From Citrus sinensis (Eukaryota > Streptophyta > Magnoliopsida > Sapindales > Rutaceae), in contig NC_068561.1 of assembly GCF_022201045.2 (NCBI RefSeq), positions 24,372,501 through 24,436,500 of the forward strand: 64,000 nt of DNA. Direction: 5' to 3'. The translations under genes and the position numbers were made by a program. Of the stretch, positions 1-64,000 are shown one piece after another. The notes beneath the pieces were generated by a model. It ran no database searches. It had not been told where the DNA came from and saw only the letters and a program-made list of their open reading frames with translations. Within the stretch, counting starts at the first letter, position 1, and every line of letters starts with the position of its first letter.

Positions 1-73
1 ATTCATAAGATTTTTCTACAACATAAATATATTATTTCAATTTCGTTATCTGGGTAGTGCGTTTGGCAGCCTT

Positions 74-81
74 TATAAATA
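74..81 (+). promoter_or_regulatory. TATA box of the CCD4 pseudogene
   Basis: TATAAATA lies 33 bases before the ATG at 114-116. The core promoter survives although the reading frame behind it is broken, so the pseudogene could still be transcribed. Transcription is an inference. Confidence 0.6.
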
Positions 82-113
82 CCCCCTTCCAATATTCCAT
101 TTTCATAGTAGCC

Positions 114-1752
114 ATGGACGCCTTCTCTTCCTCCACCTTATCAACATTACCATCTCATATACCACTCCTCTCTCAAACCAAAAAACCTCCACTATCGTTA
201 CCATCATCGTCCTTATCGCAAAGAAAGACCTCATTATCATCATCATCGCAAAGAAAGACGTCATCATCATCATCATCGGCTAGGACAATGATAGTCAATA
301 CAATCAACAATCTCTTCAACAACTTGATGATGATAAACTCTAATTATAAACTCCAACCATCTCTCGACCCAAAACGTGCACTTTCTAATAACTTTGCTCC
401 AGTGGATGAGCTTCCTCCAACACAATGCCAGGTAATACAAGGGTCACTCCCATCTTGCTTGGACGGTGCATACATTCGTAATGGCCCTAACCAACAATAA
501 CCTCCTCTTTCAGAGCCTTATCATCTCTTCGATGGTGATGGCATGCTGCACTGCATTAGAATCTCACAAGGCCAAGCCACCTTCTGTAGCCGCTGTGTCA
601 AAACTTACAAAATACACCATTGAAAACACTGTTGGTTCTCCCTTTGTTCCCCGCGCCTTCTCTAGCTTCAGTGGCCCTCTTGCGTTTCTAGCATGAGCTG
701 CTGTCCCTACAGCTCGTGTTCTCACAGGCCAACCTAGTATTAACAATGGATTTGGTCTAACAAACGCCAGTTTATCTTTCTTGGGAGACCATCTGTTTGC
801 GATTTGTGAAGGTGATCTCCCATATGCTGTACGCTTGACGTCTAATGGTGACACCGAAACTTTGGGACGTCATGATTTTGATGAAAAGTCAGGGATGAAC
901 ATGACTGCCCATCCGAAAAAAGACCCTGCAACAGACGAAACGTTTGCTTTCCGTTATGGTCCAATACCTCCGTTTGTGACACTTTTACTTTGATGCAAGG
1001 GGAGAGAAACAGATTGATGTACACATAGCAATGGCAGGACGTCACCCTCTTTTCATGCATGACTTTGCAATAACAAAGAAACATACCGTCTCTGTTGACA
1101 CCCAATTGAATATGTATTATACGGAAATGATTCTCCGAGGAGACTCTTTGCTGCATTCGGATCGAACCAAGGAGTCAAGAATTGGTGTCATTCCGCGATG
1201 CGCGAAAGATTCATTGCAAATGAGATGGTTTGACGTGCCGGGATTTAACAATATACATGCTATCAATGAATGGGATGAGGAGGACGGCAACGTAATCATT
1301 TTGGCACCAAACATATTATCTATTGAACAAGCATTTGGAAAAACAGAACTTGTTCCTTGTTTGATGGAAAAAGTGAGGATTGATCTCAGAACAGGAATAG
1401 TATCAAGGCATCCTATTTCAGCAAGAAATCTGGATATGGGGGTCATAAATCCGTGATATCTGGGAAAAAAGAACAGGTATCGGTATGCAGATAATATGTT
1501 TTTAAGAATACAAGATCCGGCGGTGTTGCGGCGAACACTGAAGCTGATGAAGATAATGGGTACGTGGTGTCGTATGTTCATGATGCGAAGACTGGTGAAT
1601 CAAAGTTCTTGGTGACGGATGCAAAATCACCTCATTTGGATATTGAGGCCGTAGTGAAGTCGACTCAGAGTGTGCCAACAGGTTCCCATGGCCTTTTTGT
1701 GAGGGAGATTGAACTTCGTAAACTTTACAAGTGCAAATATCCCATCACTTGA
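114..1752 (+). pseudogene. CCD4: Carotenoid cleavage dioxygenase 4 (CCD4) pseudogene
   Basis: Intronless remnant of a plastid carotenoid 9,10(9',10')-cleavage dioxygenase. The start gives a Ser-rich transit-peptide-like N-terminus (MDAFSSSTLSTLPSHIP). Family blocks follow in order: [71 protein letters not shown] and HGLFVRE. The four blocks holding the Fe(II)-binding histidines are all still recognisable. The frame is broken in several places: a stop at 498-500, a +1 shift near 610 in an A-run, CGA-to-TGA at 694-696, another shift near 975-985, a stop at 1454-1456, and loss of about 45-50 codons near 1515-1530 before the final block. CCD4 genes are often intronless, so lack of introns does not itself imply retroposition. 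Sequence between breaks stays close to the family, suggesting fairly recent loss. An assembly error is unlikely to explain so many lesions. Confidence 0.9.
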
Positions 1753-2327
1753 CAGATTTGCATTCAGGAAAGCTTAGGGGATCGTCAGCCTGAGAAACTA
1801 TGGTGAAAACATTGTGTGAAAATTATGAATCATAGATTGAAGACAAGGAAGAGCATTTTTTAAATAAAGTTGTAGCAAGAGCACAGCCAGTGGGGCAGAT
1901 TTTATGTAAAGTCATATCAAGACTCAGTTGATGTTGTTGTATGAGCATTCGATTTCCTACCTTTTAGTTACACTAATAAACATAAGCTTCTTTCAGAATT
2001 ATATGTATTTGATAGATGTTGATAATATATGAAGTACTGAAAACAAATAAAATAAGTAAACTAGAGGGAGCTTAATGATATATTGCAAGAGAGAATGTCG
2101 GCTTTTCATTATCGCTGGCTAGCTAGACAGATATACAGTGTTTCCTATTGCTAGCAAATAGAATGCTGACAATCAATGACGTGTAGATCATCAACAACTT
2201 TCTGTATAATGAACTTAACAAATTAATTCACAAAACAGTGCCTTTCCTAAAATATTAGTCTCTAAACATAAGTTTTGTTTTGGTCCTAGAATGAATTGCC
2301 AGAATGAAAGGCCAGAATCGGGATATA
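1753..2327. other. Intergenic, between CCD4 pseudogene and RUS1 3' end
   Basis: A/T-rich, no coding signal. AATAAA-like motifs near 1863 and 1973 could serve the CCD4 pseudogene. RUS1 converges on it from the right, so its 3' UTR probably occupies the right part. Confidence 0.6.
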
Positions 2328-5300
2328 TCAGCTTGCCACCGAAGGCTCCACATAACCAGGACGTATCCTATTAGGTAAAGGCCTTGCAATAAGACCATCA
2401 GTGACCCAACCTACGGAAGCGCTGTCACTTTTGACATGGTTAAATTCCCTTTGCACGTAGTCCAGTGAGATTTCTAGCCTTCCACCAGGTGCACAGTCAG
2501 CAGAAGTACTTGTTGCTACTATTCCCGCATTTCTTTCCAACCAATAGAGGTAACTCGCTTGGAACAATGACTTCAGCATGTCTTGAGGTAAAGCACTTTC
2601 TTTAAGCACGACCTGATCAAAGCAAGTAGACAGTCAAAACGTCAAGAAAAAGTTCAGTGCATTTGTTTTCTAACTTTGGAATGACAAAGTTAACTGTCTT
2701 CTCCGATTAATTCATTCTTTCAATTAAAGGGTAATCAAATGTTTTAAGTAGAAAAACATCAAAAAGGGAAAGAAACACTCAAATTTGAAAAAAAAAAATG
2801 ATGTGATGACATGAGACAACAAGGAGGTAGCTAATTACACAGAATTTTCCACCGTGCTCAGTCAAAATGTAGCCTTCATCTTCATATAAACTGAATAATG
2901 CATGAGCATCCTCCTTATTGTTGACAACATCACTGAGCTTTGATCCAAGCTGTAGCCGATGCTCAATTTCAACCGCAGCATCCTTCGCTTCCGATGATAG
3001 AACAAGTAATTGTGACTGAAAATGGATATTCACTAATAAGAATCAATAATACCACTACTACTGCATATGCATGTTAAACTTGTATGGTCACACTGCTCAG
3101 AATCATATAAATTCTCCAAGCATCCCAATCCCAGTACTTAAATCACCGAGCAATTGAGTGTTATGGAATGAATTTAGTCATTGTTAAATAGATTAATGCC
3201 CTGGTCCGATCTATTTCCCTTACTGAAGGTGCAGAAGAAAGATGAATGCTTAGAGGAGTGGGAGTATTTAATCACACACTGATGAATCCATAAACCAGGC
3301 TCTTGCTCACCACAAGGTACCAGCAAAATCAAGAACTTGAATTCATAAATGACTGGATAATGATGAGCATTGGAAGTTCTACAAAGCTAGATACTATAAT
3401 GCAGCACTATATATCCACCCTAACTAGGCCTGCTATGACTTATGATGCTGCAATGTAGTCTTTTTACAATTTTTAGTTTGGTGGTCATATGCACCTATAA
3501 CATTATTTAAAGTGATTTCTTCAACATAAAGCTCCCATAAGGTACGAGACAATAAAACCGCAGCTATATGCCCAGACACGTGCATTTTGAAATGAAAACC
3601 AGCATTAGCTTTCTTTGGTCTGTCAATTCTCAAATCTACGCTTCCTGATCATTTGGGATGTTTACCTTCCATTATTCTATTTTCTCTAGAATTTAACAAC
3701 TAGCAACAGAGGTAAGAAAATAAGAACTGAACTTACTTTGTTTGCAGACTTTATTTTAAAAAAATGAAAGGCTGGAAAAAGTGGTTCCTCATCATTGACC
3801 TCCTTGACTGGAGGAGCTTGGCCACTGAGGAGATATTCACTGAAGACCAGACCTGTTGTAACAGTAATACAACAAGAAACAAAAACTCTGTAATAGAGAT
3901 CATTATGAAAATGACTATGATGTAATAATGATTTCACGTTATAGGGCCAATTTCTATTGCTGCTAGAAAATCCAAGTTGACATGATATCACACAGAAGTA
4001 ATGGAGTATGCAAATGATATCACAAAGGTATACTATCTATTCATTAGGGATCAAATAAGTATTTCATGTACATTGCGAACTTTTTCATTGAAATATTCAA
4101 GTCGAAATGTAACAATACCAATGCCAAAACACTTCTAATCAAAAAAACAAAAAAAAAGGATAAAAGAAAGAAAGAAAAGGACTGAATGAAAGAGGAGACT
4201 TACTTGCACGGTAGGGATTTAAAGTCCTAAGTTCAATGGACTGGTATGACTTCAGATTACAGTACATGTGAATCCATGTCACAACACTGAAGGAAGCAAG
4301 TGCAAAAGGCATAGATGAGCCTATATGATTAGCCAATGCTATACCAAGCATGATACCAATAGCTTTGCTCACCATTCCTTGAGCTTCACCTTTAGCAATT
4401 ACCTAAAATTAATAATTCCATTCAGAAAAGATATGCTGGACGACAAAGGGAATTTAATATATAGTAGCACTATAAAAACTAGTAAATAAAAAAGAAAACT
4501 GCATTCACCTCAGCAAAGTTCCTTCGAGCAGCAAAACCAGCATAGAAGCAGCTCCTTGTTGATGCCTGTGAATTGATGAGTGTAAACTTTCATTAAATGT
4601 ACATCATATATTAGGTGGGTCAATGTGAAAAGAAAACAACAGAACATCACAACATTCACAGACTGTGAAATTGTTCATAAAGCAGAGAAACTGAACACAA
4701 TGTTAATTTAAAGATATGGTGGACATAAATGGCTAATACGATATCCAACCAGGTATCTACACCTAAACCATCTAACTTAAAAAAAACAGAATTGAATTCA
4801 GTAGGAAGTTTTTCCATTTCAGCTCCAAACTCTGCATTACAACAGCATCATAATAAAGTTTGGAACGTGCTAAAAACAAACACCAACATTGTTTGTAGTA
4901 CCTGAATGAGTGCAGCGGCTGAACGACCAGCTCCAGCAGCAGCACCAATGAAAACAAAATGGTGCGGAAAAGCAGGAGTTAACATCTCTAATCCAAAGGC
5001 AGCATTTTCCAAAAGATCAGCAAACAACCTCCACCCTTTAGGATTCACATCAAAATGCCTTCCGAAATTTGACAACATAATTTTACTAAGATACCCGATT
5101 CCATCTTTAAGTACCCAATTAATAGCAGCTGCTGTAGGAATAGCTCCTTTACCCAATCCAATAGCATAAAGCAAAGCCTACATCACATCTCTTAAATATA
5201 AAACAAAAAACAAAAAATTGACTGCCAGGCGTTCGAAGAAAGTTCTCAATCAGAATTATTGCTTTTTTTTTTGGGGGCAGTTACCTGGGTAGCAAGAACG

Positions 5301-5935
5301 CCACTAATTTGGCTGGCAACGCCCTGAACGCTCCGCCAAAGAGAGTAGTTCAAATAATCACTAGTGACACTATCAGGAAAACCTTCGGGTAGCATGAATT
5401 GCACAAAGAGTTCTCTACACTCATCCCATAATTTATTAACAGATAACAGCGACGATAACGAAGCATTACTTGCACTTGCAACAACAAATGCATCTTTTGT
5501 GAAATCAGGAATCAGCTTGGTCCGCTTGCTTCCCTTTACTTCCCAAACGGCGTCGTATTCCTTATTGCCGTCGTCCTCAGAACTTGTTGCAGTTCTTGCA
5601 ATTGCTGTGGCCACTTGCAAGTGACAGAAACAATACAAAAGCGATGGTACAAACAAGAGAAGTGAATAAAAAGACCCTGAAGAATCATCATCACCACCAT
5701 TCCCGCCGTGCCACCACCAAGAACCAGAGGGGTTATTGTTATTGTTGTTGTTGTTGTTGTTGCCGCTGCTACCGCCATTGCCAATGGAGCAAGAGAGCAA
5801 AGGGAAGTGAAATTTATCGAATGCTTTAGTGTTAATAACAAAATTTTGTTTCCAATACGGAAAATGTAATGGGGATTGTGGGGATGGTGACAGCCCAATT
5901 CCATTGAGGTACAAGGCCCTGCTAACGCACCCCAT
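2328..5935 (-). CDS. RUS1: Root UVB sensitive 1-type protein (DUF647), chloroplast
   Basis: Seven coding exons, all GT-AG and in phase: 5285-5935, 4902-5177, 4509-4565, 4204-4402, 3737-3852, 2839-3015, 2328-2612; 586 aa, near the roughly 600 aa of Arabidopsis RUS1. The N-terminal 160 residues are plastid-transit-like, then low complexity with an Asn run (about residues 58-68) and a Gly/Trp patch ([12 protein letters not shown]). The DUF647/RUS domain starts around residue 190 with [19 protein letters not shown] and contains [29 protein letters not shown], a Gly/Ala stretch ([17 protein letters not shown]) and [16 protein letters not shown]. The C-terminal 200 residues include the RUS tail, ending [12 protein letters not shown]1 is known to be needed for early seedling development and UV-B response and works with RUS2; its biochemical activity is unsettled. 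Start is the ATG at 5933-5935. An in-frame ATG upstream at 6077-6079 is treated as 5' UTR because the added 48 residues are GA-repeat-encoded. RUS1 rather than another RUS paralogue is inferred from the long transit-like N-terminus. Confidence 0.88.
5733..5762. repeat. Trinucleotide microsatellite coding poly-Asn in RUS1
   Basis: (TTG/TTA)n on the plus strand, read as AAC/AAT codons in RUS1 exon 1, giving a run of ten Asn between GNGGSSG and PSGSWWW. It falls in the low-complexity linker before the RUS domain, where length variation should be tolerated. Confidence 0.9.
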
Positions 5936-5994
5936 TATTTTTCTTCTTCTTTTTTTATTTAACGATGTTTCTGCAAGTGAAGCGTACGCTGCAA

Positions 5995-6034
5995 TCTCTC
6001 TCTCTCTCTCTCTCGCTCCCTCCCTCCCTCCCTC
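5995..6034. repeat. (CT)n(CCCT)n microsatellite in RUS1 5' leader
   Basis: A CT run passing into CCCT/CTCC units, GA-rich on the transcribed minus strand, 60-100 bases before the RUS1 start. GAGA-type tracts near transcription starts are common in plant promoters and bind BPC/BBR proteins; that role here is inferred. Confidence 0.8.
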
Positions 6035-6554
6035 TTGGCGCTCGTGGAAGAAGGAAACTCTCAAACCGGCAAAAGGCAAAGGGTTAGTGTGAAACGTATC
6101 TTTATAGTTTTCAAAACTAGCAAATTAGTCCACGAGTTCGCGATTTTGTTCAATAAAAAAAGTTGGCGCATTAATTTATGATTTTTTTTAAATTTTGAAA
6201 ACAGATTTAGAGAATTAAATATTCATTACTCCGCAGGCTTTAATTATAAATGCGACAATAATAATCTATTCAGATACTGTCTATATTATTGACCAATATT
6301 TAATCGATGAACTCGTGCGACAATATGCAAAAGATATAAAACATTAAAATAACTCGATAACAATAAGAATTTGGTCAGTTTTGGCAAACGGAATTGCGAT
6401 TGGAAGACAGATATTAATTTGGAAAACGTGGTAAACTTGTGGGTTAATTTGGTGCTTTTGTCAAACCATAGGGACAAGTATGATAATAACCCAAACAGGA
6501 AGTTACCCTAATGAACGATATCGTTTCTCTCCGTGATTTTGGCTTGAAACGAAC

Positions 6555-6560
6555 GGCCCA
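6555..6560 (-). promoter_or_regulatory. Site II (TGGGCC) motif upstream of TFIIIA
   Basis: GGCCCA on the plus strand, about 150 bases before the TFIIIA ATG. The motif class is bound by TCP factors and is frequent in ribosome-biogenesis promoters. A single hexamer is weak evidence. Confidence 0.35.
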
Positions 6561-6708
6561 GATGTATTGTAGCTCATCCAACAGTCAGTTATAAAAGACG
6601 GTTTCTGGATTGTGTTATTTATCTAGCCGCCGGATCGCTTACCCTAACTTCACTGTAAACTCTCTCTTCCCAGTTATATATTGCCGCGATAATCAGTTAT
6701 TGTATTGA

Positions 6709-9120
6709 ATGGAGGAGGTCTCTGATATGGAAGAAGAAAAAGGATTGGAAGAACGGCCAAAATCAAGAGACGTAAGGCGTTATTACTGTGATTACTGTGG
6801 GATTTGCAGGTCCAAGAAGTCTCTCATTCTTTCCCACATCGCCTCTCACCATAAGGTTTGATTCTCTTGCCTTTTTTGTTTAATGAAAAAAATTTGTTTC
6901 ACATAATTAGGAATTTTAGATTCTTAAGGGATTATTGAAATTCAACTTTTTGCTCATATGGTTTTGTATTTTGACTTCAATTGTAATTTGCTGTCTAAGC
7001 TTCTGTGAAAACCGTAGTATTTGACGCTTATCTGAGAAACCAATTTTGTCTTTTACCCAAAAAAGGTGTTTTTCTTTTTAATAAAAATCTGGGTTCAATT
7101 ATTCAATTGCTTTGCACTTTAATTGAGCGTTAGTGAGTCAAGTTTCAAGGGTAACAACGTTTGCTGCTAGAATTTAGTGGGTGGCTCGAGTGTCCAACTT
7201 GAATTCTCTGAGCTGCTTGGGAATTTCTGATGATGAACAAACAATTACACTAAGTACAGTTGTGCCCGTCTATCTTATAGTTTTTTATTTTATTGATTCT
7301 TTTCTATCAGGAAGATGAGGAAAGGGTTGATGGGGATGGGGAAACAAAAGGAGTGCAATGCAATACATGCGAGGAATGTGGTGCTAGTTTCAAGAAACCT
7401 GCTTACTTGAAACAACACATGCTGAGTCATTTGCTTGAGGTATTTCAGAATAATTGTTGGGCATCTTTCCTTTTCCACAGAGTTCTTTTTCAAGAGTACA
7501 TTCATTGTGGTCTTTTTCCTGTTACATGGCAAAATTCCTCTGCTGATGTCTTGTTTTATAATCCTTCATCAAGAAAAGAACTTTCAATACCTAGTTAGTG
7601 GGATCCTTTTCATATTGTTTGTGTCAATTAAAGATCAATAATTTTGCAGGAATTTTGGTTTTTGAGAAATCTGAAAAAAACCATGGAATTTGTAGCGTGA
7701 AGCATTGGATCCCTCACAGAGAACTCCAAAATGCAAGAGGTTGCAATTTTAAACTTGAATGGACCAGTATCAGGTTGGGAGACCTCCTGAGAAGCTCCAT
7801 CAAGTAAGCCTCATTCACGCAATCTTCCGAATCGAGGTTTGGATATGTATGCTTGCACTTAGGTTTGTCAACTATGCAGTGGATCACTGCTGATTCATTT
7901 GATTTGCTGCAGAGGCCATTTCGCTGCTCGGCTGATGATTGCCATGCCAGCTATAGAAGAAAAGATCACTTGACTCGGCATCTATTACGGCATCAAGGAA
8001 AATTATTTAAGTGTCCAATAGAAAACTGCAATCGTGAATTTACCATTCAGGGCAATATGAAAAGACATGTGAAAGAACTTCATCATGAGGGCACCACATC
8101 CACTGATTCTGGTGATCAGAAGCAGTACATCTGTCAGGAAATTGGGTGTGGAAAAGTATTCAAATATGCCTCCAAGTTGCGGCAACACGAGGATTCTCAT
8201 GGTCTGTTGCTTAAATTCCAAATTAATATGAAATTTTGTAACATAATATTTGTTATAGTGAATGTTTGAAGTGTTGTTTGAGTTGAAGTTGGCAGTCTGC
8301 AAGCTCTGACCAACATGTTTGTGTCCACAGTTAATCTAGACTCTGTGGAGGCATTTTGTTCTGAACCTGGATGTATGAAGTATTTTACGAATAAACAATG
8401 CCTAGAGGCCCACATCAGGTCATGCCACCAATATATTCCATGTGAGATATGTGGGTCCATGCAGTTGAAAAAGAATATCAAGCGACATGTCCGCACACAT
8501 GAAGCCAGAGATTTATCTGAGAGAATTAAATGCCAATTCAAGGGCTGCCTCCTCTCATTCTCAACTGTAAGAAGCAGCTACCTTTGAGTTCCCTCTGCTG
8601 CCACCTCCACACCCGCCCCACTTCTTCTTTTGGCCTGAATTGATTTTCTTGCATTATATATGTTACTTATTTAATATCTTTCCACCATTGGTCTATCTGT
8701 TTGCAGAACTCAAACCTCCGGCAGCATGTGAAAGCTGTGCACTATGAAATCAAGCCTTTTGCCTGTAGCTTTTTTGGTTGTGGCATGAGATTTGCCTTCA
8801 AGCATGTGAGAGATAACCATGAGAAATCTGGGCACCATGTTTATTCTTCTGTGAGTGTACTGTGAAAATAATGTCAAGACAGCTTTCATTTTTTTCCAAT
8901 ATTTTCTCATTTAGCTTGGTAAAACATCATGATTAGCACTGATAAAAACCATACTCTGTTTTTGCTTTGGTATCAGGGGGATTTTGTAGAGTCGGATGAG
9001 CGGTTCAGGTCAAGGGAGAGGGGTGGGCGAAAGAGGAAATGTCCAACCGTGGAAATGCTGATACGAAAGAGGGTTTCGCTGCCGAGTCCCACCCAATCTT
9101 GTAATCTTTACGAAGATTGA
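6709..9120 (+). CDS. TFIIIA: Transcription factor IIIA, nine C2H2 zinc fingers
   Basis: Coding exons when the cassette exon is skipped: 6709-6855, 7311-7439, 7913-8201, 8331-8566, 8707-8850, 8977-9120; 362 aa, all joints in phase. TFIIIA binds the internal control region of 5S rRNA genes to recruit TFIIIB/Pol III, and also binds 5S rRNA. Nine C2H2 fingers can be read: YYCDYCGICRSKKSL, NTCEECGASFKKPAYL, FRCSADDCHASYRRKDHL, FKCPIENCNREFTIQGNM, YICQEIGCGKVFKYASKL, AFCSEPGCMKYFTNKQCL, IPCEICGSMQLKKNI, IKCQFKGCLLSFSTNSNL and FACSFFGCGMRFAFKHV. The tail has a basic nuclear-localisation-like patch (RSRERGGRKRKCP). The C-C-H-H pairs are intact in the fingers checked. A 154-nt alternative exon between exons 2 and 3 is a 5S rRNA mimic and decides whether protein is made. 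Plant TFIIIA is usually about 370-410 aa, so this one is slightly short. Identification is firm because fingers and mimic exon agree. Confidence 0.95.
7650..7803 (+). ncRNA. P5SM: 5S rRNA-mimic cassette exon of TFIIIA
   Basis: Alternative exon with acceptor AG at 7648-7649 and donor GT at 7804-7805. Two stretches copy plant 5S rRNA: 7707-7727 (GGATCCC..CA..GAACTCC, the helix II-III/loop B region) and 7766-7797 (AGTA.CAGG.TGGGAGACCTCCTG.GAAG, the helix IV-V/loop E region). The central part between them has diverged. The exon is 154 nt, not a multiple of three, and has an in-frame TGA at 7698-7700 when joined to exon 2, so inclusion should send the mRNA to nonsense-mediated decay. Established knowledge: the land-plant P5SM is recognised by ribosomal protein L5, which promotes skipping. 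It is not a 5S rRNA gene, since it lacks the full 120-nt sequence and a Pol III terminator context. Confidence 0.93.
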
Positions 9121-10047
9121 TGATACTCCTGATTGACCTAGGTTTGCAGTATATAGGTACTGCCATTAGATTTCCTCATTGAAATTTTGCAGTCACATCC
9201 GTCTACTCCATTTACACTGTATGTACCTACTTCAAAGACTATTAAAGTATTAACATATAATCTATGTATAGTTGAAAAATGAAAATATAGGCTGCTTCTT
9301 ATCTCTTGTAAGGCCATTGCCTATTGGTGTTTGCGCAATTATGACCCTTGATTATGAGTACCGTTCAACATGGATTAACAATAAAATCAGAAAGATCACA
9401 AAATGCTAAAACGCGATATGATCCTACCCATCAAAGATTACTTGTTTTACTTAGGTATGTACGCGTGTGTATATATATATATTAAAATGTTAAATATAAC
9501 AGCCGTTTTTCGCCCCTGGTACAACCTAATAATAACTGCCGCAATTTGCCTCCAATACAAGCTAATAAATTAATAATATCATTTGGATCTACTAATCGAA
9601 AAGAAGGAAAAAAAATCATTTGGCAATATTATCAGTGGGTTCCGTTTTGATGCCGTGCAATCAAGCAATTATAATCATTCATTTCATACAATATATTCAG
9701 TAACTTACCATTTCATTAAGGCTAATCTTAAGAGTCCATACAGCATTTGTTCTTTTCACATGCTTTCAGCAAGCAAATTTGAGTAATCGAACAACAAATT
9801 CAATTTGGTGTATTGCATATCAAATATTTAAAAGAAAAACTGGCACAAGCATTTATCCACAAGATCAAGAAAGCCGCGAATACACGATTACAAACTAGGC
9901 AAATCCAGAGATGACTGTAAAAAGCCATTCCATGTAGTAAGACTTTTCAGTAAAACTGCAAGTAAAGACAGTCGGCAAATTTCGCAAACAATCAAAACCA
10001 AAGGCTTCACAATAATGTCAACACTCTAATAGCATATACAACAGATA
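9121..10047. other. Intergenic between convergent TFIIIA and CDKA
   Basis: Contains both 3' UTRs, a short (TA)n at about 9468-9482, and otherwise A/T-rich sequence. An AATAAAA motif at about 9379-9385 may be the TFIIIA poly(A) signal. No convincing coding sequence; the short frame at 9583-9786 has no family resemblance. Confidence 0.6.
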
Positions 10048-13848
<3,801 letters not shown>

Positions 13849-14460
13849 TCAGTCTTAATGTAACAGCTACACGAACGAGGCGTCCTAAAAGCCAAGATTA
13901 AGTAAAAGTTTACAGTAAAACACAGCCACATTTCCTACTAATGTAGTATCCGAATTCACAAAAATGAAACAAATAAATGTTACTGATAAATAAATAAAAA
14001 TTATATACTATAAATAGCTAAATTCTGCGCATCCTTGTGGTCAGATTTAAGCAATGTGAGGATTAAAAACACACGAATCTCATGAAACGGTTGTAAATTT
14101 TACCATTCAATTTATTAATAATGGATCATTTGTCGAAGGCAGTGCGAACGAAGGAGAAAATTTTGTAAAATGAAAAAAAAAATAAATTGCATTAGACGAT
14201 CGAAAGAAACCTTGCTACCGACGGACGGCGACAAGAACGGCACGAATCGACGGCGTAGGTGGCGGCAGTGTGTTATGAAGAGAAAATTAACCGCTTACGA
14301 AAGAGAAAAATACAAATGCATAATACAGTAACAGACGCGAGGACGATCCAAGCCGACGGGGGAGATCGCCGGAGTAAGAATGAGGTGATTGGAGTCAGCG
14401 GCGGCGGTGGAAGAAGTGAGTTTTATGAGTGAGAACAGAGTAGAGTGGTAGGTTTTGGAT
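13849..14460 (-). promoter_or_regulatory. CDKA 5' leader, leader intron and promoter
   Basis: On the minus strand, CTTTTAG|GACGCCTCG at about 13884 looks like an acceptor and AAG|GTTTCT near 14209 a donor, giving a leader intron of about 325 bases. Right of it lies a G/C-richer leader/promoter with CGG-type repeats (14340-14412). No TATA box was seen. Leader limits are inferred. Confidence 0.5.
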
Positions 14461-15755
14461 ATTTTTACGGATTTATACTCGTGGGTTTCGTACGGGCAGG
14501 CTCATGAAATGAAATCACAGCATTGCAGTTGTTTTATGCCACCTGTTGTCATATGGCTTTGGATCGGCTTATGTACGGGTTCAACTTGGCCTAAGTATGT
14601 GGACCGGACCGAACATTCGGTTCTCTGCAAAATTTGCGAAGATTTTCAGAATAGCCCGTATAATTTATAACAGGGACTTCGAATTAAGTTTTTTGTCGAT
14701 TATATCAAATAGGCCCAGACCAGGAAGCCTCTATGATCTGTTTCCTACTCGAATTTAACGAAGGATAGTTCGTACTTCGGAATTTTAGAATCATATATAT
14801 ATTGAGAAGGACTTACTTAATTGTCAAAAGAGACTTAAAAATAGGTTAAGGGTGAAACAAAAATTAATTAAGGTAAGAGTAAAGACATAGGGTTTGGAAA
14901 TAGAATCTTGGCTCTAATATATTATTTTAACCATATAACTGAAGTTTTAATTTTTTTTAATATTAATTTAATCTCTTTTCTATTTATGTAAGCAGACATT
15001 TTTTTTTGTCTAACGTAAAAAATTGAATCACCTCAACGAGACGCATGGCACCCGCGTTAATTAAGCTGCGTTATGAAGATTTTGATTTAAAATCAAGAAA
15101 GTGAAATAAAAGACAAAGAGTGAAGCTTGATGATTGATGATATTTTTACTAATTCAACAGTCCACGTTGAAGAAAACAAAGGTTAATAATAAATTAATAA
15201 TACACTTGTCTTTAATTTAAGGCCCTTTGTGATGATATGACAGGCAAGTTATAGTTTGCAAATGAAATCAGAAAGGAGATAAGCCTAATGATCCACCAAA
15301 GAGTTTTTTTTTATATTTTTGAAACAAAAATTTCATTGTCGTCTCCAGATAAAAAAAAAACAGGCTTGTTGGATGAGTACTAGGAGAGAATGGGAACCTT
15401 CCAAGTGAATAATAAAAGCACAAATTGTCAACTATTTGGGTCATTTCGAAAGTTACCAAGTTAAGGAAGGAAAAAGAAACAAGAGGCTAAGCCCCTGGTT
15501 TTGAGTGAAGTCAAAAATTTAAAGCTTGAATGCAGCCCACTGAAACAAACCTTAAAACCTTACCAATTCGGCAATTCAATCTGGTCCTTATCATTGCTGA
15601 CGAGCAGAATCTTGACTGTTCCAATTTCGCAACACTATATATAGGGACACATACAAGAGTACTGAAACATACATAAATTGCATTGAACTATTTTCATATA
15701 CCTGGAGAACGTCGTCCTAAACTGATCAAAGTCTGAAAAAGAAGAAAAGTTGGAA
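14461..15755. other. Intergenic, left of the B12D/MLRQ-like gene
   Basis: About 1.3 kb, A/T-rich, no coding similarity. The first 300 bases are comparatively G/C-rich (CDKA upstream). A poly(A)-flanked stretch at 15305-15360 is low complexity. The right end carries the promoter of the next gene. Confidence 0.6.
15636..15644 (+). promoter_or_regulatory. TATA box of the B12D/MLRQ-like gene
   Basis: TATATATAG, with CCAAT at 15621-15625, 112 bases before the start codon at 15756. Confidence 0.6.
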
Positions 15756-16293
15756 ATGGGGCGTTGGATGAGGCCAGAGGTACATACATGCATGAAGCAT
15801 GAAATATGAATGAATATATATCTTCATTTCTATTAGATATATATCTTCATTTATATTTATTTCGAAGGATTATTAATTATTTAATTAATTTGTATACATA
15901 TCTCATGCATTGATTTTTCCTTTCTTTAACCAGGTTTATCCATTAATGGCTGCCATGACCTTTGTGGCTAGCATGTGCGTCTTCCAGCTTACTAGGAACG
16001 TGCTGCTAAATCCCGATGTCAGGTACCTTTTGATTTGACGCTTTTATAAACTTGACAAAGGTGACGGAGAATTCACGACTGTTGTGCTTCGATCGAAATT
16101 AATGTTAAATGATTGATGCAGAATAAACAAGGGGCGTAGGAGCATGGGAGTGCTTGAGAACGAAGAGGAAGGAGAGAAATATGCAGAGCATGGACTTCGC
16201 AGGTTCCTTCGTACTCGCCCTCCTCAAGTCATGCCCGCCATTAACCGCTTCTTCACCCAAGATAAAGATCAATTTCAACCCCCCAAGAATTAA
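15756..16293 (+). CDS. B12D/NADH-ubiquinone reductase MLRQ-subunit-like protein
   Basis: Three coding exons: 15756-15779, 15934-16022, 16122-16293; 94 aa. The product begins MGRWMRPEVYPLMAAM, has one hydrophobic segment (about residues 9-28, VYPLMAAMTFVASMCVFQL), then LTRNVLLNPDVRINKGRR and a charged matrix-side tail rich in E/K ending FQPPKN. This fits the plant B12D family, annotated as the MLRQ (NDUFA4-like) subunit of mitochondrial respiratory complexes. The family is small, single-pass and inner-membrane. Whether it is a true complex I or complex IV partner in plants is unsettled. Too short and split to show as one long frame, but splice sites and phase agree. Confidence 0.85.
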
Positions 16294-17266
16294 CAACAGT
16301 CAATTTATCATACAAGAGACATGGGAAACTATGTCTATTAATTATTTTTATTATTTTGCACAGTTTGTCAACTTTTATTTCTGTTTTTCTATATACAATT
16401 TTTTTTCCTTTCTTTAATAAATTTATTTTTTGATAGCTGTAATTTAGTTGTAACAAAGACCTTCAATGTTATTTTCTTTTCTTTTTTTTTATATAAATTA
16501 TTTGACATAAAATAGGAGATCTTTAAAAATTTAAAAGAGTTTATATTAGAAAAGAATCTTAATTTATTCAAGATTTACTATTAATTAAATATCAAGATAA
16601 TTCATAAAAAGTTTAATTTGTTCATCTACTTTGAAAATACACAATACTCTTTGCAACGCGGATTATCAAACAACTAATATGCGAATTATTTTAATTCTAA
16701 AGCATTAGATTAAAAAAATAATAATGACAAAAAGAAAAAGGAAACAGAATAAAAGTCAAGAACAAGAAGAAGTTGCTGGACAACTGACTCCCCGTAGTCA
16801 ACACAAACATTGCCTTATAACACACGCACAAAATTTGAAGTCATCAAACCATCAACTCAATTAATTTCATGCAGCAACACTGTGCAACCGCACAAAATCA
16901 TTTCTTTTCTGATCTTTTGCAACCGTCTATAATGGTGATAATTAAACTCATGATTTGTCATTTTGTATCATATGTTTTAAAGAGAGAGTGCATAATGCAC
17001 AATGAAACCTCAAATTAAACCCAATCCAATCTAATCCAACCTTCCCACATTAATCTCTTTTTCTTTTTTCTTTTTGTCTTTTCTTTTTCCGTCTTGTTCC
17101 CATTTTGTTGCTTTCATACACACATTTATAAATTCCTTCTCTTGGTTTCTCATTGAAGATGAATGGAGTATTCTTTAGTTTTCTCAGCCAGTAAACATCG
17201 ATGATCTAGCCACTTCCGATCCTATTTTTTAAAACAAGCCCTCTTAATCTTCTAGCACTTTTCAAA
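16294..17266. other. Intergenic between the MLRQ-like gene and PLC copy 1
   Basis: A/T-rich 3' UTR and spacer with poly(T) tracts at about 16395 and 16480. No coding signal. The last 150 bases are the promoter and leader of PLC copy 1. Confidence 0.6.
17127..17132 (+). promoter_or_regulatory. TATA box of PLC copy 1
   Basis: TATAAA, 140 bases before the start codon at 17267. The surrounding leader (ACACATTTATAAATTCC) resembles the leader of the second copy near 24565, showing that the duplication included promoter DNA. Confidence 0.5.
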
Positions 17267-19737
17267 ATGGGTCCTTCTCAAAATTTGATTTTGAGCGTCA
17301 TAGTTTCAGTTCTTCTCACAGTAAACGCAGCTTGCTCCAATGGACAGTGCAGGGTTTGTGTGCACGTCTTGTGATCCTTAAATTTATTTATTTATTTTTT
17401 ATAATTTCTCTTATACATTTTGCAGTGCTGATGTGTACCTACTGGGTTAATTAATTTCCAATGCTAATGTATAGCTACTTGAGCCATGCTCATCGGACGG
17501 AGATTGCGAGGCAGGGCTATACTGTTTCTCTTGTCCACAAGGATTCTCAGGTTCAAGATGTGCAAGATCAACTGTTACTAACCAATTCAAGCTTCTGGTT
17601 GGTAGTAATTCAATTCTGTTTCCTTATTTATTCTTTGTTTACATTTTTCCCTGATTAGATTGATTCTTGTTGATTGTGTAATTAATTTATTGTTGAAAGT
17701 TTTAGTTCTGTCCAAGACCACTAATATTTTTTTTTTTTGGTGGTTTTTTAATAGAATAATTCTCTACCATTGAATAAGTATGCATTCTTGGCAACACACA
17801 ATGCATTTGCCAATGAGAATGAGCCATCTCACACAGGAGTTCCTCGAGTTGCAGCCACAAATCAAGAAGACACTGTAGCTCAACAGCTAAGTGTATGATT
17901 GTTATGATCTCTTAGAAGTTTGTTTCCAGTTACTTACTACTGATTCTGGCGTTTTAAATAAGCTTTGTTCAATTCAAAATATTACTCAACTTAAATTAAA
18001 TGCAACCCAAAATAACAATTGAACTTTGAAAAATAATTAATCAAAAAATTGATTGATATTTTTTAATTTTGAAGAATGGAGTTCGAGGATTCATGCTTGA
18101 TACATATGATTTCAAAGGAGATGTGTGGTTGTGTCACTCATCTGGGGGAAAATGCTATGACGTTACTGCATTTGTATGTTTTTTTTTTTCCCTCTTTTTT
18201 TCCCTATAACTTATTCTCTTTAAGTTTCAGAATTTCATTTTCTGCAATGCTTCATTTTGAATGTTATAACTATAAAAACAAATATTATTTATCTAGTAGG
18301 AACCAGCAATAGACACATTAAAGGACATTGAAGCCTTTATGTCAGCAAATCCAGCAGAAATTGTGACATTGATTTTAGAAGATTATGTTCAAGCCCCAAA
18401 TGGATTGACAAAAGTTTTCAATGATGCTGGATTGATGAAATATTGGTACCCAGTTTCAAAAATGCCCAAAAATGGTGAAGACTGGCCTCTAGTTAGTGAC
18501 ATGGTTGCTAATAACCAAAGGCTACTTGTTTTCACGTCAAATAAATCTAAGGAAACAAGTGAAGGAATTGCTTACCAGTGGAGCTACATGGTTGAAAATC
18601 AGTGTAAGAATAATAGGATCTATTAAACTAATTTTATATTATGATGAATTTATAGTGTTTAATGTCATTGCACTCCCTTATGCTTTTTTCCGAAAATCAA
18701 GAAATCCCTGATAACTTTAAAGTTCATCCAAAATTGAAGCCCTTCTCAAACTCTGTTTTGAGGTTTCTCATGAAGCTCAAGAAGGTCTAACAGATTTCAT
18801 TAAATAAAGAAAGATTTTGATAAATTTTGTAGCATTTTGAGAATTGATTGAAAATGCATTTTGAATTCTGAATATTTTGATGGTTTAAACAAGTAATATC
18901 AGAGTCAAACTATGGCAAACTGACCAAAATGTGATGTGTGCTTAATTGTGTCAGACTAGTAAACCGGTACTATAATTGAACATCTTTTTCCCCTTTTAAT
19001 TTTGAATGATGATCTTATAGATGGAAATGGTGGAATGCATGCTGGGAGTTGCCCTAACAGGGCAGAATCACCACCACTCAATGACAAGAGTAAATCTTTG
19101 GTATTGGTGAATTATTTCGAGTCTTTTCCTATCAAGCAGACCACATGTGTGCATAACTCAGGGGATCTTATTAACATGCTTGACACTTGCCATGGTGCTG
19201 CTGGCAGCCGGTGGGCTAACTTTGTTGCTGTTGATTACTACAAGGTAACGAATAGGAATTTGTTCCCTTCCCCTAATTTATATTTTCCCCTTTGTTATAT
19301 CTATGCTTAACTTGCTAATCAAAAGTTTAAACTAATTGCTTGCTTTATTATGCAGAGAAGTGAAGGAGGAGGCTCATTTCAAGCTGTTGATACTCTAAAT
19401 GGGAAGCTGTTGTGTGGATGTGATGATCTTCATGCTTGTGCGGTGAGCTTTTTAATTGTTTCTTTTATTTTTTATATTCAGCCCATTTTGGGTCCATTAA
19501 TTTGGTATGCTAAGCCTGATGACCCTTACAAGGATTTGTTTTGGGCCATAAATTGATATATATATCCTCATTGAAAAATTTTTAGATTATGTGGATATAT
19601 ATATATATATATATATAAAGATTTCAAATAACAATATAGCATGTAAAGCAATTTGATCTTCAATTTGTGCTATTTTCTGAGACTGTATTTTGTGCTTGCT
19701 TCAGCCTGGATCAACCGCCGGAGCCTGCACTTCATAA
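17267..19737 (+). CDS. PI-PLC X domain-containing protein, tandem copy 1
   Basis: Eight exons: 17267-17353, 17475-17597, 17755-17892, 18075-18173, 18300-18603, 19021-19244, 19356-19442, 19705-19737; 364 aa in phase. Signal peptide (MGPSQNLILSVIVSVLLTVNA), then a Cys-rich EGF-like stretch (CSSDGDCEAGLYCFSCPQG), then the PI-PLC X catalytic barrel: THNAFANE (first catalytic His), LDTYDFKGDVWLCHSSGGK (second His), VTLILEDYVQAPNG, NQRLLVFTS and WANFVAVDYYK. It ends LHACAPGSTAGACTS. Secreted or wall-associated; plant members resemble At5g67130 and lack the Y/C2 domains of classical PLCs, so the substrate is uncertain. HSFGGK of the second copy is HSSGGK here. No break in the frame was found. Confidence 0.9.
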
Positions 19738-20467
19738 GAATGAGGACAATGAATGAGCAAAATTCAGGTTAAAGTTTCCGCAAAAGCAACATCGAATTCT
19801 TAAGTACAAGTTCAAGTTACCTTCCTTTTACAAATAATAAGTTTGTCACCAATTTGATATTTCGAGATCTGTACAAAAGATTGATGGAGCTACAAACTAG
19901 AAATGAAAAAGAAAAGGTTGAGTTTGATTTTAACCGGCAGCTGGCTTTTGAGAAAGCAAATCCCAATGTAGCTATACAGAAAATTTTGTGACAAGTGTAT
20001 CCTTGTGTGAATAACTCATTATAAAAATCCTCTCGGATTTCTCCCTCTCTCTGCAGATTGCTTGCTGTTTTGTTTGGCATACTTGAATCCTGTATCACAG
20101 CAAAACTAGAGGAGAGCCATGGCTTCCAATTAAAGGTATACTTTTGTTTCAATTGTACAGATATTTGAACCCAAAATGCAAGATCCTTTTGTTGATTGTT
20201 GTTGATTTTATGTCAAATAAATGTTACTTAATTAATTTTCTCATTAATCTAAGTTGTTCCAATGATAAGTTAACAAGCAGAGGAATTATGAAAAGGGGTA
20301 TTGTTGCTAGTATGTATGCTGCTGCAAATCCTGAGCTAAATTGCCAACCAAAAGCAAATGATTTTTGTTTATTTATTTTTAATACAATTACAAACAGAAT
20401 TCTATCAATTTATTTATAATGCAAAACACCGGTAATTACGAAAACTTGTAACATCAACCATCCCCTT
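19738..20467. other. Intergenic between convergent PLC copy 1 and CrRLK1L
   Basis: Two 3' UTRs and spacer. No supported coding sequence; frames here show no family motif. Confidence 0.6.
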
Positions 20468-22942
20468 TTATCTTCCTTGAGGATTCACAATATCAGAGAA
20501 CACATCTCGAGTCAAGGATGCGCTATCATACCTTACAGTTTTATGTTCAATCTCACCAAGCTTTTCATTCTTCTCTGAACTTTCCCGCAGCAGCTGAAAT
20601 ACAAACTCAAGACCCCAAACCACATCGCTCATTGATGGCCGTCTGATTCGATCATCATTCACACAGCTCATTGCAACCTCAACGAACTGGTTCAAGCACA
20701 CAGGCGGTGCATTACCCTTTAAAAACGGATCAATGATATCACCAATTTTTCCATTCCGATAACATTCTGTCGCCCAAACAGCTAAATTCACCTGCTTCTT
20801 GTCTCCTGTCCGGAGAATAGGGGGCCGAGCACACAGTACTTCCAACAGCACAACACCAAATGAGTACACATCTGATTTCTCTGTAAGCAGCTGAAGGCGA
20901 TAGTATTCAGGATCCAAGTATCCGATACTTCCCTTCACCTCTGTGCTTACATGAGTTTTGGAAAAATTGGGTCCGAATTTGGACAGTCCGAAATCAGAAA
21001 CCTTAGCCACCCATTCCTCGTCCAAGAGTATATTCGTTGTCTTCACATCGCGATGAATGATAACTTTGCTCGCACCGGTATGCAGATAATGCAACGCGCG
21101 AGCTGCACCAATGCAAATTTTGAGCCGTCGATCCCATGGAAGAGGAGGATTATCGTTGTTGTAAAGATGATCGCGTAGAGTCCCACGGGCCATGTAATCG
21201 TATACGAGGATCATTTGACCATCATCATTGCAGTAACCAATGAGAGAGACCAAATGAAGATACCTGAGCTGGGAGAGCATTCCGATCTCAGTCTGGAATT
21301 CCAGAGCGCCCTGTTGTGATCCTGGATTCAGCCGTTTGATGGCAACGGGAGTGGAGTCACCATTGAGGAACCCTTTGTACACATTTCCAAATCCTCCACG
21401 ACCAATAATGAGAAGGTTGTTGAAGTCTTTTGTAGCCTCTTTGATTTCAGAAATTGAAAACTGGGTACAAAGATCAGACGGTAGAGATGAGGCAGGGCCG
21501 CGGGACTTAGCTTCTTTCATTACTGCTCGCCTTGAAATTAACAGAAACACAATGAAGAGCACAACTAAGCCTGAAGCCACAACGCCAACGATGCCAAGCA
21601 TACGTGGACGATTGTTCTTTGCTTTTGTTGATTGCTGCGGGCTCCGCGTCCCAAACGATGATGCTTGGCTGACTGTAGGGTAAGGATTAGGTCCGGCGAG
21701 ACTTCCGTTGTTGTCCACTTTAAAAATTTCAATCCCATTTAAGATAGAATCAGAATACTTGGTCCTCCATCGGGGAGCAGGGTGCAGTGCAATAGACAGG
21801 TTCTGCTTCTTTACGTCTGATTTTGATCCTATCGCCACTGCGTAATCTCTGTATTCTGGAACACCATTCCCACCACTCCAAGCTATTACGTCTGCAACAT
21901 CTTCAGCAGTTAGATTCGCTAGGTAGATCTTGAAAACTCTATCACCCTCTTCAGTCACCTCCGACTGAAACTCGCAGAAATGAAGTCTGACAAAATATAT
22001 GAACCCAGAATCCACCTGAAACTCCCAAGTGAGATTATATTGCTCGTTTATGTTCTTGTCTAGTCCCATTGTCCTGGCGGTTCTGTAAACTGCAAGTGGA
22101 GCAGAGAAATTGAGTATCCTGCTGAAACGAAGAACAATAGTAGTGTTAACTGGAAGAGCGCTTGGTCTGGCGTCTGTCACGTAGCCGTCGTCCGCAATCC
22201 ACGTCCGATACATGCCGGTGTCCATCTGCGGCGAGATAAAGCTCCCACCGACATTTATTCGATATAAAGTCTCAAGAGCATTGCTGTTTAGGATACTGAA
22301 TTGGCTCCCCTCGCCAACAAATTCTAACCTTTGATCGTCAGTCGCCGTGTAATACAGATTGAGAGGCATGGAAACTAATTCAATTCCGTTGATAAAGGCA
22401 TATGAATCTTGGTAATCTGGACTTGGAGTAAAGGTTATACTCAGTGACCTCTGATCTTCTGGGACGTTGATGCAGAATTCTTTGAAAAAAGTATCATCAG
22501 GCGCGAATGAAGCACTAAAGTTGTTAACAAGTGTAAAAGAATTGGCTTTGACAGAGAAGAAAGCACTAGAGATGTTAAAGCCTGAATACGAAGTTGAATA
22601 GAAATGGAGGCGGATGAATTTCTGACCGGGTGTGACATTGAATGTGTAAGTGAATTGGGAATGAGAAAGCCGAGAGGCTGAATATGGGGGTTCCCGAGGC
22701 TTTTTGGAGATTGTTGATTGTTGATGTCCCAGGGGGGAGTACTGAGAGCTGACATCTCCCGCCCAGGTCTGGCCATGGGCACTGATGTTGCCCAACCAGC
22801 CACAAGCAACGAAGGTTATTTCTGTTGGGGTGTAATAAGGAGATGGTGAGTCACCTGCGGCCGCAAGGATGCAAAAGAAGATGATCAGGTGGCAGAAGTA
22901 GAGTGCGGCAATTACTGATAGAAATTTCATATGATTCTCCAT
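20468..22942 (-). CDS. CrRLK1L-type receptor-like kinase (FERONIA/malectin-like)
   Basis: Single-exon gene, 824 aa. Signal peptide about residues 1-29; two malectin-like domains across about 40-410 with many N-glycosylation sites (NIS, NVT, NFS, NTT, NLT); transmembrane helix about 449-470 (MLGIVGVVASGLVVLFIVF) followed by RR; Ser/Thr kinase about 508-785. Kinase motifs are intact: GRGGFGNVYKG (514-524), VAIKR with K536, IHRDVKTTNILL with D632, DFGLSK (650-655), and DPEYYR in the P+1 loop. CrRLK1L receptors sense cell-wall pectin and RALF peptides with LORELEI-type partners. Lack of introns in the coding region is typical. It resembles the FERONIA / At5g38990-At5g39020 branch more than THESEUS by its short juxtamembrane and tail, but exact orthology needs a tree. 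It sits in opposite orientation between the two PLC copies. Confidence 0.93.
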   Translation of the reverse strand: MENHMKFLSVIAALYFCHLIIFFCILAAAGDSPSPYYTPTEITFVACGWLGNISAHGQTWAGDVSSQYSPLGHQQSTISKKPREPPYSASRLSHSQFTYTFNVTPGQKFIRLHFYSTSYSGFNISSAFFSVKANSFTLVNNFSASFAPDDTFFKEFCINVPEDQRSLSITFTPSPDYQDSYAFINGIELVSMPLNLYYTATDDQRLEFVGEGSQFSILNSNALETLYRINVGGSFISPQMDTGMYRTWIADDGYVTDARPSALPVNTTIVLRFSRILNFSAPLAVYRTARTMGLDKNINEQYNLTWEFQVDSGFIYFVRLHFCEFQSEVTEEGDRVFKIYLANLTAEDVADVIAWSGGNGVPEYRDYAVAIGSKSDVKKQNLSIALHPAPRWRTKYSDSILNGIEIFKVDNNGSLAGPNPYPTVSQASSFGTRSPQQSTKAKNNRPRMLGIVGVVASGLVVLFIVFLLISRRAVMKEAKSRGPASSLPSDLCTQFSISEIKEATKDFNNLLIIGRGGFGNVYKGFLNGDSTPVAIKRLNPGSQQGALEFQTEIGMLSQLRYLHLVSLIGYCNDDGQMILVYDYMARGTLRDHLYNNDNPPLPWDRRLKICIGAARALHYLHTGASKVIIHRDVKTTNILLDEEWVAKVSDFGLSKFGPNFSKTHVSTEVKGSIGYLDPEYYRLQLLTEKSDVYSFGVVLLEVLCARPPILRTGDKKQVNLAVWATECYRNGKIGDIIDPFLKGNAPPVCLNQFVEVAMSCVNDDRIRRPSMSDVVWGLEFVFQLLRESSEKNEKLGEIEHKTVRYDSASLTRDVFSDIVNPQGR

Positions 22943-22971
22943 TGCTTATTGTGATAACGCACAGCTTCTTC

Positions 22972-23373
22972 ACATCAAGTGCCTGTAAGTACCTATACAA
23001 ATACACAGATAAATGAAAGAGTATTGTCGGACTCTTTAACACTCGGATGTAACCGTTTATGGACACAAAGTTGGGGCAGCGTTTAAGCTTTGCAGAAAGA
23101 CTGGGGCATTAAGACTTGTGAGTCTTCGTCTTCGGCAGCAAACACTGATGCTAACTCATGAACAATTTTCTCACCAATCATGTGAACCAAATTCTTTCCG
23201 ATCATGTGAATCAAGCGCCTGTAAGTATAATATACGAAACAGTAATTGCGGGGTGCCGTCTTAATTAAGTTTAGTGTAAAATTGGGGCATGAACACTTGT
23301 GAGTCTTCGTCTTGAGCAGCAATTTCTAATCCTAACCCACAAACAATTTTCTCTCCAACAATGTGAATCAAAT
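22972..23373. repeat. Diverged tandem duplication upstream of the CrRLK1L gene
   Basis: Two related units, about 22972-23200 and 23203-23373. Shared words include ATCAAG(T/C)GCCTGTAAGTA (22977, 23209), TGGGGCAT.A..ACTTGTGAGTC (23102, 23283) and CAATTTTCTC.CCAA (23163, 23344). Offset varies from about 181 to 232 because of indels. The repeat lies in the promoter and leader of the receptor kinase. Confidence 0.7.
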
Positions 23374-24685
23374 TTAATTTTCATTATGTTCTTCTTACAT
23401 AAATTTTATGTCGATTTCAATTATTATGTGTTGGCACGACGTCTCAACAGTAATATTCACAACCACTTAGGGTGCGTTTGTGATTGAGGTACTGTAATTT
23501 TTGAGTTACAATTGTTGTGGAAAAAAAAAACTGTAACTATAAAATAAAAGTTAGTAATATATAGTAAATATAAATTTTAAATAATAATTTTGATAAAATT
23601 GTTAAAGATATAATAGATTTTCTATTGTACAAGTGAAAATCCATATTAACATAGCTTCCAAACTACAACAGTTAGTATTTACCAAATACTTTAGTGATGT
23701 AACCTTTAAGATACAGTTGTCCAACCTCAATCTATTTAAAACTTCAAAATTATTAAACGTAAAATCTATCGCAACTCCCTTTCGATTTACCTTGAAATGA
23801 ACTAAATTTTGGTTAAGACTTTGATATTTCTTTTCTGTCATTTGATTGATTCTCATTTCTTAAGGGATAACTTGGTTTAACTTCTTACAATGTCATGGAA
23901 GTCAGATTAATGATTGAATTTTTCTCACACTAATTCATTATTAAGGATGCTAAATTTGATTGGGGGGAGCGCATGATAGCCCAAATTTAAAAACTCGGAT
24001 TGCTCTTGGAGTGGACCCTGTTTAACCCATAAACCGTCTATTCTTGAAAAACATTATCAGCCCATTTCAGGCCCATTAATTAAATAGGGTGTGCTCCATA
24101 GACTGGGCCAGGGTTATTGTTTGAATAGTGATTTTCGACCCATCAATTTTATTGACATGAAATCGACGAACAATTATCTCCTTGCATTATAGTTTAGGCA
24201 AAGCAAACATTAATGAATAACATGAACAGAAAAAGATTTGAAGTCAAACCCATCACTTTCATGCCCTAACTACACTCTAATAACTCATTCCGAATCAATT
24301 CTCAAGTCCTTAAAAATTTTAAATTTCATGATCTTTAATGACGATGACTCATGGTTTAACATTTTCTAGATCAATTAATACATGATTTGTTATTAAAAAA
24401 AGGAAAAAATAAAAAATAAAAGATCATAGTACATGATGGATACAATGAACCCTCATAAACTCTCAAGCTAATCCCCATACAAAACCCTCCATTCTCATAC
24501 ATATGTATAAATACAATTTAACATTTTCATTTGACTTGTCCCCATTTTCTTGCTCTCCTAATTTCGTGCACATTTATAATTCCATGTTTCTGCTCTTGGC
24601 TTCCATGGAAGTTACTCAATGGAATGTTCTTTGTTTTCTGAGCCAACAAATATATCCTCTTCATCTAGAAATTAGTTCCACAAAA
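23374..24685. other. Intergenic between CrRLK1L and PLC copy 2
   Basis: A/T-rich spacer. Around 23466 a GGTGCGTTTGTGATTGAGG start looks like a degenerate MITE end with no partner found. A segment at 24037-24115 resembles one at 28360-28430 beyond PLC copy 2. No coding sequence supported. Confidence 0.55.
24506..24513 (+). promoter_or_regulatory. TATA box of PLC copy 2
   Basis: TATAAATA, 173 bases before the start codon at 24686. A second, TATAAT-like candidate lies near 24567, in the position matching the copy 1 TATA box. Confidence 0.45.
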
Positions 24686-25289
24686 ATGGGTCCTTCCCGA
24701 AACTTGATTTCAATCATATTCTCAGTTTCAGTTCTTCTCATGTTAGCTTCAGCTTGCTCCAATGGACAGCGCAAGGTTTGTGTTTGAGCACTAAATAATT
24801 AGCTTGTTTTTTTTTTTGGACAGTTTCTAAAATCTTAATTAATTTCGATGTTGATATATATATATAAATAGCTGCTTGAGCAATGCTCGTCGGACGGCGA
24901 TTGCGAGGCGGGGCTTTACTGTTTCTCTTGCCCGGAGAGATTCTCAGGTTCAAGATGTGTAAGATCAACTATTACTGACCAATTCAAGCTCCTGGTAATT
25001 AACTAAGTTATTTAATTTTAATTTTTTTAATTCTTTATTTAATTGATTATTTTTTGTCATTTCATGATTTTAATTTTTAAATACACGACGCATTCGGCAG
25101 TTTCTAGGAAGCTCACAAATTTTCTGTCGCAAGCCCAAACAGCACAAATGTAACGATTTGCTTGTTTGTTTTGGTTTTTCTTTTTTCTTTTTTCTTTTTT
25201 TTTAAAAAATTATTTTTTGATGTAACGGTGATACATGCAATGCAACGGTCATAATATGTTTGTGTGATAGCGTTGGCTTTTTGGGTTTC

Positions 25290-25341
<52 letters not shown>

Positions 25342-25511
25342 AGTTTTTCAATCAGGGACTTTAATAAAGTCAGGGATTAACTAAAAGATAAAAAAGTTTA
25401 AATTTTATTACACTACATGATAAAATCCAGTGCATTGGAGTATGTGTTTATTTTGTCTTTTAGCTAATCTCTGACTTTATTAAAGTCAGGGATCCCTGAT
25501 TGAAAAACTAC

Positions 25512-25542
<31 letters not shown>

Positions 25543-27795
25543 AGGACTCACTTAGTTCGATTGATAATAAAGAAATTTAATTAATAAGGATTTCAGGTGT
25601 TTAGAAGAAGTGCTTTCATCTTCTAAATGTTTCTCTTTTTTTTTTTTAATTTATAAAAATGTTACTATTAATACAATAAAGACAATAAATAAACTACGTC
25701 ATGTCAAAAGCACGCTTAAAAGGACTAGTGGGAGGTGTTTGTTCATTTGACTTTAGTGGTGAATGTGACCATCAATTTGAATGGAGTTTAAGTGGTGTTT
25801 GGTTTTTGACAATTTAATGGTGGAATACGACTGCACTGAATTATACTAACGTAAGTCGTTTGTTTCTTTTTCTGACCTCATGAAGATTTTCATTTTTTTT
25901 TTACATTAGATAAAAGTTATAATTTGGTTACTAATAACGAAAAAATGGGATAAATACATAGTATATCTGCTACACTGCAGTCACGCCCAAACTTTAATAG
26001 AGTTATTAAGTATATTTTTAAAGATATTTTTTCCTAGTTATTTTATTTACATTCACATACAGTTAAACCCTATAATAAGACGTGGGTGCCATTTAATTGA
26101 GATGATAAAATCTCATATTGAAAACAGGAGGTTTGGAATTAAATATTTTTACAATCAAACAAGTATATAATAACAAATTACCATAGTGATGCACAATTTG
26201 AGGAAAAAATTAAGTACATGATATCAAATTTAAGGCCTAGACATATTATAATGCAATGCATTAAAATGGGCTAATTATTATTTTTTTCTTTTTTGATAGA
26301 ATAATTCTCTGCCGTTGAATAAGTATGCATTCTTGACAACACACAATGCTTTTGCCATCGATCACACGCCATCCCACACAGGAGTTCCTCGATTAACCTT
26401 TACAAATCAAGAAGATAATGTTACTCAACAGCTAAAAGTACGAGTATTTACTAAACTTTTGCTCTTCTTTTTATTTGTTCTGAAAATAGTCCTCAAACTA
26501 AATTCAATCCAAAATAATAATTGAAATCTAAAGATTTATGTAAGCATTTGTTTAATTTGTAGAATGGCGTTCGAGGCTTAATGCTCGATACTTATGATTT
26601 TAAAGGAGATGTCTGGTTGTGTCACTCATTTGGAGGAAAATGCCATGACTACACCGCATTTGTATGTTGATTTTTTTTTTTTTCTTTCTTACTAAAAGTT
26701 AGTAGATTTCGAAATTTTATTCAATTAAGTATTTGTTATGATGAAGAGAAATATTATTGATCAAGTAGGAACCGGCAATTGACACACTGAAGGAGATTGA
26801 AGCATTCATGTCATCAAAGCCAGCAGAAATTGTGACATTGATTTTAGAAGATTATGTTCAAGCCCCAAACGGACTCACAAAAGTGTTTGCTGAAGCTGGA
26901 CTGATGAAATATTGGTTCCCAGTTTCAAAAATGCCCAGAAATGGTGAAGATTGGCCTTTAGTTAGCGACATGGTCGCTAATAACCAAAGGCTACTTGTTT
27001 TCACATCAAATAAATCTAAACAAGAAAGTGAAGGAATTGCTTATCAATGGAGCTACATGGTTGAAAATAAGTGTAAGAAACCACTTCATTATTATTATTT
27101 TTTTTTTCCTTGTAATTTTCTTAGGGTTAATATCGCTGCACTCCCCAACTGTTATATGAATGATATTTTTATAGATGGGAATCGTGGGATGCATGCCGGG
27201 AGTTGCTCTAATAGAGCAGAATCATCACCACTCAATGACGAGAGAAAATCTTTGGTATTGGTGAATTACTTCAAGTCCCTTCCTATCAAGCGAACCGCAT
27301 GTGTGCATAACTCCGGGCATCTTATTGACATGCTTCACACTTGCTATGCTGCTGCTGGCAACCGGTGGGCTAACTTTGTTGCTGTTGATTACTACAAGGT
27401 ATAATGAATTCGGAGCACATTCCCTTCCCTCTTTCAGTTTTGTCTTTGATCTTTGCTTGATTTGCTAACCAATCAAAAGGCGATTCTATATTTTAAGTTG
27501 ATTTTGATTACATACACGTGTTGAATTCTTTCACTTGCATTCTTCACACTTGAAGTTGATTTCTCTAACATGATATCATAATCAAACTCGTTTTCAAATA
27601 TGGACACATGTTCAAATGCAATTGAACCAATGCACATTCAGGTTCCGACATATTGAGCTAATTTGTTGTACAATGCAGAGGAGTGAAGGACGAGGTTCAT
27701 TTCAAGCTGTTGATACTCTAAATGGAAGGCTTTTATGTGGGTGTGATGATGTTCATGCTTGCGCGGTGAGCTCTCTAAATCCCTTGGTTAAGTAG
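24686..27795 (+). CDS. PI-PLC X domain-containing protein, tandem copy 2 (last exon uncertain)
   Basis: Exons 1-7: 24686-24775, 24872-24994, 26300-26437, 26563-26661, 26769-27072, 27175-27398, 27679-27765, all in the same phase and almost all the same size as copy 1. Signal peptide MGPSRNLISIIFSVSVLLM, Cys-rich CSSDGDCEAGLYCFSCPERF, catalytic THNAFAID and VWLCHSFGGKCHDYTAF, ILEDYVQAPNG, WANFVAVDYYK, LLCGCDDVHACA. The short final exon (PGSTAGAC in copy 1) was not found; reading through the exon 7 donor adds AVSSLNPLVK and stops at 27793-27795, the end used here. A very weak exon 8 candidate lies near 28695. Exon 1 has GQRK where copy 1 has GQCR, losing one Cys. Intron 2 has grown to 1.3 kb by a MITE and TA runs. 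The catalytic domain looks functional; the C-terminus may have decayed. Confidence 0.82.
25292..25538. mobile_element. MITE in PLC copy 2 intron, embedded in (TA)n
   Basis: A foldback element at 25339-25512 (174 bp) has 20-bp perfect terminal inverted repeats, AGTAGTTTTTCAATCAGGGA on the left and its reverse complement at 25493-25512. The arms continue for about 50 bases (25339-25391, 25455-25512) with a 7-base indel. Each end abuts a long (TA)n run (25292-25336 and 25513-25538), consistent with insertion at TA as in Tc1/mariner-type elements. Superfamily is inferred from the TA target only. No coding capacity. Confidence 0.75.
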
Positions 27796-30700
27796 CTTTG
27801 CTAATCTTGTGATTTTCTTCAGAGTTAAATCATTGGCACCTTCTTATAATCTTTATAAAATCCCTGTTACATTATAATTATATTGAAGGACAAAATAATT
27901 CTAATTATACGATTATATTTCTCTCTCTAATTTTTTACATTCATACTACTACATCAAAGTTTTTTACACTTTTTGTTCTCACAAACACTTTTACATTCTG
28001 AACTATTTTTTTTTTTAAATAACTATTTGAGTGGATTTTTAATTCTACTTAATTCACACACACACATTATATATATATATATATATTAATTAATTGTTTT
28101 TTGAGTTAAATATATATGATTTAATAATTCAGAAATTTGTAAAGAGAAAAAAAATTGTAATCGGAGTCGTTTGGAAAAAGATGATTTTTTTTTTTTTTTT
28201 CATTTTGAACCATAGACAAACTGAAAAAATAGGAAAATGATATTTTAGAATTACACTAGGTTTCGACACAAAAGGAGTTTGAAAAGAAACTACAGGGGTG
28301 CCAATAGTCCCTCTGTTTCTTTAAATCCGGTAATTAGCTCTTAGCATTCATTCTACTCTTGAAAACAACGTCAGCCCATTTGATGCCCATTAGTATTGAG
28401 CTGGGCTTGACGGACTGGGGCATAATGGCCCAAACATGTTAGGCAAGATCAATAAAATTTGTTTGAAAATAATATTCAACAATTCAAGCAGTTTGGGATT
28501 TGGCAGCAATGTGAAAAAAACATTCAGGCAAGTCTCTGTAAATAGCTTCATCAAACTGTTAGAAGTTACCGTTAATTCTTTGCAATAAGGTTGTCACCAT
28601 TATCGTTGAATAGTGATTTGCAGAATTGTATAGAATATATAAAGTTAAAATTTTCTGGAGCTATAAACCAGAAACAATGCTTTGCAAATCCAGCAGCACT
28701 GCACTACTCATATATAATTGAAGTGATTAAATTATTATTCTATGTTTTTGCATAAAGGGTCTTTAATTTTTTTTCATATTATTTTGCTTCTCCAAAGTTT
28801 AACAACGACACTTTAATTTTAATAAGTAAATGGGGCAAGTGGGATTCAGGTTGCCGTGCAATATCTGAATAAAATTATATATGTTCCGAGTCGCTAATAA
28901 AGCCATTTCTATGATATATTCGTTAATGAATAATGCTCAAATACAGCTTTTTCTTCAGAAGCATTGATTAATCATGTGGTTCCATGTTGCCTTGCATGAA
29001 AAATGGCCTACAAAGAGAAGCAGCAAGATTGTTTAAATTGAAAGCAAGTAATTGTAAAATGAAAAAAGAGATCAACCTGTAACCATACTTTCAATCTCAC
29101 ACTACATCATATGTATATGGCAATTAAATAGCACTCAATTTTCTGATGATTACTAGTTCCACCCGACACACTGGGGCCTTTAACAGTAGGGGCAGCAAAA
29201 CAGTGATCAGTCTCATCGTTGTCCATTTCAATAATTGAAACATGTAATGCACGATTGGTATATATCCATAGTTACATAATAAAAAATTGGAAATGTTTTT
29301 CCTCACTAGTTTAATTTTTTTATGTTAGTTAATACATATTCATAAAGATCGTACTGTTAATTATATGATTCCAACTAGCTCCCTGTTCCCAATACAAATT
29401 TAAAAACCGCTCAATTTGTTAGTGGGGGAAAAAAAAAACGTTTGATGAGTTCTCGAGGTGTTAGCTACAACTTGATGATCGCATCTGCAAGTGATATAAT
29501 CTAATTACAATCATGACGTGATTAAATGGAAATGACTTTTATTAGGGCGGAATTTCTAAAGTTGTAATGAAAAGATGGGCAACTGTGGACACAGTACTCC
29601 TTAGCTAGGAAGCTATGTGAGAGATTTGGTTGATTCCTTATACTGTATCGTCCAAATTTGGGTTGACTAGAAGTGCTTTTGGGGTCAAAATTCTTCACAA
29701 TATGTCTTTCAAATCTTAAATTTGAAAGGCTAGTTCATTCATGTGACAGACAGAAGTTTGAATGTTTTGATATGATTTGCTGATTGACTGCAATTTGAGG
29801 GAGAACACACATGCAAAAGGTGACAAATTGATCATCACTGCCGCCCTTATAAAAGGCGTGATTCACGTTACTTTACAAATTTGATAAAACGGAATGTGCC
29901 GGATTAGGGCACTGTTGTTACTCATAAAATAACTTCTGAGAAATGCGCGCAATCGATTAAAAACTTTTTAAACGCGGACGTTCGAATTTTATTAATTAAA
30001 ATGATGCTCTCCATTGCTTCATATTGCTGCAAAATTGTGTTTGAGTTGCTCCATTGCTGTGAAACAGTGTTATATTACTTTTGTTTTGTTGTAAAATAAT
30101 ATCGCATTTGCACTGTGCATGGCTCTTTTTTATTGCAAAGTAGTGTTTCATTGCTCTACTTATTACTCAAATAATCTAATATCTTATGAATATAAGTACT
30201 TTTCATTTTAGAATTAGTTAAAGCACTAACAAGGAACATAGTATTAGATAGTGTTCCAGCTAAAGTAGTTAACACGTACAATCGAATTCAATCCGGATAA
30301 TATGAGACTTTAGCATCAAGCTAGTTTTATAAGACTTAACAACTTTTATTAGATTGATTAGGGATTTGAAATTGGTGTGCAGCATGTGAGTGAGTAGGTT
30401 AGGAGGTATCTAACACATGCTAGGAACTTAAGATCATAACAATTAAAATCCATGTAATAATTGTTATAATATGAACATCATTAAAATAATAATAATTATA
30501 ATAGTAATATGGTGTGATCATATGAGATCTAAATGATTGACCTAATTTTTGCTTTCACTAGCAACATGCTTCAATGTCTCTTCGTGCGAGAATGATGGGC
30601 TTCATGTTATTGGTGTATGAAACAAATATTATAAAATTACTCAAACAAGAGAGAAATTAGGTACCCTCGTGCAAGCCTATTAAATATGACTATGATTTCA

Positions 30701-32813
30701 AAGTATGTATAATCACAAAATCTTTGTTGTTTGACTACATGCATGTGTTGGAATTTGTCTTCAACACAAATTGTTAATACATGGAAAATTAGGTGTCAAA
30801 GCTTTGATTTTTTTTTTTCGAGGCCATGATGAGAATCGACATCCATTGAAGAATATATATATATATATATATATGAAGAAGTGGTAGTGCTTCAAAAATT
30901 AACAATGAAAAGTTTGCTTGAGTCCACATTGATACTAATCATTTACTCATCACCACGGTGAATTTGATTCCACACTTGACGATTTAATATGGTGCCTACT
31001 CAACTGTTGATATTGTTAACTAATGATAAAATTTATCCTTAAATATTAACTTATAAGACAAAGGTGTTCATAAATTCATCTACTCTTATATATCTTTCTA
31101 CGAAAAAAGTAAAAGAGTTAAAAAAACTGTTAAAAAGTTTAAACTGATAAATAAGAATCTAATATAAGTTCTCTTAAGTGAAACATAAACTAAATCATTA
31201 AGACATTTAATTTGCTCTCATATTAAGTTAGAGAAACTATTTGATTCAATAAATTAAGCTGATAGTGATGGGTACAGATCCAACGATTATATTGAAGACA
31301 AATGTTAAGAAAGACAGTGACACTAACCCTTACAATTTTTATACGAAAATATTCCATGGATGCATGGTTGGGCTCACAAACTGTTTGGTTCTTGTCAATT
31401 GTCTTTATCGTACCAAGGACGATCGATACTTAACCCACGAGGGGGTAACATGCAACATTGGCAAATTTTTTTCCCATTGTTGCTTTGCTGCAACAAAAAG
31501 GAAATATAAATACAAAACCAGCTTCATTGCAACCCCACTAGTGCTAAATTTCATCCTCATTGTGGCCAAACAAGCACTGGGATCACATGGTTTTGGTATC
31601 AACTTTATAACATAAGGTTACCTAATGTGGGCTTAACTGAAAAAGAAGTGGAAAAAAGAATTTTGATAAAAAGAATATTAAGATCAATGAGAAATGAAGA
31701 AACAACAGCAGAGACAAGCACTTAAGCATCAACCATCATCAAACAAATTGCAATTGAATGGGGGGACCTTTTAACACATGGGGAGTGGAGCCATCTTCTA
31801 AAAAGCTAAGAATCTTTTGCAAAATGGTGGTTGGAAGCACACACTTGGGGCAAATGCGAACACCGTTGTTTAATTTCTGTTGATAGTCTCAATCTTAATT
31901 ATTAGAATAATATTCATATTTGCATGTCAATCTTTCTTCTGGCTATTTTATGTTATCTTAATTTATTCCAATTGCTAGTTTTTTGGATGATGAGATGGAG
32001 AGACTTTGACGACATCTTGGAGTAGAGGAGCTTCAATACTGGAATCGAAATTCCGTAACACATAGTTTACAACTCAAAACGAGTCCGCACAAACGAATTC
32101 AAGCCATCTTGTAACCCAAAAAAAAAAGTCTATTTTGTAACAAAAATCTACAAAATTTGAAAACATAATGTTAACAACAGCTGTATGGATTTCACAACAA
32201 TTGATACCATTCCCTAACATAGCCAAACCATCTTTGTAAGGGAAAAAGAGTCAGAAACATTAACTTCTATTATTCTATATTAACATCAATTAATAGCTGG
32301 TAAATATGGTTGGAAAAGTTGTTAAGAAGTAAATTTGAGCCAGAGCAATAACTATTAAGTCCAATTCTGTGCAAGCAGCACACATGACCTTCACCGTCGT
32401 ATTTGGTACAAAAATTTGAATTGAATATACCAAGTATTAACTCACTTTCCTATTCTTTTCAAAAAAAAAAAAAAAACTCACTTTCCTATTCAAAACAACA
32501 AAAAACAAAATAATTAAATAAAGTGGTATTTCTGTTCTGTGGGTTCTTTCGAAGTGGGAAATATTTAACAATGCAATTGACACAGAGTTATGAAATAACA
32601 ACTCTCTTTCAAACGATCGAGTTCTTTTCATCTCGATTAGCGAACCAATAGTTTGACCAAGGCTTGCATTTTACGGAGCCAAGCGAAGTGACAGACTCAA
32701 TAAGTAATCTTCATTGAGCCGATCAAAAGTCAAGCTTTTGTTGTGGGTTCAAATTATTAATTTAATCTAGCTTTTTTAATTAGCTTTACAGGTGCATATG
32801 ATCCAGGTATGTG

Positions 32814-32864
<51 letters not shown>

Positions 32865-35800
32865 GTATGTATAGTCACAATAACTAACAAACCAAATCAA
32901 AATTATGACCTAAGAGATGATGATTATTGAACGTAAGCCTTGAATAAAAATGCATGCATCACCTTGATTTAATGAAACAAACAAATTTATTTGTAACAAT
33001 TGAACCTAAGCATCACCCTTGAGGCTTGATCCAATCCTGTTGCCGAAGATATGACAAACTATAGTTCACTCATTAAATTCAATCCTGGCTGCAATCCTTC
33101 ACATCATGACTACTAGCTACTGATAATATAGGAGACTAATCAAGCATAATGTTAAAAACACGAGCCAATTATGATATGATTAGTGTCAATATAAATAGGA
33201 ATTTGATTTTGAGACTTAACTCTTGTTCCATTTTAAAAGCTCTTATCCCATTGATGATATAGAAAGAACAAATCATATCTTATCGTAGTTGGACTAATCT
33301 AAATTGTCTTAGATAACTACAAAAACCCTACAACATATTCCGTAGCCAAACTGTCCACAAAAACTATAAAAAGGGTGTGCAAGAAGTGAATGAGAGTGAA
33401 TGCGAATTTTTAATTTCTCTCTTCTTTTAGGGTTAGAGAGAGAGAGAGAGAGAGCATGGGACCAAAGAATGGAGGTGACAGTTAACAAAGAGACAAAGAT
33501 TAGGGGAGGTGAGAAATATCAAAGCAATTGGAAAGAGGCCAAAGAGACGACAAGTCAATCAATTTCAGTGAATAAAAACAGATGCACGTGTACATGAGGA
33601 ACCCACACGTGCACACAAAAATGATGATTATTATTATGGGGATAAAGATGGGTGTGCATGGAGACATACACAATCAGACAAATCATCTGACATTCTTTAA
33701 TCTCCTCTTTCTGCGCACTTCTTTGTAGATCTGATTCTGCTCTGCACACACATCATTTACAAATTTCCATTTTTCTTTTCTCATTTGTTTTTCTTTTTGA
33801 AGTTGGCAATGGGCAACTCAGATTGCTAATCTCAAGACAGCCTTGATTTCTGCCTCCTGTTCTAGTTTTCTTTTTTTTTATTATTTTTTTTCATAAAAAA
33901 ATAGTAGAGAACAGAATACCACTTGTGTATTTGTTCTTCCTTTTTTTGGGTAGGGTTCGAGTTTTTGTTTAAGACTTTTTTATTTTAAAGTATGTAAGGG
34001 TAGATTTAACTTATTTTTATGAGACTCTTGAACCTTGACCGCAATCCATGTACTTATTATAGGTTTTATGGTAATTTTAGTATATGAAAATTACTTAATA
34101 AAAGTTCAAAGAACATCATCAGTAGATTTTTTTAATTTAATTTTTTAAATACTTATATATTCAGTCATATGATAGATAAAAGAGCGAAAAATAAAATAAC
34201 AATAATTACAATACTTTTCTCTCTCCAAGAATAATGAGATATAAAATAATGTTATACTAATTAAAAGTTTCAAAAGATTTTTTAAATAGGAACATCATCA
34301 ATAGATTTTTTAATGAAAGAAGAACAATTTTATTTTAAAAAACTAATTTGAAGAGATTTTTTAAAATTATTTTTTATTGATATGACTCTTTACATAAATA
34401 TTAAAATCTCATTTAAAAAGTATTTTGATGATGTTGTCGTTAACTAATCTCTGATAATGAGAATTTATAGTTCTAAGCAAAAGAAGTAACATGTTATTTT
34501 AGTTATGATGAAAATTAAAATAATGACTATCTAACAATAATGAAGAAAAATGAGTTCTTTAGGTAAATAAGAGCATCGAATCGTCACTTATTATGAACTC
34601 TCTTTTTTTGTGTTAAATGATTTTCTCCGATATTTAACAACAAAATCCTTGTCTTTACAACTATTTACACCCATCGTTTTCATAAAAAAAAACTATACAA
34701 ATCCCAGATTATCTGAACATTCATACAAATTCAAATCAACCTAATTTCATAGTCATACGTGCATGAACCACACGTGTGCATAAAGAGAGAGAAACAGCGG
34801 TGTCAATAATTAGAAGGAAATAATGGTGAGGAAGAAGAGTGAGAGGCACCAAAATCGTAGCAGAAAAAGCACAAAACTACAAAAAGGAGGCCCTCGTGCA
34901 ACCAAGACGTTTTAATTGTACATCACAACTTTATCACATAATAAATTAAACAAATAATAAATAAATTTATGATATTAATATCGAATTGATTGAGTGGACG
35001 AATGAAAAATGAAAATAAAGCAAAAGGGTGTTAACTTAAATTTCGCTGCTATGTGAGTAGACAGTAGACATTCCCTCTCTCTTATGCCAAATGATGCGAT
35101 GGCCCCTAAACTTAAATCATTGAATGTTACATCTTTATAGATCTCTATCTTCCATCTTCCTTTTCATCCCCTTTCTTCATTGTTTTATAAACTATTTTTA
35201 TATATTGTTTTATAAAATGATCAATGTCATCCTCTTCCATGTCATTGGATGAGTTGTCATAGAAACAGCTTACCGTGTCGGCACTACTTGTTCCAAATAA
35301 TTGTTTCTATATGTATGTCGTGTTAAATCAATATTTTTGTAAGATTACTTGACAAATAATATTGAAAGACTAATAGGTGCTTATTTTGCCATTTGTCATA
35401 TGCTTGTGTATCCAACGAGACACCAATTCCAAATTGCCAATTCATATGTCTATATTTCCATTGCAAGTCCATCTCGCAACTTTGCAAATTTAATGAGTTA
35501 ACCCCATTAATCATTGACATTCGTTCGTTCGAACAAGTATTCTTAAATGTAAACACCATATATATTTTTTAATTATAATATTCATTTACTTTAAAAATAT
35601 ATTGAAATGCACTCGAATTTAACATCTCAACCAATTCAAGTGCCTTACATATTTCTATGATTCAAAACCTTCGGATATTTGTATTAGAAAATTGTTATTA
35701 TACAATATATATATATATATTAGTGTTAAAAAAAATTAAACCTTTTTGGAACTTTTGATGGTCTGAGAAAAGGGAATTGCATCTTTAGTGTCAAATCCCT

Positions 35801-36570
35801 TTCTAAGGATCTCCCCATGGATCCACACTTTACTTCAAGTCACCATCCAATCCAACTTTAGTGCCACATCAAGACAAGGTATCAAATTCAACAAAAGTCA
35901 ATAGCAAATTGATCGACCGATTGAAACCATGGGATTGAGGGCAATGGTTATATGAATGAATGAGTACAACCGATGTGAGCAAGCCATTAAGCATCTTGAT
36001 TAGACCCATCGATGGGTGAGCGTGTACACCTACTGCACGGAGATGCCCAAAAGATACGAGCAATTTGCATGTTTGATGCAATAAACCCCACAACCGAGGA
36101 CACAAGTTTTGTGACCATTCATGACGATCATTCTTGTGGCAATACATAGTACATCCATATATTATCATATTATATTTCAAAAGCATATAAATTATGTGAC
36201 AAAATTTTATTAAATGATTGTATGAACAGAAGAAAGAGACTAAAATTTTCAATGTAAATGTTAAGAGCACGCGTATTTTTTTATTGTTTGTGTATAGTTC
36301 TTAAACTATCCCATTTACATACATATTTAGTGTTCAATTTTTTTGGGTCTATTTTAATTCAAGGTTATTTAGAAAAAGAATAAAATTGAATTGTGACATA
36401 CACTTAATATCTCCCAACAAAAAGCATATTAAAAATTTCATCATACGGGATGACATATTGACATCAATTTTTAATATTACTGAAAAAGAAAGTGGTCAAT
36501 TGGATGATGGTCCAATTAATGGTCCAAAACAAGTGAAATATAAATGTTTATTAGTTAGGTTAGTTAGGAA
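27796..36570. other. Gene-poor region, 8.8 kb
   Basis: A/T-rich with poly(T) tracts and (TA)n (about 28070-28086, 30858-30874) but no coding family motif on either strand. A compound (GT)n(TA)n(TGTA)n microsatellite is at about 32811-32873, a GA run at 33433-33454 and a short TA run at about 35705-35720. Frames at 31265-31615 and 35869-36270 have no recognisable domain and are regarded as chance. No tRNA, rRNA or known microRNA was recognised. Confidence 0.55.
32811..32873. repeat. Compound microsatellite (GT)n(TA)n(TGTA)n
   Basis: GT units lead into TA units, then TGTA units, an interrupted simple repeat typical of replication slippage. Confidence 0.85.
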
Positions 36571-36950
36571 TAGGGATGGCAATTTTTCTTGATGGAATGG
36601 GATCCTGCGGGATTCCATCCCATTTGGGACGGGATTGGGACATATTTTTATCCCATAAAAAAATTTAGGGACGGGATTGAGCCATTTTTTTATCCCAATT
36701 ACATATGCGGGACGGGAGTGGGATTGACAAATTCCATCCCATCCTGTCTCATTACCGATTAAGAATGGAAATTTTTCCAATTGAGATGGGATTCCGCCGG
36801 ATCCCGTCTCTTTTGGGACGGGATTGGGACATATTTTTGTCCCAAAAAAAATATAAGGATGGGATTTGGACGTTTTTTCATCCCATTTGCATATATGGGA
36901 TGGGACTGGGATTGGTAAATCCAATCCCATCCCGTCCCATTGCCAACCCT
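36571..36950. mobile_element. Non-autonomous hAT-like element with internal duplication
   Basis: Begins TAGGGATGGCAAT and ends ATTGCCAACCCT, an imperfect terminal inverted repeat of hAT type. It is flanked by GTTAGGAA (36563-36570) and CTTAGGAA (36951-36958), a 7/8 match to an 8-bp target duplication. The interior is two diverged direct units of about 180 bp (near 36600-36770 and 36785-36945), each rich in GGGA(T/C)GGGATT and its complement TCCCATCCC. No transposase; 380 bp. Frames on both strands over it are repeat artefacts. Confidence 0.75.
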
Positions 36951-36958
36951 CTTAGGAA

Positions 36959-39429
36959 TTGGGTTGCATAGTTCAGTTGGGCATAGTGTGGTCCAATTTT
37001 TATAATTGATAATTTTGATGATGAATGGTTTACTTTACCTATTCACGAATATAAACAAAATTTATCCATTTGTACCCTATGCTATTTTCATCTAATTTCC
37101 CGTTTTAATGGAATGACAATAATAATGTTAGAGCTTGTAGAACATATAATTAAACCTAGCTCATTTAATTTGTATGTTACCACCACGTTGGATCTTTAAT
37201 TACCAGAGAGCAGATTGCATTAACTTGTATTTGTTTGCTTTACTGGTTTGATTTTAAATATCCAAGGACCATCTTAGGACCATCGTTTGCACGCATGCCA
37301 ATATAGTTGTAGTTTCATCTTTAAAGAACTATTAATGGCTTCTAAATAATAAAGCACTCAAAAATTCAATATGGGAAATAATATTTGAACATGGATGCAA
37401 ATTTTTCTATATTTGAACCAAAAATAGTAAATATGTCATTTTGAATTTTGATCCTCCTTCTTGAAGCCTATTATGTCTTTATTTTATCCTTAATCTCATG
37501 GTATACTGTTTCTTATTTAAGATACAAAATTTTGTGTTATAATTTATAGAAAAGTTGATTTGGTATAATTAATAAAAAATTGCAATGGTTCCAAGATCTC
37601 CAGTACTTTTAATGAGGAAAGATTTTTTTTTTTTTGAAAGTTCAAAAGTAAATCCGGTCAGTTTTGACCAATCTAACATTTAGACTGATATACACAGTAA
37701 AATTATAATTTGCAACGACTTACTTGTTTGCCTTTTACTATTTAAATATCAGTAACAATTCAAAATCTAGTTTCTTTATAGCCTAAGCCGCCAGTTTAGA
37801 ATAACAACGTGATCAATCCCGTATATGGCCCGCAAATTTCGGGATATAAAGCAAATATTTTTGGTGAAGGGCGGTGGAGATCTTGCTGTGTTATGGCAAT
37901 TTTTTTTCCTCCCTTAATCAGAGTGGCAAAAAGATAAAATGTTTTATCATAAGCAGCTGACAAAGCATGCCAATAGCAAAGCTACAAATCCTCATATCTT
38001 GTTAAGTCAATTGATGTGATTTGTGGGAAACTAAGTGTTTTATCTCATTCTCCTACAAAGCTCCACCAATTAATCATTGTACCCCTTTTGAAATTAATTA
38101 GCAAGGAGAAAAAACAAACTCCCTTTATCTCATTCTTTAGCAAGGGTGTGCAACAAATTTGCGGATTTGAGATGTGATGATTTACGCGTTAATAATGTCT
38201 GTACTGGCTTCGTTATATCACTATCACATATTTTATTGAAAAAAAATTGTAAGATGCTAAGATTGGTGGTATAAAATTGCAAATCAAATACTGTTTAAGT
38301 CTTAACAGGTAGAATATTGGTGTGCGAACCATTAATCAGATAGTGAAACACTATTCAAGATTGCGCCATGTAGATGGACAGTTCAAAAAGTCAATGCTCA
38401 ATAGAACAGTCTCATGGTCTTCTAGGAACCACAGTCCACAGCTACCAAAGAGCTGGAAATGGGCAGCCTAAGATTCAATTCAAACTTTCAGATTTGGTGT
38501 TAAGCCAAAAACTCACTCTCTCACTTCACTTATTCACATGGTAAGCCAAGACCGTCGTCGTGTAGTGAATTTATGTAATTCCATGAATGAGTTTAGCAGA
38601 TCTTGTTTGACAGACATGTGAAGCTCCGGGGCTCGCAATGTATTTTGCCTTTTTTGCTATTGGGTCCAATGGGGTGCTCCGCATGTGGGTGCCTTCACTT
38701 TTTTTAAACTCAATTATAAATTAGCTCTCTAGTCTCTCCTTTCCCCACTTAATCAAATAATACCCAAATCATCATTTTCTTGTAAACACCAATCTCTTTC
38801 CTTTCTTAAACAATAAATTCTTGCTGTAAATACTCCTATTTAATTACCAAATTAACATTCATTACTAATAACCTTGAATACTGCGTTGGGTAGTTGATTT
38901 ATCTTTAATACAATCATGTATTAAATTGTGATGATCTTTAAGATCCCAAATTCAAAACATTCCACTAATGATAATAATTAACAATACTAGACTTTGACAA
39001 AGAATAATATTAAATATTTCTAGATTTATCGTACAAATTTCTCATAATGTGGCATAGGATATGGATTCATTTAGACAATGTATAATTTTTCACTATATTT
39101 ATGGGAGTTTATTATATTATTTTAAAATTTACGTAGTGGGTGTTATTTGATTTCGAATAAATCTTTTTCTACGTAGCACCGCTTACTTAGAATTCCGAGT
39201 AAGCTTTTACTACTGCTACCTGTAGATTAGGGTCCCTTCCAAGTAGGGCGCATGGTTTGGAACTATGTGGCCATTCTCTCTCTCTCTGCACGGAGTTCAA
39301 ATGCCTATAAATGTGCACAATTCTGGCTAAACTCTGAACTAGAACAAGCCCATATAACAATTACAGTTTCTTTATCTGTGTGCGTAGTTGAGCTTTCAGC
39401 TCTGTTTGCTTCTTGCCTTGGGAGCTTTA
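36959..39429. other. Intergenic, left of CYP85A
   Basis: About 2.5 kb, A/T-rich, no supported genes. The right end carries the CYP85A core promoter and a CT-rich leader (CTCTCTCTCTCTG near 39277). Confidence 0.55.
39306..39312 (+). promoter_or_regulatory. TATA box of CYP85A
   Basis: TATAAAT, 118 bases before the ATG at 39430, with the transcription start expected about 30 bases downstream. The brassinosteroid response element CGTG(T/C)G was not seen in the 900 bases upstream. Confidence 0.6.
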
Positions 39430-42012
39430 ATGGCTATTTTCATGGTGGTTGTTGGTTTCGTCTTGATGCTTTGTACTTCCTGTACTGCTTTGCTTAGATG
39501 GAATGAAGTTAGATATAGAAAGAAAGGCCTCCCTCCTGGTACAATGGGCTGGCCAATCATTGGTGAAACCACTGAGTTTCTTAAGCAAGGCCCCAACTTC
39601 ATGAAAAACCAAAGAGCCAGGTGATTAATCTTCTGTTTGCTTATTGTTTCTCGGGTTCCTGCTTCCCCTCAAGTGCTTATGATTAAGCTGCTTCCTTATG
39701 GATGATATAACTTCTGTAACATAGTCTTTTGAACTTTGTTCTCCAATAACAGGTATGGCAACTTTTTCAAGACTCATTTTCTAGGATGCCCAGCAATTAT
39801 TTCAATGGATCCAGAGATGAACAGATACATTTTAATGAATGAAGCAAAAGGGCTTGTTCCTGGCTACCCACAATCAATGAGTGATATATTAGGCAAATGC
39901 AACATTGCAGCTGTTCATGGGACTAGTCACAAGCACATGAGAGGAGCATTGCTTGCCCTCATTAGTCCCACTATGATCAGAGACCAGCTCTTGCCAAAAA
40001 TTGATGCTTTCATGAGAACCCATCTAAGTGATTGGGATAACAAAATCATCAACATACAAGATAAAACCAAAGAGGTTTGTTTAATCATCATGCAATTTGA
40101 TTAAGTGTTTGCTCTGTTTTGTTCTGTTTTGATCCTCATTTTTTATGTTACTTTTATGTAGATGGCACTTTTATCTTCACTTAAGCAAATTGCTACCAAG
40201 GAATCTGGCTTAATATCTCAAAGTTTCATGCCTGAGTTCTTTAAGTTGGTTTCGGGAACCTTGGCACTGCCTATAGATCTTCCCGGAACAAAATATCGAC
40301 AAGGGTTACAAGTATGATTGATATTTCTTCATTTTACGTCCCTCTTTCTCGTGTAATTTTTGTTTGCAAATGCTATAATTGTGATTTTTTTTTCTTTTTT
40401 CCTCTTTTTTACATGTAACAGGCAAGGAAAAATATTTTAAGAATGTTGAGAAAACTGTTAGAGGACAGAAGAGCTTCTGAAGAAACCCAACTAGACATGC
40501 TTGGTTGCCTAATGAACAAGGATGAAAACAAATATAAACTAACTGATGATGAGATAATTGATCAAATAATCACTATCTTATATTCTGGTTACGAAACGGT
40601 ATCGACAACTTCAATGATGGCGGTTAAGTATCTACATGATCATCCAAAAGTCCTTGAAGAGCTTCGAGTAAGTTTAAAAGATTCATTTGTGATATTGAAA
40701 ATGTTTAATGTTTTGTGTTTTTACGAGTGGAGTTGGTTGATTTCGTTGAATTATTTTTGCAGAAAGAACATTTGGCAATTAGAGAAAAGAGAAGGCCAGA
40801 GGATCCAATTGAATGGAATGATCTTAAATCAATGAGATTTACTCGTGCGGTAAGAATTAAAGCATGTAACTTAAAAGTTCAGGTTATGTTATGAAGTTGG
40901 TTAAGTTAATAACTCAGCTTGTTTATATACGTGCAGGTGATATTTGAGACCTCAAGATTAGCTACAATCGTTAATGGGGTTTTGAGAAAAACTACTAAAG
41001 AAATGGAGCTCAATGGTGAGCTGAAGAAATATTATACTATTTCTTTTAGATTACAGCTCCTTTCAGTCTTTTTGATGCTCAAGAAGCTGCCTTGAGGGTA
41101 GCTGCAATTTAAAAAAATAAAATAAAAATAAAAATTATACGGCATGTAGTTATCGATGGATATGATATGAGATCATCTTCCTCAGTGGACCACACCTCAC
41201 CCTATCATGATGTACATGCCACACCTACCAATAATCTTTCGCTGGACCATTGCCTTGATACCCCATGTCTTGTTTAAATGATTTTTGAAAAGATTTGACG
41301 CTTTTTGAAGAAAAGAATGTTTTTACCACTTGATCTTTCAATGGTTTGGGCAAGTTGGTGGGACACATGCTTACATCAAGTATTATAATTAATCAACAAT
41401 TTGTTTTCGTATTGTATTTGTTCTTTATCTTCCCACGTTTATCAGTGAATCAGTAGTGGTTAATCACAGCTTTCCTTTTTTTTTTTTTTTTCTTCCAGGA
41501 TTTGTCATCCCAGAAGGATGGAGAATATATGTTTATACAAGAGAGATTAACTATGACCCGTATATATACCCCGATCCATTGGCCTTCAATCCATGGAGAT
41601 GGCTGGTTCGTGCCTGTTCATTCATTGTTACTTGCTCATGTTAATTCATGATTAAGCTTTTTCGCAAGTGATTAAGTAAGCTTTGTTGGTAAATACAGGA
41701 CAAGAGTTTAGAGAATCAAAACTATTTATTCATATTCGGAGGAGGCACAAGGCAGTGTCCGGGAAAGGAACTTGGGATAGCCGAAATTTCAACTTTCCTT
41801 CACTATTTTGTAACTAGATATCGGTAAAAAAGATGACACCGAAAGTTGATTCACTTTAGCCCCTGCTAATCTGCTTTCTTTGAGCTCAGCTGATAAAAAT
41901 TTTGATTTGTATTGCTTGCAGCTGGGAGGAAGTTGGGGGAGATAAGCTAATGAAGTTTCCAAGAGTTGAAGCACCAAATGGATTGCACATTAGGGTTTCA
42001 GCAGCTAACTGA
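39430..42012 (+). CDS. CYP85A: Brassinosteroid-6-oxidase, cytochrome P450 CYP85A
   Basis: Nine exons: 39430-39620, 39753-40074, 40162-40311, 40422-40667, 40763-40849, 40937-41015, 41499-41605, 41699-41823, 41922-42012; exactly 465 aa, the usual CYP85A length. It oxidises C-6 of 6-deoxo-brassinosteroids (6-deoxocastasterone to castasterone) at the ER. Visible: N-terminal anchor (MAIFMVVVGFVLMLC), LLRWNEVRYRKKGLPPGTMG with the Pro-rich hinge, GETTEFLKQGPNFMK, KGLVPGYPQSM, I-helix SGYETVST (276-283), K-helix ETSR (336-339), and heme loop FGGGTRQCPGKE with Cys414. These stretches are characteristic of CYP85A rather than CYP90 or CYP724. CYP85A1 and CYP85A2 (the latter also makes brassinolide) cannot be separated here. 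The start is the first ATG after the TATA box; the frame is open a little upstream but has no ATG there. Confidence 0.95.
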
Positions 42013-42790
42013 TCACTATTAACCAACTTATTATTTGTGTATATAGACAAGAGGATGTGACGTATCAAAGGGGTTTAAGGATTTAATTTTGTACTATATA
42101 ATGTTCTAACAGATTTTAGAGAAAATACATCGAGTGTTTCCATTTGCTGCGGCTATATTATTGGTTGAAATTCAAAAATATTTTGTAACAATTTTTGGTT
42201 CCGCAGAATGGGTTTTTGATATTTGACCCACTACCTGCAAAAAAGATCAACTGCCTGTAACTTCATTAAATTCATTCATGAATTTTGTTCTCGATGAAGG
42301 TGCTTGTTAAAAAGCGAGCTTTTTGCATGTGGTTTGCTGTCACAATTCCATAACAAAGCCCAGCCCAGTATAACGATTAGAGTTGGAAAATTGCTTCATT
42401 AACAAAGCCCAATGCACGTTTTTGTTGTTTTTAAGGAATTACACCTTGTGAATTGATAATTTTGAAACCGCTCTCTAGAAACCTCAAGTTACCTTCGTTT
42501 TTATTCAAAAAAACAAGGGAAAAGGGGTGAGTTGAAGTTATTTTTTTTCTTATCCTCTTAACAAAAATTGGAGTAAATTGAGATTTTTAAAAATAAAGAG
42601 GGTGGTCAATTCACGAGATAGGGTAATCCAAAATTAATTATTGTTTTAAATAGATTGTTACCATTTAGACGAGAATTATTACTTGAATCAATATTTTTAT
42701 TAAATATATGATAGCCATTGGTCTATTACTTGGTGATATATGGATTCTGTGTCGCAACTAGTATATGTAGAATTAACTACGTTGTGTGTG

Positions 42791-42822
<32 letters not shown>

Positions 42823-42888
42823 CATTAGACCAAGTTTTGATAAGGTAAGTCTAAAGTACATTAAATCCTAACCTAAGAAAGAATTTAG
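42013..42888. other. CYP85A 3' UTR and spacer
   Basis: A/T-rich; (GT)n(TA)n run at about 42782-42822. No coding signal. Confidence 0.6.
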
Positions 42889-43236
42889 TGACGTGTGTAT
42901 GCGATGGACCTACGCACGCGATGGTACAAGGAGAAGCACGAGGCAAGTAAGTTGGGACATGGGTGTGTGGCATGGCAACAAGGATGTTCGGGTTGAGCAA
43001 GGCCAAGGGGTGGGCGCACATTGTTGGAAGTGCCAAGGCCAAGTAAGAACAAGAGACGTGCAAGCTCGCCCATGCATGATAGACAGGCACGTGTGAATGC
43101 ACAATGAGTGAGTGAGTGCCAAGCCAAGTCAAGTAAGCAAGCGCACAATAGACACACAACATATGCATGCAGTGCACGCACGAAGGCTGATTTATGCGAA
43201 AATGAGAGGCGCTCAGCGGCTAATCTTGTGCGGGTG
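42889..43236. repeat. G/C-rich island of unknown origin
   Basis: About 350 bases rich in words such as GCACG, CCAAG, AAGTAAG and GTGAGTGAGTG, sharply unlike the A/T-rich flanks. GGCCAAG and CAAGTAAG recur at 42950, 43001, 43033 and 43130. Frames on both strands are open but look like repeat-derived noise with no domain. It may be a fragment of a repeated element; family unknown, no ends or target duplication found. Confidence 0.4.
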
Positions 43237-44877
43237 TGAATTTCACTTTAGAATGATAGACATTAAAGTAACAATTCTTGGAACCTCTAATCATTTTACC
43301 TTTATCACATCCCCAATATAAATTTTACTAAAGTTCTCTTCTATTCTCAGAAAATACTGTTCAAAGACTTTACTGGTAGGAAAATCAATTAGCTTAAAAT
43401 AAATAATGTAAACCCGACTATTAAAATCATTGATCCTAATGTTGAATTCCTTTCAAAAAATCAAGAGGCATGATCAACAATTTTTAAAAATTCTCCTCTT
43501 TTATCTTATCACTATCTACACTTAATTCCACATTCTTACGTATGAAAAAAATGAATTATATATGGATGTAGAATTATGAAACCTGCTCACTCTTAGAATG
43601 TTTCCAAATTTATAACGGTACAAGCCAACACAAGTGGTTATGAAAGGCTTATATGTTTTTTTTTTTTATTATTTAATCTCAACATTAACTTAATCGGGGC
43701 TCCAATTTTGAGCAGACTCAAGAACTCAAAATATGTCATGTTTGGCATGACTGTGATGATTTTTGGCTTGCATTTGCTCCCTAGGTTAAAACTTAACCCA
43801 AAGTAAAAAGCTTGCTTGCTATTGGCAAGCCTCCTATGTAGTAATTTTGATTTTGTCAATTTCTTGCTTTGGTGGATTTAACTGGAGATTTATTGGTGGG
43901 AGAAGTATCATTACTCGATTAATAGTTCTGGCCTTTGCAATGAATTTCATGCTTTGATTTATAGTACAGCAGTTTTGCATTCTGACTTTTGAGGGCTTGA
44001 ATATCTAAAAGATTAGGTATTTAGGCTCTGTTAATGAAGCAAAACACCTTGGAAGCAATTGACAAATATTGCTTAACAACAAGGCTGTCTTATGATAATA
44101 CTAATAAGTACTTCTGATGAATTATGATAAGCGAACTGATTGTGTTTTGGCTTAGTTCAGTGTACCCACTTTACGGTTGAAATCGACACTGGGCATAGCC
44201 CAAGTCTCACAATCCATAGGTCCAAAGGTGTGTCGACCCAAGCCACTTGTGACTTTGAGACTTTATTTGTGAGTTGTGGTGGAGAACTCCGATCACATGT
44301 ATGAAAAAGAGAGGGTTTTCAGTTTTTCACTTGAGGAATCATAAGTATCAGGGACCTAAATGTTATTTATGAGCCCTTGGCCCATTCCTCGTCTCGAGAA
44401 ATTCCCACTGCTTGTCGAGAAAAGACAGAGACAGAGAAAAAGATGGGGACGAGAGAAGTGTACGGAGAGAACTTAAGGAGCGGGAATTTGCATCCCGCTG
44501 CCCTCGTTGCCTCTCTCTTATACACCCCAATTCTGTAACCTCTCTCTCACCTTTTTTTTTTTTTTAATAAAAATTTAGACTTTTTTATTTTATTTTGGAT
44601 GATTGAAGTTTCAATAAGTTATTTCAATTTATGTTAATATGTGATAAAAATAAAAAATATTAAGGATTTCAATATTTGTATCCGAATTTAAATTCTAATG
44701 TCATATGTCTCTCATCTATTAAATGATGAATTTTATAACTTAAAGAATTACTTAATTACTATCTAATAAATAAATGATACATCTGTTATGACTCAAACTA
44801 AACTGAGACTTAAATAATCAAATGACTCGGATTGCTCGATAAGAATCAAGGGCGAGAGCTTAATATTGAATACTTAA
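43237..44877. other. Intergenic
   Basis: A/T-rich, no coding similarity. The stretch at 44150-44540 is more balanced in base composition but shows no open family motif. Confidence 0.5.
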
Positions 44878-44970
44878 ACAAGTGTCTAGTAGTTCTCAAA
44901 GGAAGGGGTAAAAAAATAGGCTTGATCTCCGGGTTCGAATCCCATTGTTCGCATAAATATGTTTTTTTCT
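44878..44970 (+). repeat. tRNA-like SINE head remnant (tentative)
   Basis: A perfect Pol III B box, GGTTCGAATCC, at 44932-44942 is preceded 40-50 bases upstream by an A-box-like GTGTCTAGTAGT (44882-44893), and followed by a T-run. Spacing fits a tRNA-derived promoter, but the segment does not fold into a full tRNA and no target duplication was found. Confidence 0.35.
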
Positions 44971-45476
44971 TTTATATATATAAAAAATAATATAAGCAAA
45001 CAAAAATGGCCAATCACAGCCTGCCAAACTCGGCGGACGTAGACCATGATAAAAGGAGAATATGAATTTATTAATATGTTGTTCGTAGATAATGGTTAGT
45101 GATTACAAATCCTAAATTTTGATTTTCATCCTGCCAAATAGAGAAGTTTCCCGTCACATGGGTCTTGGTGAAGATTGGTAATTTTTTTAAAAATTAAATT
45201 AAAAAAAAATTATCGCCATAACATGAAATCTTTCTAATTAATGATTCTTATTAAAATGATGTTTTCATCCTAAGCACACTCTTTAACGTATTACATAATT
45301 AAAGGCTTTTTAAAAGCTTAGAGCTGGTCAAATTCCATGGAAAGAATATAAAGGTGGGCAGATTCATTGACAATGTCTACCACTTTTCTTCATAAGATAT
45401 CTACCACTTTTTTCTTTTTTTTTCCCTTAATGCTTCCAAATTTAACTTCTCAAAATATTTTAAGAAAGGCAAATGC

Positions 45477-45586
45477 TATGTTACAATTAATGTAACATAC
45501 ACACTCAACAATAACCACACAAATTGTATGGGTCCATCATTTGTGTGGTTGTTATTGAGTGTGTATGTTACATTAATTGTAACATA
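45477..45586. mobile_element. 110-bp hairpin MITE
   Basis: Arms of 47 bases pair with only two mismatches; the loop is about 16 bases (TTGTATGGGTCCATCA). The outer 23 bases (from TATGTTACAATTAATG) are themselves nearly palindromic. With the outermost TA as target duplication, the element would start TGTTACA and end TGTAACA, as in Tc1/mariner-type MITEs. No coding capacity. Near-identity of the arms suggests recent origin or selection on the hairpin. Confidence 0.75.
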
Positions 45587-46352
45587 AGAGCTCCCTTTAA
45601 GAAAATGATTTAAATTGCGCCATCTCAAATCACTTGTTCCGCTTGAATTTCACGTCATTGTCATCTTAGATATTTTCAATTTCAATACTATTCTTAATTT
45701 GCTTTCAAAACTAAAGGAAATTTATTAAAAAATTAATGAGTTTGAATTAAGTATTTTTCTCAATAAAATTTTAGTTATTGAAAAATCGTGTAGTATCAAG
45801 CAAAACATTTAATCGAGATCCACTAATAAGGAATGAATATCAGCTGTCCACATTCTATATAAAACTCACAAGTACCCAAAATAAAATTTTTAAATGCATT
45901 AATTCAAATGTCTCATACCAACAAATCTCTCACATTCCCTATCAAGATTTAGTTTCAGCCGTTGAAAATGTCTTAATTCAAAGGTTTAAGAATGGTGTGA
46001 CAACTGGCGGCCTAAATTCTTTCCCTAACTATTTTAGTCCACAAATTAAATTAATAACTTAAAAGAGCAAAAAATACCAAATAAAAACAAAACCCTAAAA
46101 AGACTCCATTTATTATGGAAAAGGGCCACAAAAAAAAAAAAAGTCTTCAGTTTCCCCATAAACTACGGTGATGTGATTGAACAGAACAAGTCTTCTCTCA
46201 TTGCCAACAAAACTCAGACACGTCTCTTCATCAACCCACCACCGGTGCCGCACTTCTTGCTTCGCGCGTGTCACCGCTGTTTTACTTTTATCTTATAAAT
46301 ACAACACATCTTCACAGACACAAACAGTCTCAGGTCTTTTGAAACAGCAGCA
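45587..46352. other. Intergenic and promoter of the RGP/UAM gene
   Basis: A/T-rich spacer passing into the promoter and a 50-base leader. The frame at 45778-46062 has no family motif. Confidence 0.5.
46294..46301 (+). promoter_or_regulatory. TATA box of RGP/UAM
   Basis: TATAAATA, 59 bases before the ATG at 46353, so the transcript leader should be only about 25-30 bases. Confidence 0.65.
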
Positions 46353-48505
46353 ATGGATTACAAAAAAGTAACAGAGAATGCAACTCCGGAAGAAACAGCA
46401 GCAATGCCAAGGGGAATCCCTTTGTTGAAAGATGAGCTTGATATTGTGATACCCACCATCAGGAATCTTGATTTCTTGGAGATGTGGAGGCCCTTTTTTG
46501 AGCCTTATCATTTGATCATTGTTCAAGATGGTGATCCTTCTAAGACCATCAATGTTCCTGATGGTTTTGACTATGAGTTGTACAATCGTAATGATATTAA
46601 CAGGATTTTGGGTCCCAAGGCCTCTTGCATTTCCTTCAAGGATTCTGCTTGTAGGTGTTTTGGCTACATGGTCTCCAAAAAGAAGTATATTTTCACCATT
46701 GATGATGATTGCTTTGTAAGTTTTCTCCTTTTTTGTTGTTTTTGCATCTGGGTTGTCTGTTTTGCTTGTAATTTGGATCGTTTGGCTTGTTGGGTAATTT
46801 GATTTTGTTATATTTGTATATTTTATTCATTTAAGCGATGGAAAATTTTGATTTCTGTAGCAAATCATGAGATCATATGTATGTTTACTTTAATTTGTAA
46901 CCTAGTAAAATTCTGTTTTGGATTTAAGTCCACTATCCTTTTATGAATATGAATGAATTGAAATTTTAAATCAAAACTGATTTTTTTTTTGGGGGTTCAC
47001 GGGTGCATTTGCTCTTTGATTTCGATGCCATCTTGATTAGATTTTTGCCTTTATGATATATATGCCTGTTTGTATTTAATTGCTTTGTATATTTGTTCCA
47101 AATTAGAAAACTCAAGTAATCTTTCCATGTCAAGCGTTTTTTAACAACTTTGTGTATGGCATATTATGGTAATATTCTCCTGTAAGTGATATTTGTTTGG
47201 CAGGCATTATCTCATTCCAATTGCAACTCTTTAATTTGAAATTTCATATTATCGTGTCTGAAAAATCTATCCTAACAAATGTTATAAATTATATACTATA
47301 TCTGAGTGTAATGAACCAATGTGATTACTTTGGATTGTCAGAAACTGAGACAAACTGATAAATCTATGTATCTTGTCACAATTTAACAATGTTAATGATT
47401 GTAATGCCTTCTGTGTGAAGTTCTAAAATATTTGCTCTGGTTCTCCAAGCTATCTGATATAGAATCAAGGGATCTTCCTTTTCCTTTTCCAGATTGATTA
47501 ATTTATTTATGATGCATAGGTTGGTAAGGATCCATCTGGAAAACCAATCAATGCGCTCGAGCAGCACATCAAGAACATTCTCTCCCCTTCAACTCCCCTT
47601 TTCTTCAACACTCTGTATGATCCCTTCAGAGAGGGTGCAGATTTTGTCCGTGGATACCCTTTCAGTCTCCGCGAGGGTGTCCCAACTGCTGTTTCTCATG
47701 GCCTCTGGCTCAACATTCCGGACTATGATGCACCTACACAGCTTGTGAAGCCACGGGAGAGGAACACTAGGTATGTGATTGACTTCATAAACTAGAAAAC
47801 TTTGAATCTTACTTTTTAGTTAAACTTTGAATCTTACTTTTTATGATTGTCATGCTTATAATTAATCAGGTATGTGGATATGGTTTTGACCATTCCTAAG
47901 GGCACTCTCTTCCCCATGTGTGGTATGAATTTGGCATTTGACCGTCACTTGATTGGCCCTGCAATGTATTTTGGCCTCATGGGCGACGGTCAGCCAATTG
48001 GACGTTATGATGATATGTGGGCTGGCTGGTGCACCAAGGTTTGTTGCATTCTTCATTTCCCCCCCCAAGGCCCCCCCCCAACCCCCCCCCCCCCCCCCCC
48101 CCCCAACCAATCTGAAATGCTTCCCTAATGTTCTAAGGCCATTTTACTAACATGCATCTAATAACGATTGTACAGGTGATATGTGACCATTTGAATTTGG
48201 GAGTAAAGACTGGTCTGCCTTATATCTTCCACAGCAAAGCAAGCAACCCGTTTGTGAACCTAAAGAAAGAGTACAAGGGCATCTTCTGGCAGGAAGATAT
48301 CATCCCATTCTTCCAAGCCGTGACACTTCCAAAAGAGTGCACTACTGTGCAAGAGTGCTACATTGAACTGTCGAAACAGGTCAAGGAAAAGCTTAGCAAA
48401 GTAGATCCCTACTTCGACAAGTTGGCAGATGCCATGGTGACCTGGATTGAAGCGTGGGATGAGCTTAACCCAGCTGGAGCTGCAGTGGCCAATGGCAAAG
48501 CCTAA
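46353..48505 (+). CDS. RGP1: UDP-arabinopyranose mutase / reversibly glycosylated polypeptide
   Basis: Four exons: 46353-46715, 47520-47770, 47870-48038, 48176-48505; 370 aa. It interconverts UDP-arabinopyranose and UDP-arabinofuranose on the cytosolic face of the Golgi for cell-wall arabinans. The RGP family signature is clear: [30 protein letters not shown], the acidic triad in [10 protein letters not shown] (D117-D119), [16 protein letters not shown] holding R158 and R165 (numbering equal to rice UAM1, where these arginines are needed and R158 is reversibly glycosylated), and [19 protein letters not shown]. The N-terminus has about 20 extra residues before the conserved block and the C-terminus ends [11 protein letters not shown]1/UAM3-like (class 1) rather than the inactive UAM2 class is supported by the intact DDD triad. 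Exon-intron phases are consistent. Intron 3 holds an unusual poly(C) tract. Confidence 0.95.
48059..48104. repeat. Poly(C) tract in RGP intron 3
   Basis: C-run of 8, AAGG, C-run of 9, AA, then 23 uninterrupted C. It starts about 20 bases after the exon 3 donor (48039). Homopolymers of C this long are rare in plant DNA and prone to sequencing length error. Confidence 0.9.
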
Positions 48506-49612
48506 GTAGAGAAACTTTTGATTAACTGGGGACGACAATATTTTCCTTCATGTTAGGGAGTAATTTATAGTCATTAGCTGCTGTATTTTTACAAAGTTTT
48601 ATGCACTTTTTGGCACCCAATTTGGTCCGACATTTGGATTTTACAGATTGGTCAGTGTAATTTTATTTATTTACTTCGTGCTCTGAACTTATAGGAATAA
48701 AACATGTGGTTGATTTTGCTTTCAATTTTCCAGGAGATATTTTTCTGTCTTAAACTTTTGTGATATGCATATCTGACACTTGAAATACGTTGCCAAAAGT
48801 CTGGTCCAATCCCATATTAGGCGTAAAATTATTAAACGTTCATTAATTTTCTTTAAATAATTAATCAGTTAATAAAGAGACTTGTGATCTGTGTGCGGAA
48901 ACTATGAACCATCGTGTCATACAAATTCATTATACATTTACGACATCTCGTATATATGATGAATTGTAAATGACAGTCATCCAATTTTTAAGCTGTAAGC
49001 TGTAGTAAAATGAACATGTCAACCATATGATAAACTTATAGATGACTTGTCATAGGTAAGAGGCCATAGATTTCATTCTCTATATTCCTCTCTAAACTTA
49101 CTACAAATTAGCAAACCACCCATTAGTTGGTTATAAACAAACTCAAATTAATATTATTTACATAATTCAATGAATTAATAAATAAATATTAGATTGATAA
49201 TGTACAAATTATATTTATTAAATTGCTATTATAAATAAAATAGCTTTAAATATCTAATCATTAATAAATTAATATTCGTACATACCATGAGGTAAAACTA
49301 AAACCAAAAACGAAGTCGACAAACTAGAAACTAACTTCAAATAAATAGCATCTTACAATAAACATTCAAAAGCTCAAAACTACCAAAATTTGCCTCTAGA
49401 CGGAGTTGCTTGACTTCAGAATAGCGTTCTGATTTCTGCAAGGTTATTTTAAGACGGCACCCTCCAAAGTGTTGGATACTGGCTCTTCTCCTCCTCAATA
49501 AAGAATTAGACAAAATTTTCAAATACATGCGGGAGACTAAAGCGAGCTGTGGAGCAGCTAAGGTGGAGTGAAAAAAATTGAGGAAAAAAAAATATTGAGA
49601 AAGATATTTATT
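48506..49612. other. Intergenic between convergent RGP and TRM1
   Basis: RGP 3' UTR (AATAAAA near 48696), then A/T-rich spacer. The short minus frame at 49337-49528 has no family motif. No other features seen. Confidence 0.55.
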
Positions 49613-52600
49613 TCATGAACTTGGGGTGGCATCCTCAGTCTTCTGAGTGGTGTCCTCCGTCTTCTGACGCTTGGCATCAGGCTCTTCACCATCTTCAAGG
49701 CTAAGATGTCCATTGACAGCCTCTGCACCTAGAAGAGAGATGTGTTTGCTTGTGATTTGACGACCAGCTCTGGGTTTAGGACCCCAGTGCTTTTCAGGAT
49801 TCGGAAGGAAGCGAGCAACCTTCTTGGCTTGTGCCTTGCTGAGAGACGCAACAGCTCGAGCAAAATTGGCCTGCCCAAAAGTATGAAATCATGAGGCAAA
49901 AGAATTCATGGCCACAAGCCAAGCATAATTTTCAGCCCTATGCCAATGTGCGAGTGCATGCGATGACATGCCTCTGCATGCATTTCCATGGACATGTGCA
50001 TGCATAGTGAGAACAGATTGAGCATACACAACTAAAACTGAAAAATCATTATGGCATCAATCAGAACAGCCACTTAGGAAAAACGTACTTGAAGAGTTGG
50101 TTCCCTTGCTAGTATTACACTTCCTGGCTGATCAGGCAGTTGAGCTTTGACTGGATGATTTTTGACCTACATTGACAAGAAACCATATGAAATACAGTAC
50201 ACAATTTCTCGCCACTTCACATCACCTAGCATAAACTATTTCTGTATGACACCAAGCTCATAAACATAATGTTTATTTCTGTATACATCAAGATATTAGT
50301 CAAGAGAACAAGCTGCTCTGGAGCCTCAAAGGAAAGAAGTGAGGATTCAATGGGAATCCTTACCCAGCAACGCATTATGTCCCATATGACACCCATGGGT
50401 GCATCGGTCTTGAGCCCTAATGGATTCACGTGGGTTCCAGAAACACGATATCCTGCATTGATCACAGCAGATCGGAACATTACTGCCGAAGGGGAAGTGC
50501 ATTTTAATGTTGAACAGAGGTTGTGCAGACTCAAAAAGAGAGGAACGTCAGGCAATTCCTGCATCGGGTCAAAATGAGAACATGGAAAAGGCATTGACAG
50601 ATTAACTTCACAGGAAAGAAAGATTTTAACAAGGAGAGATTTATTAATGGGGTCTATGTACATGCATAAAAAGTAAAACCTGTGAGGAAACAAGCAACAC
50701 ACCTCCGAAATTGTTGTCAATACAGCAGAGATGCGATCATAGGCAGGATACCGGTCCTTCATAGACTTCACTTCACCTAGGATGGAATTTACCCATTCCT
50801 GATCATGGATGCGACCAGACCATATAGGCCCCCCCATATTGAATTTTTTCCCACAGTCACTGCACAATTGAGGAACAACAGGACCGAACCCCGGTAGATA
50901 TCTTACACTGTTATTCTGAAGATGGACAGGAGATCAGGACACAGATGCAATATCAAAACAATGCACAAATAGAAATTGCCAAAAACAAGAAAACAAAGCG
51001 ATTACTGAATCATACAATCACAGATCTACCCTTGAACACCAAATTTGCCCATGGCCTACTAGGATGACCTTTAATATTTTCTATACTACTTATTTCTTAG
51101 TTCCCATCTCTGAAACATTGCAAGAATGCATAGTTTCAAACCATGAATTAATTTTTCTGTCAATGACAAATATATGTCAGATAGAAAAGTCAACAGACCT
51201 TGTTGGAGGCAGTCCTCCCAACGGGCTGTAGATGGAAAGAATCACAACCAATGCACTGGTATACATATGAGAGCTTGAGGGGAGTACTTTTCATTGCACT
51301 TGCAGAACTGCATCCAATAAATTCGGTTTTTGGACAACATGATTTGTCAGTACTATTTTGTGTTGATAAGCATACTAATCATAGATAGCCCAATTTCAAT
51401 CAATATAACCAGGCCACCTACGTGTATATACGAACAAAAACTCGAACGTAAAAGTCCATCTGGACAGATAACACAGGTTCAATGTATCGCTTGTAACGAT
51501 TTGCATGGCTCTGCGTTTACAAAGAGAAAAGCAATTATACCGAGTTAAAATATTTTTTAATGAAAAATTACAGAATAATTCAAATAGTTCGGTCCATTAA
51601 GTAGCCAAATTCACAAATAAATTGCAGGAAACGAAGTCCAACACAGTTTTGGTTTCACTTCTTTATCCCAGAAGAAGCACAGCCACTAGTTTATCTATTC
51701 TGTATTAGATTTCTCAAGGACAGGACAGTACCTCAATGCATGCCAGGAGAATCCTCAAAGCCATTTCATGGCAATATTTCCCCCTCAACGGATAGGAACC
51801 ATATCTAATTCCACAGTGAGTTAAAACATAAGTCAACAAATCCAAAAATACATTTTCAGCAAAGGTAAGGAGCATATGATCTTACTTGGAATAGCAAACC
51901 TCCCCATTACCCCCACAAAGCACAGCCATGTCTGTTGCTGTACACATCAACATGCCTCCATCAGCAACAGATTGAATAGCAGAGTCCAGAAACACGGAAG
52001 GAGAACCATAAGGATCAAGATCAACCTGCAACAGCATAATCAAGAAAGAGTATACATATAAATCACTCTGAATAATGTTATCAACATTGACAGAGGGAAA
52101 ACTATTAATAATCACAGTTTCCAACTTGGATTGCAATACACATTAAAAAAGCCCAATGGCTTTATGCTTTGGGCTTTATGCTTTCATGGTGCAAAACCTT
52201 TTCCTTGATCATTTTTCAGTGCAACTGATGTAAAGCAAATGTGTCTGAGAAACTGACTCGACTATACATGTAAATATTCTGTACTTATACTAGCAAACGC
52301 ATACCACATCAAATTCTTTGGGATGGGTAAGCATATATACACGAGCATCTGCAAGATGTGACTCCACCTTTGAACATGCCACTGAACCATTGAACTTTAT
52401 ATTTCTCCTGCAAGCTTCAACTGAAGCTGCAAAGCAAGTAAAAGAGTCAGCATAATATTACGTGAAATCGTAAATGAACTCATAACTGAATTGGAACCAC
52501 AATCAGATATACTTTATTCAGTCATTTTGTGCAACAATGTGCTCATTTTGAGCTAAGAACAAAATAAAACAAGGAAAAAATCAAACAGAAGTTGCATCTA

Positions 52601-54036
52601 ATACATCACACGCACGATTGATAGCGACCTTTATCATTGTCTAAGGCCACAACTTGACCAATTCCTTCTACTTCACGAGCATATCTTAGAGCTCTTAACC
52701 CAGAAGCTGATAAGGCCTACGACAGAATTAAAATAAAAATAGAAAAAAAATGTTTTAGTACTAAAAGTTCAGAAGTGCAATAAATGAAACACTGAAAACT
52801 TATTTATGAGAGCAGAAAAAGATCATAGAGAAACCTCAAGAACTCTTGGTGGCTTCAGTTGCCTTAGCACATTTCTCTCAGTGGGCTTGACTGCTTCTTC
52901 TGATATGCAACATGGTTCATCTTGAGATATCTCAGCAGGCCTTTCAATTTCACCATTTGAATTTTCATTAACTACGGACTCATCAGGCGCTTCTTCCTCA
53001 CCATCCTTCTCTGACACCTTTGGAGCAGATGTTGTTCTTTTAGACAACATTGCTTCATGCTCCTGATTGCGTTTAGATATAAATGTCCTCATGACAGCAA
53101 TTGATATGTCCCTGTTGTTAACCTGATGACAAAAGAAAATCACAAAAGTTATAATTAAAAGATCAACAATTGACCGACGCACGTTCAAATATAAACAGGG
53201 AGAAGAATCAGTGCTATATAAAAAAAATGACATTAGATTATAGTAAAGGAGGGATACTTGATTCAGTGAAATGAAAGAGAAACCCATTATATAAAAGAAA
53301 AATAAATTTTGATGTGACAATAAGAAGCGCAAATTCCTTTACTACTACAAGATGCACAAAGAATGAGGAGACCCATGAAAAGACTAGTTTTGGGTGGATG
53401 AAGGAATTCTATGTCCCTTCTTGAATTACCAATATTATTGACAGATCAATTCTTCTATAAATTTTTCTAAAGCTTCCTATTTTAGACAGAGCACCTACAC
53501 AGTAGTTTCCGCGAAAGTGAATTCATTCCCTCTGGATTTTAAAACAATTTCCGCTAGTGAGATTTGAATAAGAAAGCATAGCTCAATTAAAACAATTTCC
53601 AAAGGTTCAAAACCAAAGTGTATAGCTCAATTACGCAAATTCTAGAATTTTAAATTTTGATTTCTTTATTCTACCAAAGGTTTCTTAGAAACTAATGACC
53701 TAAGCTCTGCAATTCCTGCTTAAAGACATGACCCATCAAAAATTCAATTCAATGATTGTAATATAAGTATTAAGCGATCGATAGTTTCCAATCAAAGTGC
53801 CCATCAGGCATTGAAATATAAATCTAACCTCCAATTAGAAAACACAACGTTAAGCACAAACCTATCGAAAAAAAAAAAAATTAAACATTACAACAAAATC
53901 AATAATTTGAATGAAAAACGGCTAAAAGAAAATATTTTTTCACCTGGGTTTTATTGTAAAATACTTCATTTTTAGCGTGCATGAGAATCTCGGCTTCTCC
54001 TTCCTTGATAATTGTATAATCATTAAGATCCTCCAT
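49613..54036 (-). CDS. TRM1: tRNA (guanine26-N2)-dimethyltransferase
   Basis: Twelve exons: 53944-54036, 52835-53122, 52629-52716, 52305-52426, 51886-52025, 51732-51804, 51422-51510, 51199-51307, 50703-50915, 50364-50558, 50089-50166, 49613-49870; 581 aa, all joints in phase. TRM1 makes m2,2G26 in tRNAs using S-adenosylmethionine. Visible: [20 protein letters not shown] and [13 protein letters not shown] at the N-terminus; a plant-type acidic insert ([17 protein letters not shown]); the Rossmann SAM site ([29 protein letters not shown]); catalytic [24 protein letters not shown]; and two Cys pairs likely to bind zinc (YQCIGCDSF and [10 protein letters not shown]). The C-terminus has basic runs ([18 protein letters not shown]) suited to nuclear import. 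Start is the ATG at 54034-54036 by family alignment; an in-frame ATG 39 codons upstream could make a longer isoform. Confidence 0.93.
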
Positions 54037-54153
54037 TGCCCCTCCTCTTAACTCTTCTGTTTCATGCACTTTCAGCTTCTGAGGCTCTTCCTTTTCCCCC
54101 TCTCTTATTTGCAAATCTCTAACTGAAGATACAGATAGCAAGAAGAAGAACAA

Positions 54154-54161
54154 AAACCCTA
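54154..54161 (+). promoter_or_regulatory. Telo-box at TRM1 5' end
   Basis: AAACCCTA (TAGGGTTT on the TRM1 strand) about 120 bases before the chosen ATG; another AAACCCTA is near 54354. Telo-boxes are common in promoters and leaders of plant ribosome and translation genes. Confidence 0.5.
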
Positions 54162-54946
54162 GCTTTGCTTTGCTTTGCTTCTTGTTAATAAAAAAAAAAG
54201 ATCCTTCCTATGTTTCAGAGCTCCAGTAACTGAAAGCAACAAGTTGATAAAACATGAGAATTGTATCTATTTATATACAATAGCTTTAATGTATGCAGAA
54301 ACCCTATTATTCGTTTATTTGAATTCTCCAACTCCGAAGTTGAGGATTTTGTTAAACCCTAATATCTCACCCCGGTACACGTTAGAAAATACAGGTTTAT
54401 TTTAGTAAAGTGCACGGGAAATTGTTGATAGTTGCTGGTTGGTTTTGGGTCGGATCTTCTTGTGTGAAAAAAGTATATTACATATACCGGTAGTAAGCTC
54501 AAATAGGATTCGGGTTGATTCAATCCGATTGTTGAATTAGTTCCGGGTTTGAAGTGAAAATTGTGAAAGAATGTTCCCTAGATCAATATGTGAAATTAAC
54601 GACGGACAATAATGGGTGGATTATAAAAATCATTGAATGAGAATGTTATAATTAGATTAGTATCTTTTCTAGAAATAATGCTATACGTAGTACATATGAC
54701 AGTTTTGATATATACCTCGTTATTGTGATAAATCATATGACAGTTTTGATATTAATTGATAAGAGTTGTATCACAAATTCATATGTGCAGTGTTGTTGTT
54801 GGTCACTAATGTACTATTGTTAACTAGTTGCAATAATCTGATGTTTGATGTCAGCCTAATTATTAAGAAATCTAACTAATTGAATTTCTTGAAATAATAT
54901 AAAAGATTTGAAATTTGAATCTTATTTATATATATGATTTTATAAG
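54162..54946. other. TRM1 upstream region
   Basis: Contains a CTTTG tandem (54163-54180) next to the telo-box, then spacer without coding signal, reaching the hAT element. Confidence 0.5.
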
Positions 54947-55728
54947 TAGGGTGGGGCTCAAGCCCCCACTGAAATTTTTTTTTGTTTAAAAGAAAATTAA
55001 AAATTAAAAATAATCCCTGTAAAAATTATTAGATAATCTCATTCTTTAAAATTTAAACTATTATTTTAATAATTATAAAGTAATAATTTTACTTAAAAAA
55101 ATAAAGCCCACAACCCAAAATATTTATAATTCCAAAACTGAACCGTGATTGTCAAACTCGTAATTAGGGATTGTCTTGAAGAAAATAGGAAGCTGCAGGC
55201 ATCAGTTCTGTTCTTTATTCTCATAATCGCAGTGAGAATAAACATATTCTTTTCGGTTTTTTTTTTCAAATTAAGTTAAGAATTTCGTATTTTATTTTTT
55301 GTTCACATGTCAACACATCTCTATATAAATTGTAATTGTTCAAGTGACTAATTCTAGTCTTTACAATTTCTTTTTTTAGTGATTTTGTTTATAACTATTA
55401 GTAAATTAATTTTTTCAATTGTAATTAATTTATTTTTACATAAGTACTCATATATATAATTTTGAGCAATGAAATTTGTGAAGAATGAACTTCGGAATCG
55501 GATAGGAGATGAATGGATGAATGATAATTTGATTGTTTGTGTAGAAAAAAAGATGGATTTAATAGTATTGATACTGAGTCTATTGCACAATATTTTCAGA
55601 ATATGAAATCGCGTAGAGAACAATAGTAAGTGAGTTGCCAAAAATTTTATATATTTAAGTTTCAATTTTTACATTTTGCTGTTATTTAATTTAGCCCCCG
55701 GTAAATTATTTTTCTAAATCCGCCACTG
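54947..55728 (+). mobile_element. hAT transposon remnant with 8-bp target duplications
   Basis: A 782-bp deletion derivative of a plant hAT DNA transposon. Perfect 8-bp target duplications, TTTATAAG, flank it at 54939-54946 and 55729-55736. The left end begins TAGGGTGGGGCTC and the right end is the reverse of CAGTGGCGGATTTAG, the start seen in many plant hAT elements. The right third still encodes the transposase C-terminus (next entry). The rest is A/T-rich with no open frame. Confidence 0.85.
55467..55626 (+). pseudogene. hAT transposase C-terminal fragment (MYM-finger/DUF4371 type)
   Basis: Plus-strand reading gives NELRNRIGDEWMNDNLIVCV followed, after a frameshift near 55560, by SIDTESIAQYFQNMKSRREQ and a stop at 55624-55626. 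This is the conserved end of the hAT dimerisation region in plant 'zinc finger MYM-type protein 1-like' transposases. Only about 50 codons survive. Its position just inside the right terminus and its orientation agree with the element ends. Confidence 0.75.
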
Positions 55729-55928
55729 TTTATAAGAGTGGGAAACGAGTTTGATTTCTATTTTCTAATGTTTTTTTCTCCTAAAAAAAGGAAAAAAAAA
55801 GTGCAATGTTAAATGCTATAAAATGAGACACAGTCATATTATAATATATGCCCATCACACATAATAAAAATGTTACGACTTTTTCACCGAAGTTAGATAT
55901 AAAATGCTATGCACATATAATAAGAATA

Positions 55929-56014
<86 letters not shown>
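55929..56014. repeat. (AT)n(GT)32 microsatellite
   Basis: Eleven AT units followed by 32 uninterrupted GT units, long enough to be highly length-polymorphic. Open frames through it on both strands are repeat artefacts. Confidence 0.95.
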
Positions 56015-56016
<2 letters not shown>

Positions 56017-56867
56017 ACCATGATCGATAATAATTCAATCTGCAGAGAAAGCAATGTTTTACAAAACGAAGTTCCGGAGCTTTTATATTTGGTCTGCTAA
56101 TCTTAATTCCCCTGATGTGATTATGTATGTTTCCTGCGGGACAATGCACTGATTTAAAAAAAGAAAAAATAAAAAATTAGAAGTAACAATCATCCACCAA
56201 ACACCAACTGCAGGAGGGATTTCAATATTCTTTTTGTCTCTACTTTTTTCAAATCATTGGATAGGATTCAATATAGAAAATTGAGGTGGGTGATGAACAA
56301 AATTAAAGATTTACTCTCAACCTCTTGAGCTCAAGTTATTATTACATTTTACCCGAAATAAGTATTAAAAAGCCAAATACGTGCTACTTATCAAATTCAT
56401 AACTCTTTATATAAGACAATTCAAAATTTCAATTCTTGAACAAAAGAAAACTGAAAAAAAAAAAAAAAAGGTCTTCAAGCAACTTCATAGTTTCACTAGT
56501 GTCAGTGATAAGTTCTTGTAATGACTCTGCTTACTCTTTTTCTTTTACTAAAAGAGCTTTGAGAGGCTGTGAATCAATCATATGGTTGGATGACTTCCCA
56601 GCCGATGTAACGTGTCTTTTTTCTCATATCAATGAATGAAATGATTATTTTCTTATTGAGGGGGAAAAAAAAATTCACCCAAAATATATATCTTATTTTA
56701 TCACTAAATGTTACTTGTGAAACTATCAAAATATCCTTGATCATATGGGAGAAATATATTTTAGATCATCTTAAAATTTGCACTCGCTGCTTCACTGGAT
56801 GACACGCGTTTTACAGTGCGGTAAATGTGCCAACTCATTAATTAGAAAAGCACTTATTTCTTTTATA
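56015..56867. other. Intergenic
   Basis: A/T-rich; poly(A) tract at about 56455-56469. No supported gene or element ends. Confidence 0.5.
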
Positions 56868-57440
56868 GTCCCGTTTGAGATTGCTTTTTGGGAGGGTTAA
56901 AAGTGATTTTACAAAATCCAAAAATTAATTTTGGTGTTTAGTAAAAAAAAATCAAAATCACTTTTGCCAAAATCAACTCCTCCTACAACTGATTTTAAGA
57001 ATCAATTTTATTCTTTAATATAATTCCATAAATATCTTTACACTTATTACTTAAACCCGAAATTATCCTTATTTAAATTGGAAATAAAATCAATATTTTA
57101 ATTTTTTTTTATTATAATTAATGCACACCTTTCGTTTACCCTATTTCTTCATATTTTGTGTTTTATCAAAACTTCTCTAGTGCAAGTAAATTTATTTTCT
57201 TACAGCATTTTTATATGTATAAGTAAATTTCATCCTACATTATGTACATTTTAGTCATTTATTTTCTTACAGCAGTTTAACAATAAGATTTACCAAACAC
57301 CCATAACTGCTTTCAAAATTCACAGTACTTTTGAAAATAAAATTTACCAAACACTTAATTGATTCTCTTCACAGCTGATTATTTCTACAACACAGCTAAC
57401 AACAATTATTTTAAAAGCTGCAGCATTACCAAACTGGCCC
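56868..57440. mobile_element. Diverged MITE (tentative)
   Basis: Left end GTCCCGTTTGAGATTGCT pairs imperfectly with the reverse of the right end (GGGCCAGTTTGGTAATGCT). The interior repeats words such as TTTACCAAACAC (57288, 57346), AAAATCACTTTTG and AACTGATTTTA, typical of common dicot MITEs starting G(G/T)CC.GTTTGG. No target duplication was found, so ends are approximate and the superfamily is open (hAT or PIF/Harbinger). Confidence 0.5.
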
Positions 57441-57532
57441 ATAATCCAATGTTGTTCTTTCAATTTCGACGTCTCCATTCCTTCCTCCTCCTTTTATACC
57501 TAAAAAATTATGTCTTCATTTTCTTCAATCTT

Positions 57533-57768
57533 AAATTCTACGGCTCAAAATTTCAAATATTTGGTGCCTTCACGGCTTCACTGCCAAAGCCTAATTCGAT
57601 CTTCGTGCTTTTGCATAAGTCCCATGTCCAAGCAGCTGTTATCTGCACAAGAAAGCTTGGAATCCACATGAGAGTACGACGTGGAGGCCATGACTATGAG
57701 GGTCTCTTTTATGCATCCGAAATTAAAACACATTTCATTTTTGTGGACTTTTCTAATCTACGTTCCAT
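57533..57768 (+). pseudogene. Berberine bridge enzyme-like (FAD oxidase) gene fragment
   Basis: About 78 codons matching the FAD-binding part of BBE-like/reticuline-oxidase-like proteins: HKSHVQAAVICTRKLGIHM, then RVRRGGHDYEGLFYASE and FVDFSNLRSI. The His of GGHDYEG is the one that binds FAD covalently in this family (normally R-S-GGHDYEG; here the Ser is Arg). No signal peptide, substrate domain or downstream part is present, so it is an isolated fragment, probably carried in or left by rearrangement next to the MITE. The remaining frame to 57922 is unrelated. Confidence 0.75.
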
Positions 57769-58292
57769 CAACATATTCATTGTCTTAATACATATTTTCT
57801 TTTCTGAATCTGAACATGTAGTGCAGGAAAGCCCTGGAGAAAACGTCACTAGCCAGCCCAGTGATGAAGTGAAAACAAAAAGCCCAACCCAAAGAAACTT
57901 AAAACAAATCCATATATTCTAAACCCCAAAATCCTATGCGACTGATCGATATTTTACACACAGAGAAATTCAAGTAACACACTCTCAAAACCTTGTTGTA
58001 TTATTAACATAAACATTAAATTATGTGTTTATAAAATCAACATTTTAATAAATATTGTGATATTCTATTTTATTATTTATTTTTTTCAGAAAAAAACAAA
58101 CTTAATTTCTTTACTTTGATGATGAGTTTGAAGAAACAAACAACTACATAGCACAAAACAATATCCTATTTGCTTCTTGGACATATGCAAAATGCTGTCC
58201 CTTTTGTGAAAATTTCTAACATGTTTTAGTGCCGCCCTGTTACATACATGAAATAATATATATTTTATTCAACCAATCACGCCTCTTGAAAG

Positions 58293-58944
58293 TAGGGCCG
58301 GCTCTAGAGTATTAGGGGTTTCAGGTGAAATTTTTTTATGAAGCCTCCTCTCATTTAATTGCTTTAACACCCAACGAAACATTAAAAAAAATTAAAATTT
58401 AATCAATTTTTAACTATATATTGAATATTAACAATCAATAAGTTGATAAGAAATTTCAAATAAAAAAAGTAATCAAGAAGATTTTTTTAAAAAATTCCCT
58501 AAGACTATTATTTCAAGAAACTTTTTTTTTTAAACTTCAAAAGTAAAAAAATAAATGCAATATTTTTTTTTATAGAGAAGAGAGTAAGAAATTTTATAAT
58601 GTTAAATAATTAAGGTTTTTTTAAACAGTGAAGAATTTTTTAATATTTTTCTTGGAAAAAAACAATGAATTAATAGTTAGTACTATTAATTATAACTTTT
58701 TAACATTAAAGTTATCAAATATAAAATTTGTGTAAAAATTTTAATTGTAATATAATTATCAATTAAAGAGAGCCTAACAAAAAGGCTTCCTTATTATAAG
58801 TAAGTTAAAAAAAATAATTTGAGTATATAAAGAAATAAAAAAGAATCTTCTAACATATAAGGATTAGGTGGCCACAATAGGGCTTTCCTAACATATGAGA
58901 CCCTAAGCGACTGCCTTGTTTATCTATGTTTAAAGCCACCCTTG
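58293..58944. mobile_element. Degenerate hAT-like element
   Basis: Begins TAGGGCCGGCTCTAGAG and ends AAAGCCACCCTTG, an imperfect inverted repeat. Flanking octamers CTTGAAAG (58285-58292) and CTTGAAAA (58945-58952) match 7/8. Interior is very A/T-rich with no transposase. The GGGCCGGCTCT end is common among plant hAT derivatives. Older than the 54947-55728 copy judging by end decay. Confidence 0.6.
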
Positions 58945-58952
58945 CTTGAAAA

Positions 58953-61771
58953 TGAATCTAGAAAAACAAGAAAAATATGGATTTTGGATGACGAAATCAA
59001 ATTCTCTACTGTTATATGTTAATTAATTGAGGACGCAGTGCAGATTTGCAAATAATTAATTAAAATCTCTCCAAATACTCACGTGAAAGAGAAAGACTGA
59101 AAGATTATGGCTTGACTTTGGTTATTGATGCTTTGCTGAATTTGCCTTATCAGCTTTGCTTACCCATGAGGGTACCTTTTGAATTGAATGATGAGAAGTT
59201 GAGAACCCCCACCTGGTGAGTTCATGAATATGGGAATATTCCTTTTACAGTGTAGTCTTGGACTTCTAATTAACCATATATTAAATTTCAACTTTGTTTT
59301 GGAAAGCTAGGTTAAGTTGCGTGTGTGATTTTAGCCTCATGATGATGTTTCAACTCACTTCTGCAAGTCAGTTTGTTTAGGTAGGTTGGCACTTGCACAT
59401 GTGATTTTAATCCGGTCGTTGTGCAAGAACATTTTTTTTTTTATAAGTGCAAGAACATTTTAAATAATGAGCGTTGATTTGACAAGATCTACGAGGCTGA
59501 TCTATTAAAAAAAATGAAACATTTTTATGAGTTGATGGAGTTTCTAAATTAAGATTAGCTTTTGCTGTTCTTGCCCGTTTGTTCGATCAAACCTTAGATA
59601 TAATTATAATCATTCTCATTGAAATAGTTGTTATATATAACTTAATTTCTTTGTACCAATGTTATATTGAATTACTTTTTTATTAATTCATTGCTAGACC
59701 TCTTAATTACTTGTTAAATACCAAAATCTGTTTGGAATTCATCATCGTCATGGCTAGTATATATGCATTAACATAAATTCAAATCCCATTACTTATACAT
59801 TTTGCACTGATATCATATTCGCGAGATATAATACATAATTCTAAAACAAAGTGAAATTGAATTCAAAATCCAGTCATTATCTTCTTAAATTGGATATTCA
59901 CTTTATGATAACAAATTAACACGTTTTCTAGTTCCCTGTAATATGCATTTCACCTCTAACCTAACTACTAGTTCCTGATTCTTTCATGTAACTTTGATTG
60001 CTTATCGGGTTGTAGTTGTAAAGCACCTATTCACTAACTATCTTAAACTAGGCCTCGCATTCAAATAAGGGCATAGAGCCATTGTTTTTTTTTCATTTCT
60101 AGAGCTCTTTCTGCAGACTTACAAGTAAGAAAATTTTGAGGAAAAAGGCATGCATGCCAGAAGCATTCATCAAAAAGTTTAGAAGACTATCATTAGATCC
60201 TCTGCACTCCTTGTAACAATGCAAATCAAAGTATCCCACATCTTGCCTTAACACTTCTTGCTTTCTTATTCTCGTTGCCTTTTTTTTTTTTTTGCCTGTT
60301 ATCTCATTGTCCAACAATATCCCCCTAAAAGGTCCCAAGAAAAAGGTTAACAACATGAATACATCCATTTAAACGACTGTAGATTACGACATTTCCATTT
60401 ACACAAAATTATTACAAAAAAAAAAATCATTAAAAAAAATTCCTCTAGAAAACAGGCATGATCCACAAGCCAAGTACACCAAAAATTCCCCTATATATAC
60501 CAGGAATAATTTACTGTCTTTTCATATTTGCGCATGCACAAGCATATTTATCGGCTAATTTCATCTAGAAGCTCTAAGAATATCTATTAATTAAAGAGAT
60601 GAATATCTTGGAGGATTTCTTAGTTATGCTTGTGCAAACCCTTTATGAAACCCTCACTAACTAATATCAAGACATCTGGATAATTCTTTCTTTCTTCAAA
60701 TCCTAGATGTTGATTGAATAATTAAATTAAAAGAATGGAGGATTAGTAACAATAATCCACATGCTTTACACCCACCTAATTACTTCGCCCCCACATAGTC
60801 TACTTTGAAGGGGAACTCCGCAAGAGTAGACTCAAAAGCTCTCTCAATCTCTCTCCTATTTCTTTTTCGCACAATCAAATCAAGCATTAGTGATCTCACA
60901 CACTGAGATCTATGTTCTTTTACAAGATCGTGGATCACTCTCTCATATCTTTTTGATATCCTTTATTAAGTACGAATGAATATAGGTAATTTGTGTTACC
61001 ATCATACCTATAAATAGTCATTACGAGCATTAAACAAATGAGTTTCTCCAATTAAACAATGCCCCAACATTCTAAAAATGCTAATATCAAATAATCCTAA
61101 GGCCACGTGTTGCCCAGCTAGCCAGCTTTTATATCATATTCTAATACCCCATTACTCTAATTGGACTCCGAGAACCTTCTTTATGCTAATTAATTAAGCA
61201 TCAATAAGATTAAAATATTTCTAAAGCATGTGACTAGGGTTTTTTAAGCCAACAGATGGTCCATAACGATTGGAAGCAAAGCCATTTTCAAGGAAACATC
61301 AAAAACCCAACTTGCTTCTTTTCGACTGAATCAAGTATATTTTTTTACTTAGTAATCAGTATAATGCGGTTTTCGTTGTGTTACGGAATCCTACTGTCGG
61401 AATATTGCTGCTGATAACATGCGGTACGGTTCAAAGAATTTAGATAAGATCCAAATGTTGGATTGTGATTGGCTAGATAACAAATCGAAGTGAGGTGGTG
61501 AGCACCATGAAGTAACGCGTGTGATAATTCTAGAGGTGGGATTAATTTTTACCAAAGGAGCTGCTAAATCAAAGTTTGATTCAAAAATCTTGTACATGTA
61601 GTGCTAGCTAGTGAGATCATCATCTTGGTGATTAATATACAAAAGCTAGCCTTGAAGTGATGGATACTGATTGATAAGAAGAATATATAAGGGGAAGCTA
61701 TTGTTGAGTTTTGTGCCACATATTTTGGAGACAATAATTGCACAAGTACTTAACTAAAAGAAAGTGAAAGA
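58953..61771. other. Intergenic, left of the MYB gene
   Basis: About 2.8 kb without supported genes. Frames at 60099-60368 and 61391-61597 show no domain. The last 100 bases are the MYB promoter and leader. Confidence 0.55.
61684..61691 (+). promoter_or_regulatory. TATA box of the MYB gene
   Basis: TATATAAG, 88 bases before the start codon at 61772. Confidence 0.55.
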
Positions 61772-62907
61772 ATGATGAGAATGATGGGTTGGGGAGCAAC
61801 TACAGAACAAGGATGGAGAAAGGGTCCTTGGACTCCTGAAGAAGATAAGTTGCTTACCGAACATGTCAATTTGCTTGGAGAAGGAAGATGGAGTTCCGTG
61901 GCCCGGTCTGCAGGTAATTAATCAGAATTTTAATAGTTATAAGAAAGCATTACTAATTGAGTGGAGACCTGACTTTACTCTTGACATGCTTTAATTAACT
62001 AATTAAGAATCATACGTTATTATATATGTATATGGCTAGCTAGCAACTTTTACTTTGTTCAGTGATTTAATTTTATTCGTATGTACGCGTGCATATGTTC
62101 TTAGGTTTGAATAGGAGTGGAAAGAGCTGCAGGCTGAGATGGGTGAATTATTTGAGGCCTGGTCTCAAAAGAGGCCAACTAACACCTCAAGAGGAAGGCA
62201 TCATTATTGAATTGCATGCTTTGTGGGGTAACAAGTAATGCATCTGTCTCTTTATTCTCTCTACAATAAATATACAAATACAAAAGTACACACACAAAAC
62301 GAAACAACAATAATAATAAATTGGTGTAATATAGTTTAATTTTATGGTGATTAGGCTTAGTCTAATTAATTATATGCATGAATACAGATGGTCGACTATT
62401 GCTAGATACTTGCCAGGGAGAACAGACAATGAGATAAAGAATTATTGGAGGACCCATTTCAAGAAGGAAAAATCTTCTCAGAAGCAAGAAAAGCGAAAGG
62501 CTCTACTTTTGAAACAAAAGCAACAACAGCAAAAGCAGCAGCAGCAACATGAAGATAATATGAATAGGGTTTCATCCAATGATGAGAAAACGATGAGTAC
62601 TGCAGAGCATGAGAAGCAGATGGCTTTCATGCAACCGGCGATGGCTATGGAGAATCAGAGCTGGCCAACTATGTATCAAGATATTGCATCTTGGCCGTCC
62701 GATCATCATCAGCCTGCAGTGATAGATGAATTAGGGTTGTGGGGTGGCCTGTGGACATTCGATGACACAAACGGCCGTGTTGACGCAAGCACTAACTGCA
62801 ACAAGATGGCTGCCGCCGTGCAGCAAAATCAGGCCGCAACTTTTGCTCTTGGAGGGGATTCAAGCAACTTCTGCAATGGAGGGTACATTTTTCAAGAAGG
62901 ATTTTGA
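61772..62907 (+). CDS. R2R3-MYB transcription factor (MYB27/48/59-like)
   Basis: Three exons: 61772-61913, 62105-62234, 62388-62907; 263 aa. R2 (about residues 15-67) reads [20 protein letters not shown] then [20 protein letters not shown] and [15 protein letters not shown]3 (about 68-118) reads [20 protein letters not shown] then [20 protein letters not shown]. Intron positions within R2 and R3 are the canonical R2R3 pattern. [10 protein letters not shown] and NYWRTHFKK resemble the AtMYB27 and MYB48/59 branch. After the MYB domain comes a basic, Gln-rich stretch ([15 protein letters not shown], about 129-143) and an acidic/aromatic C-terminus ([13 protein letters not shown]) that could act as an activation region. 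No EAR repressor motif (LxLxL or DLNxxP) seen. No bHLH-interaction signature ([DE]Lx2[RK]x3Lx6Lx3R) is evident. Target genes cannot be inferred. Confidence 0.93.
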
Positions 62908-63771
62908 TTTGGTTGCATATCCAAAGGAAAAGAAACATGTGTGAATTGTGATAACGTGGTTCTTTAACTACTTATATATGTTTAAGTTTCATCAGTTATC
63001 ATATCTACATGTGACATTATTTGTGTAAGGAAGTCAATAATTTGATGTAAACTTTTATTAATGAAAGAGGTTACCTCCGTTTCATAAAGTTGTTCGATTG
63101 TTCATTAATAGTTTCGTTAAAATTTGTCCTCGATCTACTCTAACTCTTTAGAATTAATTACAACATTGTATTATTTTTTTGGCTTTTCACATTCTAAGTT
63201 AAGTGGGGAATATGAGGATATTTACCCAATAGCTTCCGATTCTAGTTGATTGATTATATGCTTCTGCGTGTCTAGGAATTTTTTTCCATCGTAGTCCTAA
63301 GTGCTAAGCTTTTCAGCATTTAAAAAAAAAACATATTTAATTCACAATTTCCTTTCCCAAATGGGTTCGGTAAGATAATCTTATAAAAGTTAATTGGTAA
63401 ACTAAATTCTTGTCCTTGCTTGGCTGATGATTAAGAAAATAATTAAAAAGAACTAATGACATATTATATATAGTAAGAGTCTTTTCTATTGTTGTCAGTA
63501 GAGTTGACAAGACGGGTCATCGGCGGTTGTATTCGTGTTGTGTCAATTTCGTATTGAATTAAATTTTGGTCGATCCAAACACAACTCATTTAATAATCAT
63601 ATCAAAATATTGAAATCCTAACCTGACACAGAAAATAAACAAATTATCCAATAACCAGCTTAATATCTATATTTTTAAACAAATTTACAGTAAGCGCCCT
63701 GCGCGCATATAATTTATTGATATTATAAAATGTACATATCCACCAAAATATTATGCATTTATACTATTGAA

Positions 63772-63810
<39 letters not shown>

Positions 63811-64000
63811 ACCAATATTTAACATATTTATACTATTGAATTTCTAAACATGTACAAAATTTTACAAAGGAAACACAATGTATATGTTTATCCTTACAAA
63901 GAAAAAAAATGAAAAGAGAAAATTATGTCTAATATTTAAGTTTTAATAATAAGAACCTACAAATTAATTTAAAATAAAAAATATAATTGTGTCATTGATT
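62908..64000. other. MYB 3' UTR and spacer
   Basis: Poly(A)-signal-like AATGAAA near 63060; then A/T-rich spacer with a (TA)n run at 63781-63808. A stretch at 63510-63660 with GACGGGTCATCGGCGG, CGTGTTGTGTC and AACCTGACAC resembles the CGTGTC-rich ends of common plant non-autonomous DNA elements, but no terminal repeats or target duplication were found. No gene. Confidence 0.5.

What the first reader, a model, noticed from the sequence alone, without database searches (positions are those of the whole stretch)
7650..7803. 5S rRNA-mimic (P5SM) cassette exon controls TFIIIA
A 154-nt alternative exon copies two parts of 5S rRNA inside the gene for the 5S rRNA transcription factor. It has an in-frame stop at 7698-7700 and a length that shifts the frame, so inclusion should destroy the mRNA. 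The L5-P5SM switch is known in land plants; this copy has a central region (about 7730-7765) that no longer resembles 5S rRNA, which defines the minimal mimic in this lineage.
Basis: partly seen in the sequence, partly recalled or inferred. Interest (0 to 1): 0.8.

Follow-up and report, generated by a model that had tools for sequence, protein, structure and literature searches.

The report
5S-RNA-mimicking switch exon in TFIIIA
This is the well-known plant "suicide exon" that imitates 5S ribosomal RNA inside the gene for the factor that makes 5S RNA, letting the cell tune that factor by splicing; the copy here looks intact and ordinary.

Summary
A GT-AG-bounded 154-nt cassette exon at 7650-7803 sits between zinc fingers 2 and 3 of a nine-finger TFIIIA-type gene (6709-9120). 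Two blocks, 7702-7727 and 7762-7798, resemble this genome's own 5S rRNA: 0 of 3000 dinucleotide shuffles reach the combined score, and the exon is the best place in the window. The TGA at 7698-7700 and the frame shift are real. The reading as the L5-responsive P5SM exon fits anatomy and literature; splicing, L5 binding and RNA decay could not be tested. Two corrections. The central region lacks 5S sequence but is predicted to form the stems closing both arms, one reaching across the exon's 5' splice site; this is only suggestive (matched shuffles do as well in 5 of 300 and 19 of 400). One sequence cannot define a "minimal mimic". And inclusion need not only destroy the mRNA: an AUG at 7759 opens a 285-aa frame with fingers 3-9, the published TFIIIA-7ZF layout. 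Rfam gives only a weak 5S match (14.5 bits, cut-off 38). The switch is described across land plants, so interest is low.

The parts
6709..6855 (+). TFIIIA coding exon 1 (start codon 6709)
   Evidence: translation; donor AAG|gtttga; genome protein search
7311..7439 (+). TFIIIA coding exon 2 (finger 2; donor GAG|gtattt)
7650..7803 (+). Cassette exon, 154 nt, 5S rRNA mimic (P5SM)
   Evidence: splice borders and frame; shuffle test; one match in own genome
7698..7700 (+). In-frame TGA stop ending the 108-aa two-finger frame when the exon is included
7702..7727 (+). 5S-like block 1 (helix III and loop C part, own 5S positions 25-47); loop region about 3 nt longer than in own 5S
7690..7746 (+). Predicted arm 1: stem 7690-7696/7740-7746 enclosing stem 7702-7709/7725-7734
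   Evidence: depends on how much flank is folded
7762..7798 (+). 5S-like block 2 (loop E, helix IV and part of helix V, own 5S positions 70-105)
   Evidence: two pairs of helix IV changed on both sides against own 5S
7753..7805 (+). Predicted arm 2: helix-V-like stem extended through 7801-7805, pairing the 5' splice site GU (7804-7805) with 7753-7754
   Evidence: suggestive only
7759..7761 (+). AUG inside the mimic opening a 285-aa frame (MDQYQVGRPPEKLHQ then fingers 3-9) when the exon is included
7913..8201 (+). TFIIIA next constitutive exon (starts before finger 3)
8331..8566 (+). TFIIIA coding exon
8707..8850 (+). TFIIIA coding exon
8977..9120 (+). TFIIIA last coding exon (stop TGA 9118-9120)

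Best explanation
The exon is the P5SM 'suicide' cassette exon of a plant TFIIIA gene. Shown here: the gene layout, the 5S-like blocks, the stop and the frame shift. Taken from published work on other plants: ribosomal protein L5 binds the 5S-like structure in the pre-mRNA and the exon is skipped, giving nine-finger TFIIIA; without L5 the exon is included, the two-finger frame stops at 7698-7700, and full TFIIIA falls. My inference: 5S rRNA competes with the mimic for L5, so free L5 reports a shortage of 5S rRNA. The included mRNA may be decayed and/or yield a seven-finger protein from the AUG at 7759. A plausible but unproven step is that the loop E arm, closed by a stem reaching into the intron, hides the exon's 5' splice site.
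For: Nine-finger protein on skipping and stop on inclusion. 5S similarity far above shuffles. Both arms in the fold of 7690-7810: z -2.76, 1 of 200 shuffles as stable. Two of eight helix IV pairs changed on both sides relative to own 5S and still paired; when the partners are slid by 1-3 columns, none of the six versions keeps a both-side change and the share of paired cells falls from 93.8% to 25-64%. No second close copy of gene or exon found. Own 5S genes present. L5e-family exon pieces at two loci. The stop lies 772 nt upstream of the last exon junction, which suits decay. The same anatomy is reported for land plants, with L5-driven skipping (passages).
Against: No RNA-seq, binding or decay data. 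Rfam gives no significant match. The whole 154-nt exon folds only mildly better than shuffles (z -1.48, 17 of 200). Arm 1 is lost or weak in some fold contexts (outer stem in 7630-7830, both stems in 7600-7850). Shuffling the 3' letters reaches the covariation values in 106 of 500 cases, since only two distinct sequences exist. Helix II of 5S, named with loop C as the L5 site (PMC6164485 passages), is not kept as sequence. The PDB search puts other C2H2 proteins (ZNF568) above TFIIIA, so gene identity rests on finger number and exon context.
Confidence: 0.93

Rival explanations
1. The exon is mainly a protein switch: inclusion makes a functional seven-finger TFIIIA from the AUG at 7759 instead of, or besides, lowering TFIIIA.
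For: A 285-aa frame with fingers 3-9 opens inside the exon, with the same letters around the AUG as the gene's own start (TGAATGGA at 7759 and 6709). A seven-finger protein was seen by immunoblot in A. thaliana and N. benthamiana and the authors argue it is translated from the inclusion mRNA (passages of PMC6164485).
Against: It lies 58 nt after a 108-aa frame, has T at -3, and a competing AUG at 7731 with A at -3 opens an overlapping 19-aa frame. Layat et al. are cited as ascribing the short protein to proteolysis.
Confidence: 0.3
2. A decayed relic: the 5S-like exon is no longer spliced or no longer binds L5 in this plant.
For: Weak Rfam score, no 5S resemblance in the centre, L5 binding untested, helix II not kept as sequence.
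Against: Both splice borders, the stop and the frame shift are intact; the blocks kept hold loop C and loop E; both-side base changes keep helix IV (two distinct sequences only).
Confidence: 0.05
3. Chance resemblance to 5S rRNA in an intron.
For: Block 1 alone is matched by 26 of 3000 shuffles.
Against: 0 of 3000 shuffles for the whole exon, best place in the window, colinear blocks, in the gene where this exon is expected.
Confidence: 0.01

Closest known systems
P5SM suicide exon of plant TFIIIA (Hammond et al. 2009; Fu et al. 2009, both known here only through citing papers)
   Same: Gene, position as a cassette after the second finger, 5S-like sequence, premature stop; reported as conserved in land plants (PMC5568362 and PMC8909551 passages).
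   Different: Nothing shown to differ. The published consensus could not be read, so the central region could not be compared.
TFIIIA-7ZF / TFIIIA-9ZF isoform pair (Nicotiana benthamiana, Arabidopsis; PMC6164485 passages)
   Same: Inclusion mRNA has a short two-finger frame followed by a seven-finger frame.
   Different: Whether the seven-finger protein is made in this plant is unknown; where its start codon lies in other plants was not stated in the passages seen.
HyP5SM engineered splicing cassette (PMC4538838 passages)
   Same: Stop-bearing exon retained by default, skipping induced by an L5 protein.
   Different: HyP5SM is engineered not to respond to dicot L5; this is a native exon.
5S rRNA (Rfam RF00001)
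   Same: Helix III/loop C block and loop E/helix IV block.
   Different: No sequence match to 5S 1-24, 48-69 or 106-119 in the local alignment (helix I and helix II parts); 14.5 bits against a cut-off of 38.

Membership tests
P5SM cassette exon | Lies in the TFIIIA gene between the exons for fingers 2 and 3 | tested here: met
P5SM cassette exon | Contains sequence resembling 5S rRNA | tested here: met
   0 of 3000 shuffles, best of 5806 stretches
P5SM cassette exon | Inclusion brings a premature stop; skipping restores the frame | tested here: met
P5SM cassette exon | Folds into 5S-like arms | tested here: inconclusive
   Helix-IV-like pairs at 0.87 or more in all six stretches at two temperatures, arm 1 context-dependent; too few sequences for covariation
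P5SM cassette exon | Ribosomal protein L5 binds it and causes skipping | not testable with these tools
   L5e-family exon pieces exist at two loci; binding not testable
P5SM cassette exon | Alternative splicing in vivo and decay of the inclusion form | not testable with these tools
   no RNA-seq
P5SM cassette exon | Agreement with the published P5SM consensus | not tested
   primary papers not held; no P5SM family among Rfam matches
5S rRNA (RF00001) | Score above the Rfam cut-off | tested here: not met
   14.5 bits against 38; it is a mimic, not a 5S gene
TFIIIA | Nine C2H2 zinc fingers | tested here: met
   nine non-overlapping pattern matches (relaxed pattern); Pfam zf-C2H2 74.3 bits, one stretch passing on its own; TFIIIA chains 1tf6, 8ffz and 1tf3 among PDB matches but not on top
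TFIIIA-7ZF isoform | Seven-finger frame downstream of the stop in the inclusion mRNA | tested here: met
   285-aa frame from 7759; protein not tested

The most novel reading that the evidence does not exclude
The mimic works as a direct lock on its own exon: its loop E arm is closed by a stem that runs through the exon-intron border, so a 5S-like fold stabilised by L5 hides the 5' splice site. The same stem also carries the start codon of the seven-finger protein, so one 5S-derived helix would control both splicing and the alternative protein start.
Probability: 0.25. Interest if true: 0.4.

Novelty: already known. Interest (0 to 1): 0.15.

Why it matters
It documents an apparently intact copy of a rare case in which a gene is regulated through an RNA mimic of the product it helps to make. 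It adds two testable anatomical points: a predicted lock on the 5' splice site, and a possible start codon for the seven-finger isoform inside the mimic. The switch itself is established in print.

Tried and rejected
Rfam scans at gathering level over the window and at E up to 10 on the exon with and without flanks: no P5SM family and only a weak 5S match. I cannot list the library, so whether a P5SM family exists in it is not known. The top sub-threshold match (mir-1299, minus strand, 18.8 bits, cut-off 89) was taken as chance.

Primary papers (Hammond 2009, Fu 2009, Barbazuk 2010) are not held, so the published consensus was not compared. Literature searches: 25 of 555 papers listed; 19 of 19; 39 of 39; 12 of 78; 10 of 1577. 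Searches were aimed at the splice-site lock and at the 7ZF start codon; the listings showed nothing on either, which does not mean they are unpublished. PMC10178017 was searched for six terms with no occurrence.

No plant relatives are in the collections offered, so no cross-species alignment of the exon was made. I made no search of the viral, phage, plasmid, E. coli or prokaryote collections, apart from the 14 control genomes that include by themselves. The 5S-like score of 30 near 62107 was looked at; the letters read by eye like an R2R3-MYB gene, so it was set aside. The bacterial promoter/terminator scan is not meaningful for a plant intron and was not used.

5' splice site pairing, results for and against: minimum pairing over the last 3 exon and first 2 intron bases is 0.92-0.94 with 60-200 nt flanks; 6 of 120 GU sites between 6829 and 9000 reach 0.9, this site being one of the six and donor 8567 another. 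A first shuffle control used a stretch in which the real value is only 0.83; 18 of 500 shuffles reached 0.9 and 29 of 500 reached 0.85. The matched control: in 7650-7850 (real 0.833) 19 of 400 shuffles do as well; in 7684-7923 (real 0.922) 5 of 300. Of the five other donors, one (8567) is paired as fully with 120 and 200 nt flanks, not with 60. Hence suggestive only.

Full report
What is there. The window belongs to a 299.7-Mb genome of 11 contigs (G000:C6:24372501-24436500). A gene on the plus strand, 6709-9120, has six constitutive coding exons with GT-AG introns. Joining them gives 362 aa with nine non-overlapping C2H2 patterns. A protein search of the genome gave eight matches: six are this gene's own exons and two are distant, at 33-35% identity (7 candidates scored). 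In the PDB it matches TFIIIA (1tf6, E 4.8e-18; 8ffz, E 3.5e-15) but ZNF568 ranks higher (119 matches, best 60 shown). I therefore call it TFIIIA on finger number together with the exon described below.

The cassette. Between the exons for fingers 2 and 3 lies 7650-7803, 154 nt, preceded by ttttgcag and followed by gtaagc. Inclusion adds a length not divisible by three and a TGA at 7698-7700, giving a 108-aa two-finger frame. A DNA search of the genome found only the exon itself; that search did not find the 5S genes either, so it rules out close copies only. The stop lies 772 nt upstream of the last exon junction, which suits nonsense-mediated decay.

The 5S resemblance. Own 5S genes were found on the same contig (47 scored matches of 6906 candidates) and one gives 112.7 bits with Rfam. 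Against it the exon has two colinear blocks, 7702-7727 (5S 25-47; 20 of 22 aligned bases identical) and 7762-7798 (5S 70-105; 28 of 36). Score 38; 0 of 3000 dinucleotide shuffles reach it (maximum 31). Fragment 7700-7736 alone is reached by 26 of 3000, fragment 7758-7803 by 0 of 3000. Of 5806 overlapping stretches in the window the exon is best. Rfam's 5S model sees only block 2, at 14.5 bits and E 1.2, below the cut-off of 38.

Structure. In the helix IV part, two of eight pairs differ from own 5S on both sides and still pair, one differs on one side, one is lost, four are unchanged. Sliding the partners by 1-3 columns removes every both-side change and lowers paired cells from 93.8% to 25-64%, but with two distinct sequences the shuffle control is weak (106 of 500). 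Folding 7690-7810 gives two arms (z -2.76, 1 of 200). The exon alone is unremarkable (z -1.48, 17 of 200). Over six stretches at two temperatures the helix-IV-like pairs hold throughout, and the pairs at the splice site hold in the five stretches that include it (7804 with 7754 at 0.93 or more, 7805 with 7753 at 0.73 or more). The outer stem of arm 1 varies from near 0 to 1 with the flank folded, and its inner stem falls to about 0.25 in one stretch.

The centre. But in the fold of 7690-7810, 7740-7746 closes arm 1 and 7753-7763 is the 5' strand of arm 2. Arm 2's stem continues through 7801-7805 and so pairs the GU of the exon's 5' splice site with 7753-7754. This degree of pairing is uncommon but not unique: 6 of 120 GU sites between 6829 and 9000 reach 0.9, including this one and the ordinary donor 8567, and matched shuffles do as well in 19 of 400 and 5 of 300 cases. 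I treat the splice-site lock as a hypothesis.

The second product. AUG 7759, within the helix-V-like stem, reads MDQYQVGRPPEKLHQ and continues in frame into fingers 3-9, 285 aa. This matches the published layout of TFIIIA-7ZF: a mini upstream frame with two fingers, then a seven-finger frame (passages of PMC6164485). The same paper says the origin of this isoform is debated. Here the AUG has T at -3, as does the gene's own start codon, and a competing AUG at 7731 has A at -3.

Literature seen. Passages only: PMC5568362, PMC8617911, PMC6164485, PMC4538838, PMC12218528, PMC8909551, PMC5972288, PMC12857756, PMC5423905. Between them they state that the TFIIIA exon mimicking 5S rRNA is conserved in land plants, that L5 binding leads to skipping, and that inclusion brings a premature stop and decay. 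PMC6164485 places L5 on helix II and loop C of 5S; loop C is kept here, helix II is not kept as sequence. The primary papers were not available. L5e-family exon pieces occur at two loci of this genome (six matches), so the trans factor is likely present. Helix and loop names given to blocks of the exon are my assignment, from the Rfam structure lines and general knowledge of 5S rRNA.

Verdict. The claim about a lineage-specific minimal mimic is not supported by one sequence, and "inclusion destroys the mRNA" is incomplete. This is an ordinary, apparently intact orthologue of a known switch.

Noticed in passing
window 10051-10143, minus strand: A 31-aa stretch matching the C-terminal end of CDC2/CDK kinases (best E 1.2e-5), part of a downstream neighbour on the opposite strand.
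   Followed up: partly
window about 5500-5936, minus strand: A divergent open frame with a run of asparagines, upstream of TFIIIA.
   Followed up: no
window about 62107-62230, plus strand: Letters that read by eye like part of an R2R3-MYB gene ([17 protein letters not shown]); gives a 5S-like score of 30, taken as chance.
   Followed up: partly
G000:C6:2506751-2528833: Tandem 5S rRNA genes about 500 bp apart on the same contig as TFIIIA, plus two copies further on (2657404, 2677877) that differ by one base inside the gene from the six array copies printed.
   Followed up: no
window 8567: Another TFIIIA donor site is predicted fully paired with 120- and 200-nt flanks but not with 60 nt.
   Followed up: no
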